Shown: piece after piece, positions 1-64,000 of the stretch | Layout: each line of letters opens with the position of its first letter | Position numbering within the stretch: position 1 is the first letter of the stretch | Origin: Desulfuromonadales bacterium | GTDB lineage: Bacteria > Desulfobacterota > Desulfuromonadia > Desulfuromonadales > BM103 | Reading direction: 5' to 3' | DNA length: 64,000 bases | Assembly (NCBI GenBank): GCA_030145195.1 | Contig: JAQYVY010000007.1 | Span: 1-64,000, forward strand | Made by a program: the position numbers and the translations under genes | The notes under the pieces: generated by a model | Told to the model about the DNA's origin: nothing | The model's input: only the letters and a program-made list of their open reading frames with translations | Database searches by the model: none

Positions 1-744
1 AGCTGTGTCAATCATCTCAACGACCTGGAATCAAGCATCATTACCGCCGAAGAACCGGTTGAATACGTCATCGACGGCATCTCCCAATGTTCGATCAATC
101 CTAAAATCGGGGTCACCTTTACTGAAACGCTGCGGCATATCGTACGCCAAGACCCCGATATCATCGTCATGGGCGAGGTGCGTGACACTTTTTCTGCCGA
201 AACCGCCATTCAGGCCGCTTTGACGGGGCACAAGGTGTTGACCACCTTTCACACTGAAGACACCGTTGGCGGCTTGCTGCGTCTGCTGAATATGGGCATC
301 GAAGCTTTTTTGATTGCCTCGACCATTACCTGCATGCTGGCACAACGGTTGCTGCGGCGCGTTTGCCCACACTGTGCTGTTCCCTACAAACCCACCCCCG
401 AAGAGTACCGCCGTCTCGGCTACACTCATGGAGATCTGGCTGGCGCCGACTTGAAAATCGGCCGGGGATGCTCGACTTGCCGGTTTACCGGCTACAAGGG
501 AAGAGTTGGTATTTTTGAGCTTTTGACTCTGACGGACGAAGTCAAGGATGCGGTCCTTGCCCGCAAGACGGTTCAGGAGATTCGTCGCATCAGTATCGAA
601 AGCTCAGGGATGGTCACCTTGATGGAAGATGGCATCGCCAAAGCGGCACGCGGGGAGGTTTCGCTGCCAGAAGTAATGCACCGACTGCCGCGGACAGCAA
701 ACCTGCGACCATTACATGAACTGCGTCGCCTGTTGGGAGAATAG
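1..744 (+). CDS. GspE/PilB-type secretion or pilus ATPase, 3' part
   Basis: Cut off by the window edge; reading frame 1 is open from base 1 and gives 247 residues. It is the C-terminal half of a type II secretion or type IV pilus assembly ATPase, a cytoplasmic hexamer that powers pilin or pseudopilin polymerisation. Visible family marks are ITAEEPVEY, the Walker B region RQDPDIIVMGEVRD, the His box TGHKVLTTFHTEDT, and a zinc-binding pair CPHC...CSTC followed by GYKGRVGIFELL. The Walker A motif lies outside the window, and GspE versus PilB cannot be decided from this part. The next gene starts two bases after the stop, so the two are probably cotranscribed. Confidence 0.93.
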   Translation, partial: SCVNHLNDLESSIITAEEPVEYVIDGISQCSINPKIGVTFTETLRHIVRQDPDIIVMGEVRDTFSAETAIQAALTGHKVLTTFHTEDTVGGLLRLLNMGIEAFLIASTITCMLAQRLLRRVCPHCAVPYKPTPEEYRRLGYTHGDLAGADLKIGRGCSTCRFTGYKGRVGIFELLTLTDEVKDAVLARKTVQEIRRISIESSGMVTLMEDGIAKAARGEVSLPEVMHRLPRTANLRPLHELRRLLGE

Positions 745-746
745 TC

Positions 747-1604
747 ATGTCAAGTATGCCCCTGGCTGAAATCATTCAGGAGATGGTCGACGCCGACAAA
801 GTCCACCTGCCTGTCCACCCCGGAATCGCTCAAGAAATTGCAGAAGTTTTGGCCCACGAAGAAAACGGTCTCGACCAGATATGGTCTCTGGCTGGTCGCG
901 ATCCAGCGTTAAGCTGCAACTTGTTCCGTGCCGCTAACTCCTCTTTTTTTGCCGGTCTAAAGAGAACCCTCTCGATTGACGAGGTCGTCACTCGTCTCGG
1001 TCAAGACAAAGTGCTTGAGGTCATCGAATCGGCCTGCCAGAAGGGCAGAAGTTGTCCACAGGGCCAGTTGACCCCTGAATACATGCCGACGCTTTGGCAA
1101 CACTCCCAAGGTTGTGCCGAAGGGGCACGCTGGCTGGCTGAGCGCTGCGGCTATGTCAGACTCGCCGATCAAGCCTACATGGCGGGTTTGCTGCACGATA
1201 TTGGCAAACAGTTCCTTCTTTCCGTCCTTGAGGAAATCACTTCCCGCGATGAACTGGGCATCACTCTAACGCGACAATTGGTGCATGAAGTTCTGGAAAC
1301 TATGCATGTTGAACAAGGCTTACGCATGTTTAAAGAATGGAACTTGTCGGAGATTTACCAAGAAGTGATTGCAGAACATCACGGCACCAATCTGGAGACC
1401 CAGAATATCATTGTGCCTCTGGTTAAACTGGCCAACAAAGGCTGCAGCAAGGTTGGTCTCGGCTTAAACCAACAGGCTGATCTGATTCTACCGACCACCG
1501 CCGAGGCTCAATTCCTCGGTATCGACGAAATCTCTTTGGCTGAATTTGAAATCATGCTCGAAGACCGCTTCCTCGATGGCCAAGCGACAACAAAGATAAC
1601 GTAA
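747..1604 (+). CDS. HDOD domain protein
   Basis: The protein has 285 residues. The segment from about residue 15 to 220 matches the HDOD fold, a relative of HD hydrolases that usually lacks full catalytic residues and acts in signalling. LLHDIGKQFLLS near residue 150 and AEHHG near 210 are the characteristic stretches. No output domain such as GGDEF or EAL is attached. The start follows the ATPase stop by two bases, which suggests translational coupling. In related bacteria HDOD proteins often affect motility, pili or c-di-GMP signalling; a link to the upstream pilus or secretion ATPase is inference from position. Confidence 0.85.
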   Translation: MSSMPLAEIIQEMVDADKVHLPVHPGIAQEIAEVLAHEENGLDQIWSLAGRDPALSCNLFRAANSSFFAGLKRTLSIDEVVTRLGQDKVLEVIESACQKGRSCPQGQLTPEYMPTLWQHSQGCAEGARWLAERCGYVRLADQAYMAGLLHDIGKQFLLSVLEEITSRDELGITLTRQLVHEVLETMHVEQGLRMFKEWNLSEIYQEVIAEHHGTNLETQNIIVPLVKLANKGCSKVGLGLNQQADLILPTTAEAQFLGIDEISLAEFEIMLEDRFLDGQATTKIT

Positions 1605-1611
1605 TCCTGCC

Positions 1612-1640
1612 TTTCGTTCTTAGCCTTTTTTTGGTATAAT
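1612..1640 (+). promoter_or_regulatory. promoter of the CBS gene
   Basis: A perfect TATAAT at 1635-1640 preceded by TGG forms an extended -10 element. The -35 (TTTCGT) is poor. It lies 37 bases before the CBS protein ATG. Confidence 0.55.
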
Positions 1641-1676
1641 CTCGCGCTGAATATAATGCTTTAAAGGGAGCCTAGT

Positions 1677-2114
1677 ATGTCTAAAACCATTGCACAGATT
1701 CTGAAAATCAAAGGCAAAGACGTTTGGGAGGTCGACTCGGAGGTCTGTGTTTACGAAGCGTTGAAGATCATGGCCGACAAAGGGGTTGGCGCGCTGGTGG
1801 TTAAAAGTCAGGGACAGGTTGTTGGGATTTTTTCCGAACGTGATCATGCCCGCAAAGTAGATCTCGGTGGGCTCTGCTCAAAAAAAGCCATCGTCCGGCA
1901 GGTCATGTCCGAAGAGATTTGCTATATCACACCACAGACTTCCGTTGATGAGGCCATGTCAATTATGACCGACAACCGCTGCCGCCACCTGCCCGTCCTG
2001 GTGGATGACAATTTGGTCGGTCTGGCATCAATCGGCGATTTGGTCAAGGCCTCTCTGGAACAGAAAGATTTTGTCATCAAACAGTTGCAGAGATACATAA
2101 AGGGCAATCAATAG
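1677..2114 (+). CDS. paired CBS domain protein
   Basis: A 145-residue stand-alone protein made of two CBS domains, roughly residues 8-65 and 75-135. The second-domain sequence is typical: VMSEEICYITPQTSVDEAMSIM, then NRCRHLPVL and GLASIGDLVKA. Such modules bind AMP, ATP, SAM or NAD and regulate partner proteins; the partner here is unknown. The start is supported by AAAGGGAG eight bases upstream and by its own extended -10 promoter. Confidence 0.88.
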   Translation: MSKTIAQILKIKGKDVWEVDSEVCVYEALKIMADKGVGALVVKSQGQVVGIFSERDHARKVDLGGLCSKKAIVRQVMSEEICYITPQTSVDEAMSIMTDNRCRHLPVLVDDNLVGLASIGDLVKASLEQKDFVIKQLQRYIKGNQ

Positions 2115-2243
2115 CACCCCTCTCCTCTGCCAGTCGAGTATGACGAACGACCTGCTCATGGATCGTCCCGCCTTCATATCCGCACAAACCGCTCGCGAGC
2201 GCCTCCGGCAGATCTTGTCTGATGGCCCCGGAAATGCCCCTGA

Positions 2244-2699
2244 TTAGTTCCAGAGACCTTTCTTATAACTGAAGATATGTTTGTTGGGGATGATCGAAAT
2301 CAAAGAAAAGTCACCCTGTTTACATGCTTCAGGGGTCTTGCCGTACGATTCAAAGACTTGTTCCTGATAAGAGAGAATGCCCACAAACGGAACGGACTTG
2401 GAACTGGAACGACGAACCGTGCCGACCAACTCGGAATTCTCAATCTGGTGGTAAAGTGCCCGGTAGGTACCGTCTGGTTGTTTTGAGATTTGCATCCGGG
2501 AGCGAGAGAATTTGTGATTACGGTTTAAATCCTTAACCTTGTTGCGAGCAAACTGCATGAAGTCGTTGTACTTAAGGGTCAACTGCTGATCTGACGCGCT
2601 GTCGGCGGCACCTTTGGCGACAGTCCTAGCAGCTCCCGCCGGAAGGGCCAACAGAAGGAAGAGGGTCAGGAACAGAATGAGCCTATTTATAGTTTTCAT
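2244..2699 (-). CDS. secreted protein of unknown function
   Basis: I chose the ATG at 2699 over an in-frame start 39 bases upstream, because it has GAGG eight bases before it and opens directly into a signal peptide (MKTINRLILFLTLFLLLALPAGA). The mature part is about 128 residues, basic and polar, with no motif I recognise. It contains a single cysteine late in the sequence (EACKQGD). An exported periplasmic role is inferred from the signal peptide only. It is convergent with the CBS gene. Confidence 0.65.
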   Translation of the reverse strand: MKTINRLILFLTLFLLLALPAGAARTVAKGAADSASDQQLTLKYNDFMQFARNKVKDLNRNHKFSRSRMQISKQPDGTYRALYHQIENSELVGTVRRSSSKSVPFVGILSYQEQVFESYGKTPEACKQGDFSLISIIPNKHIFSYKKGLWN

Positions 2700-2925
2700 G
2701 ATGAACCTCGCAATAAGTGTGTTGGTCTTGGTAAACACTTCCGCAATGTTCGTACCAGAAAAGCCTGTCCTAGATTAACCCATTGATATCATAACAAAAG
2801 AAAAATTATTTCAAAGACAAGAAGCTTCTGTCTTTGCAGCAGGGTTGGTGTCTGATGACAAATCACGGCGCAAAGCCCAGCGAAATGAATGCTTATAACC
2901 TTGACCCTTGACTCCGTGGTGGAGA

Positions 2926-2956
2926 AAACAACGGCCGGGTCCATAAGACCCGGCCG
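2926..2956 (-). terminator. terminator after the VWA-OmpA gene
   Basis: A perfect 10-bp stem, CGGCCGGGTC / GACCCGGCCG with a CATAA loop, is followed on the minus strand by TTGTTTTC. It lies 35 bases beyond the stop codon. Confidence 0.85.
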
Positions 2957-2990
2957 ACTGAGAGTTCAGAATGAAACGGCAAAGCAGCCG

Positions 2991-4064
2991 TTACTTGGTT
3001 TGAATTTCAACGCGACGGTTGAGTGCACGTCCTTCCTTGGTTGCGTTGTCATATTTAGATTGACTCTCGCCGTATCCGGTAGCATCCAAGCGAGCGGCGG
3101 AGGTGCCGTTGCTGACGAGCCAGCCTTTGACGGAAGCCGCGCGACGTTCGGAGAGACCCTGGTTGTAGTCTTCTGCACCAGTAGAATCGGTGTGACCAGC
3201 AACCGTGAAATCAACCTTCTTGTCTTCATCCAGGAGCATCTTGACCTGCTCAAGAATCGGAACCATCTCATCTGTAATGGCGGATTTGTCAAACCCGAAC
3301 TGCAGACTGAAGGTGATCACCTCTTTCTTCATCGGCACGGGTTTTTTTACCACCGGGACTGGGACTGGAGCTGGGGCTGGAGCTCGTTTCGGAGCGACTT
3401 CATCGTAAAAAACGTCTTTAGCAAACTGAGCCAGAGTGGCATCAGAAGCAAGCGCATTGATATTGGTATCCACAGTGCAGCAGGAGATGTCGCGAATTTG
3501 GTCAATAACCGCCTGGCCATGAGCTGAATCGGCAAAGCTGACAATATGAATGCACAGTTCAGGATATTTACTGTAAAGCGCCTTGGCCTGAGCCACCGGT
3601 TCGGAACCGCTATTAGAGTCGCCATCAGTAAAAACCACCAGAGCAGTTTTACCTGTGAAGCCGCCGATGACCGGGCCCGCGTTCATCAGACCATCGCCCA
3701 GAGCTGTAAACCGCCCAAAAACACTGAAGCCCGTGTTGACGCCAGTAGCGGCAGCAGCCAACACCCCGTCCTTATAAAGCGCCGGAGCAGTCAGCGTTTC
3801 AGCCGGGGAGAAGAGCTCCATGGAACTCGTAAAATCAAGCGCAGGGATGGCCTTGTCGAGGCGCGAGACCCCGTCTACAGCCAACTCGATTTTCTTCTGG
3901 CCAAGGGTGGCATGAGTCTCAGCCATAGAGCCTGACTGGTCCAGCAGCAGGATAAAGTTGTCAACCTTTTTCACCTTCACCATCTCCGCGGCCACAGCAA
4001 CCGGTGAAGAGAACGCCAGCGCCAAAACCAGCGCAACCAAGGGAAGCTTGCACAGCATTTTCAT
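2991..4064 (-). CDS. von Willebrand A plus OmpA-like envelope protein
   Basis: 357 residues with a signal peptide (cleavage near AVA-AEM). A von Willebrand factor A domain follows, whose MIDAS motif DQSGS stands at about residue 43 (FILLLDQSGSMAE), with FTDGDSNSG later. A Pro/Ala-rich hinge (PAPAPVPVPVVKKP) leads to a C-terminal OmpA-like peptidoglycan-binding domain: GHTDSTG, LSERRAASV, and GYGES...NRRVEI at the end. The expected role is an outer-membrane or periplasmic protein anchored to peptidoglycan that presents a metal-dependent adhesion domain. AAGGAGC seven bases upstream fixes the start. A strong hairpin terminator follows the gene. Confidence 0.9.
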   Translation of the reverse strand: MKMLCKLPLVALVLALAFSSPVAVAAEMVKVKKVDNFILLLDQSGSMAETHATLGQKKIELAVDGVSRLDKAIPALDFTSSMELFSPAETLTAPALYKDGVLAAAATGVNTGFSVFGRFTALGDGLMNAGPVIGGFTGKTALVVFTDGDSNSGSEPVAQAKALYSKYPELCIHIVSFADSAHGQAVIDQIRDISCCTVDTNINALASDATLAQFAKDVFYDEVAPKRAPAPAPVPVPVVKKPVPMKKEVITFSLQFGFDKSAITDEMVPILEQVKMLLDEDKKVDFTVAGHTDSTGAEDYNQGLSERRAASVKGWLVSNGTSAARLDATGYGESQSKYDNATKEGRALNRRVEIQTK

Positions 4065-4234
4065 AATAAAGCTCCTTAAACATTCTAGAAAATATAAGCC
4101 AACGAAATACCGCTATTCTTTAGTGGTTGTGATAGCTTAGCGTGTTTTTTCTGATATGCAAGCCATCTGTGTTGGTTCACTGTCTAGTCAAATTCGGACC
4201 ATGACCATGAATTCGCCATCATTTTCAGCGGATC

Positions 4235-4243
4235 TGCTATAAT
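4235..4243 (+). promoter_or_regulatory. extended -10 promoter of the BI-1 gene
   Basis: TGC followed by TATAAT (4238-4243) lies 39 bases before the ATG. No good -35 is visible, as is usual for extended -10 promoters. Confidence 0.55.
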
Positions 4244-4282
4244 AAAGCTTCGTCTAATCAACCAACCCGAAGGGGAAAAATC

Positions 4283-4984
4283 ATGCTCGAACGAAACAAC
4301 GCCTACACCCTGGCACCCGCGACAGCGGTTACCAGCGGTTTCTTTTCCAAGGTTTATAGCTGGATGACCGCCGGATTGGCCCTGACCGCTCTGGCTTCGG
4401 TGCTGACACTCTCCAGTGAGGCAACGCTCAACTTGATCTTTGGTAACCGAATGGTCTTTTACGCTCTGATCATTGCCGAACTCGGCCTGGTTATCGCTCT
4501 TTCAGCCGCGATCAACAAAATTAGCGCGCAAGTCGCTACGCTGATGTTCCTCGGCTATTCCGCCCTCAACGGCGTCACCTTTGCGGCAATATTCTTGATC
4601 TATACCAGCAGCTCAATCGCCAGCACTTTTTTCGTCGCGTCCGGAACCTTTGCGGCCATGAGCATTTATGGTTTCGTGACCAAGCGCGACCTGACCGGCT
4701 GGGGCAGCTTCCTCTTTATGGGACTGATCGGCATCATCATCGCCTCGGTCGTCAATATCTTCCTGCAAAGCACCATGATCTACTGGGTCACCAGCTATAT
4801 CGGCGTGTTCGTTTTCGTTGGTCTCACTGCCTATGACACGCAGAAGATCAAGCAGATCGGCCAAGCCGGTTTTGCCGATGGTGAAAGTCAACATAAGGCT
4901 GCCATCCTCGGCGCGTTACGACTCTACCTCGACTTCATCAATCTGTTTCTGATGCTGTTACGGATTATGGGCAACAGGCGCTGA
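4283..4984 (+). CDS. Bax inhibitor-1 / YccA family membrane protein
   Basis: 233 residues with about seven hydrophobic segments and almost no soluble domain. Family marks are SKVYSWMTAGLALTALAS at the N-terminus, FLGYSALNGVTFA in the middle, and YDTQKIKQ near the C-terminus with LRLYLDFINLFLMLLRI at the end. BI-1 proteins are inner-membrane calcium-leak or stress-related proteins; in E. coli YccA also modulates FtsH. AAGGGGAA is placed well before the ATG. The gene is monocistronic here. The family is clear, the cellular role is not. Confidence 0.92.
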   Translation: MLERNNAYTLAPATAVTSGFFSKVYSWMTAGLALTALASVLTLSSEATLNLIFGNRMVFYALIIAELGLVIALSAAINKISAQVATLMFLGYSALNGVTFAAIFLIYTSSSIASTFFVASGTFAAMSIYGFVTKRDLTGWGSFLFMGLIGIIIASVVNIFLQSTMIYWVTSYIGVFVFVGLTAYDTQKIKQIGQAGFADGESQHKAAILGALRLYLDFINLFLMLLRIMGNRR

Positions 4985-5153
4985 TTTTCTTTTCTGTCTC
5001 AACCAAAGCTAAGAGCAAAAGGGCCCGAGAGATGAGATACCCCCTGTTTAACGTTTCAGGGGCGCGCAACAGATATACCTGGCTTCATGCTCCAGGGCCA
5101 GGAGACTTAGGAAGTCAAACTCGCATACGTGCATAATCATGCTGTGAAAGCTT

Positions 5154-5417
5154 CTACGGTTGCCATGTTTGAAGGAACCTTACAATCTGGGTTGAAATGT
5201 CGGCCTCATTATGAACTTCCTCCACTTCTAAAAGATAGTCGATACCATCCTCTTTGACGAGGCAGAGACAAGCATAATCAAAACCCAGCTGAACATTGAG
5301 TAAGTTTTCAAGGGCGATCTCGCCATCCATAAACTTCGGATCTTTTGACTCCTCGTAATTAACAACTTTTATACCGGCCTGCTGGAGGGCTTCGGACAAT
5401 TTCTTTGCAGATAACAT
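5154..5417 (-). CDS. small protein of unknown function
   Basis: 87 residues, acidic, no signal peptide or membrane span. It begins MLSAKKLSEALQQAGIKVVNYEESKDP and ends VRFLQTWQP. AAGGAG is present upstream but at a long spacing of 13 bases. Its length, composition and alternating helix/strand pattern look like a real small globular protein, but I do not recognise a family. It lies downstream of a degraded gene on the same strand. Confidence 0.55.
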   Translation of the reverse strand: MLSAKKLSEALQQAGIKVVNYEESKDPKFMDGEIALENLLNVQLGFDYACLCLVKEDGIDYLLEVEEVHNEADISTQIVRFLQTWQP

Positions 5418-5514
5418 GAATAATTAATCACTCCTTCTTAAGTTGATAACCTCTTAACACGGCACTATTCACCTCGGTGCTGATGCACCCGATTTTGCGT
5501 TCCAGTGGCGTGGT

Positions 5515-5830
5515 TTATGAAACTATCAGTTCGACCACATAAACCTTTTCAACCGCTGTCTGTAAAAAAAGCTCCCAGTGCATTTTATCAACGCTGGGTG
5601 AAAGTTTGAATTTGTTTTTCTCGCCAGACTGCTCTGTAACCTTAAGAGAATAAGTACCCTTCTGAGAGTCCTTATCCAATATGACCTCAACAGGCTCAAG
5701 GTCCTCTTTACCCAGTTAGGCTCAGTCAAAGAGAAGCCTGCATCGGTGTGTTCGCACAAGGATTTTCTATTCATCGCATAACAAAAAAAAGAAAGCCACC
5801 CAGTAATCAAACCAGATGGCCTTAGGTTTA
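5515..5830 (-). pseudogene. frameshifted gene remnant, identity unknown
   Basis: Reading the minus strand, one frame gives MNRKSLCEHTDAGFSLTEPN, WVK and then breaks. The neighbouring frame takes over with EDLEPVEVILDKDSQKGTYS and runs 63 residues to the stop through GEKNKFKLSP and KMHWELFLQTAVEKVYVVEL. Both stretches look coding, but no single frame covers them. Upstream of the Met another frame (AIWFDYWVAFFFLL) also looks protein-like and stops. I interpret this as a small gene with at least one frameshift, or a base-call error near 5715. I do not recognise the family. Confidence 0.45.
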
Positions 5831-5857
5831 AACTCAAAGCAGTGAACAGTTGCAGAA

Positions 5858-6715
5858 CTATAAGCCCATCTCCTTACCGGTCGGCCTGACCACTTGGACC
5901 CCGCCCGGCAGAAGAAAGTCAAAAGTCATTGACGAAAGCCCGGAATTAACCCGCAGACCGCTGAATTCTATGATGGTGCTGTTGCCATTCGGATCATAGA
6001 CCGTCGTCGACATGATCGGAAACCAGATGTCATTCGGACCGCCTTCGTAGCCAGGGAAAGAGAAGTCGCCTCTCCCGGAGCTCACCGGTGCTGGCATCGA
6101 CGGAGCAGGGTCATCGTCTGCTTGCTGACGCTTCTGGTAGACGTCAACGGCATAACGGTCGACAACAATCACCATGCGGTTGAATAACGCCGAAGTCTTT
6201 CGGGGCGTCAGGTTGAGAATGTAGTTGCCATCGATATCGGTATTCGGTGACGCCCAGCTGATCATGAAATCTCGCGAGATATTGCCGAGGCCCGTGAGGA
6301 AGGTCATCGGATCGTTCTCGCGGGCCTGGTTGACCATCTCAATATCGGATTGAATGACCTGGTTGTTTTCCGGCAGATAAACCCAGAGCGTCTTGCCGTC
6401 GGAAACAATTTCCTGGCGGGTTGGTTGATCGTACTCCCAGCGAAACTTGACTTGCGGCACCGTCTGCGGGCGGCCATAATTGAAAGCGACCGAGACCCGA
6501 CCGCGAGCGCGTTGCAGGCGATCAAGCGAAGCGATCCGCGATTCCTGAAAAAAATCGGCCGAGTAATCGTAGATTCTCAACTCCTTGGCCGTGTCGGTTT
6601 TAAACGGAGTCTCCAGAGTATTGATGACATCGTTGAGACCGACAGCCCAACTCAAGTTCACCGTCAGAGTCAGAAGACCGCCAAGCAAAAAGACTGTTAA
6701 CAGAGTCCGTTTCAT
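5858..6715 (-). CDS. LolA-like periplasmic lipoprotein carrier
   Basis: 285 residues with a signal peptide ending near NLSWA. The body fits the LolA beta-barrel fold: DYSADFFQES, RARGRVSVAF, VKFRWEYDQPTRQEIVSDGK, TLWVYLPENNQVIQ. LolA carries lipoproteins across the periplasm to the outer membrane. It is longer than E. coli LolA (about 200 residues) because of a Pro/Ser-rich insertion (DDDPAPSMPAPVSSGRG) around residue 200. The insertion may mark a paralogue rather than the housekeeping LolA. The gene starts 40 bases after cheD, so it may be the last gene of the chemotaxis transcript. GAGGAGC precedes the ATG. Confidence 0.8.
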   Translation of the reverse strand: MKRTLLTVFLLGGLLTLTVNLSWAVGLNDVINTLETPFKTDTAKELRIYDYSADFFQESRIASLDRLQRARGRVSVAFNYGRPQTVPQVKFRWEYDQPTRQEIVSDGKTLWVYLPENNQVIQSDIEMVNQARENDPMTFLTGLGNISRDFMISWASPNTDIDGNYILNLTPRKTSALFNRMVIVVDRYAVDVYQKRQQADDDPAPSMPAPVSSGRGDFSFPGYEGGPNDIWFPIMSTTVYDPNGNSTIIEFSGLRVNSGLSSMTFDFLLPGGVQVVRPTGKEMGL

Positions 6716-6754
6716 TTCAAGCTCCTCACGTCAGGGAGTGTCTGGTAGCATGCA

Positions 6755-7237
6755 TTAGATCGACAAATTGCAATCATCACGGGCACAGTAAACCATCATT
6801 ATTCCGGTGGCAAGATCAAACTCCACAGTCCGGCCGCGATTACCGCCAACGTCCTCACCTACCAGAGGGATGCCAAGCGCGGCCAGGGTCTCGCGGGCGC
6901 TTTTCGAGTTACGAGCCCCGATGCTGTCGATCAGAGTCTGGTGGACAGACTCAAACATATTGGCGCCACCGGCGATTTTAGCGATCAGACTCTCGCGATC
7001 AGCACCTTCTTGCACCAGCACATCGACCATCTGGTAAATTCCGGCATCGACATACTTACCGTCGGTCCCAATCGGATTGTGCTTCGGCCGTTTCGGTAGC
7101 AACATGTGGCCTAACCCACCGAGGCCACTTTGCGGATCGTAAAGACCGACAGCTAGGCAAGAGCCAAGACCGTAAGCTTTAAGAAGCATTGGAGCCCGTT
7201 CAATCCGGGCTTGCGCTATGCTGACTCGTTCACTCAC
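6755..7237 (-). CDS. cheD: CheD chemoreceptor glutamine deamidase
   Basis: 160 residues. CheD deamidates specific glutamines of chemoreceptors and is activated or sequestered through CheC. The catalytic Cys-His pair is visible in YGLGSCLAVGLYD and LGGLGHMLLP, and FDLATG is typical of the C-terminus. It starts with GTG overlapping the cheC stop (GTGA), so translation is coupled. CheC and CheD adjacent to each other are a functional pair in other bacteria. Confidence 0.95.
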   Translation of the reverse strand: MSERVSIAQARIERAPMLLKAYGLGSCLAVGLYDPQSGLGGLGHMLLPKRPKHNPIGTDGKYVDAGIYQMVDVLVQEGADRESLIAKIAGGANMFESVHQTLIDSIGARNSKSARETLAALGIPLVGEDVGGNRGRTVEFDLATGIMMVYCARDDCNLSI

Positions 7238-7854
7238 GATTCTTCTCCAACAACATTCAGAAAGATATCGAGGGTGGCCGGATCAGGGAGCAGAAAGAAA
7301 TGGCCCTTCACCGCAAAATCCGGACTGGCCTCGCCAATAAAATCGGTCTCGACCATCAAGGCCAGATCGCTGTTCTCACTCAGTTCGATCAGAACATAAT
7401 CAACCACCGCCCCGGCCATATCGTAAGCCAGCATAGGCACGGAAGGGATCAGGGTCTTGTTCAGGAGGCTGCCCAACGCGCTCAGATAGGCCGAGGCGAG
7501 AATATTGCCAACTTCCTTCAAAGCGGAAACGGTGAGTTCATTCATCACCAAACCCTTTTCCTGTTTTCCGAGCAAACAACAGAGCAAGCGATGGGCACTT
7601 TCCTGGGGGAAGAGCAACATAATGCTGCCACGAGCGTCACCAAGAATCCGTAACGTGATGCCAACCATCAATTTTTCCGGACCGCCAAGATGATCCGGCA
7701 CCTGACTGATTTCGGTAATGGTGACATGAGGAATCCGCAACATCACGGGCTGGCCGATCAGCTGCGAAAGCGCAGTCGCGGCATGGCCCATGCCAATATT
7801 ACTCACCTCTTTGAGGATATCCAGTTGCACGTTGTTGAGTTTTCGAAAGGGCAT
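7234..7854 (-). CDS. cheC: CheC-family CheY-P phosphatase
   Basis: 206 residues from the ATG at 7854, which has a perfect AGGAGGAG seven bases upstream; a longer in-frame extension would run into the inserted repeat element and is rejected. Two CheC motifs of the D/ExxxN type are present: LDILKEVSNIGMGHAATAL near residue 15 and VSALKEVGNILASAYL near residue 110, so both phosphatase centres look intact. CheC removes phosphate from CheY-P and binds CheD. It lies between cheA and cheD. The ribosome binding site lies almost directly against the end of the repeat element. Confidence 0.93.
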   Translation of the reverse strand: MPFRKLNNVQLDILKEVSNIGMGHAATALSQLIGQPVMLRIPHVTITEISQVPDHLGGPEKLMVGITLRILGDARGSIMLLFPQESAHRLLCCLLGKQEKGLVMNELTVSALKEVGNILASAYLSALGSLLNKTLIPSVPMLAYDMAGAVVDYVLIELSENSDLALMVETDFIGEASPDFAVKGHFFLLPDPATLDIFLNVVGEES

Positions 7855-7863
7855 GTCTCCTCC

Positions 7864-7962
7864 TAGGAGCCTGTTCGAGAATAAGGGCCGAAGCGAAAAA
7901 CCAGAAGTTTGGGTCAACCCGTTGGGTTTGCAGTTGGTCATTCATTGTCGCACAGGCTCCTA
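7864..7962. mobile_element. MITE-like element between cheA and cheC
   Basis: A segment of about 95 bp is bounded by imperfect terminal inverted repeats. The left end reads GGAGCCTGTTCGAGAATAAG and the right end, on the other strand, GGAGCCTGTGCGACAATGAA, agreeing at 16 of the first 17 or so bases apart from two to three mismatches. TA dinucleotides flank both ends (7864-7865 and 7961-7962). This is the form of a small non-autonomous element mobilised by an IS630/Tc1-mariner type transposase. It has no useful ORF, though one frame reads through into cheC. No other copy was seen in the window. Confidence 0.6.
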
Positions 7963-7964
7963 CT

Positions 7965-9899
7965 TCAATTGCTTGACAAAAGCGGGCGATTTTCCAGCAA
8001 GGGTTGAGGGTCGACGATAAAAACGACCCGACCGTCGCCCTCCACGGTCGCACCGCAGAGGCCCGGCAAGTGATTGAGAGGGAAGCCGAGATTTTTGACA
8101 AAGGCTTCCCGTTGGCCAATGAAACAATCTACTTCTAAACCAATTTTACGACCCTGTAATTCAGTCAGGATCACAAAAGTTATCTCTCCAACAGCCGGTT
8201 CCGGCAAACCCAGAAGCTGCGGCAGGGAGACCAAGCTGAGAACCTCCTCACCCAGGCGGAAAACGCGTTCGCTTCCAGAGCGCTCAATCTCTGCCGTCGG
8301 CAAACCCAAGGTGCGGTCGATACGGGTGATCGGTATCGCCAGAGGATGACCGGCGCAGCGAACCAACAAAATCTTGATGATCGCAATAGAGAGTGGCAAC
8401 CGCAGCTGGAAACGGGAACCCTCGCCAGGAGCGGAAAGAATGTCCAGGCGGCCACCAAGGTTGACAACCGCTGACTTGACGACATCCATGCCAACACCGC
8501 GACCAGAGGTCTCGGTTATCTCCGCAGCCGTTGAGAAGCCCGGCTGGCAGACCAGCATCAGGGCATCGCGATCACTCAGATTTTCAGCTTGTTGTGCAGT
8601 CAACAGACCCTTCTCTACGGCCTGCGAACGCAACCTCTCTGAATCCATGCCGTTGCCATCGTCAGCAACCTCCACCAGCACCAGATCTTTCTCCCGACGA
8701 GCCGAAACGGTGACCGTACCCTCCTCGGCAATTCCGTGATCTACGGCGTTACGAACCAGATGGACCAACGGGTCGGTCAAAGCCTCAAGCACGACCCGGT
8801 CGATCCCAACGTCGGAGCCGGTCAACCTCAAGGTCACTTTTTTACCGGACTTACGGCTCAAATCGCGAACGATACGGGGCAAGCGGCCGGTAATGCTCTC
8901 CAACGGCAACAGCCGGGCTTGCAGCGCATGATGATGCAGATCATCAACCAAGCGCGAGGTTTGCCCCAGGGCTTGCCGAAGCTCATCCCAGTTCCGTCCT
9001 GCAGCGGCGCTATTTAGCAGATAACGCTGGGTAATCAGTTCACCGACCAAGTTGACAACCTGATCCAGAAGCTCGGTGCGAACCCGGATGGTTTTGGCCG
9101 CATCCTCCCGACTCACCTCTTCCCTGCGTCGGTCATCAATAAACCGAACTTGTGCCACATCGGTGATTTTTCGCAGAGCCTCTTCAATATGGTCTTTGGT
9201 CAACGAGGTCCGTAGCCAAGCCTGAATCTGCTGGCAGGGCGCACCGTTGCGCAACGCGTCCAGGTCCGGCTTACTCGACATCAGCTCGCCAAATTTTTCC
9301 AGTTCGCGCAAGACGAGAATCCCGCGGGCCGAGGCCATTACCGTACCTTCGGCCAAACTCACCAAGACCTGAAAAGCATCCGGTTCTTCGATATTGGCCA
9401 GCGGTTCAACGAGATCGGACGGCTCAACCTCGACAGCAACCAGAGGCAGAGACTGATCGTCGTTGCCATTAACCTGCGGAGGGGAAGACACGTCGGCCTC
9501 AGCCACCAAAACAACCTCGGTTGACGGCGAGCGCTGTAAAAATTCATCGATGGAACGCTCTGCGCTCTTTGCCGTCATATCGTCAAGCAAACCTTCAAGC
9601 AGATCGATCCCAGCCAAGAGATAGTCGACCGTTGCCGCAGGCACGACCCCGGTCTTACGGAAGCCATCGAGCAGATCCTCCAAATGGTGAGACAGCTGTG
9701 CGGTACGATTGAAACCCATGGTCGCAGCCATGCCCTTGAGCGAATGGGCTTCGCGGAAGAGAGTATCAATCGTTTCACGATTGCCCGGCTGCTGTTCCAA
9801 CTCGACCACCAGCTGATTAAGATTATTCAGATGTTCCCGGGTTTCAGAGAAAAAGAGCTCCCGGTACTGAGACATGTCCATAAAGTTTCCGTCTGACAA
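7965..9899 (-). CDS. cheA: CheA chemotaxis histidine kinase
   Basis: 644 residues. Domain order is an N-terminal Hpt domain with phosphorylated His in REAHSLKGMAATMG (about residue 52), a P2 response-regulator docking region (about 185-250), a dimerisation helix pair (VRVRTELLDQVVNLVGELI), an ATPase domain with N box RNAVDHGIA, G1 DDGNGMD and G2 GRGVGMDVV, and a C-terminal CheW-like regulatory domain from about residue 510. CheA phosphorylates CheY (9908-10270) in response to receptor signals. It lies between cheY and cheC in one transcript. It stops four bases before the repeat element. Confidence 0.97.
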   Translation of the reverse strand: MSDGNFMDMSQYRELFFSETREHLNNLNQLVVELEQQPGNRETIDTLFREAHSLKGMAATMGFNRTAQLSHHLEDLLDGFRKTGVVPAATVDYLLAGIDLLEGLLDDMTAKSAERSIDEFLQRSPSTEVVLVAEADVSSPPQVNGNDDQSLPLVAVEVEPSDLVEPLANIEEPDAFQVLVSLAEGTVMASARGILVLRELEKFGELMSSKPDLDALRNGAPCQQIQAWLRTSLTKDHIEEALRKITDVAQVRFIDDRRREEVSREDAAKTIRVRTELLDQVVNLVGELITQRYLLNSAAAGRNWDELRQALGQTSRLVDDLHHHALQARLLPLESITGRLPRIVRDLSRKSGKKVTLRLTGSDVGIDRVVLEALTDPLVHLVRNAVDHGIAEEGTVTVSARREKDLVLVEVADDGNGMDSERLRSQAVEKGLLTAQQAENLSDRDALMLVCQPGFSTAAEITETSGRGVGMDVVKSAVVNLGGRLDILSAPGEGSRFQLRLPLSIAIIKILLVRCAGHPLAIPITRIDRTLGLPTAEIERSGSERVFRLGEEVLSLVSLPQLLGLPEPAVGEITFVILTELQGRKIGLEVDCFIGQREAFVKNLGFPLNHLPGLCGATVEGDGRVVFIVDPQPLLENRPLLSSN

Positions 9900-9907
9900 C
9901 CTTCGCT

Positions 9908-10270
9908 TTACTGCATAATCCGCTTCACGATTTCAAGAACCTTCTCTTCCTTAAACGGCTTAACGATAAAATCACGCGCACCGGACTCGACCGCTTCCAG
10001 AACCAGCGAATCCTGACCGAGGGCACTGACCATAACAACACACGCGTTCGGGTCGTCAGCCATGATCTCCTGCAGAGCCTCAATACCACTTTTTTTGGGC
10101 ATGACAATGTCCATGGTTACCAGATCGGGCTTAGTCTCCCGGTAAAGTTCCCGAGCTCTCTCACCGTTCTCGGCCTCAGCGACCACCTCGTACCCCGCCC
10201 GGACGAAGATTTCCTTGAGTATATTGCGCATAAAGAGCGCATCATCGACAACCATCACCCGTAAGGGCAT
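9908..10270 (-). CDS. cheY: CheY-type single-domain response regulator
   Basis: 120 residues from the ATG at 10270, chosen for its AGGAGG ribosome binding site; the longer frame reads into cheW. All receiver residues are present: acidic pair in VMVVDDALF, phospho-acceptor Asp in LVTMDIVMPKK, conserved Ser in VVMVSALGQ and Lys in FIVKPFKEEK. It carries the signal from CheA to the motor or another target. It stands 13 bases after cheW and 8 bases before cheA. Confidence 0.95.
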   Translation of the reverse strand: MPLRVMVVDDALFMRNILKEIFVRAGYEVVAEAENGERARELYRETKPDLVTMDIVMPKKSGIEALQEIMADDPNACVVMVSALGQDSLVLEAVESGARDFIVKPFKEEKVLEIVKRIMQ

Positions 10271-10283
10271 AGGATCCTCCTGA

Positions 10284-10703
10284 TTATTGATAAAGCTTTC
10301 GTAGTTGTTTAAGGATTTCGTCAAGATCAAGCAGGTTGACCAGCGTTCCATCCATATCGACCACACCGCGCGCGGCATTCTTGCTCTCGCCGGTGAGGTT
10401 GGATTGCAACGCAGCCAGATCGAGCTTAACGATGCGCTGTACCAGAGTCACGGCCAGAGCCAGAGATTGATATTCTGCGGTTAACACCACCCGCCGGTGA
10501 TCCAGTTGCTCACTATCGAAACCAAGCAGCCGGGGCAAATCGACCAGCGACAGGATTTGACCGTGGAAATTGATTGCACCGAGCAGAGCCCCATCGGCAC
10601 GCGGCACGAAGTGCAGAGCGGGCTTCTCCACGACTTCTTGAATCGCCTCAATCTCCAGACCGTAAGTCTCTTCGGCAAGTGTAAAAATCAGGATTAGAGC
10701 CAT
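10284..10703 (-). CDS. cheW: CheW receptor-kinase coupling protein
   Basis: 139 residues forming a single CheW domain: FTLAEETYGLEIEAIQEVVE at the start, GAINFHGQILSLVDLPRLLG in the middle, and LVNLLDLDEIL at the end. CheW links the receptor tips to CheA. It starts two bases after the mcp stop, so it is coupled to the receptor in this operon. Confidence 0.95.
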   Translation of the reverse strand: MALILIFTLAEETYGLEIEAIQEVVEKPALHFVPRADGALLGAINFHGQILSLVDLPRLLGFDSEQLDHRRVVLTAEYQSLALAVTLVQRIVKLDLAALQSNLTGESKNAARGVVDMDGTLVNLLDLDEILKQLRKLYQ

Positions 10704-10705
10704 AA

Positions 10706-11980
10706 TCAGTCTTGCTCTTCCTTAGACAGCTTGAACTGCTTGACCATGTCGAGCATGGTTTCGGACAGCTGGGACAGATCTACCGCAGATTGCACCATCT
10801 CCTCCATCGCAGCCGATTGCTCCTGGGTAGCAGCCGAGACTTGTTCGGTGGCCGCGGCGTTATCAGACACCACCCTGTCAATTTCGTCGATCGACCGAGT
10901 AATGCGCTCGGCGCTGGAGATCTGTTGCCCAGCGAGCTCAGCGATGCCATTAGCTTTGGCACGAGTCCCTTCAGCATTCTCGGTAATCGCGACAAACGCC
11001 TGGCTGGTTCGGTCAACAGCATCCCGGCCGCTTTCCATCTCCTCAATCGCCTGAGCCATGGAGGACTGAACCTGCTGGCCTTCGTCACGGATTCCCTCAA
11101 CCAGAAGGGTAATCTCGTCGGCAGAGGCGGTGGTCGAATCAGCCAGCTTACTGACCTCTTCAGCCACGACCGCGAAACCACGACCGTATTCACCGGCCCG
11201 GGCCGCTTCAATGGTGGCATTGAGCGCCAGCAAATTGGTCTTCTGGGCGATCGCGTTGATCACATCGACAAACTTGTTTATTTTCTGGAGCTGGGCGATA
11301 AAAGTGACCATCTGTTGACCGCTGCTTTCGACTTCGGCCAGCACCTGACGAATATGGCCAAGGCTGGCATCGGCCAGAGTACCGCCGCTCCGGGCCGTAT
11401 CCACAGTCTGGTTGGCCGCTTCGGCAACCTTTTTCGCCGACGCAGCGACTAGATTGATCGACATGGCGACTTCCTTGAACAACCGGTTTGACTGTTCAAC
11501 CATTTCCGCCTGGGTCTCCGCACCTTTGCTGATCTGATTAACTGTCCCGGCCACTTCCTGAGCCGACGCCGACATCTGCTGCGAGGTGCCTGAAAGGTTT
11601 TGCGCCGAGCCAGCAATATTGAAAGCAGTGCCCCGGATATCGCCAACCAGCTTACGCAGACGCTCCTGGGTCTGGTTCATGGACGCCGCCAGATCGCTCG
11701 ACTCATCGGGGAAACGACTCTCTTTGAGTTTGATGTCTTCGGACAGGTCGCCTTGACTAATCCGGTCACCGGCTGCTGTCAGATGTCGGATATTTGCGGT
11801 AAACGCCTTGGAAAAAATCACCCCGATGATTAGACCGAGAACCAGCGCACAGGCAATGGAAAGCACCTGTTGAAACTCAGCTGGAACCGCACTGTAGGGA
11901 ATTGCCAAATTGACCAAGACCCCGGAAACAACCACAGTCATAAAACCAATTATAAATTTGTAGCTGATTTCTATGCGCAT
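10706..11980 (-). CDS. methyl-accepting chemotaxis protein without a large sensor domain
   Basis: 424 residues from the ATG at 11980 (seven bases after AAGGAG); an ATG one codon earlier is also possible. Two membrane spans ([19 protein letters not shown] and [18 protein letters not shown]) are separated by only about 15 residues, so there is no sizeable periplasmic ligand domain. HAMP follows, then the cytoplasmic signalling domain with the tip [20 protein letters not shown] and [13 protein letters not shown]. Sensing must come through the membrane, HAMP or partner proteins. It sits within the che operon next to cheW. Confidence 0.93.
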
Positions 11981-12026
11981 CATTCCTCTCCTTGCTAACC
12001 AGTCATCGATAAAAGCCAGAAGTCCA

Positions 12027-12908
12027 TCATTGGCCGCGCCCCGGGGCAACAGGTTCGACTTCGCCTTCCGCCTTCCGGCGATAGATTCGCTCTAGCGGAA
12101 AATCAGACCAATATAATTCACGAACGGCACCGACCAGCGCTTCGGAACGTCCCAGCACCAAAGCTCCGTACTGCGGCATTGCTGACGCAAACCGAGTCAA
12201 GATTCGATCCTGCTCCGCGCGGGTAAAATAGATCAAGACGTTGCGACACAAAATCAGATCGGCCGCAGGATAATCGGACGCCGTCATGATATTGTGTTGT
12301 AAAAACTCCACCTTGTCACGAATTCGCTCGACCAGACGGAACCGGTTGCCTTCGGCAAAGAAATACTCCTTTAGCACCGCCTCTGGCACCTCATTAAGGC
12401 GAACGGGATCGAACAAAGCTTCCCGGGCCATGGCTAGGACCGGCTCGCTGACATCCGTGGCAATGATCCGAACCTCTAGATCAGAAATAGCCATTTCATC
12501 AACCAGCAAAGCAAGAGAATAGGGCTCTTCGCCTGAAGCACAGCCCACACTCCAGAGCGTCAGCTCACGACGGCCAAGGGCCCTGGCCTGCCGACAAAGA
12601 TCGGGTAGAACAGTTCCTTCCAGAACCCGGAAGGTGTCGGGGTTGCGAAAAAACCTGGAAACGTGGATGGAAATGGTCGCAAGCAGGGTGTCGAGCTCGT
12701 CGCAATCACTCTCCAGCAGCTGCAGATAGGTCTCAAAATCGGTGACCTTGCAAGCCCGCAGACGCTTGGCAATGCGGCGTCTGATGCAACGGTCCTTGTA
12801 TTGATCGAGATCAAACTGGCGGTGACGACGCAACAGAGCCGTGATCTGCGTAATTTCGGCGTCAGTAAGATCGTCACCTGTCCACATTTTTTGCGTTTGC
12901 TCTGTCAT
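12027..12908 (-). CDS. cheR: CheR chemoreceptor methyltransferase
   Basis: 293 residues. An N-terminal helical domain (about 12-70) precedes the SAM-binding methyltransferase domain with [16 protein letters not shown] near residue 125, [12 protein letters not shown] and [10 protein letters not shown]. It methylates receptor glutamates. It is the first gene of the operon. The usual partner methylesterase gene cheB is not in the cluster, so demethylation must be supplied by a gene elsewhere or replaced by CheD deamidation. Confidence 0.95.
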
Positions 12909-13109
12909 GATCCACCACTGAAAGTTTTCGTGCGACCAAAGGGCGTTACAACTTTAACAAAATTTTTGCCGGTTATTGCCAAAGCAATACGTCCAAGGGA
13001 GAGCAGCAGCTAAAGCCAAGGAACGAAACTTTTCCGGAACGACGACTTGCGAGCGATCCCTTGATTCTTCTAAGCTTTGGTGTTGAAGGCCTATCATTCT
13101 TTGTTCCGG

Positions 13110-14105
13110 TTATCGCTCCGAACAGAAATGATCATAGCCGCGGGCAAGAAGGGGGCGAATTTCGCCATCAACCGTTCGTACGGAAGTGCATCCGGGGCCT
13201 TGCTTTACCACTCCGATTGGAGTAACACAGACCCCCAGATGCTGACCAAGTGCCATCGCAGCCTCCGCCCGTTCCGGGGCCACACTGAAGAGCAGTTCGT
13301 AATCCTCCCCGCCATGAAGGGGCAGGTGGCCAAGATCGGGGTTCACCGACAACTGTCGGCGAAAAGCCTCTGATAGCGGCAAGCTCTCTGGATTGATCAG
13401 GGCGTCAACTTTTGAAGCCCTCAAGATATGCGCCAAATCCGAGGCTAAGCCATCAGAAAGATCGATCATGGCCTTAGCCAGCTGCTGCTCGGCCAGCAAA
13501 CGACCGAGTTCAACTCGTGGGGTTGGCCGATGGTGACGCGCCAGCAAAGCCGCTTCCGGCTGCCTACCATCACACAGCAACTGCAAAGCCAGAGCACTAT
13601 CACCCAAAGAACCGGAAACCATCAGGAGGTCTCCGGGCTCCGCGCCAGCACGGCCGACAGACTGACCCGCAGGCGCACTGCCTTCGACTGTTACCGAGAT
13701 CATCCAGGGGCCGGGACTGCGACAGGTGTCTCCACCAACCAGCGTGACCTCATAGCTGTTCGCTTCAGCCAGGGCTCCGTCCAAAAAGTCATTGATCCTG
13801 TTCAAATCAACATCAACTGGACAGGCCAAACCCAGGTAGAGGTAGCGTGGAGTACCACCCATGGCCGCAATATCGCTGAGGTTAACCGCTATGGCTTTAT
13901 GGCCCAGTGCTTCCGCATCGGTCCAGTCAAAGCGAAAATGCACTGTTTCAATCAGTAAGTCTGTTGAAGTGAGCAAACGATGGCCTGCCGGGAGTTCGAC
14001 CTCGGCGGCATCGTCACCAATCCCACGATGCACTCCGCAGCCGTCTGACACCTTCTCGCGGATCATTCCAATCAATCCAAATTCGCCTAGTTTGCCAAGC
14101 TTCAA
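13110..14105 (-). CDS. thiL: ThiL thiamine-monophosphate kinase
   Basis: 331 residues. ThiL phosphorylates thiamine monophosphate to the active cofactor thiamine diphosphate. Marks of the PurM/ThiL fold are GIGDDAAEVE near the start (ATP/Mg binding), TTDLLIE-like STDLLIETVHF, GGDTCRSPG, MIDLSDGLASD and LPLHGGEDYELLF. The gene begins with TTG, seven bases after GGGAG; no in-frame ATG fits. It stands alone between pckA and cheR. Confidence 0.95.
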   Translation of the reverse strand: MKLGKLGEFGLIGMIREKVSDGCGVHRGIGDDAAEVELPAGHRLLTSTDLLIETVHFRFDWTDAEALGHKAIAVNLSDIAAMGGTPRYLYLGLACPVDVDLNRINDFLDGALAEANSYEVTLVGGDTCRSPGPWMISVTVEGSAPAGQSVGRAGAEPGDLLMVSGSLGDSALALQLLCDGRQPEAALLARHHRPTPRVELGRLLAEQQLAKAMIDLSDGLASDLAHILRASKVDALINPESLPLSEAFRRQLSVNPDLGHLPLHGGEDYELLFSVAPERAEAAMALGQHLGVCVTPIGVVKQGPGCTSVRTVDGEIRPLLARGYDHFCSER

Positions 14106-14192
14106 AGCATTTACTCCCAGTTTCTTAATATTTAATGCTCTATTCTCATTTGTGAAAACTTATCTGTCAAGCAGAGTTATCGACGACCTAAC

Positions 14193-14226
14193 AAAAAAGG
14201 ACGTCCCAATCGAGACGCCCTTTTTT
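14193..14226 (-). terminator. terminator after pckA
   Basis: AAAAAAGG...CCTTTTTT with an inner CGTC/GACG stem forms a hairpin with T-tracts on both strands, 25 bases beyond the pckA stop. Confidence 0.85.
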
Positions 14227-14250
14227 ACCAGTTCAATTTTCTAAGACAAC

Positions 14251-15831
14251 TCAGACCTGCGGACCCGCCTGAGTGTAATCGAAATCATCATTGTCGGTTA
14301 TGTACTTCCTGAAGTTCTGAATAAACATGCCGGCCAGTTTGTTGGCAGTATTATCGAAGCTTTCTTTATCAGCCCAGGAATTGCGCGGATTGAGCAGTTG
14401 GCTGTCAACTCCCGGCAGACTCTTGGGAATATCGAGACGGAACCAACGGGTCTGGTCAAACTCGACATTGTTGATGCTGCCATCAAGAATGGCGTCGATG
14501 CAGGCGCGGGTCGCCTTGATGCTCATGCGTTTGCCGACGCCATAACCGCCGCCGACCCAACCGGTGTTGACCAGATAGGCGTTGACGTTGTGCTTCTCCA
14601 TCTTTTCGCCGAGCAGCTTGGCATAAGCCGTGGGGTGCAGTGGCAGGAAGGCTTCGCCGAAGCAGGCCGAGAAGGTCGCCTGCGGCTCAGTAACGCCGCG
14701 TTCGGTACCGGCAACCTTGGCAGTATAGCCGGAAAGGAAATAGTACATCGCCTGCTCCTTGGTCAGTTTGGAGACCGGCGGCAGAACACCGAACGCATCG
14801 CAGGTAAGGAAGATGATATTCTCCGGATGACCACCCTTGAGGCTCGGGTCATGGTTCTCGATATGCTCAATCGGGTAAGAAACCCGAGTGTTTTCGGTTT
14901 TGGCATCACTGTCAAAATCGATAACACCATCATCGTTAGCGACAACATTCTCCAGCAGGGCATTGCGCTGAATGGCCTTATAGATCTCCGGCTCGTTGTC
15001 GGCACTTAAATTGATGGTTTTGGCATAGCAACCACCCTCAAAATTGAAGATACCGTCTTCATCCCAGCCGTGCTCGTCATCGCCAATCAACTTGCGATTG
15101 GGGTCGGTGGAGAGAGTGGTCTTGCCCGTACCGGACAGGCCGAAGAAGAGAGCTACATCGCCACCTTTACCGACGTTTGCCGAGCAGTGCATGGAGAGTA
15201 TCTCCTGCATCGGCAGCCAGTAGTTCATCATGGTGAAAATGCCTTTTTTCATCTCGCCGCCGTACCAGGTGCCGCCGATGATTGCCACGTTTTTCTCAAT
15301 GTTGAAGACAATGAAAACTTCGGAGTTGAGACCGTGCTGCTCCCACTTCTCGTTGGTCAGGCTACTCGCTTTGTAAACGGTGAATTGAGGAGCAAAACCT
15401 TCGAGGTCATCTGCGGTGGGACGGATGAACATGTTTTTCACAAAATGAGACTGCCAGGCAAACTCAGTGACAAAACGAACCGAGGTGCGGGTCTTTTCAT
15501 TGGCGCCGCAGAAGCCGTCGGTGACATAGATATCCTTACCATCCAGATAGTTGATCACTTCGTCATAAAGTTCATCGAATACCTCAGGAGCCATGGCCTG
15601 ATTGATTTTCCCCCAGGCGATATTCTCAAAAGAGGGTTTCTGGTGAACAAAGTATTTGTCCTTGGGTGAACGGCCGGTGAACTTGCCGGTATCCACCATC
15701 ATGGTGCCATTTTCAGAGACGACGCCCTCGTTGTTGCTGCTTTCCAGCACGAACAATTCATCATAATCAAGATTGTGACGAACTGTACCGATACTTTTCA
15801 GTCCGAGTTCCTGGGCGGTAAGGTTTTGCAT
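14251..15831 (-). CDS. pckA: ATP-dependent phosphoenolpyruvate carboxykinase
   Basis: 526 residues from the ATG at 15831, which has AGGGAG eight bases upstream; a longer in-frame start is not needed for a family of about 530. The enzyme converts oxaloacetate and ATP to PEP, CO2 and ADP in gluconeogenesis. Key motifs are TGRSPKDKY near the N-terminus, the kinase-1a P-loop [11 protein letters not shown], the metal-binding stretch IGDDEHGW and the C-terminal RMSIKATRA. It has its own promoter and a strong terminator. Confidence 0.97.
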
Positions 15832-16182
15832 TGTGTGACTCCCTAAAGTTCGCGGAAGAGCAACTCTTCCTTCGGTTTGATCCTGACTCACGTTAGGTAA
15901 AAAGAAGGGGCCCATTACCGAAATAATTCAGTAACAAGCCAAACAACTGCAACCTTTTCAGACCTTGCAATTACGACTAGTACGGTTAACTATAAAGCGC
16001 CTTTGTCTAAAAATCAACACGGCCGGCAAAACAATCCAAGCATAAGAGACGCTGTTCTAATTTTAGCTAAAAGATTAAAAGTGCGGCACTCTAACAAATT
16101 TAGCCAGAATAAAAAAGAGAAATTTTTACTAAAACCCGTTGGTGTTGTATCTAGCTCTTATCATTCGGGTTATTTTTCTAGA
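15832..16182. other. AT-rich intergenic region before pckA
   Basis: 351 bases without a gene. It holds the pckA promoter and leader. A weak AACCCG / CGGGTT pair (about 16135-16172) might end the haem lipoprotein transcript. I see nothing else. Confidence 0.5.
15989..16017 (-). promoter_or_regulatory. pckA promoter
   Basis: On the minus strand TTGATT and TATAGT are separated by exactly 17 bases, about 160 bases before the pckA start, which implies a long leader. Confidence 0.6.
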
Positions 16183-16599
16183 TCAAGGTCCTCGGGACTG
16201 CAGATAAGCAACGAGCTGCCAGATTTGCTGCTCGGTTAAATAACCGCCCCAAGCGGGCATGACCGAGCCCTGCGAGCGGTAAGGCTCGACATTTTTGCCA
16301 CTCTCGATCCGCCAATAGAGATAAGCAGGATCCGTCTTTGGGTCATTTATATTGGTAAAATCTGGAGCTGGCGGATCAAAGAAGACCGCCCGATCGGACC
16401 GCCCTTCGCTTAGTTTACCATGGCAGGAGGCACACTTGTCGTGAAACAAAGTATATCCGGCGCTCAACTGTGCAGCCTCCCGCAACAGGCCCTCTGGCAT
16501 CTGACGCTGCGGATAATCGACCCGACTCTCTCCACAACCGAAAAGCACCAAAGAAAGGACTATGGCCCGTCGCAATAAATTGCCATAGGACCTTTTCAT
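16183..16599 (-). CDS. monohaem c-type cytochrome lipoprotein
   Basis: 138 residues. The N-terminus MKRSYGNLLRRAIVLSLVLF runs into GCGES, a lipobox-like site that suggests a lipid-anchored periplasmic protein. One haem site CASCH stands near residue 56; the sixth ligand may be Met in GSVMPAWGGYLT, and the C-terminal helix QQIWQLVAYLQS is typical of class I cytochromes c. As last gene of the hydrogenase cluster it could pass electrons between hydrogenase and the quinone or cytochrome pool, but that is inference from position. Confidence 0.88.
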   Translation of the reverse strand: MKRSYGNLLRRAIVLSLVLFGCGESRVDYPQRQMPEGLLREAAQLSAGYTLFHDKCASCHGKLSEGRSDRAVFFDPPAPDFTNINDPKTDPAYLYWRIESGKNVEPYRSQGSVMPAWGGYLTEQQIWQLVAYLQSRGP

Positions 16600-16608
16600 T
16601 CTGTTCCT

Positions 16609-17091
16609 TTATTTATCTCTCGCATCAAACTGAACGCCCCAGCCTTGCAGTTCCTCCAGCACCCGAGTCACCACCGGCTCAACGGCCGCTTCCGCAGTCG
16701 CGGTTAATTCGGTCCCCATCTCGATACACTCGGGTTGAACGCCCCATACGACCAGATTGGTTGGAACATGCCCTTGTAACTCAGCCACGGCAAGCAGGTC
16801 CTGCAAACCCATTTGGTGAACCGAGAGTTTACTGGCAAACGCTCGCGGCACGTCTTCACCCTCCAGACGAAAAATCTCGCCCGGTACAGCCCGCATATCC
16901 ACAGCATCGATGATTAACAACGATTCAAGTTCTTCTAGGTGGGGCAATAGATCCAGACCGAGGGTGCCGCCGTCAAGTAGCTGCACCGGGCCATGAAAGT
17001 GGTAACGGGATGAAAGCGTTGTCGCCACTTTCACCCCGAACCCATCATCAGTCATAATCGTATTGCCCAGTCCAAGGACCAGGATTGACAT
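16609..17091 (-). CDS. NiFe hydrogenase maturation protease (HyaD/HybD family)
   Basis: 160 residues. This endopeptidase removes the C-terminal tail of the hydrogenase large subunit after nickel insertion. Ni-sensing residues are visible in GLGNTIMTDDGFG, LIIDAVDM and LSVHQMGLQDLL. Its start overlaps the cytochrome b stop by one base (TAATG), with AGGA inside the preceding gene, so it is coupled to it. Its substrate is almost certainly the large subunit two genes upstream. Confidence 0.94.
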   Translation of the reverse strand: MSILVLGLGNTIMTDDGFGVKVATTLSSRYHFHGPVQLLDGGTLGLDLLPHLEELESLLIIDAVDMRAVPGEIFRLEGEDVPRAFASKLSVHQMGLQDLLAVAELQGHVPTNLVVWGVQPECIEMGTELTATAEAAVEPVVTRVLEELQGWGVQFDARDK

Positions 17092-17744
17092 TAAAGATCC
17101 TCCGGTTCAATAAAACGGTAACCGCTGAAAATGCCGCTCATGGTGCCGTTGCGTTCCTTGACGTCCATCAACCAGCCGCTATAAACGTGGTTGATGATAA
17201 AACCAGCCAGTAGCCACATAACACCGTGATGTAGTAAGCGCAGCCACTGGTTGCCCACTAGCACATTGAGTCCGCCAAGAATTCCTTCCCAAAAGCCACC
17301 CGGTGCAAACTGCCCGTACATGGCAAAGCCTGAGACAATTTGGAAAATAAAGAGGGCGAAGATGCCGAGATAGGCTGTTGCCGCCACCGGGTTGTGGCCG
17401 GTCTCGTAAGAGATCTGCTTGCCGGTGAAGGTGTAGTAGCGGAACATCTTAATGAATGCCGTTCGTCCTTCTTTGGTCAGCCAAGGGAAGAAAGCTCGCC
17501 ACGAAGCATGCTGATTGCCGATGAACATCCAGACGATACGGGCTGCCACCGACACCGCAAACAGGTAGGCGAAGGAGAAATGCAACATCCGCATCCAGCC
17601 CATGATGTACATCGAGGTGTCTGGTGCCGTCATGAAAGGGCTGCCGATATAAAAACCGGTAACTGACAGCATGATCATGGAGATCACGTTAATCCAGTGG
17701 CAGATGCGAACCGGCCATTCCCATACGTAATATATGCGTAGCAT
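17091..17744 (-). CDS. hydrogenase cytochrome b subunit (HyaC family)
   Basis: 217 residues from the ATG at 17744, supported by AAGGAGG; a longer frame overlapping the large subunit is rejected. It has about four membrane spans, with likely haem ligands in VRICHWINV, RMLHFSFAYLF and WLRLLHHGVMWLL. It anchors the hydrogenase to the periplasmic face of the inner membrane and delivers electrons to quinone. It lies 20 bases after the large-subunit stop. Confidence 0.95.
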   Translation of the reverse strand: MLRIYYVWEWPVRICHWINVISMIMLSVTGFYIGSPFMTAPDTSMYIMGWMRMLHFSFAYLFAVSVAARIVWMFIGNQHASWRAFFPWLTKEGRTAFIKMFRYYTFTGKQISYETGHNPVAATAYLGIFALFIFQIVSGFAMYGQFAPGGFWEGILGGLNVLVGNQWLRLLHHGVMWLLAGFIINHVYSGWLMDVKERNGTMSGIFSGYRFIEPEDL

Positions 17745-17763
17745 GGTATGCGCCTCCTTATCT

Positions 17764-19476
17764 TTACAGTGCCCGAACCTTGACGATCTCCGTACCCTTG
17801 CCGTCCAAGACGTGCACAGCGCAAGCCAGACAGGGATCGAAGGAGTGGATAGTTCGCAGAATTTCCAACGGCTTCTCTGGATCGGCAATCGGGGTGCCGA
17901 TCAGAGCCGACTCGTAGGGGCCCATCTGTCCGGCAGCATCGCGCGGACCAGCGTTCCAGGTCGAAGGTACCACGGCCTGAAAGTTGGCAATCTTCTGGTT
18001 CTCAATGCGGATGAAGTGGCCGAGCGCACCGCGCGGGGCCTCGTGGTAACCGAAGCCCTGGGCTTCTTTGGGCCAGGTTGCCGGATCCCATTTATCCTTG
18101 TTGAAGGTGTCGTAGATACCACGCCCCATGTTATCGGCCAACTGATCGAGCCAGAGCTCGTTTTTCTGAGCGAGCAACAGACAGTCGACCCCACGGGCGG
18201 CGGTGCGACCAAGGGTTGAGAAGAGCGCCGAAGCCGGAGCACCGAGCGTGCTGAGGACAAAATTAACCGTGTCGACAACGTCTTTTACCCCGGAAGCATA
18301 AGCAACCAGAATGCGCGCCAGTGGGCCAACTTCCATCGGTTGATCCAGGTAGCGCGGCGACTTGACCCAGGAATACTTGCCATCAGTATCGAGAAACTCG
18401 TAAGGCGGTTTTGGTCCGGTGTAATTATGACTGGTCTCACCCTTGTAAGGGTGCAAGCCCTTGTCGTCACCGGACGAGTAGTTGTACCAGGAGTGGGTGA
18501 CGTATTCGGTGATGTGTTTCTCGTCCATCTCCATGACATTGGCCAGATCTTTACCCATGATAACGCCGCGGGGGAAGAACAGGCTGCCGGTTCCTGGACT
18601 GTTGTCCATCGGGAAGTCGCCGAAAGAGAGGAAGTTGCCAACGCCGCCGCCAATAGCCGCCCAGTCGAGATAAGCGGGAGCGACTGCCAACAGGTCGGGA
18701 ATGTAGACTTGTTCGACAAAGGCGCGGGCTTTGCGCAACAGCTTACGGATGTAAGCGATTTTGTCAGCGTTGATGGCGTTCTGGCTGTCTGGATCGACCG
18801 GGATCGACATACCGCCGACCAGGAAGGTCTGCGGATGTGGATTTTTTGAGCCGAGGATGGCGTGGATCTTGATGATATCTTTCTGCCATTCGAGCGCCTC
18901 AAGGTAATGGGCAACCGCCATCAGGTTCGCTTCCGGTGGCAGCTTGTAGGCGCTATGTCCCCAGTAAGCGTTCTGGAAGGGCCCGAGGCGACCGGTGCCA
19001 GCGAAGGCCGCCAGTTTGTCCTGGATGCCTTTGAAGTAAGTGGCGCTCGATTTCGGCCAGGTGGAGATCGACTGGGCAAATTTCGCGGTCGCCGCCGGAT
19101 CGGCCTTCAACGCACTGGTAATATCAACCCAGTCGAGCGCATGCAGATGATAAAAGTGAATCACATGATCCTGCACGTTCTGGATGCCCATGATCAAGTT
19201 GCGGATCAGGCGGGCATTATCGGGAATCTGAATGTTCAGGGCATCTTCCACCGCCCGAATGCTGGCCATGGAGTGTACGGTGGTGCAGACACCACAGAAA
19301 CGCTGGGTGAAATGATGCGCATCGCGAGGATCGCGGCCCTTGAGTATCGTCTCGATACCACGGAAGGCAGTGGAAGAGCTCCAGGCGTCAACGATCTTGC
19401 CATCCTCAATCTGTGCTTCGATGCGCAGGTGGCCTTCTATACGGGTAATCGGATCAACGGCAATTCTTTTAGCCAT
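17764..19476 (-). CDS. NiFe hydrogenase large subunit
   Basis: 570 residues. The catalytic NiFe site is bound by the two CxxC motifs, RFCGVCTTVHS near residue 60 and DPCLACAVH near the C-terminus. Fifteen residues (VLDGKGTEIVKVRAL) follow the last His and are expected to be removed by the protease encoded downstream. The N-terminus KRIAVDPITRIEGHLRIE is typical of group 1 uptake enzymes. The ribosome binding site lies in the last codons of the small-subunit gene. No hyp maturation genes are nearby. Confidence 0.97.
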   Translation of the reverse strand: MAKRIAVDPITRIEGHLRIEAQIEDGKIVDAWSSSTAFRGIETILKGRDPRDAHHFTQRFCGVCTTVHSMASIRAVEDALNIQIPDNARLIRNLIMGIQNVQDHVIHFYHLHALDWVDITSALKADPAATAKFAQSISTWPKSSATYFKGIQDKLAAFAGTGRLGPFQNAYWGHSAYKLPPEANLMAVAHYLEALEWQKDIIKIHAILGSKNPHPQTFLVGGMSIPVDPDSQNAINADKIAYIRKLLRKARAFVEQVYIPDLLAVAPAYLDWAAIGGGVGNFLSFGDFPMDNSPGTGSLFFPRGVIMGKDLANVMEMDEKHITEYVTHSWYNYSSGDDKGLHPYKGETSHNYTGPKPPYEFLDTDGKYSWVKSPRYLDQPMEVGPLARILVAYASGVKDVVDTVNFVLSTLGAPASALFSTLGRTAARGVDCLLLAQKNELWLDQLADNMGRGIYDTFNKDKWDPATWPKEAQGFGYHEAPRGALGHFIRIENQKIANFQAVVPSTWNAGPRDAAGQMGPYESALIGTPIADPEKPLEILRTIHSFDPCLACAVHVLDGKGTEIVKVRAL

Positions 19477-19479
19477 CGG

Positions 19480-20598
19480 TTAGTCCTCCTTTACGACCTT
19501 GTCTTCTTCCATAGCATCACCCTTGCGGAAGCAACTAGCAACCCCATGGACGCCGAAGGCCACTGCGGTGGCCGCCGCCAGACCGATACCAATTTTGTCG
19601 GCCGTATCTTCGATACCAAAACCGGGCACCTTGGGCAGACGCCGGTAGAAAGGACTCATGGTATCCCAGAAACCCGGCTCTGAACAGCCGATGCAACCGT
19701 GACCAGCCATAACTGGCCAGGACGTGCCTTCGTTGTAACGCACGGTGGGGCAGTTGTGGAAAGTCTCCGGCCCTTTGCAGCCGAGCTTGTAGAGGCAGTG
19801 CCCCTGACGTTGAGCCTCATCACCAAAAGCTTCGGCGTATTGGCCAGCGTCGAAATGACTGCGACGCTCGCAGTTGTCATGAATACGCTTACCGTAGGCA
19901 AACTTCGGTCGCCCAAGACGATCGACGGCAGGCAGACGGCCGAACGTCATGAAGTGCACAATCGTTGCCGTCAGGTTGGTAGCGTTGACCGGGCAACCAG
20001 GTAGGTTGATGATCGTTGCACCCGGGACCAAACTGCTGACCGAAACTGCGCTAGTCGGGTTGGGTGCCGCTGCGGGAAGGCCACCAAAGGTGGCACAGGA
20101 GCCGACTGCGATAGTTGCCGCGGCATTCTGCACTAGCATTTTGCAATCATCCACGGCACTTTGACCACCGATCGTACAGTAGCCACCGCCAGCACCGGTT
20201 GGGATCGAACCTTCGACAATCAGAATGTACTGACCCTTGTATTTCTCCATCGCCTGACGCTTGGCTTCTTCGGCTTGATGGCCCGCTGCGGCCATAATCA
20301 CTTCCGCATACTCAATCGACAGCAGGTCGAGGATAATCTCGCCAGCGGTCGGCTGATTGGCCCGCAGGAACGCTTCCGAATCACCGGAACAACTCTGGTA
20401 TTCCACCCAGATCACTGGCAGACGCTTGTCCTCAATGGCTTGGGCAACAGTCGGAATGAAGCTGACTGGCAAAGCCAGAGCGGCAGTCGTCACCGTGCAG
20501 AATTTAATAAAGTCACGGCGATTGATTCCTCTTGCTTCCACACGCTGGAGGATTTCCTCGGGAATCGGAGGAGATACGGCATCCAGGTCAGTTTTCAT
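19480..20598 (-). CDS. NiFe hydrogenase small subunit, Tat-exported
   Basis: 372 residues. A Tat signal (NRRDFIKFCTVTTAALALPV) exports the folded dimer. Iron-sulphur ligands: proximal cluster in QSCSGDSEAF, AVGSCATFGG and LPGCPVN; medial and distal clusters in IHDNCERRSHFD, LGCKGPETFHNCP and GHGCIGCSEPGFWD. The second proximal Cys of the usual CTGC is Asp here (CSGD). A hydrophobic C-terminal helix (IGIGLAAATAVAFGVHGVA) anchors it in the membrane. AAGGAGG precedes the ATG. It is first in the order small-large-cytochrome b-protease-cytochrome c. Confidence 0.97.
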   Translation of the reverse strand: MKTDLDAVSPPIPEEILQRVEARGINRRDFIKFCTVTTAALALPVSFIPTVAQAIEDKRLPVIWVEYQSCSGDSEAFLRANQPTAGEIILDLLSIEYAEVIMAAAGHQAEEAKRQAMEKYKGQYILIVEGSIPTGAGGGYCTIGGQSAVDDCKMLVQNAAATIAVGSCATFGGLPAAAPNPTSAVSVSSLVPGATIINLPGCPVNATNLTATIVHFMTFGRLPAVDRLGRPKFAYGKRIHDNCERRSHFDAGQYAEAFGDEAQRQGHCLYKLGCKGPETFHNCPTVRYNEGTSWPVMAGHGCIGCSEPGFWDTMSPFYRRLPKVPGFGIEDTADKIGIGLAAATAVAFGVHGVASCFRKGDAMEEDKVVKED

Positions 20599-20956
20599 GA
20601 GCGACCTCCTTATTCGTAGGTTCTAAGCTTTCCCTAATGCATTAAACTTCAATAGGTTAAACAGACTGTATGGGGTTTTCTTTAAGACCATCTCCATGTT
20701 ATTGATATCTTTTATAACGCTGTTCTGTCAAGAGAATTAGACTTCACTTCCCTTGAGGTGTATCTACTGTAAATGCTTCCATTTTAAACTGTGGTTGATC
20801 AAGACTCATTAATTTTAACTGATTTTTTCAGTTTGCAAAGTCAACAGGTTATTTATTTTTGCAGAAAAGGATTGCTTGGTATAATAACGCTATGGATTTA
20901 AAATTATTCTTCTCTACCAGAGTAAACCTTTGTTCTGACCGGGCTAACACGAGAGC
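20599..20956. other. AT-rich divergent region before the hydrogenase operon
   Basis: 358 bases without a gene. On the minus strand a TTGACA lies about 150 bases before the hydrogenase start (at 20729-20734) but no clear -10 sits at the right distance. On the plus strand it holds the promoter described at 20877. TTGATCAA at about 20799 could be part of a regulator site; I cannot name it. Confidence 0.4.
20877..20885 (+). promoter_or_regulatory. extended -10 promoter before the archease remnant
   Basis: TGG followed by a perfect TATAAT (20880-20885). TTGCAG lies 15 bases upstream. It may still drive the epimerase gene 350 bases downstream, through the remnant. Confidence 0.55.
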
Positions 20957-21187
20957 TTGTCTGAAGCCGCGTTCCATGTGGATCGTTCGATGACTGGAAC
21001 GGCAGGGTTTCGTCTCTTGAACCATACGGCAGACATGGGGAGTGAAGCCTGGGCAACAAGCCGAAACGAGGTTTACCTCCAGGCGGCAAAAGGGTTATCA
21101 TCTCTGATCTTCGGCGATTGTCGTGGTGTAGCAAGCCGGTCTCGACAACGTTGTAGACTACGGCCGATGGCAGTGGTTAAGGGATAG
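20957..21187 (+). pseudogene. truncated archease gene
   Basis: The N-terminal part reads MTGTAGFRLLNHTADMGSEA (Met at 20990), then WATSRNEVYLQAAKGLSSLI and FGDC. This matches the start of archease, the protein that activates the RNA ligase RtcB (family pattern: Y/F-x-x-L-D-HTAD-x-x-x-x-A, then A-x-x-G/L). After about 45 residues the similarity ends and the frame runs into unrelated sequence, so about two thirds of the gene is missing. No rtcB is in the window. The call rests on the HTAD-centred pattern read by eye. Confidence 0.65.
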
Positions 21188-21235
21188 TTCTGAGTACTAG
21201 GCGCTGGGTGGATTTTACTTGGAGGAAAGGTCGTT

Positions 21236-22138
21236 ATGAATGTTTTTTTGACCGGAGGAACCGGCTTTGTGGGCAGCGAGGTGTTACGGCAACTGGTGGC
21301 TGCGGGGCATAGGGTACGGGCCCTGGTGCGGCCGGATTCTGAGGACAAACTGGCACTCAAAGATCAAATCGAAATTCATCACGGTGATGTCACTGACAGC
21401 GACAGTCTTGACGACGGGCTGAGCGGCTGCGATGCCGTGATCCACCTGATCGGCATCATCCGCGAATATCCCAGCCGCGGGATCACCTTTCGCAAACTGC
21501 ATGTCGAAGCGACCGAGAACATCCTGGCGGCCGCCAAAAACCAAGGCGTGAAACGCTACCTGCATATGAGTTCCAACGGTGTCCGAGCCACCGGGGTCGC
21601 GCATTACCACACGACCAAATGGGCTGCAGAAGTAGCGGTCCGGCACTCCGATCTCGATTGGACCATCTTTCGGCCGTCCCTGATCTTCGGTCTCGGTAGC
21701 GAGTTTGTCGCCATTATGGTCGAACTGATTCGCAAGATGCCAATTATCCCTGTTCTCGGTGACGGTTTTTACCGGATGCAGCCGGTGGCTGTGGAGCAGG
21801 TTGCAGAAAGCTTTGTCAAGGCCCTGAACCTTCCAGAGACAATCGGTCAAAGCTACCACCTCGGCGGCGGCGCAAGTTTTTCCTACGATGAAATTCTCGA
21901 CCTGACCGCTCAGGCCATGGGCCGGCAAGCCGTTGGCAAGTTGCACCAACCGCTCTTTATGATAAAGCCGATGATCAAGTTGCTACAGAACCACGATCGC
22001 TTTCCCATCACCATCGACCAACTGACCATGCTGACTGAAGGCAATGTCTGCGATCCGCGCAAGTGGGCCGAAGCGTTTAGTCTGCAACCGACATCTTATG
22101 CCGAGGGGATCAGTCACTGTATTGACAAAAACGGATAA
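21236..22138 (+). CDS. NAD(P)-binding epimerase, complex I NDUFA9-like
   Basis: 300 residues. An extended short-chain dehydrogenase fold: FLTGGTGFVGSEVLRQLVAA at the N-terminus (nucleotide binding), GCDAVIHLIGII, then an atypical active site with YHTTKWAAE. The later part (RPSLIFGLGSEFVAIMVELI, MPIIPVLGDG, MQPVAVEQVAESF) resembles the complex I 39-kDa-subunit-like branch found widely in bacteria. Substrate is unknown. GGAGGAAAGGTCGTT precedes the ATG. The next gene follows within six bases. Confidence 0.88.
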   Translation: MNVFLTGGTGFVGSEVLRQLVAAGHRVRALVRPDSEDKLALKDQIEIHHGDVTDSDSLDDGLSGCDAVIHLIGIIREYPSRGITFRKLHVEATENILAAAKNQGVKRYLHMSSNGVRATGVAHYHTTKWAAEVAVRHSDLDWTIFRPSLIFGLGSEFVAIMVELIRKMPIIPVLGDGFYRMQPVAVEQVAESFVKALNLPETIGQSYHLGGGASFSYDEILDLTAQAMGRQAVGKLHQPLFMIKPMIKLLQNHDRFPITIDQLTMLTEGNVCDPRKWAEAFSLQPTSYAEGISHCIDKNG

Positions 22139-22143
22139 TACCA

Positions 22144-22911
22144 TTGAAGAGTCTTTTTGACAGCACAACGCTTTTGGCCAAAAATCTAGGCGGCGGGTTT
22201 TGTCTGGGGTTGCTGTTTACGGCCATGATCTTTCTGGGCGAAAACGCACACGCCGACGAAAAGAACCTCCAGAAGACAGTTGCGTCAATTTTGGCCGTTT
22301 ATGGCGGCAAAGAAAAGCTGGCAGCGGTTAAGTCCATTGCTGCGCATGGACGCATCGATGATTTTCTCCGCAAAGTTTCAGGAGGCTATGCCCGTAGCAT
22401 GCGTCGTCCTGGTCAATTGCGGATCGACATCAGGCCAGAGCAGGGCGGCGAGGTGCGAATCTTGAACCAGGACAAAGGATGGCAAGGCAGCGGCAACACC
22501 CTCAGCGCAGCCAAACCCTTATCACTCTCTTCCATGCGGTATCAATATGGATACCTCGACCTGCCAATGAGCCTGGCGGATGAAACGGCAAAAGCACAAT
22601 ATCAAGGAATTCGGGAGTTACACGGCAGACCGATGGCGGTGTTATTGATTGATTTGGAAGCGGCTCCGGAATTAACAGTTTACGTTGATCTGGAAACACA
22701 TCTCATCAGGAGAGTTGAGGCGACTTTCACCATGGGCGAAATGGGCAGCAGCCTTCTGGGAACGGAGTACGCTGATTTCCGCACCGTCGGTGGGCTGGTG
22801 TTTCCTTTCAAGCTGAATAATTTTGCCGGCGGGAACAATATCTCAACCATTTCACTTGTTCGCCTGATGCTAGATCAAGCGCTCCCACAAAAGGTCTTTC
22901 CCGCCAATTAG
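22144..22911 (+). CDS. exported protein of unknown function
   Basis: 255 residues with a likely TTG start just after the epimerase stop and no strong ribosome binding site, so translation may be coupled. The N-terminus contains a long hydrophobic stretch (GGGFCLGLLFTAMIFLGENAHA) that fits a signal peptide with cleavage at AHA-D. The mature part has features seen in periplasmic LolA/LolB-like lipid-binding folds: LAVYGGKEKLAAVKSIAAHG, RIDIRPEQGGEVRI, TVYVDLETHLIRRVEATF and FRTVGGLVFPF. I infer a LolA-like fold with moderate confidence and cannot give a role. Confidence 0.65.
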   Translation: MKSLFDSTTLLAKNLGGGFCLGLLFTAMIFLGENAHADEKNLQKTVASILAVYGGKEKLAAVKSIAAHGRIDDFLRKVSGGYARSMRRPGQLRIDIRPEQGGEVRILNQDKGWQGSGNTLSAAKPLSLSSMRYQYGYLDLPMSLADETAKAQYQGIRELHGRPMAVLLIDLEAAPELTVYVDLETHLIRRVEATFTMGEMGSSLLGTEYADFRTVGGLVFPFKLNNFAGGNNISTISLVRLMLDQALPQKVFPAN

Positions 22912-22925
22912 CTCAGAACCTGAAA

Positions 22926-23444
22926 TTACTCGTCTCTCTCTTCAGCCACCTTACGCAGCCGACGGAAAATCTCCCGGGCTGCCTTCTTGTCCCCATAGTC
23001 GTGAACCGAATGAGCCAGACGAGAGATTTTGCCGTCATCGAGTTCTGGGTAGGTGGTGCGGAGTTCAGCCAGAGCCGCATCGAAGGTTGCGGTAGCACAG
23101 AGCCGATCACGCAGCTCCTCAAGGTGATGAAAAGCCAACGTTTCCTGACGTTGGCTGACGGCCTGGCCGTCGAGAACCGCTTCGATCGCTTCCCGCTGTT
23201 CATCATTACTGCGAAGAACCCCCGCCAGGCGCTTGATCTGACGCTTGCGCGAGCCGTGACCACGAGTGTTACGAGCCAGTTCGATCTCTATTTTTAACTC
23301 AGGATTTTTAGGCAACTTGGCCACCGCCGCATCGGAAAGTTCTGCCAGACGCTGAGCCAAATGTTCTACCGCTTTGGCTTCACGTTTTTTGGCGGTGCGG
23401 CCGCGGCCTTCAGAACGGTATTCTTCTTCGTCATCAATATGCAT
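22926..23444 (-). CDS. darP: DarP/YjgA ribosome assembly factor
   Basis: 172 residues from the ATG at 23444, which overlaps the dtd stop (TGATG). This is the DUF615/YjgA family, bound to late 50S precursors in E. coli. Family stretches are DDEEEYRSEGRGRTAKKREA, LPKNPELKIEIELARNTRGHGSRKRQIKRL (read as separate parts) and LRSNDEQREAIEAVL. It is the last of four overlapping genes (HAD-nfo-dtd-darP). Confidence 0.9.
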   Translation of the reverse strand: MHIDDEEEYRSEGRGRTAKKREAKAVEHLAQRLAELSDAAVAKLPKNPELKIEIELARNTRGHGSRKRQIKRLAGVLRSNDEQREAIEAVLDGQAVSQRQETLAFHHLEELRDRLCATATFDAALAELRTTYPELDDGKISRLAHSVHDYGDKKAAREIFRRLRKVAEERDE

Positions 23445-23893
23445 CAAAATTGCTTTCTGCTGTCGAGCATTATGGTCACTGGACCGTCATTAACCAGGGA
23501 AACCTGCATGTCAGCTCTGAAGACCCCGGTGGCGACAGTGAGCCCCCGATTACGCAGAGCATTGACATATTCTTCATAAAGCTTATCCGCGAGCGCCGGG
23601 GGAGCGGCGTCAGTAAACCCCGGTCGCCGCCCTTTGCGACAGTCGCCGAGTAAAGTAAACTGCGAGACCACCAGGATACCACCATTGAGGTTTTCAACCG
23701 AGCGGTTCATCTTGCCCTCTGCATCTTCAAAAATACGCAGTCCCGCAGTTTTCTCGGCAAGGTAAACCACGTCCTTTGAGGAGTCTTCCTGCGCTACACC
23801 CAGCAGGACAAGCAAACCTTGATCGATAGCACCGACGGTCTCTTCGGCCACCACCACCGAGGCCCGGGTGACTCGTTGAATAATGGCCCTCAT
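23444..23893 (-). CDS. dtd: D-aminoacyl-tRNA deacylase
   Basis: 149 residues, the standard length. It hydrolyses D-amino acids (and glycine from tRNA-Ala) mischarged on tRNA. The two catalytic-site motifs are intact: [17 protein letters not shown] (SQxT type) near residue 78 and [12 protein letters not shown] (GPVT) near the end. Its ATG overlaps the nfo stop by four bases, indicating translational coupling. Confidence 0.96.
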
Positions 23894-24747
23894 AATTTTG
23901 TCCCGACGGTCAATTCGCGCAAGAGAGCCAGATTCACACTATCCATCTCGTCTTGATCGCCCTTAGGTGTTTCCAGAACCATAGGAATCTCGACGAATCG
24001 CTGGTCCTGCATCAGACAGGCAAAGCCGTCGCGACCGATTGTGCCCTGACCGATGTGGGCATGGCGGTCAACCTTGCACCCGCACGGTTTCAAGCTGTCG
24101 TTAAGATGGAACGCCTTAATTTGTTCCAGGCCAACCAGTCGATCGAATTCAGCCATGGTTTGTGCATAACCCTCTGCCGTAGCGAGGTCATAACCGGCGG
24201 CATGAGCATGGCAGGTATCGAAACAAACCCCGAATCGGTTGCCGTCAAAAGCTTCCAGCAACGCCCCCAGATGAGCAAAATCACCACCAAAATAACTGCC
24301 CTGACCGGCGGTATTTTCCAGGAGCAGGCGAACCTCTGGCGGAGAGTCTGGCAGGATTTCGCGAAAGGCCGTGCGAATTCGCGCAAGTCCCACCTCTACA
24401 CCTGTGCCCAAATGGGCACCAGGATGCATGACCAGATTGGTAATTCCGAGTTGAGCACAGCGCACCAGTTCATCGCGCAGCGCATTTTTTGATTTTTCCC
24501 AGACATCATCTTTCGGTGAAGCCAGGTTGATCAGATAGGCATCGTGGGCCATGACCGGACCGATCCCGCTCGCAAGCCAGGCCTGACCAAACGCGGCGGC
24601 CTCAGTGTCTGTAATCGGTTTGACCTGCCAGCGGTTGGCGTTCTTGGTAAAAATCTGCAAGGCCGCACAACCACTCGCAAGCCCACGCGCGAAAGCTTTT
24701 TCAAGCCCACCGGCAACAGAAACATGGGCACCAAGTAAACGTTTCAT
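23890..24747 (-). CDS. nfo: endonuclease IV
   Basis: 285 residues. This zinc-dependent TIM-barrel enzyme cuts at abasic sites in DNA repair. Signature stretches are [11 protein letters not shown] at the start, [26 protein letters not shown] and [11 protein letters not shown]...DRHAHIGQG, which supply the metal ligands. The start overlaps the HAD stop by four bases. Confidence 0.96.
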
Positions 24748-25382
24748 GAAGCCTCTTCCCAGAAACGCAGACCGGTGTGAACTTGCCGGGCATTGTCGAG
24801 GTGGACATCGACAAAATCAGGCGTCTGGCCATCACCAACCAGAATAGTTCCCATCCCCAGCCTCTTGGCGGTTCGCAAATTGTCTCGTGAGTCCTCAATC
24901 ATGATGCAACGCTGAGGCGTTGTCCCCAGTTCGGCTAACACCGCATGATAAGGTTCCGGATGGGGCTTCGGCTGGTAAGCAGCAATACGGATATCGTAAA
25001 TTTTTTCAAACATATCCTGAATGCCCAGTGCCGACAAGACTCTATTGGCATGACAGAGGGAGCCGTTGGTGAAAACCGCCTTGCGTTGCGGCAGGTTGGC
25101 CAGAACCTCTCGTAGAACCAGATCGGGGGCAAGTCGGGAGGGGACATCGATATCATGAACGTAACCCAGGTAATCCTCCGGATCGACCGCATGGTGGCGG
25201 ATCAAACCCTGCAGGGTCACGCCGTACAGCCGCCAATAATCGCGCCGCAAACCATCAACCTCCGGTGCGGGGATGCCGACAACCTCAGTCATGTAACGAT
25301 TGATGCGGACATCAATGAGACTGAAAAGCTGCTTCTCGGCAGGGTAGAGGGTGTTGTCGAGATCGAAGATTAAAACATCCAT
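24744..25382 (-). CDS. HAD-family phosphatase, pyrimidine 5'-nucleotidase-like
   Basis: 212 residues from the ATG at 25382; upstream in-frame starts only add a repeat-derived hydrophobic stretch. HAD motif I is FDLDNTLYP at residue 6 (nucleophile Asp), motif II the Thr in VFTNGS, and motif III/IV IEDSRDNLRTAKRLG. The cap type and DNTLYP wording match the SDT1/YjjG-like nucleotidase branch. The ribosome binding site is weak. It is the first gene of the overlapping operon with nfo, dtd and darP. Confidence 0.88.
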   Translation of the reverse strand: MDVLIFDLDNTLYPAEKQLFSLIDVRINRYMTEVVGIPAPEVDGLRRDYWRLYGVTLQGLIRHHAVDPEDYLGYVHDIDVPSRLAPDLVLREVLANLPQRKAVFTNGSLCHANRVLSALGIQDMFEKIYDIRIAAYQPKPHPEPYHAVLAELGTTPQRCIMIEDSRDNLRTAKRLGMGTILVGDGQTPDFVDVHLDNARQVHTGLRFWEEAS

Positions 25383-25420
25383 ACCAGGGTCCCATGGGTT
25401 ATCTAAAAACAAAAAAACTA

Positions 25421-25535
25421 TTAACGCAAAGACGCAAAGGAATAAAGAGGGCCGCAAAGAGACCTGTTTGATTTTAACAAAAGCTTATGAGCTTTTCTTT
25501 CTTTGCGTTTTTGCTGTCCTTAGCGTCTCGCCTCA
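25421..25535. repeat. imperfect inverted repeat rich in CGCAAAG
   Basis: The left arm holds AACGCAAAGACGCAAAGG and CCGCAAAGAG, and the right arm, read on the other strand, GACGCTAAGGACAGCAAAAA followed by CGCAAAGAAAG. The arms surround a small hairpin at 25479. This style of CGCAAAG-rich repeat is often dispersed in genomes; no second copy was seen in this window. Confidence 0.5.
25479..25496 (-). terminator. possible dapF terminator hairpin
   Basis: AAAAGCT / AGCTTTT with a 4-base loop, followed on the minus strand by TGTTAAAAT. It is short and AT-rich, so it is a weak candidate. Confidence 0.35.
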
Positions 25536-25594
25536 GAGCGCCGACTTCTGGTGAGTGAGCGCAGCGAACGGGCGTTAAAGTTTTAACCAGATTC

Positions 25595-26434
25595 TTACCT
25601 GGGGATATATTCTCCAGAAAAAACTTCCACAGCCGGACCAGTCATGAAGACCGCGTTCTTGCCGTCCCATTCCATCTCCAGGTCGCCGCCGGTCAGGTGA
25701 TTAAGCAGTTTGCCCTTGGTGCGACCGGTCAATACTCCTGCGACTGTGACCGCAGAGGAGCCGGTGCCGCAAGCCTGGGTTTCGCCAGCACCACGTTCCC
25801 AGGTGCGCTGGCGGACTTCGTTTGGCGAGAGGATTTCGACAAACTCCACGTTAATCCGCCGTGGGAATAGCTCGTGGTTTTCTATCGCTTGACCGTAGCG
25901 CTGAACCGGAAAGTTGGCGACATCATCGACATAGATAACGCAGTGCGGGTTGCCCATGGAGACGCAGGTGATCTGGAAGGTGCGGTCGAGCACTTCAAGT
26001 TCCATATTGATGACCTGTTCATGGGCAGCTCCGACCATAGGAAGCTCTCCTCGTGTCAGCCGCGGTGCCCCCATATTGACCCTGACCTTGTCGATGTGTT
26101 CCCGAGCGTTGGCAAACATGGTCAGCGGCAGATTGCCAGCGCCGGTTTCGATGGTAATCTCGGTGCGATCCACCAGACCATGGTCAAAAGCATATTTGGC
26201 GACGCAGCGTACGCCGTTACCGCACATCTCCGCTTCACTGCCATCGGCATTGAAGATACGCATCTTCACGTCGGCTTGTTTCGATGGCTCGATCAGGATC
26301 ATGCCATCGCCTCCGACGCCAAAATGCCGGTCGCTGATCTCTCGGGCCAGGCGCTCTGGCTCTTCAACCGTTTGTCGGAAACAATCGATATAAACGTAGT
26401 CGTTGCCAGCACCGTGCATCTTGACGAATTTCAT
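25595..26434 (-). CDS. dapF: diaminopimelate epimerase
   Basis: 279 residues from the ATG at 26434 (GAGG seven bases upstream; a longer frame lacks similarity). DapF converts LL- to meso-diaminopimelate for lysine and peptidoglycan. The two catalytic cysteines are in AEMCGNGVRC near residue 75 and TQACGTGSSA near 220. KMHGAGNDYVYID is the typical N-terminus. Confidence 0.97.
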   Translation of the reverse strand: MKFVKMHGAGNDYVYIDCFRQTVEEPERLAREISDRHFGVGGDGMILIEPSKQADVKMRIFNADGSEAEMCGNGVRCVAKYAFDHGLVDRTEITIETGAGNLPLTMFANAREHIDKVRVNMGAPRLTRGELPMVGAAHEQVINMELEVLDRTFQITCVSMGNPHCVIYVDDVANFPVQRYGQAIENHELFPRRINVEFVEILSPNEVRQRTWERGAGETQACGTGSSAVTVAGVLTGRTKGKLLNHLTGGDLEMEWDGKNAVFMTGPAVEVFSGEYIPR

Positions 26435-26565
26435 AGGTGGCCTCACTGAGGGTCGTCGTGTTGAAAATTCATTATAAGGGGAAAGGTTTCCTGCCACAAC
26501 CGTCCATTGCTGATCTTTTCTGCTCTGCTATGCTTATGATTAAAACTCAAACAAGGGAGACCCCA

Positions 26566-26961
26566 ATGCCCCATCTGCAGTTTGAACTTAATTTCACGCC
26601 GAAGCGTGAGGAGAAAGCTTCTTTTGCCGATGCTACTAGAGATCATTTCGCAACCATCATGAGTACCGGCACAGATCATATTGGCTTGACCTTTCGTTGT
26701 TATCACCATGATGACTTGGTCTTTGGCCGAGCTGGCAACAATGGAAAAATTGCCTTTCTTAACGCCGATATTCGCCTGGGACGCACCGCGGACCAGAAGC
26801 GCCGCCTGGCACTGGCGATTATGCATGAGATCGGTACTCGATGGGACTTGCCGAACGAGCATATTTATATCATCTATACCGAGCATGACGGGCCGGACTT
26901 TCAACTCAGCGATCGAGTTCTGCCTTCGTGGCAACCGGGGGAGGATCCGCTCAACGACTAG
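26566..26961 (+). CDS. tautomerase-superfamily protein
   Basis: 131 residues from the ATG at 26566, with AGGGAGA seven bases upstream. Removal of Met would leave an N-terminal proline (PHLQFELNF), the catalytic base of the 4-oxalocrotonate tautomerase/MIF superfamily. TRDHFATIMSTGTDHIGLTF, ADIRLGRTADQKRRLALAIM and YIIYTEHDGPDFQLSDRVLP fit two repeated beta-alpha-beta units, as in MIF-like or CHMI-like members. Substrate unknown. It is divergent from dapF with about 130 bases between. Confidence 0.75.
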   Translation: MPHLQFELNFTPKREEKASFADATRDHFATIMSTGTDHIGLTFRCYHHDDLVFGRAGNNGKIAFLNADIRLGRTADQKRRLALAIMHEIGTRWDLPNEHIYIIYTEHDGPDFQLSDRVLPSWQPGEDPLND

Positions 26962-27106
26962 GAGTTGTCCCCCGACCTCGAGAGGTGATGAATTAACCGG
27001 TCGCTTGTTTCTCAGGCCTTGCCACGAGATGACCGTCAGGTCATAATGGGAACGAGCCGTCCGATTATAGACGGTTCGTGACTTTAATGAACCAAGGAGA
27101 TGATTT

Positions 27107-27331
27107 ATGGCGTTCAACTTGAAAACCCGCATCTGGCAGACCGGTTCTCTTGACTGGTGGGCCATGCTTGATAATGAGGATGTATATATCGGCTGTCGTG
27201 AATTCCCTTTGCCTCCAGAAGAGGGCGACGAGTGGCATGTTAAGAAAACCGGAGATCTCTTCAAAATCGTTGACGGTGAGGTTCGCAAGGTCGGTAATCG
27301 ACCCTTCCCGATCGAGCCGTGGATGGAATGA
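27107..27331 (+). CDS. small Trp-rich protein of unknown function
   Basis: 74 residues, beginning MAFNLKTRIWQTGSLDWWAM and ending IEPWME. AAGGAG is well placed upstream and the stop overlaps the next start (ATGA), so it is very likely expressed together with the hydrolase. I recognise no motif; there is no signal peptide or membrane span. Confidence 0.7.
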   Translation: MAFNLKTRIWQTGSLDWWAMLDNEDVYIGCREFPLPPEEGDEWHVKKTGDLFKIVDGEVRKVGNRPFPIEPWME

Positions 27332-27942
27332 TTGCGGAAATCGTCCAGATCCCGGTTGCTGGTACGGATAACTTCTCCTACCTGGTAATCTGCCCACAGA
27401 CCGGCAAGGCCCTCGGTGTCGACCCGGGGATGTCACCGGAAAGTCTGTTGAGTATCATCCGTAGCCGTGATCTGTCACTGCAATTTCTGGTCAATACGCA
27501 TGGTCACCCAGACCATATTGCAGGCAATGGCGAGGTTCTCAAAGCAACCGGAGCCAAGCTGGCGGCGAATCTGCTTGATGTGCCGGGCGCGGAGATTGCT
27601 CTGGGCGAAGGCAGCCAATTGCAGGTTGGTACGATCACGGTCGATGTTTTACATACGCCGGGGCACACGCCGGGTTCGCTGGCGTTTAACCCGCCGGGCG
27701 CGCTGATTACCGGCGACACGCTCTTTGTGACACGCTGCGGGCGGGCAGATTTCCCTGGCAGTGATCCGGCAGCGCTCTACCACAGCCTGTTGCGCTTAGC
27801 CGCTTTCCCTGCGGAGACACAAGTCTTCCCTGGCCATGACTACGGGCCAAAGCCGCACTCCACGATTGCTTTTGAGCGAGAGCACAACGAGTATTTGAAG
27901 TGCCCAAATCTGGAGAATTTTCTCGAGCTGAGAATGGGATAG
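27328..27942 (+). CDS. metallo-beta-lactamase-fold hydrolase, glyoxalase II / ETHE1-like
   Basis: 204 residues from the ATG that overlaps the previous stop. The metal-binding THGHPDH motif is near residue 55, HTPGHTPGS near 110, GDTLFVTRCGRADFPGSDP near 130 and VFPGHDYGPK near 170, so all ligand positions of a binuclear hydrolase are present. The CGRADFPGSD stretch resembles persulfide dioxygenase or glyoxalase-II-like proteins that act on thiol conjugates. The exact substrate cannot be read from sequence. Confidence 0.88.
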   Translation: MIAEIVQIPVAGTDNFSYLVICPQTGKALGVDPGMSPESLLSIIRSRDLSLQFLVNTHGHPDHIAGNGEVLKATGAKLAANLLDVPGAEIALGEGSQLQVGTITVDVLHTPGHTPGSLAFNPPGALITGDTLFVTRCGRADFPGSDPAALYHSLLRLAAFPAETQVFPGHDYGPKPHSTIAFEREHNEYLKCPNLENFLELRMG

Positions 27943-28046
27943 TACCGCTTTTGGAAAAGCCTCAGGACCAATGTCCGTATCAAGCCAACAAGACGTCTTA
28001 AAGAGTCTTGGGACAGGGGATAATCACTTCTGAAACAGCGCGTAAC

Positions 28047-28349
28047 TTACTTGGCGTCCTCTTCTTTCGGCAAATAATCCTCTCTTACAGGTGAAAACAC
28101 TTCTATCGCAACTGCCGTTTCGAGAATTTCTGCGCCATGTTCCACGCCACCAGGAACGCACCAACTATCACCTGGCACGACATTATATTCTTCGGTTCCA
28201 ATTGTGAGTCGAATATGTCCTGTTATGAGGTAGCCGGTTTGTTCGTGCGGATGGACATGTTTAGGCAACTGACGGCCTTTCTCCAAAATAAATTCGGTCA
28301 TCAGTGTTTTTTCACCATGGACAAGCGTCTTTTGCTCAATACCAGCCAT
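28047..28349 (-). CDS. cupin-domain protein
   Basis: About 100 residues from the ATG at 28349 (MAGIEQKTLVHGEKTLMTEF); in-frame starts at 28388 (ATG) and 28475 (TTG) are possible and no start has a convincing ribosome binding site. A single cupin barrel: LPKHVHPHEQTGYLITGH gives motif 1 metal ligands and PGDSWCVPGGVEHG motif 2. Such small cupins bind a metal and may be enzymes, isomerases or ligand sensors. Function unknown. Confidence 0.7.
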   Translation of the reverse strand: MAGIEQKTLVHGEKTLMTEFILEKGRQLPKHVHPHEQTGYLITGHIRLTIGTEEYNVVPGDSWCVPGGVEHGAEILETAVAIEVFSPVREDYLPKEEDAK

Positions 28350-28472
28350 TACTGATTTATACCCATTGCTGCTGTTTTTCCGAAACATGAGGAAAGCCTT
28401 TCCCGTTAACCATGTTGATGGCGCCGATTTCAGGCTGGTTGTTATTGGACCGCCATTGTTTTGATTAGAGCT

Positions 28473-28518
28473 CAAAAAAGAACGCCCCGCTCTTTCTTGA
28501 TGACGAAAAGGGCAGGGC
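28473..28518 (-). terminator. terminator after the prmA-rsmE-zinc ribbon genes
   Basis: GCCCTGC...GCGGGGC stem with one mismatch, then GTTCTTTTTT on the minus strand. It lies just beyond the zinc-ribbon gene and overlaps the longest possible cupin start. Confidence 0.6.
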
Positions 28519-28556
28519 TGAGGCTTTGATTCTGTCGGCTTAGAATTCTCGCTATG

Positions 28557-28943
28557 CTAGAAAGAGAATTCTGAGCCTTTTTCTGACTTATCATCCGCAG
28601 CGAAGTTCGTTGCGAAGTCATCGGCCGGGACAGATTCAGCGTCGACACCGAACGGCTGGTCTATGCTGATATTGGCATTCTCTTCGTCAAGCGGACTGTC
28701 GGCAACACCTTGGCCCTCTGCCTCTTCGAGAAAATCGAAACCGAAATCGCCGCTAGCCTCTTCACTGACATCGGGTTCTGGCACAGCGTCTGCGGTTACC
28801 GCTTCCACGGTTGCGACCGCATGACCAGGGGAGAAGAACCCTTTCAGGTTAAACTTCGCTTTGTGTTCGGCCAAACTCTGACCACACTTCTTGCAATCGT
28901 CCAAGTGTTCAAAGCTATGATACCCGCATTTAGGACACTTCAT
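28557..28943 (-). CDS. zinc-ribbon protein with acidic tail
   Basis: 128 residues. The N-terminus MKCPKCGYHSFEHLDDCKKC carries two CxxC pairs, forming a zinc ribbon, with GQSLAEHKAKFNLKGFFSPG after it. The remaining 80 residues are acidic and low in complexity (EEASGDFGFDFLEEAEGQG), likely disordered. The ATG overlaps the rsmE stop (ATGA) and GAGGAG precedes it. Role unknown; a scaffold or regulatory role is plausible. Similar short proteins follow rsmE in related genomes only as far as I can recall. Confidence 0.75.
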   Translation of the reverse strand: MKCPKCGYHSFEHLDDCKKCGQSLAEHKAKFNLKGFFSPGHAVATVEAVTADAVPEPDVSEEASGDFGFDFLEEAEGQGVADSPLDEENANISIDQPFGVDAESVPADDFATNFAADDKSEKGSEFSF

Positions 28944-29722
28944 AACATCTCCTCGTGCTGGTTGAAATTTTCATTGGCAGGAGCCTGATGCCAATCGCCA
29001 TAAAGATACTGCAAAACGGGGGTCGCTGCCAAGCCCGCAGTTTCCGTGCGCAAAATCCGTGGTCCAAGATGCACAGCGTGGAAACCTGCGGCTGTAATCT
29101 GCACCATTTCCGCGGCAGAGAACCCGCCCTCTGGGCCAACCAGCAAGGTAACACCAACGGGAGAAGTTTCTGGCAGAGCGGCAGCAAGCGACCGGGATCC
29201 GGCCTCCCAAAGAACCAGTTTCAAATGACCGCTCTCTTGAGCCAAAACTTCAGGTAATGATTGCAGCGGTTGGAGTTGTGGCAGTACCGTACGCCGGCTC
29301 TGGCGGGCCGCTTCATTGATGATCCGCTGCCAACGTTGATTCCGTTTGACCAATCGCTCAGGCTTGGGCCTGGGAACGGCATGCTCCGTCTGTACCGGTT
29401 GAAAAGTGCAGACCCCCAGTTCTGTGCCTTTCTGCAGAATCAGATCGAACTTATCCCCCTTTGGCAAAGCCTGGATCAGCGTTATCGATAAACCGGTCTC
29501 GGGCTCTTGCCACCGCTGTAAGACTCTGGCTGTCGCGTGCTGTGCCTCGATCTGTTCAAGCCGAACCAGGCAACAAAGACCAGTGCCGTCAAGCAGCAGC
29601 AGTTCAGCTCCGGATTTAACACGCAAGACGTGACAGAGATGATGAAACGGCTCGCCGCAAAGACTGATTTTGTCTTCCCGTAGGAGGCCTCCGGAAATAA
29701 AGAACCGCAGGGGATCACTCAT
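28940..29722 (-). CDS. rsmE: 16S rRNA m3U1498 methyltransferase
   Basis: 260 residues from the ATG at 29722, which overlaps the prmA stop. RsmE methylates U1498 of 16S rRNA. The SPOUT knot is visible in LLVGPEGGFSAAEM and LGPRILRTETAGLAA, and GEPFHHLCHVLR is the typical N-terminal PUA-like part. It is second in a three-gene overlapping set, prmA-rsmE-zinc ribbon. Confidence 0.95.
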   Translation of the reverse strand: MSDPLRFFISGGLLREDKISLCGEPFHHLCHVLRVKSGAELLLLDGTGLCCLVRLEQIEAQHATARVLQRWQEPETGLSITLIQALPKGDKFDLILQKGTELGVCTFQPVQTEHAVPRPKPERLVKRNQRWQRIINEAARQSRRTVLPQLQPLQSLPEVLAQESGHLKLVLWEAGSRSLAAALPETSPVGVTLLVGPEGGFSAAEMVQITAAGFHAVHLGPRILRTETAGLAATPVLQYLYGDWHQAPANENFNQHEEML

Positions 29723-30635
29723 GGCGTCGATAGACGATGCAAGTCCACTCGTCACGGTGGTTTATAGCTGACAAGGTTAGGGGATAAACGGCAAAGCCAT
29801 CAAGAACTTGCTGCTCCTGTTCGATCAGAATCCCTGAAAGAATCAAAGTCCCTCCGGGCAATAGGTGTTCAACCAGTAACGACCCGAGGCGAAGGTTTTC
29901 TGCTGCCAGGATATTGGCCAAGACCAGGTCGTAGCTTCCCGGAATCTCTTCTAGAGATGAATCGGTAATGCAAATTTTTTCGGTTAGGTTGTTCTGCTTT
30001 ACGTTGTCGGTTGCAACCTGGCACGACACCTCATCGATATCGCAGGCCATGACAGTTTCTGCGCCCAAGGCTGCTGCGGCCATAGCCAGAATACCCGAAC
30101 CGGTGCCTACATCCAGAATCCGTTGCGGTGGCTTGCTGCCATCAAAAAGTTCTGCCAGCGCATCGAGACAGAGACCGGTGGTCGCGTGGGTGCCAGTACC
30201 AAAAGCCTGACCCGGGTCGAGGGTCAAAACGACCTCGTCACCAACAACCCGGTGTTCGATCCAGGAAGGATGTATGAGCAGACGCCGTCCGACCTTGAAT
30301 GGGGGGAAGTGCTGCTGCCAGTCACTGGCCCAGTCATGGTCAGCCAATTCCCGATAGTCGAAACGTGGCTGGGCAAGCTCTGGGTAAATTCCCGCCAACG
30401 CCGACAACTGTTCGCTGACAATTCGACAGAGCTGCTCGGGATTCTCTGGGTATGGAAAGTAAGCGCGAACCATCGGATCGTTGCCAAGCTTTTCGGGCGC
30501 AGGGGCAACGAAGGTGTCGAGGGACTTTTCAGCTGCAATCACTCCGGTGCAGCCGAGTTCCGTTAGACTCTGACTCACCAGGTCAACCGCGTGATCGGGC
30601 ACAGCGAGACGCATTTCCAACCATTTCTTTGTCAT
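29715..30635 (-). CDS. prmA: ribosomal protein L11 methyltransferase
   Basis: 306 residues. PrmA trimethylates ribosomal protein L11. The SAM-binding motif is ILDVGTGSGILAMAAAALGA near residue 165, with DPGQAFGTGTHATTGLCL before it and DLVLANILAAE (catalytic NxL type) after. Shared transcript with rsmE gives two translation-apparatus methyltransferases made together. Confidence 0.95.
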   Translation of the reverse strand: MTKKWLEMRLAVPDHAVDLVSQSLTELGCTGVIAAEKSLDTFVAPAPEKLGNDPMVRAYFPYPENPEQLCRIVSEQLSALAGIYPELAQPRFDYRELADHDWASDWQQHFPPFKVGRRLLIHPSWIEHRVVGDEVVLTLDPGQAFGTGTHATTGLCLDALAELFDGSKPPQRILDVGTGSGILAMAAAALGAETVMACDIDEVSCQVATDNVKQNNLTEKICITDSSLEEIPGSYDLVLANILAAENLRLGSLLVEHLLPGGTLILSGILIEQEQQVLDGFAVYPLTLSAINHRDEWTCIVYRRHE

Positions 30636-30843
30636 GTGGCCTGTTTAACCAAGTTTCTCAACGAATGCAACAGAAAATCTTGACCGGGCTCGATAACTTC
30701 TGGAATAATGAAACTACGCTTCTAATGAGCCAACGACCACCCATGAGAAAAAGGCACTTACTTGGATGGTACTGGATAGGCTTGGATGGGCTGTAACCCC
30801 ACGCACCTTCTCTGAGAAGACTCTTCATTAATCCATTTCATAG

Positions 30844-30871
30844 TTGCTTTTTCATTAGGCTCTGTTAGAAT
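30844..30871 (+). promoter_or_regulatory. promoter of the dikinase regulator
   Basis: TTGCTT and TAGAAT separated by 16 bases, 28 bases before the ATG. Confidence 0.6.
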
Positions 30872-30898
30872 TCACTGATGTTCTCATGAGGATTGGTA

Positions 30899-31705
30899 AT
30901 GCCTACAGTTCAGGTTATTTATCTGCTTTCCGATGCAACCGGCGAGACAGCCGAGAAAATGGTCATGGCTGCCCTGACTCAGTTCCGGGACAAACCGGCC
31001 CGATTGAAACGCATCAACAATGTTCGCACCAAGAATCAGGTTTATGAGGCGTTGGATGAAGCTCTCGATAACCAGGGCCTTGTGGTTTATACCATTGTCA
31101 ATCGAGATTTAGCGCAGTTGATTCATGATGAATGCGACAGTCTGGGGCTTATAAGTATTGACCTGTTAACGCCTCTGTTGATGAAGGTCGCCCACTGTTT
31201 CGGTCGTTCTCCCAAGGAAACACCGGGGTTGCTGCACGGTGTTGATGAGGCTTATTTTCGACGCATTGAGGCCATCGAGTTTACGGTCAAGCACGACGAT
31301 GGGCAGGAATCGCGCAACCTGCACAAAGCGGATATCGTCTTGGTTGGTATTTCTCGAACCAGCAAAACACCGCTTTCTATCTATCTGGCCCACCGGGGCT
31401 GGAAAGTTGCCAACATTCCGCTGGTCAAAGGTATCGATCCACCTGTTGAGCTGTTTGAAGTTGACCCTAAACGGGTGGCGGCACTGGTAATTGACCCACA
31501 ACGCCTGCTGGAAGTACGTGCGGCCCGGTTACGCAATCTGGGGCAGGACCCCAGGGCCGCTTATGCTGATTATGAAGAAATCGAAGAAGAATTAATCCAC
31601 GCCCGGAAGTTTTTCCGGGACAAACCTTGGGTCGTTATAGATGTTTCAAGTAAAGCAGTAGAAGAAACGGCCAATGAAGTCCTGGTTAAGCTGGGCTTAA
31701 AATAG
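30899..31705 (+). CDS. PEP synthase / pyruvate phosphate dikinase regulatory protein
   Basis: 268 residues from the ATG at 30899 (GAGG upstream; a TTG two codons earlier is less likely). This DUF299 family is a bifunctional ADP-dependent kinase and phosphorylase that switches a PEP-forming dikinase off and on. The P-loop-like [20 protein letters not shown] is near residue 150, and [19 protein letters not shown] is the N-terminal signature. With pckA in the same window it points to control of PEP supply. PpdK versus PpsA as partner cannot be decided. Confidence 0.93.
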
Positions 31706-31771
31706 TTCTGATGTCAAAATTTATTGCAAAACAGGTTTAAAACTAGAACAAGCCAAAAAGGAGAAGTTGTG

Positions 31772-32443
31772 ATGCGAATTCTTGTGGTTGAAGACGAAAA
31801 AAAGGTTGCCAGTTTTATCCAGCGAGGCCTGGAAGGTGAAGGGTTTACTGTCGATTTGGCCAGTGATGGGGAAGAGGGTGTGGCCATGGGGAAACAGAAC
31901 AATTACGATCTGATTCTTATGGACATCATGCTACCGAAGATGGATGGCCTCAGTGCAATTAAGGCGTTGCGGGAAGAGGGTGTGCCCGCTCCGGTCCTCT
32001 GCTTGACCGCTAAAGATACAGTTGAAGATATTGTCGCCGGGCTCGACTCTGGCAGTGATGATTACCTGACCAAGCCGTTCGCTTTTGCCGAATTGCTGGC
32101 CCGGGTGCGTGCTCTGGTGCGGCGCGGAACTCAGGAGCGTGGTGCGGAAATCGTTTATGCCGATCTGAAGCTTGATCCGGTTGCACACAAAGTCTGGCGT
32201 GGTGATAATGAAATCGACCTGACCGCTAAAGAGTATGCTCTGCTCGAGTTTTTCATGCGCAACCCGGAGACAACCCTCACCCGGACCATGATTGCTGAGC
32301 ACGTCTGGGATTACACTTTCGACTCATTCACCAACATTATCGATGTGTACGTTAACTACCTGCGCAAAAAAGTTGATCGTGATTATACCCAGAAGTTGAT
32401 TCACACTGTTCGCGGTGTTGGCTACGTCCTTAAGGAGGATTAG
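31772..32443 (+). CDS. OmpR-family response regulator
   Basis: 223 residues from the ATG at 31772 (AAGGAG eight bases upstream). Receiver domain: VVEDEKKVASFIQRGLEGEG, phospho-Asp in LILMDIMLPKMDG, Thr in LCLTAKD and Lys in YLTKPFAFAELLARVRALVR. The C-terminal winged helix binds DNA: LTAKEYALLEFFMRNPETTL and VYVNYLRKKVD. It is followed two bases later by its kinase. The closest style is CusR/heavy-metal-type regulators, which is inference. Confidence 0.95.
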   Translation: MRILVVEDEKKVASFIQRGLEGEGFTVDLASDGEEGVAMGKQNNYDLILMDIMLPKMDGLSAIKALREEGVPAPVLCLTAKDTVEDIVAGLDSGSDDYLTKPFAFAELLARVRALVRRGTQERGAEIVYADLKLDPVAHKVWRGDNEIDLTAKEYALLEFFMRNPETTLTRTMIAEHVWDYTFDSFTNIIDVYVNYLRKKVDRDYTQKLIHTVRGVGYVLKED

Positions 32444-32445
32444 CT

Positions 32446-33906
32446 TTGACCGTATCGCCATTTCGGTCCATTCGGGTCCGCCTAACATTTTGGTACGCAA
32501 TGACACTGGCTGTCATCCTGGCAGTCAGTGCTCTTTTTTCCTACCATTATTTTTCGCATAACCTCAAAACACAGATCGACAAGGAGGTGCATGAAATTGC
32601 CCACCTCCTTGACCAGCATCGCGACGAGATTATTTCGAACCAAGATCAAGCCATCAATTGCGATGGGCTACAAAACCTGACACACCATTACAACTGGGGC
32701 GCTTATGTGTTACTGCGTGATTCCAGCCTGCAACTTGTTTGCACCTCGGACAATATGCTGGACCGGGAGCTTCCATTCGGTCCAGTTGCTCGGCAACAGG
32801 TCCGCTGGCTGAATGAGCACCTCGAGACGATTGAGTTGGAAGGTGCTGGGCAACTACGACTCCTCTCCCATCCGCTGATTGAAAATGATCGTCTGATCGG
32901 TATCATTCAGGTTGGCCAGGAACTCGGACCGCTCCAGAATACCATCGAAGAGCTACGGTTGATTTACCTGGTCGTTGGCCCTTTTGCCATCTTCTGGCTC
33001 TGCCTCGGTTGCTGGTTCCTCGCCGAAAGAGCTTTGGCGCCGATTGTTGAGGTCACTGAAGCGGCCCAGAGCATCACCGCCGACAACCTTTCACGGCGTC
33101 TGCCGATGGGGCATTACCGCGACGAATTGTCGCAAATGGTGATTTGTCTTAATCAGATGCTTGACCGCCTCGACAAATCTTTCCGCCGAGTTCGACAGTT
33201 CTCCGGCGACGCCTCACATGAGTTGCGCACGCCTTTAACCATTCTGCGCGGGGAGACGGAAGTAACCTTGCGTTGGGCCAAAACACCAGAAGAATTCCGC
33301 GACATGCTCCGTTCCAACATGGAAGAGATCGATCGCATGGAACGGATCATCGAGAGCTTGTTAACTCTGGCCAAAAGTGAAGTCGGCGAATTGAAGCTGG
33401 AGATAAAAGAGCTCAGCCTGAGCGATTTGGTTCAGGAGCTTTATCTGCAAAGCCAGATCCTGTGTGAACCAAAAAACATTGATGTACAACTTGTCCTCAA
33501 AGTTGAGGAAGAGATTCGGATTCGTGGCGACGAACTACGATTACGGCAGATGTTCCTCAATATAATTTCCAACGGCATCAAATATTCTCGGGAAGAGGGC
33601 CGTCAGGAGATTGCGCTGACGATTGAAGACACCTTTGCCAGAGTCGATATTATCGACACCGGAATCGGTATCTCTAGCGAACACTTGCCCCATATCTTTG
33701 ATCGTTTCTACCGGGTTGACAAAGCACGCAATCGCCTGGACGGGGGCACCGGGCTTGGCCTGGCGATTGTTAAATGGATCGCAGAAGCTCATGGCGGCAG
33801 CATTTCCGTGACCTCAAAGGTAGACCAGGGCAGCACTTTTACTATCCGTCTCCCGATCAAAGGCCCAGTCGAGGGGGCCCACCCCAAATCAACTTTTCTT
33901 GAATAA
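32446..33906 (+). CDS. sensor histidine kinase, CusS/HAMP type
   Basis: 486 residues starting with TTG, supported by AAGGAGG eight bases upstream. One membrane span near residue 15-35 (MTLAVILAVSALFSYHYF), a periplasmic domain to about residue 175, a second span (LIYLVVGPFAIFWLCLGCWF), HAMP, a HisKA dimerisation helix with FSGDASHELRTPLTILRGE, and an ATPase domain with N box NIISNGIKYS, G1 DTGIGIS and G2 GTGLGLAI. Partner of the OmpR-type regulator just upstream. The signal is unknown. Confidence 0.95.
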   Translation: MTVSPFRSIRVRLTFWYAMTLAVILAVSALFSYHYFSHNLKTQIDKEVHEIAHLLDQHRDEIISNQDQAINCDGLQNLTHHYNWGAYVLLRDSSLQLVCTSDNMLDRELPFGPVARQQVRWLNEHLETIELEGAGQLRLLSHPLIENDRLIGIIQVGQELGPLQNTIEELRLIYLVVGPFAIFWLCLGCWFLAERALAPIVEVTEAAQSITADNLSRRLPMGHYRDELSQMVICLNQMLDRLDKSFRRVRQFSGDASHELRTPLTILRGETEVTLRWAKTPEEFRDMLRSNMEEIDRMERIIESLLTLAKSEVGELKLEIKELSLSDLVQELYLQSQILCEPKNIDVQLVLKVEEEIRIRGDELRLRQMFLNIISNGIKYSREEGRQEIALTIEDTFARVDIIDTGIGISSEHLPHIFDRFYRVDKARNRLDGGTGLGLAIVKWIAEAHGGSISVTSKVDQGSTFTIRLPIKGPVEGAHPKSTFLE

Positions 33907-33960
33907 TTATCAGGACAGCCGTCGGCGGTAAATCAACTTTGTCTTTTCAGAGACTCTTTG

Positions 33961-33980
33961 CACTGTGCAATTGCACAGTG
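33961..33980. promoter_or_regulatory. 20-bp perfect palindrome upstream of the NarX-like kinase
   Basis: CACTGTGCAATTGCACAGTG reads the same on both strands and ends 33 bases before the ATG of the kinase. It is a candidate binding site for a dimeric regulator, possibly the response regulator of this system; it has no T-tract and is less likely to be a terminator for the upstream gene. Confidence 0.5.
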
Positions 33981-34012
33981 TTCTACGCACTCTTCTGTGA
34001 TACTTTTGAAGG

Positions 34013-35386
34013 ATGAGACTTGCACTAAAACACCAGATAATCATGGCCCCTGCTGCGGTCCTTTGCATGATGACTCTCTTGCTTGGTTTCCTGCAGTACA
34101 CCTACTGGGACATGTCACTCAAGCGGCAACAGGCCCAAAACCTTAAAACCGCTTATATTTCGCTGGCGGAAGCAGAGATGGCGGCCCAGCGAATGCAAAG
34201 CGTTGTAAACTTTCTATCCCAAGCGCAATCGCCAAACGTTCAATCCATTGAACAGATGACTGATCTGTATCTGCATCTGTCAGTGGCCATTGAACGGTTG
34301 CAGGACTCAACCCAGCTATCGGCATCATCTTTGAGTCTTATGCAACAAGGGGTTGCCGACCTGGACCCTGATCAGGGTTTTGAGCTGGAGCGATTTGACA
34401 CTGCTCTGGGGTTGTTACGACCGCATTTGAGGCAACTGCTCAATTCCTTAAACGAGAATCGTAATGACCTGAGCGACCTGCATCGTGTTGATATGGATGC
34501 GTTGGTAGCACAGACGACTTTCGTTTCGATCGTCGTTCTTGGTGTGGCAATTCTGGTCGGCATTTTGCTCTCATTGATGTTTGCCCGCAGGATTCTACAC
34601 CGGATTCAGGTCTTGTCCGATAGCGCCGAAAGAATTACCCGTGGAGAGTTCACCCCGCCGCCCGCCCCTGACCAGGTGCGTGACGAATTGGATGGCTTGG
34701 CCGTCTCCATCAATCAGATGACCGATCAGTTGTTCCGGGTGGTTTCAGCCGAAAAACTTCTCGAGGGTGCCGAGGAGGAACGGCGCCGCATTGCCATGGA
34801 CCTCCACGACCAGACCCTTTCAGACCTCTCTGCAGTGCAGCGCGGCATTGGGCAGTTGCGGGCGGCCTCATCCTGTGGCGAAGAAGCGCTAAAGATCGAG
34901 ACCGATCTACAGCGGGCCATAGGCAACCTGCGCCTGGTAATGGACGACCTGCATCCGCAAACACTTGACATCCTTGGTCTTCCCGCAGCGGTTGAATCTT
35001 TACTGTCCAAAGCCAGTGAACAGCCTGGAGCTCCCGAATGCCACTTTATGGCCGGAGACGGTGTTGCAGAAAGACCGCTCTCCCGTTTGACACAAGTCAC
35101 CCTTTATCGAATAGTCGTCGAAGCAATCAACAACGCCATTTGTCACGCCCATGCCACCTGTTTGGAAGTTAACCTGACCCTGCGCGGCGACAGCCTCGTA
35201 ATCGCAGTGGAAGATAATGGTCGTGGTTTCGACTATGTGCCTCAACCACCAACGGCCTCAGGAGGTCGGGGGCTGCATAATATTCAAGAACGCGCCCGAG
35301 CGATCGGTGCCAAGGCCAGTTGGCGCCACTCGCGTTTTTCTTCCGGCACCCGGTTTGAATTGGTGTTGCCGTCGAGTCTCGTGTGA
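34013..35386 (+). CDS. NarX-like sensor histidine kinase
   Basis: 457 residues. Two membrane spans (about 10-30 and VSIVVLGVAILVGILLSLMF near 170) enclose a helical periplasmic domain of about 140 residues like four-helix-bundle sensors. HAMP follows, then the HisKA_3 phospho-acceptor in RRRIAMDLHDQTLSDLSAVQ and an ATPase domain with INNAICHAHATC, VEDNGRGFD and GGRGLHNIQERA. The HisKA_3 type pairs with LuxR/NarL regulators, and one follows directly. The signal is unknown. Confidence 0.93.
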   Translation: MRLALKHQIIMAPAAVLCMMTLLLGFLQYTYWDMSLKRQQAQNLKTAYISLAEAEMAAQRMQSVVNFLSQAQSPNVQSIEQMTDLYLHLSVAIERLQDSTQLSASSLSLMQQGVADLDPDQGFELERFDTALGLLRPHLRQLLNSLNENRNDLSDLHRVDMDALVAQTTFVSIVVLGVAILVGILLSLMFARRILHRIQVLSDSAERITRGEFTPPPAPDQVRDELDGLAVSINQMTDQLFRVVSAEKLLEGAEEERRRIAMDLHDQTLSDLSAVQRGIGQLRAASSCGEEALKIETDLQRAIGNLRLVMDDLHPQTLDILGLPAAVESLLSKASEQPGAPECHFMAGDGVAERPLSRLTQVTLYRIVVEAINNAICHAHATCLEVNLTLRGDSLVIAVEDNGRGFDYVPQPPTASGGRGLHNIQERARAIGAKASWRHSRFSSGTRFELVLPSSLV

Positions 35387-35400
35387 AGGAGCTCTTGCCC

Positions 35401-36147
35401 ATGAAACCTTGTCATCTGGTTATAGCGGAAGACAATCCCAAGGATTTTGAATTCCTGAAGCAGATGGTTGCCGATTGGGAATATGATTGCCAGATCGAGC
35501 ATGCACCAGACGGCTTGATCGCTTTAGAACTGGCGCAAGCTTACGCAACACCACTGGTTATTAGTGATATTCAGATGCCACAAATGAACGGGGTCGATTT
35601 TGCCAAAGCGCTATGGGAGCTTAAACCTCAGGCCCGGATCGTGTTTTGGAGCCAGTTCAAAGACGAAATGTATGTGCGTGCCCTAGCCAAAGCCGTCCCG
35701 TCGGAAACGGTTTACGGCTATGTTCTCAAATCAAGTCCGCGTGAGAAGATTTCCGCCGCAATGGCCACGGTTCTCTTCGAAGAGCAGTGCTGGATTGATC
35801 CGGAAGTACGAAAGGTCCAGGGTCGTACCGGCCACAGCCAGACCGCATTGTCTGACATAGAATACGAAGCGTTGGTCGATATCTCTATGGGATTGACTGA
35901 CAACCTGATTGCTCAACGGCGTTATCTCTCTCGACGAGGGGTACAGAGCCGCCTGAATTCGCTCTACGGCAAATTGAGTCTGGATCTTGAGCAATTCCAT
36001 AGTGAGAAGGTTGGCGAGGCCTTCAACCTGCGCAACCGCGCAGTGGCGGTGGCAACGCGGCGCGGCCTGATTAATGCCTTTGAACTCGAACACGAAGAAG
36101 AAGAATTACAAGCCTGGTTAAAACGTTACAAGGCTGGGCTGGGCTGA
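35401..36147 (+). CDS. NarL/LuxR-like response regulator with unusual tail
   Basis: 248 residues from the ATG at 35401 (AAGGAG upstream, eight bases after a GTG option). Receiver domain: VIAEDNPKDFEFLKQMV, phospho-Asp in VISDIQMPQMNG and Lys in GYVLKSSPREK. The segment LSDIEYEALVDISMGLTDNL...IAQRRYLSRRGVQSRLNSLYGKLSL aligns with a LuxR helix-turn-helix but has lost several usual residues. About 50 further residues end in LINAFELEHEEEELQAWLKR and a basic tail. The last 29 codons were copied to 37084-37173. It is next to the small peptide operons, and control of them is a plausible inference. Confidence 0.88.
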   Translation: MKPCHLVIAEDNPKDFEFLKQMVADWEYDCQIEHAPDGLIALELAQAYATPLVISDIQMPQMNGVDFAKALWELKPQARIVFWSQFKDEMYVRALAKAVPSETVYGYVLKSSPREKISAAMATVLFEEQCWIDPEVRKVQGRTGHSQTALSDIEYEALVDISMGLTDNLIAQRRYLSRRGVQSRLNSLYGKLSLDLEQFHSEKVGEAFNLRNRAVAVATRRGLINAFELEHEEEELQAWLKRYKAGLG

Positions 36148-36174
36148 AATTTGAACGGTGCTCTGCAACAACAC

Positions 36175-36208
36175 AAAGGCCACACCTCTTCTCAGGGGTG
36201 TGGCCTTT
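36175..36208. terminator. bidirectional terminator, first unit
   Basis: A perfect 12-bp stem AAAGGCCACACC / GGTGTGGCCTTT. It separates the convergent response regulator and the first peptide operon. Confidence 0.85.
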
Positions 36209-36282
36209 GTCTGTTCTGTGCGGAGGTTTTCAACCCCCTCTTGCAGCCTGTACATTGATAGGCAGACAGACTGCTAGCATTC

Positions 36283-36429
36283 TCAGGACATCATCTTGGA
36301 TCCGAGATACGCCAGAGCAGGCCATGCGATCAAAATAGCGGAGACGAAAGCAACGACACCGAGGACGCCCATGACGGCTACGGTGTAACTGGCTTTTACG
36401 GATTCGACGACTGTAGTTGCGTTTTTCAT
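36283..36429 (-). CDS. small membrane peptide A, copy 1 (48 aa)
   Basis: 48 residues starting MKNATTVVESVKASYTVAVM and ending LAYLGSKMMS. An amphipathic N-terminus precedes one membrane-spanning helix with GVLGVVAF, then AWPALAYLGSK. AGGGAG seven bases before the ATG is a good ribosome binding site. It is 27 of 48 residues identical to peptide B, the other gene of its operon, and its translation is identical to copy 2. No known family recognised; no leader with a double glycine. It could be a membrane-protein subunit, a signalling peptide, or a toxin-like peptide; none is shown. Confidence 0.75.
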   Translation of the reverse strand: MKNATTVVESVKASYTVAVMGVLGVVAFVSAILIAWPALAYLGSKMMS

Positions 36430-36491
36430 TGTTGTTCTCCCTGTGGTGTCCCCGCTTTTTGGGGGTGTTTGTTATTCAAAAAAGTGGTGTC

Positions 36492-36638
36492 TTAGTTGAA
36501 CAGTTTTGAGCCAATGTAGGCCAGTGCTGGCCAGGCAATTAGAACCGCCGAGATGAAAGCAAAGATGCCAAGAGCAGCAATAACCATCACCAGATAACTG
36601 CTTTTTACGGTATCCATAAAGCTAGTTTGAGTTTTCAT
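36492..36638 (-). CDS. small membrane peptide B, copy 1 (48 aa)
   Basis: 48 residues starting MKTQTSFMDTVKSSYLVMVI and ending YIGSKLFN, with the shared core FISAVLIAWPALAYIGSK. First gene after the promoter, with AGGAGG before its ATG. It shares length and the Y-x-V-x-V...LGxxAFxSAxLIAWPALAYxGSK pattern with peptide A, so the two arose by duplication. Only one span is predicted. Function unknown. Confidence 0.75.
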   Translation of the reverse strand: MKTQTSFMDTVKSSYLVMVIAALGIFAFISAVLIAWPALAYIGSKLFN

Positions 36639-37080
36639 AACGACCTCCTGTCGATTTGTTGTTTTTTCGTTCCTGATTGTAGCTAAACCTTAACATTAGA
36701 ATATTTTCATGTCAACAAAAAAGATTAAATTATTTTCATACAAGTGCGTTTTATTTGTAAGTCACCGTATTAAAAGATTATTTTAAAAATTAATTTTTCT
36801 GAAAACCCTCTGTGGGAATTTCTGCCCCAGGAGAAAGCGGTCATTTGGTCAGCAATTTGATCAATCACTGGTTGTAATTAGCCATGGCTAATGACGTTTT
36901 CTGGTAGACATTTGATAAATATAGGGTTGTTTTGCCCCGGTCTTGAGCCTTGGACAGAGCGGAAAGGTAGTTTGGCTGGAGTTGGTTTTTGGAGAAAGAT
37001 AAAATCCTCTTTAAAATTTGAAATAGGGCCTGTTTAATTTAAAAACAAGTCTTATCAACCTACCTTTGTAGAATGCAGCC
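36639..37080. other. intergenic region of the first duplicated unit
   Basis: 442 AT-rich bases with no gene. It holds the minus-strand peptide promoter, a 16-bp palindrome ATTAGCCATGGCTAAT (36877-36892), and near its right end a decayed copy of the regulator promoter (TTGAAA...TAAAAA) and operator (CAAGTCTTATCAA at 37046-37058). It aligns with 37634-38055. Confidence 0.7.
36687..36715 (-). promoter_or_regulatory. peptide operon promoter, copy 1
   Basis: TTGACA and TAAGGT with a 17-base spacer, 49 bases before the first ATG. The sequence is conserved at the same place in copy 2. Confidence 0.7.
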
Positions 37081-37173
37081 ATGCGGTGTGGTTTCATCAA
37101 TGCCTTCGAACTTGAGCACGAAGAAGAGGAGTTGCAGACATGGTTGAAAAGATATAAGGCTGGAATGGGATAA
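37081..37173 (+). pseudogene. duplicated tail of the response regulator, chimeric mini-ORF
   Basis: An ATG followed by RCGFINAFELEHEEEELQTW and LKRYKAGMG, then a stop: 30 residues almost identical to the end of the response regulator at 35401. The ATG sits where the start codon of the GntR-type gene would be in the second unit, so the mini-ORF joins that gene's start to the regulator tail. It marks the junction of a tandem duplication and is unlikely to be functional. Confidence 0.8.
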
Positions 37174-37200
37174 AGTTTCTACCTGAACTCAATATATACA

Positions 37201-37240
37201 GACAAAGGCCGCACCCTTCTAATGGGTCGCGGCCTTTGTC
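37201..37240. terminator. bidirectional terminator, second unit
   Basis: GACAAAGGCCGC / GCGGCCTTTGTC stem with inner ACCC/GGGT and one bulge. Counterpart of the hairpin at 36175, with several compensated changes. Confidence 0.85.
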
Positions 37241-37277
37241 TGTTCTGGTCGGAGGAGCTTAACCTCCGCTGGTATTC

Positions 37278-37424
37278 TCAGGACATCATCTTGGATCCGA
37301 GATACGCCAGAGCAGGCCATGCGATCAAAATAGCGGAGACGAAAGCAACGACACCAAGGACGCCCATGACGGCTACGGTGTAACTGGCTTTTACGGATTC
37401 GACGACTGTAGTTGCGTTTTTCAT
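37278..37424 (-). CDS. small membrane peptide A, copy 2 (48 aa)
   Basis: Protein identical to copy 1 at 36283. The gene differs by a single synonymous base (a Leu codon). The same ribosome binding site and spacing to peptide B are kept. Second gene of the second peptide operon. Confidence 0.75.
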   Translation of the reverse strand: MKNATTVVESVKASYTVAVMGVLGVVAFVSAILIAWPALAYLGSKMMS

Positions 37425-37486
37425 TGTTGTTCTCCCTGTGGTGTCCCCGCTTTTTGGGGGTGTTTGTTATTCAAAAAAGTGGTCTC

Positions 37487-37633
37487 TTAGTTGAACAGTT
37501 TTGAGCCAATGTAGGCCAGTGCTGGCCAGGCAATTAGAACCGCCGAGATGAAAGCAAAGATGCCAAGAGCAGCAATAACCATCACGAGATAACTGCTTTT
37601 TACGGTATCCATAAAGCTAGTTTGAGTTTTCAT
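37487..37633 (-). CDS. small membrane peptide B, copy 2 (48 aa)
   Basis: Protein identical to copy 1 at 36492, again with one synonymous base change (CTG to CTC, Leu). First gene after the second promoter. The preserved AGGAGG site and reading frame support expression of both copies. Confidence 0.75.
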   Translation of the reverse strand: MKTQTSFMDTVKSSYLVMVIAALGIFAFISAVLIAWPALAYIGSKLFN

Positions 37634-37681
37634 AACGACCTCCTGTCGATTTGTTGTTTTTTCGTTCCTGATTGTGGCTAA

Positions 37682-37710
37682 ACCTTAACATTAGAATATT
37701 TTCATGTCAA
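37682..37710 (-). promoter_or_regulatory. peptide operon promoter, copy 2
   Basis: TTGACA and TAAGGT with a 17-base spacer, the same as copy 1. Confidence 0.7.
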
Positions 37711-37993
37711 CAAAAAAGATTAAATTATTTTCATCCAAGCGCGATTTGTTTATAAGTGTATGTATTTAAGACGTTTTTAAAATTAATCTTTATTATACTC
37801 CCTCTGTAAGAATCCCGGCCCTAGGGGAGTGGAAGCGGACATTTGGTCAGGCATTGGCTTTTATTGATTATTGTTAATGGTGTTTTTAGGTAGACATTTG
37901 CCAAATATAGGGTTGTTTTGAGCCCTGTACAGAGCGGAAAGGTGGTTTGGAGGGGGTCGATTTTATTGGGAGCGAGAAAGTCCTCTTTAAGTT

Positions 37994-38035
37994 TTGAAAT
38001 GAGGCCCTGTTTATGTTAAAAATTGGTCTTACCAA
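37994..38035 (+). promoter_or_regulatory. promoter and operator of the FadR/LldR-type regulator
   Basis: TTGAAA and TAAAAA are 17 bases apart. Directly after the -10, TTGGTCTTACCAA (38023-38035) is a perfect TTGGT-N3-ACCAA inverted repeat, the form bound by FadR-branch regulators such as LldR and FadR. Its place over the start point suggests autorepression. Confidence 0.65.
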
Positions 38036-38055
38036 CTTACATTTGGAGAAAAGGC

Positions 38056-38784
38056 ATGACCATTGTTTTTGAGCCCATAAAACCAAAGAAGATTTCTGAG
38101 GAAATTGTTGAGCAGATCAAGGCACTGATTTCTCGCGGCAAACTCAAGCCCGGGGATCGGGTTCCTTCAGAACGTGAACTGGCCACCATGCTTGGTGTCA
38201 GCCGACCCTCGGTTCGAGAGGCGATCATGGTGTTGGAGGCGCTCGGTTTTCTCGATTCTCGTCAGGGCGGCGGAACCTTCGTGCGCGCTTTGACCCAAAC
38301 CAGCATTACTGACCCGCTCACCAGATTGGTCGAGGAGAATGATCCTGAGCTTCTGCGCGCTCTTGTTGAAGTCAGGATGGGGCTGGAAGGCTGGTCCGCC
38401 TATTTGGCCGCAAAGCGCGCAACCGAACAAGATCTTGCCGAGATGCAACGCCTTTATCGAATTATGGAAGAACAGGCAGCCAAAGGCGGTTGGGTTTCTG
38501 AGATAGATGCCGAGTTCCACTATGCAATCACTACAGCCAGCCACAACAGCCTGCAGATGCATGTCCTCGACTCCATTCACACCCTATTTCATACCACGAT
38601 CCAGGTGGCGCTCATGGAGTTCTATCAACAGAAAGGTCATGTGCAACGATTGCTCACCCAGCACCGTGAGATCATGGAAGCGATTGCCGCTCACGACCCA
38701 GAACTGGCTCGGCTGAAGATGATTGGACACTTGACTATGGTCGAGGAGAAGATGGCTGAATTGCTTAATGCGAGAAGTCGCTAA
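38056..38784 (+). CDS. FadR/LldR-type GntR regulator
   Basis: 242 residues from the ATG at 38056 (GGAG seven bases upstream). N-terminal winged helix: EEIVEQIKALISRGKLKPGD, RVPSERELATMLGVSRPSVREAI and SRQGGGTFV. The FCD effector domain from about residue 90 shows EVRMGLEGWSAYLA, DAEFHYAITTASHNSLQMHVL and AHDPELARLKMIGHL, with the His/Asp metal ligands. These regulators sense lactate, glycolate or related acids, which fits the lut operon next to it. Confidence 0.92.
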   Translation: MTIVFEPIKPKKISEEIVEQIKALISRGKLKPGDRVPSERELATMLGVSRPSVREAIMVLEALGFLDSRQGGGTFVRALTQTSITDPLTRLVEENDPELLRALVEVRMGLEGWSAYLAAKRATEQDLAEMQRLYRIMEEQAAKGGWVSEIDAEFHYAITTASHNSLQMHVLDSIHTLFHTTIQVALMEFYQQKGHVQRLLTQHREIMEAIAAHDPELARLKMIGHLTMVEEKMAELLNARSR

Positions 38785-38822
38785 AGACAAGGGGAGGTCT
38801 TTAGCTACTTTGGTTTGCAGCT

Positions 38823-39150
38823 TTAGCCTCTCGGCATTGCCATGCTGAGCAGTTCAGTCACATGGACTACCCGCTGTTGCATGCCCGCCTGTTTAAGTCC
38901 CCAGGCCAGTTGCAGATGACAGCCAGGATTAGCCGTAACCAGCAGTTCGGCTCCGGTTGACTGAACATTCTCAAGTTTACGTTCCAGGATCTGCTGACTC
39001 TCGAAGGTGTACTTGAGGCTGAAGGTCGCGGCGCTACCGCAGCACCAACTGGCCTCGCTCATTTCGCGGTAATCAATGCCTGGGATTGCTTTGATCAGGT
39101 CACGCGGTTGTTTGCTGATTCCCTGGGCGTGACAGAGATGACAGGGTTCT
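38823..39150 (-). pseudogene. truncated glcF-like (glycolate oxidase iron-sulphur subunit) gene
   Basis: Only the C-terminal cysteine-rich CCG part remains: PCHLCHAQGISKQPRDLIKA, then WCCGSAATFSLKYTF and VTANPGCHLQLAWGLKQAG up to a normal stop. The 4Fe-4S domain and the first CCG repeat are missing and the reading frame upstream (MFLPRHTTLIRV) is unrelated. The break lies about 50 bases from the lutC-like gene on the other strand, so acquisition of or rearrangement around the lut operon may have removed the rest. Confidence 0.75.
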
Positions 39151-39175
39151 GGAACCCGTATTAGGGTTGTATGTC

Positions 39176-39188
39176 TTGGTAAGAACAA
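39176..39188 (+). promoter_or_regulatory. FadR/LldR-type operator before the lut operon
   Basis: TTGGTAAGAACAA matches TTGGT-N3-ACCAA with one mismatch and lies 21 bases before the lutC-like ATG. Compare the perfect site at 38023. Confidence 0.5.
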
Positions 39189-39209
39189 TTAACAGCGGGA
39201 GTGCGTTTG

Positions 39210-39773
39210 ATGCAAGAAGAGAGACTGGTCGCAGTTTTTAGTGAATCCGCCCGCGCCGTTGGGTCCGAGGTTTCTATTGTCGCAGATGTTGAAGCCGTGG
39301 TGGACTACGTCAAGCAACTGACGACTTGTTTGGTCATGGTGCCGGACTTTGCCTCGGCAAAACGGCTTGACCTGGTTTCCGCCCTCAAGGCATCCGGAGT
39401 CGCGCTGGTGCAAGAAGATCTCCGCCAGGGCGCTGCCACTGCTGCAGTCGGGGTGACCGGAGCCAATTTTGCTTTTGCCGCCACCGGCACGGTGGTACTG
39501 GAAAGCACCCGCGAAGACATCCGTCTGGCAACCACCCTGCCGGAGCATCACGTAGTGCTGCTCGATCCGGCCAAGATTCTCGAAGACGATCTGGCTGCAG
39601 TCCCTCATCTGCGGAGCTTCCATCAGAACAGCCCGCGCAACTATCTGGCCTATATTACAGGCCCGAGCCGCACCGCGGATATCGAGCGAGTGCTGACTAT
39701 CGGTGTTCATGGTCCGAAGCAACTGCATATTCTGCTCTTCACCGGCCTTTCCAATGATCCGTTGGAAATGTAG
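39210..39773 (+). CDS. LutC-like LUD-domain protein
   Basis: 187 residues from the ATG at 39210 (GGGAG upstream; a GTG three codons earlier is possible). The LUD fold is visible in ATAAVGVTGANFAFAATGTV, VVLESTREDIRLATTLPEHH and YLAYITGPSRTADIERVLTI, followed by GVHGPKQLHILL, the typical end of LutC/YkgG. LutC is part of the iron-sulphur lactate oxidation complex LutABC. Here it is slightly short. The lutAB fusion follows 31 bases later. Confidence 0.92.
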   Translation: MQEERLVAVFSESARAVGSEVSIVADVEAVVDYVKQLTTCLVMVPDFASAKRLDLVSALKASGVALVQEDLRQGAATAAVGVTGANFAFAATGTVVLESTREDIRLATTLPEHHVVLLDPAKILEDDLAAVPHLRSFHQNSPRNYLAYITGPSRTADIERVLTIGVHGPKQLHILLFTGLSNDPLEM

Positions 39774-39804
39774 TCGAGCAGGCTTGACTATTAAGGATTA
39801 AATC

Positions 39805-41952
39805 ATGAATAAAGTTCGCGCCAAGGAATACCAGGTCCGCATAGATCATGCATTGGCGACGCCGAAATTGCAGGAGGCCCTACACAAATTCGGCGACGCT
39901 TTTCTGCTCGCCCGCGAAAAAGCCTTCAGCCAATATGATTTTGAGGCGTTGCGGCTAGCGATCGCCGACTGCAAGGATGAGGTGGCCGCACATCGCCAAC
40001 AGTATCTTGAGCAGTTCATCGCCAATGCCGAGGCCGCAGGCGCAACGGTTTACCAGGCCAAAACCGCCGCTGACGCCAACACCTATATTGCCGAACTGGC
40101 CAAGTCCAGAGGGGTCAAGCTGGCTGTCAAGAGCAAGAGTATGGCGAGTGAAGAGACCCATCTTAATAACGCTCTCAAGGGTGCCGGTGTCGAGGCGCTC
40201 GAGACCGATCTTGGCGAATGGATTATTCAGCTCGCCGGTCAGCGCCCCAGTCACATGGTGATGCCAGCGATCCACATGTTTAAAGAAGAGGTCGCGGAAC
40301 TGTTCAGTAAGGTGACCGGTAGCGAGGAACCTGCTGAAATCGAGCATCTGGTGCAGGTCGCTCGCGAGCAGTTGCGCCAAGGCTACCTCGATGCTGACAT
40401 GGGGATTACCGGGGCCAACATCGCAGTGGCTGAAACAGGCGGCATTGCCTTGATTACCAATGAGGGCAATGCCAGGCTGGTCTCGACCCTGCCGAAGATT
40501 CACGTCGCCCTGCTCGGGGTGGAGAAGATCGTACCGACCCTCGAGGATGCGGCGACCATCATCCGAACCCTGCCGAAGAACGCCACCGGCCAGTTGCTGA
40601 CCTCATACGTTACCTGGATCCGCGGCGCGGTTCCCTGTGGTGACGGTGACAAAGAGCTGCACCTAGTGCTGCTCGACAACGGCCGCAGTGCTCTAGCCGA
40701 GTCGCCGCAGTGCCGTGACGCACTGCGTTGTATCAAGTGCGGCGCCTGTGCCAACGTCTGCCCGGTTTATCAGACCGTCGGCGGCCATGTCTTCGGCCAT
40801 GTCTACATTGGTGCGATCGGCATCATTCTGACAGCTTTCTTTCACGGTTTGGACAAGGCCGCCGAGATCGTTCGCGCCTGCATCGGCTGCCGCGCCTGCG
40901 TCACGGTCTGCCCGTCGAACATCGATCTGGAAAATATCATTCTCAGTCTGCGTGAGACCATTGGCCACGAAGAGGGAATCGGGCTTGGCAAGTCGATCGT
41001 CTTCCGCAAGGTGATGCGTAACCGTAAACTGTTCCACAGCCTGATCCGGGCCGCCTCCATGCTACAGAAACCTGTTACCGGCGGGCAACGCACCATTCGT
41101 CATCTACCACTCTTCTTCTCTTCACTGACCGAGTGGCGAACGTTGCCTGCGGTCGCCGAAAAATCGCTGCGCGACCAGTGGCAAAAGATTCCACAGAAGA
41201 TCGAAAAGCCACGTTTCAAGGTCGCACTGTTTGGCGGCTGTGCCAATGACTTCCTTTACCCGGAACTCGGCATTGACCTGATCAAGGTGATGAATAAACT
41301 GGATGTCGAAGTCTCTTACCCGCTCGATCAGAACTGCTGTGGGGTGCCGGCTCTTTATTCAGGAGACAAGGAAACAGCCGTTGCGCTGGCCGAACAGAAT
41401 ATTGCCGCAATGCTCAAGGACGATCCTGATTTCGTCTTGACCACCTGTCCGACCTGCACCATGGCGTTGCAAAGGGATTTTGTCGAATTTCTCAAGGACA
41501 ATCCGGTTTGGGCTGCCAGGGCTGAGCATCTGGCAGAAATCACGGTTGATGCTGCCGGCTTCATCGTCAACCAGCTTGGTGCCGCCGAGGTCTTCAAAGG
41601 GGAGGCTGTCCCAGAAAAAGTCACCTATCATGACTCCTGTCATCTTAAACGCGGCGCAGGGGTCTGGAAAGAACCGCGCGAGCTATTGACAACCTCTGGA
41701 CTGGATTTGGTCGAGATGGAGCATGCTGATCGCTGCTGTGGTTTTGGCGGTTCCTATTCATTGACCAGTCACCCTGACATTTCCAAGCAGATTCTTGGCG
41801 ACAAGATCAGGGATATTGAAAAAAGCGGAGCCACCTGTGTCGCCATGGATTGTCCTGGCTGTATGCTACAGTTGCGTGGTGGGCTGGAGAAGCAGGAGAA
41901 AGACATACGCGTCAAACATACCATTGAACTGCTTGCAGAGGCCCTTAAATGA
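39805..41952 (+). CDS. fused LutB-LutA iron-sulphur oxidoreductase
   Basis: 715 residues. N-terminal LutB part with a LUD domain (GITGANIAVAETGGIALITN, YVTWIRGAVPCGDGD), then two 4Fe-4S binding motifs, CIKCGACANVCP near residue 310 and CIGCRACVTVCP near 360, and a LutA/CCG part with NCCGVPALYSGD, TTCPTCTMAL, YHDSCHLKRGAG and CCGFGGSYSLTSHP. This fused form is known from lactate-oxidising deltaproteobacteria. Together with the LutC-like protein it would oxidise L-lactate or a related 2-hydroxyacid. Substrate not proven. Ribosome binding site is only AAGGA. Confidence 0.93.
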   Translation: MNKVRAKEYQVRIDHALATPKLQEALHKFGDAFLLAREKAFSQYDFEALRLAIADCKDEVAAHRQQYLEQFIANAEAAGATVYQAKTAADANTYIAELAKSRGVKLAVKSKSMASEETHLNNALKGAGVEALETDLGEWIIQLAGQRPSHMVMPAIHMFKEEVAELFSKVTGSEEPAEIEHLVQVAREQLRQGYLDADMGITGANIAVAETGGIALITNEGNARLVSTLPKIHVALLGVEKIVPTLEDAATIIRTLPKNATGQLLTSYVTWIRGAVPCGDGDKELHLVLLDNGRSALAESPQCRDALRCIKCGACANVCPVYQTVGGHVFGHVYIGAIGIILTAFFHGLDKAAEIVRACIGCRACVTVCPSNIDLENIILSLRETIGHEEGIGLGKSIVFRKVMRNRKLFHSLIRAASMLQKPVTGGQRTIRHLPLFFSSLTEWRTLPAVAEKSLRDQWQKIPQKIEKPRFKVALFGGCANDFLYPELGIDLIKVMNKLDVEVSYPLDQNCCGVPALYSGDKETAVALAEQNIAAMLKDDPDFVLTTCPTCTMALQRDFVEFLKDNPVWAARAEHLAEITVDAAGFIVNQLGAAEVFKGEAVPEKVTYHDSCHLKRGAGVWKEPRELLTTSGLDLVEMEHADRCCGFGGSYSLTSHPDISKQILGDKIRDIEKSGATCVAMDCPGCMLQLRGGLEKQEKDIRVKHTIELLAEALK

Positions 41953-43064
41953 TCGACTACTGCGATAATCTGAGCAAAGCAACCGTTCGCGTCTCAAGGC
42001 CTGAGCTACTTACTATGGTCCGCCTGATTCGCCTGCTGGACCGACTCAGTCGTCATTCTGCCTATCGTGAGTGCGTTTATGCGAGCGTACCGGAGGTGGC
42101 GAGCTTCGACCCTGGCCATGACGCGGTGATGATGTGCTATGATTTTCATCTGACAGCAGAGGGCCCCCGACTGATTGAAGTCAACACCAATGCCGGTGGC
42201 GGCTTGCTCGCCTACTTGGCGCACCAACCTGTACAGAGTTCCCCTCTTGAGATCAATTCTAAGCTAAAAAATCGTTTGCTAGCGATGTTTAGCTCCGAGA
42301 TGCAACAGTTTTCTGGTGGCAAAAAGTCGAAACCAAACCGTATAGTCATCATAGATGAGACACCAGAGCAACAGTATCTCTACGGTGAGATGCAGGCCTT
42401 TGCCTCCCTGCTGACCTCCAGTGGGATTCCAACTGAAATCGCGGAACCGCATCAACTCAAGGCCGATGCGGACGGCATTACTCTCAATGGTGCCGTGATC
42501 GACATGATCTATAATCGTCACTGCGACTTTTATCTCGAAAGCGAGAATTTGGCCGGAGTCCGAAGCGCCTACCTCAATCACTCCGTCTGCTTAACACCGA
42601 ACCCGCACATGTATGGGTTATTAGCTGACAAACGCCGCCTGGTTCTCTGGAGTGACCCGGAGCTGATTTCTCAAATGTCATTATCCGCAACTGACCAGAA
42701 GTTGCTAACAGCTTGCGTGCCACCAAGCTTTTTGCTGGCAGATCTGAGCGGCGATGAAGTCTGGCGTGCGCGTAAGTCCTGGGTCTTCAAGCCAGTGACA
42801 CGATTCGGCAGTCGTGGCGTCTTGCTCGGTGCAAAGATAAGTCGTTCTCGATTTAATAAATTGTTGCCAGAAGAAACCCTGGTGCAGCAATTAGCCCTTC
42901 CGTCACTGACCGAAGTGCCCGAATACGGCTCGATGAAAACCGACCTGCGTCTCTATGCCTATCGCGGTAGGGTGCTGGGGGTCACTGCCCGTCTTTATCA
43001 AGGCCAAGTGACCAACCTCCGAACCCCCGGTGGCGGCTTCGCACCAATAAAAACGACTCTTTAA
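41949..43064 (+). CDS. ATP-grasp-like protein coupled to lutAB
   Basis: 371 residues; its ATG overlaps the lutAB stop (ATGA). It resembles ATP-grasp carboxylate-amine ligases: LIEVNTNAGGGLLAYLA near residue 75, a nucleotide-binding Lys in SWVFKPVTRFGSRGVLLG near 275, and the metal/ATP region MKTDLRLYAYRGRVLGVTAR...TNLRTPGGGFAPI at the end. No known family was recognised, and the position of the EVNTN motif before the FKP motif is unusual. The link to lactate oxidation is inference from coupling. It could make a peptide-like or amide product. Confidence 0.7.
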   Translation: MIDYCDNLSKATVRVSRPELLTMVRLIRLLDRLSRHSAYRECVYASVPEVASFDPGHDAVMMCYDFHLTAEGPRLIEVNTNAGGGLLAYLAHQPVQSSPLEINSKLKNRLLAMFSSEMQQFSGGKKSKPNRIVIIDETPEQQYLYGEMQAFASLLTSSGIPTEIAEPHQLKADADGITLNGAVIDMIYNRHCDFYLESENLAGVRSAYLNHSVCLTPNPHMYGLLADKRRLVLWSDPELISQMSLSATDQKLLTACVPPSFLLADLSGDEVWRARKSWVFKPVTRFGSRGVLLGAKISRSRFNKLLPEETLVQQLALPSLTEVPEYGSMKTDLRLYAYRGRVLGVTARLYQGQVTNLRTPGGGFAPIKTTL

Positions 43065-43202
43065 AAAAGGTGCAAAGAGAAAAAGGTTGACGCTTTCACC
43101 TTTCAGAATTAAAATCAACTAACCGTAGCCGGACAATATTGAGCCTCACCGCTTCCCTGCACAACACCTTTACCACCTAGCTCTGCCTGGAATATTTAAT
43201 TT

Positions 43203-43871
43203 ATGGTTTTTGATTTTGAGTGTGAAAATGGTTCCCGCAATAAGTTGATACTGTCGCTGTCCAGCTTCGGAGGGCTCGCATTATTGCTCAGCGGCTACAC
43301 GATCAGTAGTAGCTATCTGTCGGTGTCCGGCTATGGTAGTTGGGGGGTCTCTGGTCAAGAGTTGGTCGTTTGGTTCAGCCTACTTGGTATAGCGATTATG
43401 GCTGTCTCTTTGGTCGTTGGATTGTTTTTTAGTAAAGCCCGGTGTACTTCCCTTGCGATACTACTCGGTTCCGGCCTGCTGGTCACGATGATCCTGATAT
43501 CCCTCAAGTGTGCCGACACCATCAGAATGGATGGTTTTCACCGTTTAACCCAGGAAGCAGGGCCTCTTATCACGGCAATCAATGCTTATGAGAAAAAAAA
43601 TGGTCATCCACCGCAAAGCCTGAAACAGTTGTCAACAGAGTCTCTTTCCAGAGACAACATCAAAGGTGGGGCCTTGCCAGAGTTCGACTATTATCCCGGT
43701 CCCCACGCTTTTGAGCGTTATCACGGAAACCCCTGGGTTTTGATATTACAAACCCCAACCGGTCCGTTAAAATGGGACATGTTTCTTTACTACCCGTTAC
43801 AAAACTATCCTACCTTAGGCCTCGGTGGTTGGTTTGAAAAGGTCGATGAATGGGCATATGTCCATGAATAA
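43203..43871 (+). CDS. membrane protein with pseudopilin-like soluble part
   Basis: 222 residues. Three hydrophobic spans in the first 105 residues (LSLSSFGGLALLLSGYTISS, LVVWFSLLGIAIMAVSLVVG, LAILLGSGLLVTMILISL), then a soluble domain starting LITAINAYEKKNGHPPQSLK, a pattern seen in pseudopilin and related proteins where the helix leads into a short loop domain. Ends GGWFEKVDEWAYVHE. No ribosome binding site is obvious. Family unknown. The gene stands alone. Confidence 0.6.
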   Translation: MVFDFECENGSRNKLILSLSSFGGLALLLSGYTISSSYLSVSGYGSWGVSGQELVVWFSLLGIAIMAVSLVVGLFFSKARCTSLAILLGSGLLVTMILISLKCADTIRMDGFHRLTQEAGPLITAINAYEKKNGHPPQSLKQLSTESLSRDNIKGGALPEFDYYPGPHAFERYHGNPWVLILQTPTGPLKWDMFLYYPLQNYPTLGLGGWFEKVDEWAYVHE

Positions 43872-44199
43872 AGGTACAGACAAGACCTCACAAGTTTTAA
43901 ATCAGCCGGTCAAAGCACTTAGTTCAACCTGAATTTCGGAGACAGACGCCCTTACCCCTTTCATAAACTGGTCGAACCGTCACATCAAGACTGTAATTTT
44001 TGCGATTCATTAAAGCCACGGAACAAGCACCTCACAAAAAGCGGATTCGTTCTGTTGTTCTCTCGAAGCAAATCAACTTGTTGTAAAAATTTAGCGCTTA
44101 TACCAAGAAGACCCCACCAGAAGGCGAGGTCTTTGTCTACCATACCAGAGGCCCGACCCTCTGGTCGAACCTCTGAATTTATATCAAACCCTTGAAGAT
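43872..44199. other. intergenic region with two hairpins
   Basis: 328 bases without a gene. It has a candidate terminator at 44108 and a second perfect 8-bp stem, ACCAGAGG / CCTCTGGT at 44144-44165, without T-tract. Nothing else seen. Confidence 0.5.
44108..44133. terminator. candidate terminator hairpin
   Basis: AAGACC ... GGTCTT with inner imperfect CCACC/GGCGA pairing between convergent genes. The T-tract is poor on both strands. Confidence 0.4.
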
Positions 44200-44907
44200 C
44201 TATGAGTGCAACTTCCGTACAGACGAGACGAGACCCGCATCGTCTTTTTCCTCAGCCAGACTCTGGATCAAGACATCAGCACCAATGGTGGCGGCATGCC
44301 GGACCAGACTGTCCGCGCGTCCGCCATCATGATCCTTAAAAGCCTGAATCATGTTGCGGTGTTCTTCCACAGAGATCTCCATACGACCCGGTTGTGAAAG
44401 TGAGGCCAAGCGCAACCGCTGGAACTTCATGACCAGCTGATTGACCAGTTCATAGAGCTTTTCGTTGCCAGCAGCTTTAATAAACAGCTCATGAAAATCA
44501 TTATGAGCCCTGAAGAAACTTTTAACATCACCCTCGTTGGCAAGTTTCTGTAGCTTTTCGTTAATGGCTTCAAGTCGTTCAATATCTTTATCCGACAGTT
44601 TTATTGCCGCCATACGTGCAGCAAAACCTTCAAGAATAATCTTGATGGCGTAAAACTCTTCAACATCTCGCGCCGAAAGCGAGGCGACAACGGCGCCCTT
44701 GCGCGGGATAACCTTCAAATAGCCTTCCGATTCTAGTTGACGAAAAGCCTCCCGAATCGGAGTTCGGCTAATACCAAAGCGCTCTGCCAGATCGGGTTCA
44801 GAAACACGCTCACCTGGTTTCATGCTTCCTTTAAGAATGGCATCCCGAATCGTCTCCAGGATCTTTTCACGCAAAGTCAGATGTTTTTCTATAGTTTTTC
44901 TTCGCAC
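44200..44907 (-). CDS. GntR/FCD-family regulator
   Basis: 235 residues, GTG start with GGAG seven bases upstream. Winged helix: LREKILETIRDAILKGSMKP, RVSEPDLAERFGISRTPIRE and PRKGAVVASLSARDVEEFYA. FCD domain: HNDFHELFIKAAGNEKLYEL and EEHRNMIQAFKDHDGGRADS with the His ligands expected for metal-dependent effector binding. A palindrome TGTATACAGTATACA lies in its own promoter, so autorepression is likely. Its target genes are unknown; the adjacent K+ channel is divergent. Confidence 0.92.
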   Translation of the reverse strand: MRRKTIEKHLTLREKILETIRDAILKGSMKPGERVSEPDLAERFGISRTPIREAFRQLESEGYLKVIPRKGAVVASLSARDVEEFYAIKIILEGFAARMAAIKLSDKDIERLEAINEKLQKLANEGDVKSFFRAHNDFHELFIKAAGNEKLYELVNQLVMKFQRLRLASLSQPGRMEISVEEHRNMIQAFKDHDGGRADSLVRHAATIGADVLIQSLAEEKDDAGLVSSVRKLHS

Positions 44908-44937
44908 AGGGAAACTCCGTTCTATTTAGACGTAATA

Positions 44938-44965
44938 ATTGTATACAGTATACATTATATGTCAA
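44938..44965 (-). promoter_or_regulatory. GntR promoter with palindromic operator
   Basis: On the minus strand TTGACA and TACAAT are 16 bases apart. A perfect 15-bp inverted repeat TGTATACAGTATACA (44940-44954) fills the spacer and reaches the -10. GTATAC-type palindromes are common for FCD regulators. Confidence 0.7.
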
Positions 44966-45005
44966 GCCATTTATCCGAAATTAAGCGCTCAAGCCTCCTA
45001 ACTTC

Positions 45006-45034
45006 TTGCTTTTTGGGCGAAGCGGAATTATTAT
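45006..45034 (+). promoter_or_regulatory. promoter of the K+ channel gene
   Basis: TTGCTT and TATTAT separated by 17 bases, 27 bases before the ATG. Confidence 0.55.
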
Positions 45035-45061
45035 CTGCCCAAGCTTTTTCAAGGATAACTC

Positions 45062-46075
45062 ATGGATCCAGTCCGTCATTTACGCTTTTCTTTTGCTTCC
45101 CTCCTCTCTGTGATCGGTCTTGGTACCATCGGCTATGCCCTAATCGAGGATTGGCGCCTTTTCGATGCGCTTTACATGACCGTCATCACTCTGGCCACCG
45201 TTGGTTTCAGAGAAGTCCACGAACTGTCCCCTGAGGGTAAATTATTTACCATTGTCCTGATTATCTCTGGCACCGGCATCATTGCCTACGCACTTAGTAG
45301 TTTGATCCAGTTCACGGTTGAGGGACAACTGCAACGAATTCTCGGGAGGAAAAAATTGGAAAACCGTATCAGCAAACTAACTGGGCATTACATTATTTGC
45401 GGGTTTGGTCGTATCGGACACTTGATCAGCCATGAATTCCGGTCAAAACCAACCCCTTTCATAGTCGTCGAAAAAGACCCGCAACTCATAGAACGACTTG
45501 AACGTGAAGACATCCTTTACGTCGTAGGGGATGCCACCGACGATGAAACCTTGCAAGCAGCAGGGATCGACTCTGCCAAAGGACTCATCACGGCCGTAAC
45601 CTCAGATACGGACAATGTTTATATTACCTTGACCGCACGCGGCCTCAACCCCAATCTTTTCATTTTGGCTAGAGCTGGTGAAGTGGGATCAGAGAAGAAG
45701 TTGATGCGGGCGGGTGCCAGCAAAGTCATCTCTCCTTACACGATCGGAGCCAACCGCATGGCTCAGGCTATCCTGCGTCCTTCAGTGGTTGATTTCATCG
45801 AAATAGCGACTGCTAGCGAAAACCTCGCTTTACAGATCGAAGAAATCACCATCGCAGCAAATTCTGAGCTCGCGGGCAAAAACTTGATCGATTCCGGGAT
45901 TCGTCAAAGCATGGGTATCATAATCGTCTGCATCAAAAAGCCTGACGGTCACATGCTTTTCAATCCCTCGCCAGCGACCATAATTGATCCCGGTGCAGTA
46001 CTAATTACTCTGGGTGAGCGCCCAGCCATTATTCAGCTTGAGAAAATTGCTCGAGGGGGCAATTTTGCGTCCTGA
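45062..46075 (+). CDS. TrkA-N potassium channel protein
   Basis: 337 residues. Two membrane spans (FSFASLLSVIGLGTIGYAL and FTIVLIISGTGIIAYALSSL) enclose a pore loop YMTVITLATVGFREVHEL. The filter reads TVGF rather than TVGYG, a variant seen in some prokaryotic K+ channels. An RCK domain follows: HYIICGFGRIGHLISHEF, then VVGDATDDETLQAAGID, and a C-terminal RCK_C part. Such channels are gated by nucleotides or Ca2+. AAGGATAACTC precedes the ATG. Confidence 0.92.
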   Translation: MDPVRHLRFSFASLLSVIGLGTIGYALIEDWRLFDALYMTVITLATVGFREVHELSPEGKLFTIVLIISGTGIIAYALSSLIQFTVEGQLQRILGRKKLENRISKLTGHYIICGFGRIGHLISHEFRSKPTPFIVVEKDPQLIERLEREDILYVVGDATDDETLQAAGIDSAKGLITAVTSDTDNVYITLTARGLNPNLFILARAGEVGSEKKLMRAGASKVISPYTIGANRMAQAILRPSVVDFIEIATASENLALQIEEITIAANSELAGKNLIDSGIRQSMGIIIVCIKKPDGHMLFNPSPATIIDPGAVLITLGERPAIIQLEKIARGGNFAS

Positions 46076-46856
46076 CCGACTGGGAGCCCATATCCCCTGG
46101 CCGCAGATCGAGCCCTTTATCGAAAAGGTCCTCGCTCTTGATCTGACTCCTGAAATTGCGATCAAAGGACCAGAGCTCGACACCATAGTCCCTGATCAAA
46201 TCACTGAAACGGCCCAACTTCTCGCGGCCGCCAAGGTCCGGCCGACCGTCCATGCCCCTTTTTTTGACCTCAATCCCGGAGCCATCGACCCACTCGTTCG
46301 CCAGACAACCTATCATCGACTGAGCCAGGCTCTTGACTTTGCTGGACAACTGAACGCCCGTCTAATGGTGATCCATCCTGGCTTTGATCGCTGGCGCTAC
46401 CCAAACCTCGACGAAACCTGGACTGAGTTAGCCTGCGGTTTCTTTCCGCCTCTGCTTGTTCAAGCCCAAAGATACAATTGTCGCCTAGCCATTGAAAATA
46501 TTTACGAAGAAACGCCGACAACGTTGATAAACTTAGTCAACAAGCTTGACTCAGAATGGCTAGGACACTGTTTTGATGCTGGGCACTGGCACATTTTTGG
46601 GAAGGCCTCAATGGCGGATTGGCTCAAAGCTATAGAAGCTAAACTGTTCCACCTCCACCTCCACGACAATCACGGCAGCAATGATGACCATCTGCCTGTT
46701 GGTGAAGGTTTTATTGATTTTAATCCTCTGTTCCAGACCATCACGGCTATGTCCACCACACCCAGCATAACCCTTGAAGCACACAGTCCCGAACATCTGA
46801 TACGCTCTTTGCGGCAAGTGCAGCTTCGGCTCAACAAAGAGCCAGGGCATTCCTAG
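46065..46856 (+). CDS. TIM-barrel sugar-phosphate isomerase / endonuclease IV-like protein
   Basis: 263 residues from a TTG at 46065, which has GAGGGGG upstream and overlaps the channel gene by 11 bases; an ATG at 46014 would overlap it by 62. The xylose isomerase-like barrel shows DRLGAHIPWPQIEPFIEKVL, VHAPFFDLNPGA, LMVIHPGFDRW, LAIENIYEETP, HCFDAGHWHIFG, HLHDNHGSNDDHLPVGEG and ITLEAHSPE, with all metal-ligand positions conserved. Substrate unknown. Coupled to the K+ channel only by position. Confidence 0.85.
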   Translation: MRPDRLGAHIPWPQIEPFIEKVLALDLTPEIAIKGPELDTIVPDQITETAQLLAAAKVRPTVHAPFFDLNPGAIDPLVRQTTYHRLSQALDFAGQLNARLMVIHPGFDRWRYPNLDETWTELACGFFPPLLVQAQRYNCRLAIENIYEETPTTLINLVNKLDSEWLGHCFDAGHWHIFGKASMADWLKAIEAKLFHLHLHDNHGSNDDHLPVGEGFIDFNPLFQTITAMSTTPSITLEAHSPEHLIRSLRQVQLRLNKEPGHS

Positions 46857-46882
46857 AAAACCTCCGCTTCGAGAAATAGAAA

Positions 46883-46908
46883 AAGGGCGACTCGTAAGAG
46901 CCGCCCTT
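46883..46908. terminator. bidirectional terminator
   Basis: AAGGGCG-A-CTC-GTAA-GAG-C-CGCCCTT. On the minus strand TTTTTCTATTTC follows, ending the F1Fo operon; on the plus strand the T-tract is weaker. Confidence 0.85.
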
Positions 46909-46933
46909 ATTGTATCGTTGATATAGTTTCGAC

Positions 46934-47347
46934 TTAGTGCGTTTTTTTGCCAGCCACCTGAACCCGATTCATAGCGCGCTCTAGGGCCGCCTGCATAACC
47001 TTAAATTCCTTGTCTTCGCTAGACAGGCCCTTAAGAGCCTCTTCTGCACGGCCAAGAGCGGCTTTAGCGCGCGCGACGTCGATATGGTCTGAAGGTTCAG
47101 CGGTTTCGACCAAGACCGTCATGACGTTGTCTTCGACTTCCACGTAGCCCCAGTTCACCGCAACGTAAAAAGTCTCGTTGCCTTGCTTGTAGACCAGTTC
47201 ACCAACCTTGAGCGTGGTCAGCAGCGAAGTATGGTCGGGAAGCACACCAAACTCGCCGATGGAACCGGGAGCGGTCACTTCGTCAACCTCTTCCGATAAC
47301 ACACGCTTGTACGGTGTAACCATTTCCAATTTGAGCTTTTCTGCCAT
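46934..47347 (-). CDS. atpC: F1Fo ATP synthase epsilon subunit
   Basis: 137 residues. N-terminal beta barrel with LEMVTPYKRVLSEEVDEVTA and GSIGEFGVLPDHTSLLTTLK, then a helical hairpin (VARAKAALGRAEEALKGLS). It couples F1 rotation to the c ring and limits ATP hydrolysis. Last gene of the operon, 33 bases after atpD. Confidence 0.97.
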   Translation of the reverse strand: MAEKLKLEMVTPYKRVLSEEVDEVTAPGSIGEFGVLPDHTSLLTTLKVGELVYKQGNETFYVAVNWGYVEVEDNVMTVLVETAEPSDHIDVARAKAALGRAEEALKGLSSEDKEFKVMQAALERAMNRVQVAGKKTH

Positions 47348-47380
47348 ACCTATATCTTCCTTTAAACCGGAATCTACTGA

Positions 47381-49731
<2,351 letters not shown>

Positions 49732-49755
49732 CTATTTTACCCGATCGTTGCGTTA

Positions 49756-51828
<2,073 letters not shown>

Positions 51829-51832
<4 letters not shown>

Positions 51833-52425
51833 TGGATTTCTCCCACTTTTTGCATGTATTCATCGACCAGACGTTTCTGGTCTTCGGCAGAGACCTGCTT
51901 CTTGAGCATGTCTTCCGCAAGTTCCACAGCCAGGTTGGCAGCTTCCTCACGCAGTTCGATACGTGCCTTGGCAACCACACTAGAAGCCTTGTTATCAGCT
52001 TCCTGTTCTATTTTTATCGCCAGCTCTTTGGCGGCAGTCATAATTTTTTCACGTTCCAGCTCACCTTCACGGCGAATTGAATCGGTAATGGTGCCAATTT
52101 CTTCCGTTGCCTTGGCCAGCTTTTCACTGTATTCACGATGTTTGGCTTCGGCCGCTTCTTTGGCTGCCTGGGCGTCAGAGAGAATTTTCTCTATCGCCTC
52201 GGTGCGGCTCTTGAGTCCATTGCGAATCGGCTTGGTCACAAAATAAGCAAGCAGACCAACCATCAGGACAAAACTGAAGCTACGATAGAGGAAGTCTTTA
52301 ATGATAGGACCACTATCGGCATGACCTTCACCACCAGAAGCAAGAGCAATGGCAGGAAGCAAGATCAAACCCACGAAGAAAAGAACCTGAATAATTTTAG
52401 GGTATGCTTTTACGTTTTGATTCAT
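51829..52425 (-). CDS. atpF: F1Fo ATP synthase b subunit
   Basis: 198 residues. A hydrophobic N-terminal segment (IIQVLFFVGLILLPAIALAS) looks like a signal peptide, followed by a second span (RSFSFVLMVGLLAYFVTKPI) and a long charged coiled coil. The extra N-terminal segment is also known in some deltaproteobacterial b subunits. Start overlaps the b' stop (TGATG). Confidence 0.93.
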
Positions 52426-52850
52426 CAGATAGCCCTCCCAAGAACTTTGCCAGCAATATTCTTGGCTAGAGCCTCCGTTTCACTGCGCAGAGCCTGGCGA
52501 GCGGCACTTGCCTCTTGCTGAATCTGCTCTTTAATGACCTGCAACTTCTCAGCAGACTTCTGACTTGCGTCGCCAAGAATGCGAGCCTCTTCTTCCTGAG
52601 CGGTCTTGCGCATGGCTGCGCGTTCCTGTCCGCCTTGGAACCGTGCGTCTTGAAGTTGAGCTTCGTAGCGAGCAATTTGTGCCTGTACCTGCTCGTCTAT
52701 ATCCAGCACCTTCGCCTTGGAACCCTCAATGGTTTCCTTACGCGCCCGCAAAGCAGCCCGCAACGGCTTGAAGAGCAGTGCGTTCAGCACAGCCATAAGA
52801 ATCATAAAATTGATAAATTGTAGGAACAGTGTCCAATCGAGCTTGATCAC
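52425..52850 (-). CDS. F1Fo ATP synthase b' subunit
   Basis: 141 residues, GTG start with AGG close upstream. One N-terminal span (FLQFINFMILMAVLNALLFK), then PLRAALRARKETIEGS and a charged helix to the end. With the b subunit it forms a heteromeric stalk. First gene of this F1 operon; the a and c subunit genes are not in the window, so the Fo core must be encoded elsewhere. Confidence 0.93.
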   Translation of the reverse strand: MIKLDWTLFLQFINFMILMAVLNALLFKPLRAALRARKETIEGSKAKVLDIDEQVQAQIARYEAQLQDARFQGGQERAAMRKTAQEEEARILGDASQKSAEKLQVIKEQIQQEASAARQALRSETEALAKNIAGKVLGRAI

Positions 52851-52960
52851 CGATTTACCTCATTTTAGTACGCGCCACAAAGACGACTTAAGACGGTCTA
52901 CTGTATAAACCTTAAATACACCCAAGCCTTGCCCATAACCTGGGGCCGAAAGCAGGAGAT

Positions 52961-52989
52961 GACTATCATAGCACCCAAAGCATGTCAAG
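52961..52989 (-). promoter_or_regulatory. candidate promoter of the F1Fo operon
   Basis: A consensus TTGACA at 52984-52989 lies about 135 bases before the b' start. The -10 is unclear (TATGATAGT region), so only the -35 is firm. Confidence 0.4.
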
Positions 52990-53055
52990 GCTCTTTTGGA
53001 AAAAAAGGCGATAAAATATACACATGAATAAGCACTACAAAAAGCCGGGGCCTTT

Positions 53056-53475
53056 CTATTTCTTGTCGACAGGAACGGTCGGCTTAGAAGAGGGTTCCTT
53101 ATCAACAAGTGTCATAGAAACTGTGCCGTTAAGAATGACACCCTCTTCCACCGACAGCGCAGGGGTTTCAATCGTGCCATCAACCTGAGCTGGCGCACGC
53201 AACTCAACGCGCGTTGTTGCCTTGATATTCCCCTTGAACCGGCCACTCAGAATCAGAGTGCCAACTTCGACATCCGCCTGAATGTCGGCGCTATCACCAA
53301 CAATTAAAGTGTCCCGAGAAGTCACCTCGCCACGAAAGGCCCCATCGAGACGTACAATCTCATTAAACACCAACTTGCCCTCAAATTGGCTGCCAGGGCC
53401 GAGAAACGCTTTTATTTCACTTTTTTCGATCGGAGTTTCTTTACGCATGGGCTTTTTTTCCTTTTTACTAAACAT
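53056..53475 (-). CDS. bactofilin-type polymer protein
   Basis: 139 residues. The central beta-helix domain is typical: AFLGPGSQFEGKLVFNEIVR, LDGAFRGEVTSRDTLIVGDS, ADIQADVEVGTLILSGRFKG and NIKATTRVELRAPAQVDGTI, each turn ending in Gly. Charged short tails flank it (KKEKKPMRKE and PSSKPTVPVDKK). Bactofilins form non-nucleotide-dependent filaments that localise cell-wall or pole functions, and in some bacteria act with ParAB, which lies next to it here. Confidence 0.92.
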   Translation of the reverse strand: MFSKKEKKPMRKETPIEKSEIKAFLGPGSQFEGKLVFNEIVRLDGAFRGEVTSRDTLIVGDSADIQADVEVGTLILSGRFKGNIKATTRVELRAPAQVDGTIETPALSVEEGVILNGTVSMTLVDKEPSSKPTVPVDKK

Positions 53476-53640
53476 AATATATTCCGTTATCGTACCCAGG
53501 TTCTAACCGGGAAAAGCACTCTCAATTTCATCTAGAAGTTCTATTTGGCCGCTAAAAAACTGAAAAGTCGGGCACCACCAACAAAGGACCAGACACCTTA
53601 TAAGTTTTTCCTAACGTAGTGGGGACTTAACCAATAAATT

Positions 53641-54486
53641 TCAGCTTTCAAACAACTCCAGCAACCGCTCCAACTCTTCGGCGGAGTAATAGCTGATCTC
53701 AATCTTGCCACCTCGTGTCTGAGGGAGGATACTCACTTTCGTTCCAAGCCGCCGCTGCAAACGAGCCGCCAGATCCGCCAGTTCTGGATCAATCGGACTC
53801 TTTCGAGCTACCTCCTGGCCCTGGTTGCCCTTGAGCTTTTTAACCAACGCCTCGGTCTGGCGTACCGAAAACTGCTTTTTAACCACCAGATCTCGCGCTT
53901 CACGGATACGAGCAACCCCCTCCAAGGAAAGCAGGGCACGGGCATGGCCCATGGAAAGCTGTCCAACAATGACATCCTGCTGAATCTCGATCGGCAAACG
54001 AAGCAGACGAAGAGCGTTAGCCACCGTCGACCGTTCCCGACCAACCCGTTTTGCCACTTCTTCCTGCGACAAATCAAAGTTGCTCATGAGGTGACGATAA
54101 GCTCCTGCCTCTTCGATCGGGTTGAGATCTTCACGCTGGATATTCTCAATCAGCGCCATCTCCAGCGCCCAGTCTTCAGAAACATCCTGGATAACGACGG
54201 GGACTTCTTTGAGGCCAGCCTTCTGTGCTGCACGCCAGCGACGTTCACCGGCAATAATCTGGTAGTGATCTTCGGTATGGCGGACGACTAGTGGCTGGAT
54301 CACGCCTTTTTCCCGGATCGAAGCAACCAATTCCGCCATTTTAGAGTCGTTGAAGGTCTTGCGTGGTTGCTGCTTATGAGGCTTGATATCCTCAACCGGG
54401 CAGACAAAATATTTATGACGACCATCTTGGGAAGCCGAGGTTAATAAAGCACCTATTCCCTTGCCGAGTGCGGGTAGTTTAGCCAT
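53641..54486 (-). CDS. parB: ParB chromosome partition protein
   Basis: 281 residues from the ATG at 54486 ([10 protein letters not shown]). N-terminal CTPase/ParB domain with [29 protein letters not shown] and [14 protein letters not shown]; the helix-turn-helix ([20 protein letters not shown]) binds parS; a dimer domain is C-terminal. Two parS sites lie in this window before mnmG. It starts four bases after parA. Confidence 0.97.
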
Positions 54487-54490
54487 GCCT

Positions 54491-55258
54491 TTACTGTAAC
54501 TCCATCCTGATAATTTCACGCGCCAAATCTAGGTATGCGATAGCGCCCCGTGACGAAATATCGTAGAGCAGAGCCGGCAAGCCGTGACTCGGGGCTTCAG
54601 AAAGACGCACATTGCGTGGAATCATGGTTTCAAAAACTTGCGCCGCAAAATGTTGACGTATTTCTTCGCTGACCTGATGAGACAGATTGTTGCGCGCGTC
54701 AAACATGGTGAGAAGAATGCCTTGAATCATCAGCTTTTGGTTAAGTTCCCGCTGAATCAGCCGTACCGTATTAATCAGTTGGCTCAACCCTTCCATGGCA
54801 TAATATTCACACTGGAGGGGAATCAGCACACTATCCGCTGCGGTAAGTGCATTAATGGTCAAAAGACCTAAAGAAGGGGGACAGTCTATGAGGATATAAT
54901 CATAATCATCAACCACTTCGGCCAGCGCGGCCTTGAGCTTATTTTCTCGCGCCAAGGCTGAGATTAACTCGACCTCGGCACCGATCAGATCAGGATTAGA
55001 AGGGACCAAATGTAATGACTCAAGAGCTGTCAACTGCCGCACGTCAACGACCGGCACTGAACCGAGCAGGAGGTGATATGCGGTCAGTTCCATACTGTGC
55101 GGATCAACCCCAACACCACTAGTAGCGTTCGCCTGAGGGTCGAGATCGACCAACAACGTACGCTTTTCAGCAGCAGCCAAAGAGGCAGCAAGATTAACCG
55201 CTGTGGTGGTCTTGCCGACGCCGCCTTTCTGGTTGGCTATGGCGATAATTCGGGCCAT
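54491..55258 (-). CDS. parA: ParA/Soj chromosome partition ATPase
   Basis: 255 residues. The deviant Walker A KGGVGKTTTAVNLAASLAAA (signature Lys at KGGVGKTT) and DYILIDCPPSLGLLT are present. ParA moves ParB-parS complexes, and it precedes parB directly. A direct repeat ACCACAAGAT (55350, 55381) lies upstream. Confidence 0.97.
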   Translation of the reverse strand: MARIIAIANQKGGVGKTTTAVNLAASLAAAEKRTLLVDLDPQANATSGVGVDPHSMELTAYHLLLGSVPVVDVRQLTALESLHLVPSNPDLIGAEVELISALARENKLKAALAEVVDDYDYILIDCPPSLGLLTINALTAADSVLIPLQCEYYAMEGLSQLINTVRLIQRELNQKLMIQGILLTMFDARNNLSHQVSEEIRQHFAAQVFETMIPRNVRLSEAPSHGLPALLYDISSRGAIAYLDLAREIIRMELQ

Positions 55259-55520
55259 GCCCAGAGTCTCCTCACAATTAGATTTTTCAAGCTGCTCAGA
55301 CTAACATAACCCCTTAGGATCTGCATAGAACATTTACCGACCCAAAAACACCACAAGATGTTGAGATAAGTCCAAGCAAAACCACAAGATATAGGCCTTT
55401 CTGCCCATTTAATCCACAAATCAAGAATGCGTTTCAACCACGCGAAGACAAGAAACAACTTCCGTGCATTCACGGCAGCAAACGAGCGCGAAACACCTCA
55501 GTCGCTCAAAGCAAACATAT

Positions 55521-56174
55521 CTATTGAATTTTGGTCCGTGTCAACTCAATCAGACAGCGCGCTGCCCCGGAATCTGGCAGGGTAAGAGAATGCAGTTCAA
55601 CAGACCAGCCATCGTTTAACAAATAATCTCGCACCTCTTCCAACTCCTGACGACCATCAGGACCCTTCATTGCCACCAACCGCCCCCCTGGTGCCAGAAA
55701 AGGCTTTGCCAGACGCACAACCTGAACCAAACTACTGAGTGCCCGTGCCGTGACCAGGTCAAAACCGTCTCGGCAAGCGGGGTGTTCACTCAGGCTTTCG
55801 GCGCGACCGTGGACCGCAGTATAGCCTTTCAAGCCAAGGGTGCGGACAGCATGCCGTTGAAAATCGATCTTTTTACCAACGGCATCGACGGCGACCACCT
55901 CTACTGTCGGGCAAGCAATTTTCAAGGGTAGCGCGGGAAAACCTGCACCTGAGCCAAGATCAAGCAGACGACTCGCACTCCGAGCAAAAGGTAAAACTGT
56001 CAGAGAATCAAGTAAATGCTTTTCGAGGACATCATTGCGCTCGGTAATCGAGGTCAGGTTGCGCCGCTGATTCCAGCGCAACAACTCCGCGGCAAACCGC
56101 TCCAACTGCTCAACAATTGTCGGTGGGAGATCAAAGCCAAGCGTGACCAGACGTTCTTTTAGAGTTGTAGCCAT
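55521..56174 (-). CDS. rsmG: 16S rRNA m7G527 methyltransferase
   Basis: 217 residues. The SAM motif LLDLGSGAGFPALPLKIACP is near residue 70, and LVTARALSSLVQ near 145. Also called GidB. It follows mnmG in the conserved origin-region order and starts 8 bases after its stop. Confidence 0.96.
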   Translation of the reverse strand: MATTLKERLVTLGFDLPPTIVEQLERFAAELLRWNQRRNLTSITERNDVLEKHLLDSLTVLPFARSASRLLDLGSGAGFPALPLKIACPTVEVVAVDAVGKKIDFQRHAVRTLGLKGYTAVHGRAESLSEHPACRDGFDLVTARALSSLVQVVRLAKPFLAPGGRLVAMKGPDGRQELEEVRDYLLNDGWSVELHSLTLPDSGAARCLIELTRTKIQ

Positions 56175-56182
56175 AATAACTT

Positions 56183-58033
56183 TTAACGCTTCAGAAGAAT
56201 CGCTAGGATGGCGATTGCTGCAGGGGTGACCCCTGGAATTCGTCCTGCCTGACCAAGGGTGCGGGGGCCAACCCGTTTGAGCTTTTCGCGAACTTCTGTA
56301 GAGAGTCCACCAATGGCATCATAATCAAAAGCAGTTGGAATGGCGAGACTTTCGAGTCTTCTAAAGTTTTCGACTTGCTCCCGTTGCCGACGAATATAAC
56401 CTTCGTACTTGATCTCCGTTTCCAGTTCTGTGCGAACCTCAAGCGAAAACTCCGCTAACTCAGGATCAAGGAAAAGGAGGTCTTCAATTTGAATCTCTGG
56501 ACGGCGCAGCAACTCTTCGAGCGATGCGCCGTTCTTTAACCCCACAAGCCCCAACTGCTGTATCGCATCTACATTTCCCGGCGCAAGGCGTAATTCACGA
56601 AGACGAGCATGGCCTCGCTCAAGGTCAGCCAGTTTGCGCGAAAAAATCTCCCAGCGCGCATCTGGAAGCAACCCAACCTCACGGCCCAATGGACTCAAGC
56701 GTTGATCGGCATTACCTTCGCGTAGCAACAACCGGTATTCGGCCCGAGAAGTAAACATGCGATACGGTTCAGGAGCTCCCAAATTCACAAGATCGTCCAC
56801 CAGCACACCAAGATAACCCTGCTCTCGGCCAACAACGACCTGATCACGGCCCTGAACACTCAAAGCCGCATTGATCCCCGCCAGCAAACCCTGAGCGGCA
56901 GCCTCCTCATAACCAGAAGTGCCGTTGATCTGGCCAGCATGGTAAAGACCAGATAAGCGCTTAGTTTCCAATGTCGGATGCAGCTGAATCGGATCGACAT
57001 AATCATATTCGATCGCGTAGCCGTAGCGTGTGATCTCAACCTTCTCAAGGCCCGTCATTGTTCGCAAGTATGCCAACTGGATATCGGGCGGTAGAGATGT
57101 TGAGACACCATTGGGATAGACCTCACCGCTGGTCAACCCTTCCGGCTCAAGAAATATCTGGTGGTGATCCCTTTCCGGAAAACGCACCACCTTATCCTCA
57201 ATTGATGGGCAGTAGCGTGGGCCTACACCCTCTATCACCCCAGAATAGAGAGGAGAACGATCAAGACCACCACGAATAACCGCATGGGTCTGCTCATTCG
57301 TATAGGTGATATAACAAGAAACCTGTGGCCGCTCAATACCTTTAGTGTCGGCAGAAAACGGCTTGGGTTGCAAGTCGCCAGGCTGTTCTTCCAGAGAAGA
57401 GAAATCAATACTGGCGGCATCAAGTCGCGGTGGTGTTCCAGTTTTCAACCGTCCGACAGAAAAACCAAGCTCACGAAGATGGTTAGACAATCCCTCAGAG
57501 GAAGGCTCTCCAGCGCGGCCACCAGAATAGTGCACCAAACCAACATGGATCAAACCACACATAAAGGTGCCGGTCGTAAGAATCACACGAGAAGCAGCAA
57601 AAACAACCCCGTCGCGAGTCTCAACACCAACCACACGGGTACCATCCACCAGCAACCGGACCACCTGCCCCTGCTTGAGATCCAACAACGACTGCCCCTC
57701 AATCACCTGCTTCATGCGACTGCGGTACAGGTCTCGGTCAGCCTGAGCCCGTGAGGCCCGGACTGCCGGGCCTTTCTTGGTATTCAACACCCGGAACTGG
57801 ATACCAGTCGCATCAATATTGCGAGCCATCTCGCCACCAAGGGCATCTATTTCGCGAACCAAATGCCCCTTAGCAAGCCCACCAATCGCCGGATTGCACG
57901 ACATTTGCGCCACCGCGTCAAGACTCAAGTTCAACAACAGGGTACTACACCCCATCCGTGCAGCAGCCAGCGCCGCTTCGCAACCAGCGTGTCCCGCACC
58001 AACCACCAAAACGTCATAGGTTTCCGTATTCAT
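56183..58033 (-). CDS. mnmG: MnmG tRNA uridine 5-carboxymethylaminomethyl modification enzyme
   Basis: 616 residues from the ATG at 58033; a longer frame upstream is only translation through the two parS sites. FAD-binding VVGAGHAGCEAALAAARMG at the N-terminus, CNPAIGGLAKGHLVREIDAL, GLYHAGQINGTSGYEEAAAQ and the C-terminal helical region are standard. It works with MnmE on U34 of some tRNAs. Confidence 0.97.
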   Translation of the reverse strand: MNTETYDVLVVGAGHAGCEAALAAARMGCSTLLLNLSLDAVAQMSCNPAIGGLAKGHLVREIDALGGEMARNIDATGIQFRVLNTKKGPAVRASRAQADRDLYRSRMKQVIEGQSLLDLKQGQVVRLLVDGTRVVGVETRDGVVFAASRVILTTGTFMCGLIHVGLVHYSGGRAGEPSSEGLSNHLRELGFSVGRLKTGTPPRLDAASIDFSSLEEQPGDLQPKPFSADTKGIERPQVSCYITYTNEQTHAVIRGGLDRSPLYSGVIEGVGPRYCPSIEDKVVRFPERDHHQIFLEPEGLTSGEVYPNGVSTSLPPDIQLAYLRTMTGLEKVEITRYGYAIEYDYVDPIQLHPTLETKRLSGLYHAGQINGTSGYEEAAAQGLLAGINAALSVQGRDQVVVGREQGYLGVLVDDLVNLGAPEPYRMFTSRAEYRLLLREGNADQRLSPLGREVGLLPDARWEIFSRKLADLERGHARLRELRLAPGNVDAIQQLGLVGLKNGASLEELLRRPEIQIEDLLFLDPELAEFSLEVRTELETEIKYEGYIRRQREQVENFRRLESLAIPTAFDYDAIGGLSTEVREKLKRVGPRTLGQAGRIPGVTPAAIAILAILLKR

Positions 58034-58063
58034 AAACGCACCCACATAAACATCGTCGTAAAA

Positions 58064-58079
58064 TGTTTCACGTGAAACA
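58064..58079. promoter_or_regulatory. parS site 1
   Basis: TGTTTCACGTGAAACA is a perfect 16-bp palindrome matching the bacterial parS consensus bound by ParB. It lies 31 bases before the mnmG start. Confidence 0.92.
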
Positions 58080-58100
58080 ACAAAAGCGCCCCAACAAAAA

Positions 58101-58116
58101 TGTTTCACGTGGAACA
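58101..58116. promoter_or_regulatory. parS site 2
   Basis: TGTTTCACGTGGAACA is one base from perfect symmetry and fits the consensus. It is 37 bases from site 1. Confidence 0.88.
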
Positions 58117-58150
58117 AAAAACAGAAACACAAGAAATTAAAAAAACCGAG

Positions 58151-59521
58151 CTACTTACCCACACAAAAACGACTAAAGATTTGCTCAAGAATCTCGTCGG
58201 GGGTTGTTTCTCCGGTTATCTGACCGAGGGCGGCAAGGCTCACGCGTAAATCCATAGCCAAACACTCAAAGGGCGCAGTAGCAACCAGGGCCTCAGCAAA
58301 ACAGTTCAACGCTGAAATAGCCTGGAGTAAGGCGTCACGGTGGCGCCGTTCCAAAACAACAATATCTTCAACGCCTTCACCGGCAACATCGGAACTCAAC
58401 TGCTCAACTATCTTTTGCCGTAAAGCTTCCAAACCAACGCCACTCTTTGCCGAAAGCTCAACCTGACCGGAAAAGGGTGGCAAGGTTTTAAGATCGAGAA
58501 CCTGTATCTGATCACTCTTGTTGATCAACAATAGCGTCTTATCGCTTTCACACAACTCAAAAGCCAAACGATCTTCATCGGTCAAAGCAACAGAGCCATC
58601 AATAACCATCAACACCAGATCGGCGGCGAGTGCTTTCTCCCGAGCGCGACGAACACCTTCGCGTTCAACAGGATCCTCGGTTTCACGCACTCCAGCAGCA
58701 TCAATCAGGCGCAGAGGAAAACCAGCTAACACTAAATTCTCTTCAAGGGTGTCGCGGGTGGTGCCTGCAACTTCCGTCACAATTGATCGTGATTCACCGA
58801 GCAGCGCGTTCATAAGCGCGCTTTTACCGACATTGGGACGGCCAAGAAGCAACACACTAAGGCCCTCCCGCAGCGCCCGTCCCATATCAAAACTGGCTAC
58901 AAGTGCTTCCATCTCAGTGCGTAGCGACTGGAGCGTCAACGCAAAAGGCTCTAACTCCAGGGTACCAACCTCATCATCAGGAAAGTCAATATGAGCCTCA
59001 AGTAACGACAAAGAGCTCTTAAGGACAGCAACAAACCGATATATTTGCTGTGAGAGGTGGCCTCCAAGTTGATCAAGAGCCGCGCGGCAGGCACGATCAG
59101 AACGAGCTCGAATCACTTCTATAACGGCTTCTGCTTGAGCCAGATCAAGGCGGCCATTGATAAAGGCTCGTTGAGTAAACTCGCCAGGACTGGCCATTAG
59201 CGCACCAGTATCAAGACAAAGGTCAAGAACACTCCGCATTATCTGACTACCACCATGACAGTGGAGCTCCACGACATCCTCGCCCGTGTAAGAATGGGGG
59301 GCCCGCATAATTACCACCATCACATCGTCAACCAAGCGACTGTCCGGCTTCTGCAAAAGCCCCCGATAAAGGTGATGAGAAACCATATTAGAAGTTAACT
59401 GTTTGCCAACAAAAACAGCATCGAGAATTGAAACAGCTTTGGGGCCGGAAAGACGAACAATCCCGATACCACCCTCACCAGGAGGCGTAGCCGGAGCAAC
59501 AATGGTCTGTGGTAACGACAT
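58151..59521 (-). CDS. mnmE: MnmE tRNA modification GTPase
   Basis: 456 residues. An N-terminal tetrahydrofolate-binding domain (FVGKQLTSNMVSHHLYRG), a G domain inserted from about residue 215 with GRPNVGKSALMNALLG, DAAGVRETEDPVE and INKSDQ, and the catalytic C-terminal motif FCVGK. Partner of MnmG (next gene). Confidence 0.97.
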   Translation of the reverse strand: MSLPQTIVAPATPPGEGGIGIVRLSGPKAVSILDAVFVGKQLTSNMVSHHLYRGLLQKPDSRLVDDVMVVIMRAPHSYTGEDVVELHCHGGSQIMRSVLDLCLDTGALMASPGEFTQRAFINGRLDLAQAEAVIEVIRARSDRACRAALDQLGGHLSQQIYRFVAVLKSSLSLLEAHIDFPDDEVGTLELEPFALTLQSLRTEMEALVASFDMGRALREGLSVLLLGRPNVGKSALMNALLGESRSIVTEVAGTTRDTLEENLVLAGFPLRLIDAAGVRETEDPVEREGVRRAREKALAADLVLMVIDGSVALTDEDRLAFELCESDKTLLLINKSDQIQVLDLKTLPPFSGQVELSAKSGVGLEALRQKIVEQLSSDVAGEGVEDIVVLERRHRDALLQAISALNCFAEALVATAPFECLAMDLRVSLAALGQITGETTPDEILEQIFSRFCVGK

Positions 59522-59524
59522 AAC

Positions 59525-60157
59525 TTAACCCCGAGGTTGAACAACAATGATTTTGCGCCTGCCATCCCGCCTCTTCGAACAGGTCTCAAGATCGTGTTCC
59601 AGATTGAAAAGTGCGTGTAATACCCGCCGTTCGCTCAGAACCAGAGGCGGCGTACTGGCTGGTTTTCCCGATATTCTAACCTTATGGGTCAAACGGGCGG
59701 CCAAACGTTGCAGAAAAGCCTGGCGACGCTTGTGAAAGCCATCAACATCAATCAGGATTGGCGTACGCTCGGTCGTCTGTCTATCTACAAGTGTGCTGGT
59801 GAGGGTTTGTAAAGCATCAAGGGTTTGACCGTAGCGGCCAATCAAAAGGCTGCTTTCATCAGATATCAGATTAAGATCAATCTGGTTTGTAGTAGGGAGG
59901 AGCTCGGCCTCAGCATTCAGTCCGCTCAACAACAACAGCCGAGAGACGACCTGACGGGCGACAATACCACGGTCACAAATCCTGACATAGACTCGGGCGG
60001 GACGCTTGCCGAAGAAACCAAACAGACAAGAGGAAGGCCTCTGTAGAACTTCAATGTCGACATCGGCGCGGGTACAACTTAGCTGCTTGAGGGCGCTTTC
60101 AACGGCGGCATTAAGGCTGACACCTTCTGTCTCGACATGCAGAAATGGTTGCTCCAT
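59525..60157 (-). CDS. Jag/KhpB-family RNA-binding protein
   Basis: 210 residues. Jag N-terminal domain (EGVSLNAAVESALKQLSCTR, RPSSCLFGFFGKRPARV), a KH domain (SSLLIGRYGQTLDALQTLTS) and an R3H domain towards the end (RLAARLTHKVRISGKPASTP, SERRVLHALF). It is usually next to yidC and affects RNA metabolism and cell division. Also known as KhpB. Confidence 0.94.
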   Translation of the reverse strand: MEQPFLHVETEGVSLNAAVESALKQLSCTRADVDIEVLQRPSSCLFGFFGKRPARVYVRICDRGIVARQVVSRLLLLSGLNAEAELLPTTNQIDLNLISDESSLLIGRYGQTLDALQTLTSTLVDRQTTERTPILIDVDGFHKRRQAFLQRLAARLTHKVRISGKPASTPPLVLSERRVLHALFNLEHDLETCSKRRDGRRKIIVVQPRG

Positions 60158-60170
60158 AACTTAAAATGAA

Positions 60171-61823
60171 TCAAGTGGCCTGCCGATGAATATAATATTG
60201 TTGAGCAATCGTCAGCAAGTTATTCACCAGCCAATAAATAACCAATCCGGACGGAAAATTCAAAAAGAGGAAGGTGAAAACAATCGGCATCATCATGAAT
60301 ATTTTAGCCTGCATTGGATCAGCCGTTGTTGGCGTCATCTTCTGCTGGACAAACATACTCGCACCCATCAACAAAGGCGTGATGTAGTACGGATCCTTGG
60401 CGGAGAGGTCGGTTAACCAGAGGGCAAAAGGGGCGTGCCGCAGAGCGATCGAATCCAGCAACACCTTATAAAGGGCGAAAAAGACCGGGATCTGTACCAG
60501 CATCGGCAGACAACCGCCAAGCGGGTTGACCTTATGGACCTTATAGAGCCCCATCAACTCCTTATTTAAACGCTCCTTGTCTTTGCTGTACTTCTCCCGC
60601 AAGCTCTTCATCTCCGGTTGCAATTTCTGCATCGACTTCATTGATGAATAGCTTTTGTGGGTCAGCGGCCAGAATATCAATTTGATGAGGACTGTCAGCA
60701 GAATGATTGAAAAGCCGTAATTATGAATAAAACCATAGAAGAAGGTTAAAACGAAGAAAAGAGGTTTAGCCAGAATATCAAAAAAACCGAAGTGCAGGAC
60801 TTTTTCCAACTGATGTCCAGCAGCCTTCAACTGGCTCATATCTTTCGGCCCGATAAAAACGAAATAATCAAGCTGGCGACTCGCCCCGGGCGGGAGGGTG
60901 AAATAAGGCGTTTCTATAATATTTTCAATAATATCGCCCTTGCGAACAACCTCAATTCTCTCGGCCGTTTCTGCACCAGGAACGACCAAAGAAAGAAAAT
61001 ACTTGGTCTGGAAAGAAGTCCATTCTAGGTTCGAACCATAGATAACCGCCTTCTCTTCAAGGTCATCGACGTCAACCTCGTCAATTTTATCATTAACCAT
61101 CGATGCCGGACCGGCAAAAGTATAACTGTCAGGCTTGAGCTCATCATTCCAGCGCTGAACCAAAGCAAAACTAACCGCGCCGCGCAGGGCAGACTGACTG
61201 GCGTTACGTAAAACCAGACTCGTAGCAATTGTATACTGATTACCAGAGAGGTCATAACTCTTGATGAGTTCCACCCCGGAGGAAGTGATACGGCGAAACT
61301 GAAGCAGGTAGTGTCCTTCATCAGAAATATCTACCGTTGCTTCAGCCGATGTTTCGAATAAAGCATCCCCGGCGAAAGAATAACCTTCTACACCAGAGGT
61401 GCGCAGGGTGGCGTATTGCAAAGCACCTGGTGCGTACATCTGAACCGGTGGAGCATCTATCTCCGCTGTCTCGCGATATTCCTTCAACTTATAGGAGATC
61501 AGGCGTGCGCCCGAAGTCGTAAAGACCGCCTGATATTTCTCTGTCTCTATCACAATCTCGCGCGACGGAAGATCGTTCGAGGTTACAGGTAGGTCGAACG
61601 CAACCGGCGGCGTAGACGCTGGAGTCAGGACCTCAAAGGAAGGGTTTACGGTGCTCGGTGCTGTTGTTTCGGCGGCAACCGACTCAACCGTCTTCGTAGA
61701 GGTCGTTCCTTCCGTTACGTCCAGGACTTTTTTCGCTGGGGGGAACAAAACAGTAAAAGCAAACCAAACTGCCAGCATCAAGACGAGAGCTAGAACCAGA
61801 TTTTTATTTTCAGATGTGTTCAT
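60171..61823 (-). CDS. yidC: YidC membrane protein insertase
   Basis: 550 residues from the ATG at 61823. One N-terminal span (NLVLALVLMLAVWFAFTVLF), a large periplasmic domain (about 70-330), then the insertase core: FGFFDILAKPLFFVLTFFYG, KLIFWPLTHKSYSSMKSMQK, LGGCLPMLVQIPVFFALYKV and IVFTFLFLNFPSGLVIYWLV. It inserts proteins such as the F1Fo c subunit into the inner membrane. Confidence 0.97.
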   Translation of the reverse strand: MNTSENKNLVLALVLMLAVWFAFTVLFPPAKKVLDVTEGTTSTKTVESVAAETTAPSTVNPSFEVLTPASTPPVAFDLPVTSNDLPSREIVIETEKYQAVFTTSGARLISYKLKEYRETAEIDAPPVQMYAPGALQYATLRTSGVEGYSFAGDALFETSAEATVDISDEGHYLLQFRRITSSGVELIKSYDLSGNQYTIATSLVLRNASQSALRGAVSFALVQRWNDELKPDSYTFAGPASMVNDKIDEVDVDDLEEKAVIYGSNLEWTSFQTKYFLSLVVPGAETAERIEVVRKGDIIENIIETPYFTLPPGASRQLDYFVFIGPKDMSQLKAAGHQLEKVLHFGFFDILAKPLFFVLTFFYGFIHNYGFSIILLTVLIKLIFWPLTHKSYSSMKSMQKLQPEMKSLREKYSKDKERLNKELMGLYKVHKVNPLGGCLPMLVQIPVFFALYKVLLDSIALRHAPFALWLTDLSAKDPYYITPLLMGASMFVQQKMTPTTADPMQAKIFMMMPIVFTFLFLNFPSGLVIYWLVNNLLTIAQQYYIHRQAT

Positions 61824-61856
61824 TGTTGGGTACAAGCTCCTCTGCTGTAAAAAAAA

Positions 61857-62069
61857 CTATTCTACGGGATCGTAGCCACCAGGGTGCCAGGGATGACAGC
61901 GAACTAAGCGCTTTATCCCTAGCCAGGAACCGCTCAAAAAACCATAACGGATTATAGCATCCCGAGTATAAGTAGAGCACGAGGGGTAGAATCGGCAGGT
62001 TGGTGGCTTCAGTGGTGACAGGCAGATCCGGTAAAAATTAATGCCCGCAATGGCAAACCGCTTAAACAT
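61857..62069 (-). CDS. yidD: YidD membrane protein insertion factor
   Basis: 70 residues from the ATG at 62069, overlapping the end of rnpA by eight bases. The haemolytic-like motif CRFYPSCSTYTRDAIIRYG and RLVRCHPWHPGGYDPVE, with three conserved Cys, define this small cytoplasmic-membrane protein that assists YidC. Confidence 0.95.
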   Translation of the reverse strand: MFKRFAIAGINFYRICLSPLKPPTCRFYPSCSTYTRDAIIRYGFLSGSWLGIKRLVRCHPWHPGGYDPVE

Positions 62070-62418
62070 AATCTTCGGTCTCCAGGCGAGCAAAAGCTGT
62101 TTGAAGCTCTTGGTCGACTTGCGAGTGACTTAAGAGCCCGGCCCGTCGTTTGGCAATTACGGAAACATCCGCAGTCCGGGACAGCTGGTTATAGTGATGT
62201 CTGAATTTTTCGCGTATCCAACGCTTAAGGCGATTACGGCAAACAGCATTACCAACCTTGCGACTAACCGTTATCCCCAAGCGCGATTGATCACCACCAA
62301 GACACACAATTATAACAAAATGGGCGGTATGATAACGTTGCCCCTCTCGCCAGATTCGAGAATATTCGCTAGTCGTGACTATCCTGTGAATTTTTAGAAA
62401 GGTCTGTTCGCCTATCAC
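62062..62418 (-). CDS. rnpA: ribonuclease P protein component
   Basis: 118 residues with a GTG start (MIGEQTFLKI) and no strong ribosome binding site; it is likely coupled to rpmH. The RNR-type motif GNAVCRNRLKRWIREKFRHH is present. It supports the RNA subunit of RNase P in tRNA 5' maturation. Confidence 0.95.
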   Translation of the reverse strand: MIGEQTFLKIHRIVTTSEYSRIWREGQRYHTAHFVIIVCLGGDQSRLGITVSRKVGNAVCRNRLKRWIREKFRHHYNQLSRTADVSVIAKRRAGLLSHSQVDQELQTAFARLETEDYV

Positions 62419-62435
62419 CCGAGTGGGTTAACCCA

Positions 62436-62585
62436 TTATTTGGTTGGAGTGGTTACGGCTAAAAGCTTGCGACCCCGGGCCCGACGACGTTTAATGACGT
62501 TGGCACCACTCTTAGAACGCATCCGCTTGCGGAAACCGTGGGTACGTTTGCGACTGATTCGACTCGGTTGATATGTACGTTTCAT
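62436..62585 (-). CDS. rpmH: ribosomal protein L34
   Basis: 49 residues, very basic: [20 protein letters not shown], then [20 protein letters not shown] and LLAVTTPTK. It is the full-length L34 with the usual tail. First gene of the rpmH-rnpA-yidD-yidC set reading away from the origin. Confidence 0.98.
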
Positions 62586-62601
62586 GGCTACTCATAACTC
62601 C

Positions 62602-62610
62602 TGTGTATAA
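62602..62610 (-). promoter_or_regulatory. DnaA box
   Basis: TTATACACA on the minus strand fits TTATNCACA exactly. It lies 17 bases from the rpmH start. Confidence 0.7.
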
Positions 62611-62638
62611 CTAAAAGATGTATTTTTTTCAAAGAGAC

Positions 62639-62667
62639 TTTTAAGCATGATAATAAAACAAAGTCAA
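62639..62667 (-). promoter_or_regulatory. rpmH promoter
   Basis: TTGACT and TTAAAA are 17 bases apart, 54 bases before the rpmH ATG. Confidence 0.5.
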
Positions 62668-62822
62668 GCTAGATCTTACTTCTCAACCTATTTAATTACC
62701 CTGCAATGCTTTTTTGACTCAACTTTTAACTTGCAATAAAAGAGGTTCCTCTGTTAATCTGATTTGTCAAATTAACCCTGTTCTTTCTTTTATCTAAGCA
62801 CCTAAATTTAGACGTTTTTTAG

Positions 62823-62831
62823 TTATCAACA
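62823..62831 (+). promoter_or_regulatory. DnaA box with one mismatch
   Basis: TTATCAACA. Confidence 0.5.
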
Positions 62832-62845
62832 CCTGTTAAAAAACT

Positions 62846-62854
62846 TGTGGATAA
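62846..62854 (-). promoter_or_regulatory. perfect DnaA box
   Basis: TTATCCACA on the minus strand, 43 bases before the dnaA start. Confidence 0.8.
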
Positions 62855-62896
62855 CTCTTCTTCTCAGACAATCCTGACAAAGAGACCAACACCAGT

Positions 62897-64000
62897 ATGA
62901 GCAAACTTTGGAAAGATACTATTGCACAACTGGAATTGAACCTCAATCCTCAGCATTTTTCTACCTGGATAAAGCCTATCAAGTTGGTAAAAATTGAACA
63001 AGACGTGGTTTCCCTTGAGGTTCCTAACCGCTTTGTTCTTGATTGGGTAAAGGATAATTACTGTAAACTCATTCAGAAGGTCCTCTCTGACCTGTCAGCT
63101 GTGAATTACCGTCTTCAATTCAGTGTCGCCGGTCAAGCGAGAGACAACCTCCCTGAAAGAATAACGCCTACTGATGTTAGAGTAAACAGCGCAAACCCAA
63201 AAGCAGACAATAAAGCCCGAAACAGCAATAGTGTCGAGGTTAATCTTAATCGCAAATATACCTTTGAGGAATTTGTTGCCGGCTCTTCAAACCAATTTGC
63301 CTATGCCGCAGCAATGGCAGTTGCCAACAATCCAGCGACAACCTATAATCCACTGTTCATATACGGCGGTGTTGGCCTAGGCAAGACCCATTTAGTTAAT
63401 GCGATAGGAAACGCAATACTTAAAAAATCTGCGCATATGCGTATCTGCTATTATACTTCAGAAAAATTTATGAATGAGTTGATTAACTCTTTACGCTACA
63501 ATCGTATGGATGATTTTCGTAATAAATTTAGATCTATGGATGTTTTGCTGATAGACGATATACAATTTATAGCTGGTAAGGAAAGAACTCAGGAAGAATT
63601 TTTTCATACTTTTAATGCTCTTTACGAGTCGCATAAACAAATAATTGTAACTTCAGATAAATTTCCCAAAGATATTCCAGGACTTGAAGAACGCTTGAGA
63701 TCCAGATTCGAATGGGGATTGATTGCCGATATACAACCACCTGATATTGAAACTAAACAAGCCATTCTTAATATGAAGGCCGAACAAAACAGAATAGTAT
63801 TACCTGAGGATGTGACTCAATTTTTAGCCAGTTCTATTTCCAGTAATGTCCGTGAACTGGAGGGTTATCTTATTCGTATTGGAGCCTATGCCAGTCTAAC
63901 TGCAACACCAATTAGTCTTAGTATGGCAAAAGAAGTTTTAAAAGACATATTGGTGGAGAAAAACAGAGAACTTTCAATAGAAGAAATTATTAAAAAAGTC
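62897..64000 (+). CDS. dnaA: DnaA replication initiator, 5' part
   Basis: 368 residues up to the window edge, no stop. Domain I (LWKDTIAQLELNLNPQHFST, VSLEVPNRFVLDW) leads through a polar linker to the AAA+ domain with FVAGSSNQFAYAAAMAVANN, Walker A GGVGLGKTHLVNAIG, Walker B MDVLLIDDIQFIAG and sensor EERLRSRFEWGL; domain IV is beyond the edge. DnaA binds the boxes upstream and opens the origin. Confidence 0.97.
   Translation, partial: MSKLWKDTIAQLELNLNPQHFSTWIKPIKLVKIEQDVVSLEVPNRFVLDWVKDNYCKLIQKVLSDLSAVNYRLQFSVAGQARDNLPERITPTDVRVNSANPKADNKARNSNSVEVNLNRKYTFEEFVAGSSNQFAYAAAMAVANNPATTYNPLFIYGGVGLGKTHLVNAIGNAILKKSAHMRICYYTSEKFMNELINSLRYNRMDDFRNKFRSMDVLLIDDIQFIAGKERTQEEFFHTFNALYESHKQIIVTSDKFPKDIPGLEERLRSRFEWGLIADIQPPDIETKQAILNMKAEQNRIVLPEDVTQFLASSISSNVRELEGYLIRIGAYASLTATPISLSMAKEVLKDILVEKNRELSIEEIIKKV

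Follow-up and report, generated by a model that had tools for sequence, protein, structure and literature searches.

Genomic context of the ligase gene

What does a ligase gene do directly behind the genes of lactate oxidation? The question is raised by an ORF in the window, that is, the whole stretch of 64,000 nt analyzed here. This ORF (positions 41949-43064, forward strand) starts with ATG and encodes a protein of 371 aa. From the ORF, the family alignment, the AlphaFold2 model with its Foldseek matches, a permutation test and the co-occurrence with GCL, we annotate the product as a circularly permuted ATP-grasp ligase and candidate glutathione-type tripeptide synthetase. Its start overlaps by 4 nt the preceding gene, whose stop is the TGA of the sequence ATGA, as the first-pass annotation had reported. 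The preceding gene (39805-41952, forward strand) encodes LdhH, a LutA/LutB-type fusion of L-lactate oxidation of 715 aa, assigned by its match to NF045670 (997 bits, cut-off 800). Its upstream context comprises a LutC-like LUD-domain protein (PF02589; 39201-39773, forward strand) and, upstream of the lactate genes, a FadR/LldR-like GntR regulator identified by profile matches (38023-38784, forward strand).

Other features of the surroundings were also recorded. The reverse strand at 38823-39188 encodes 121 aa that represent a C-terminal remnant of a GlcF-like (CCG-domain) protein. Three relatives (L062, L068, and L094) carry complete glcF-like and glcD-like genes at this place, which suggests that a deletion removed glcD and most of glcF from the window genome. 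Downstream of the ligase gene (43203-43871, forward strand) lies a gene for a 222-aa membrane-type protein outside known families, retained in this position at five loci within the family of the window. The region 36148-38022 (about 1.9 kb) lacks ORFs of at least 80 aa on both strands, and tRNA and Rfam scans found no match there. Scanning the surroundings as a whole for Rfam families, tRNA genes and promoters yielded nothing useful.

The overlap in the window and the presence of lut genes near the ligase gene in 18 of 41 Desulfuromonadales loci (window included) would favor an ATP-dependent step of lactate or 2-hydroxyacid metabolism coupled to lutCAB, the tie that the first-pass annotation had proposed. 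LdhH/LutC genes were found within 1.3 kb of the ligase gene in 17 of the 40 further loci as well as in the window, and the linkage comprised every informative locus of f1, the family to which the window belongs (14 with the window counted), as well as three loci of family f5 and one of two in f17. One further locus, in f13, had the lut genes at 4 kb. Against this role, 22 of the 40 further Desulfuromonadales loci (two of them ending at contig ends) lacked lut genes near the ligase gene within the DNA examined, and so did all 25 loci of a mixed set from Magnetococcales, Beggiatoaceae, Methylococcales and some Desulfuromonadales. The lut order is inverted relative to the ligase gene at one locus (L071), and only the window genome shows the overlap, the ligase gene being separated or divergent from lut at the other lut-linked loci examined. 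Since only some Desulfuromonadales families show the linkage, and only the window the overlap, the position of the ligase gene behind lutCAB is best read as inheritance of a local neighborhood with no functional tie. The partnership with lactate oxidation was consequently rejected on gene neighborhoods, and we regard it as very improbable.

Further recurrent neighbors were lineage-limited, did not indicate any single pathway and were likewise set aside, among them a RadC-like protein. In family f8 (L016, L020, L081, L082, and L086) the ligase gene directly follows a LOG/SLOG-type (lysine-decarboxylase-like) gene on the 3' side, and in L016 the two overlap by 4 nt. In the Magnetococcales loci L003, L010, and L013 it overlaps a gene for an MFS_1-like transporter, preceded by a DUF2782 protein; the transporter is a possible transport partner of the ligase.

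Sequence family and predicted fold

The window protein had no match in Pfam, NCBIfam or the PDB sequences by phmmer and profile searches. Among 16 family members, ATP-grasp_3 was matched weakly by 14 (best 2e-7) and CP_ATPgrasp_2, also weakly, by six. The profile of eukaryotic GSS (PF03917) matched neither the window protein nor the 16 members, and a search with it of 13 genomes, that of the window included, gave nothing, the control genomes being unmatched too. Residues E77, N79, K281, D332, and R334 do not vary among the 70 distinct homologue sequences compared, so that the ORF is not a chance one. The motifs on which the first-pass annotation had relied are all present (EVNTNAGGG at residues 77-85, FKP at 280-282, DLRLYAYRG at 332-340, and GGGFAP at 361-366) and are invariant or nearly so across the same 70 homologues.

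An AlphaFold2 model of the window protein, built with 16 homologues as input, reached a pLDDT of 89 and a pTM of 0.89 and contains an ATP-grasp fold. Comparison of the model with the PDB by Foldseek gave 53 matches at E ≤ 0.001, and the 50 listed are circularly permuted ATP-grasp ligases. Human GSS (8fbz, 8.8e-15) is among the top matches. Those listed also include plant, yeast and trypanosome glutathione synthetases, homoglutathione synthetase, nematode GSS-like proteins (effectors), fungal Cp1B, YgiC/YjfC, GspS, trypanothione synthetase and the PF08886-type protein 3k1t. TM-scores were moderate (0.5–0.7), as for distant relatives.

The permutation was tested by rotating the family profile and aligning it by hhalign with a small GshB/RimK profile. 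Unrotated, the family profile aligned only in its C-terminal part (score 32.8, 90 columns), whereas the rotated profile aligned in both parts (score 43.8, 132 columns, E 3.3e-5). This result did not depend on which of five cut points was used, and ten column-shuffled control profiles scored between 9.9 and 18.8. In the rotated alignment K281, D332, R334, R348, D65, E77, and N79 stand opposite GshB K160, D208, R210, R225, D273, E281, and N283, with GshB numbers counted from that alignment. By eye, E77/N79, R190, K228, K281, and R348 were mapped to E144/N146, R267, K305, K364, and R450 of human GSS using segments from the PDB. The roles in metal and ATP sites follow those generally given for the mapped GSS and GshB residues.

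Four segments follow from these mappings. The N-terminal metal-site segment YDFHLTAEGPRLIEVNTNAGG (42141-42203, forward strand; D65, E77, N79), supported by invariance in the 70 homologues and the rotated alignment, corresponds to the C-terminal end of an ordinary ATP-grasp (GshB D273, E281, N283) and to QIEINTISASFGG of eukaryotic GSS. The segment DMIYNRHCDFYLE...ADK (42501-42632, forward strand), with the invariant residues R190 and K228, lies by eye opposite VVYFRDGY...GTKK (R267, K305) of human GSS. The putative ATP-binding lysine K281 and the Gly-rich loop are found in VFKPVTRFGSRGVLLG (42780-42830, forward strand), aligned with GshB K160 and with FVLKPQREGGGNN of GSS. Finally, KTDLRLYAYRG...ARLYQGQVTNLRTPGGGFAP (42936-43046, forward strand) holds D332, R334, R348, and the Gly-rich end, aligned with GshB D208, R210, and R225 and with RTK..DGGVAAG of GSS.

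Taken together, the model and the rotated alignment show that the predicted fold is that of a circularly permuted ATP-grasp ligase of the eukaryotic glutathione synthetase class. The ATP-grasp assignment of the first-pass annotation is therefore upheld by structure prediction, by weak profile matches of other family members and by the rotated alignment, and the unusual motif order that it had remarked on is explained by the circular permutation.

The best Foldseek matches, eukaryotic GSS and plant homoglutathione synthetase, have this permuted order in common with the window protein. Eukaryotic GSS and the window family alike have an N-terminal E-x-N motif, a KP Gly-rich loop and a C-terminal Arg with a Gly-rich loop. 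However, the window protein has about 14% identity with eukaryotic GSS, no PF03917 match and 371 aa against about 470. The Gly-rich loop differs as well: that of GSS (KPQREGGGNN) contains a metal-binding Glu, whereas the corresponding loop (KPVTRFGSRGV in the window protein) is free of acidic residues throughout the aligned members. With GshB (PF02951/PF02955), whose reaction is also proposed for the window family, the ATP-grasp core residues align after rotation; unlike it, the window family is permuted in motif order, has no direct sequence match with GshB and coexists with it in some genomes. CP_ATPgrasp_1/2 and the PF08886-type GshA (3k1t) are circularly permuted ATP-grasps as the window family is, but PF14403/PF04174 were matched weakly and by some members only, and the PF08886-type GshA is a first-step GCL; the Beggiatoaceae genomes carry both it and the window-family gene.

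Distribution and co-occurrence with glutathione genes

The ligase gene was found in 48 of the 58 nearest relatives and, within the order, in 100 of the 136 genomes searched, almost always as a single copy. It was not found in seven sampled genomes of another order of the same class, and elsewhere in the phylum there are a few distant family members only. Named carriers are Desulfuromonadales, Magnetococcales, Parabeggiatoa/Halobeggiatoa/Thioploca and Methylococcaceae. In a quick tree with many weak branches, the Methylococcales sequences formed one group and the Beggiatoaceae sequences another, both nested near those of Desulfuromonadales, a placement compatible with lateral transfer. Two genomes (G403 and G405) carry an in-frame TAG in the ligase gene. 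In locus L019 (4937-4939) it takes the position of a Gln codon (CAG in L020) in an otherwise intact gene, and it may represent either read-through or a recent nonsense change.

The same 136 genomes were searched for the ligase gene, GCS2-type GCL (PF04107) and GshB (PF02955, E ≤ 1e-25, a threshold that excludes RimK-type matches such as that of the window genome). Among the 84 Desulfuromonadales genomes of good quality (at least 90% complete, at most 5% contaminated), 65 had both the ligase gene and GCL, none the ligase gene without GCL, two GCL without the ligase gene and 17 neither. The association has a Fisher p of 7e-16, uncorrected for descent, and the 84 genomes are related, so the points are not independent. 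Thus, in good genomes the ligase gene occurs only alongside GCL (65/65) and is present wherever GCL occurs without GshB (52/52, window genome included); all exceptions to the pattern with GCL are in genomes below the quality cut. The two genomes with GCL but without the ligase gene (G029 and G030) both have GshB. Both are thus among the 15 good GCL-bearing genomes with GshB, an outcome that chance alone gives at about 0.05, so that the complementarity of ligase gene and GshB is weak. Joint absence of the ligase gene and GCL is scattered (among others in families f18 and f2, in G006 of f1 and in G387 of f8), and therefore several separate losses are likely. The first-pass annotation had mentioned cofactor or redox peptide synthesis in passing, and this suggestion agrees well with a gene that tracks GCL.

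In the window genome, which has RimK only and no GshB, the best match of GCL was TIGR01436 (409 bits, below the NCBIfam cut-off of 463). GCL lies elsewhere on the chromosome, not adjacent to the ligase gene. Both this separation and the low GCL score count against the second-step role proposed below. At three Desulfuromonadales loci (L116 463-5573, L118 3459-8539, and L120 3203-8891) GCL adjoins a PRK06855-type aminotransferase and, by eye, a transketolase-like protein, as a conserved trio.

Genomes outside the order were chosen as carriers of the gene and hence show its company, not an association. In them GCL is of different types: the Magnetococcales sampled have GCS2 and no GshB, the Beggiatoaceae sampled have PF08886-type GCL and, apart from one moderate match, lack GshB, and the seven Methylococcaceae sampled have PF04262-type GCL together with GshB. 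Accordingly, three unrelated GCL types accompany the ligase gene by lineage.

Proposed reaction and alternatives

A permuted GSS fold, a gene never found without GCL in good genomes and its constant presence where GCL occurs without GshB lead us to favor, with a probability of roughly 0.55, a ligase for the second step of glutathione-type thiol synthesis. We infer gamma-Glu-Cys as the predicted substrate, and likewise the acceptor and the product, which is likely GSH. In the proposed mechanism, gamma-glutamylcysteine would be made by the GCL of the genome, ATP would phosphorylate its C-terminal carboxylate, and the amine of glycine (or of a glycine-like acceptor) would attack the acyl phosphate, so that glutathione or a closely similar compound is formed. 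The ligase would in this way stand in for the absent GshB in most Desulfuromonadales, the Magnetococcales sampled and most of the Beggiatoaceae sampled.

Two observations go against the simplest form of this proposal. First, the ligase gene coexists with GshB in about 20 genomes, namely 13 of the 65 good gene-bearing Desulfuromonadales, which have all three genes, and the seven Methylococcaceae; this argues against a simple replacement of GshB. Second, GSH-type glyoxalase II (TIGR03413), or GloB, the one GSH-using enzyme examined in carriers, was absent from all 100 gene-bearing Desulfuromonadales genomes, which may count against a product that is purely GSH. It was present in 12 genomes lacking both the ligase gene and GCL, the opposite of the expected tracking. 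Family f18 (e.g., G375 and G376) shows this reverse pattern: TIGR03413 without GCS2-type GCL, strong GshB or the ligase gene.

Because of the coexistence with GshB and the distribution of glyoxalase II, we retain as a possible, clearly less probable, explanation that the ligase joins gamma-glutamylcysteine not to glycine but to a different amino acid or to an amine, giving a gamma-Glu-Cys-X thiol not yet described, while GshB, where present, makes GSH in parallel. The occurrence of the gene with GCL regardless of GshB and the lack of GSH-type GloB in gene-bearing genomes would fit such a product. So would the variation of acceptor among fold homologues, exemplified by beta-alanine for homoglutathione synthetase and by the YgiC/YjfC peptidyl-polyamine synthetases (PMC12568646). 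Nevertheless, most of the nearest structural matches use glycine as acceptor. That the family as a whole supplies Desulfuromonadales, Magnetococcales, Beggiatoaceae and Methylococcales with an undescribed low-molecular-weight thiol of this kind, alongside or instead of glutathione, is put forward still more tentatively.

A reaction after glutathione, in which GSH or another peptide would be joined to an amine, is the activity of GspS, YgiC, and YjfC, described as peptide-polyamine ligases in the same source (PMC12568646, citing Pederick 2023). These enzymes (PF03738) are among the Foldseek matches and have the fold class of the window protein. However, hhalign of the window family with E. coli YgiC gave only a short, non-significant stretch (E 0.21), and the association of the window family, in contrast to these ligases, is with GCL. 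Moreover, the 52 good genomes with GCL and the ligase gene but no GshB would lack GSH of their own making on which such a ligase could act. A role after glutathione is therefore unlikely, and synthesis of the tripeptide in the second step is preferred.

Both the fold and the type of reaction are known, and we rate as new the family with its predicted role. In the open-licence literature we found no described bacterial family of this kind, and no account of a glutathione synthetase for Beggiatoa or Desulfuromonas. Among genomes from anoxic and suboxic habitats, many contain the first enzyme of glutathione synthesis with the second unrecognised, and are annotated as having a pathway that is broken or ends at gamma-glutamylcysteine. 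Closing this gap with one family, so far without a name and present mostly in single copy, would alter what is inferred about thiol chemistry in Desulfuromonadales, magnetotactic cocci and large sulfur bacteria. The family is probably the second-step enzyme that has escaped recognition in many bacteria of the sulfur and iron cycles. If the proposed reaction is correct, bacteria would have a second way to carry out the GshB reaction, through a permuted enzyme that parallels the eukaryotic one.
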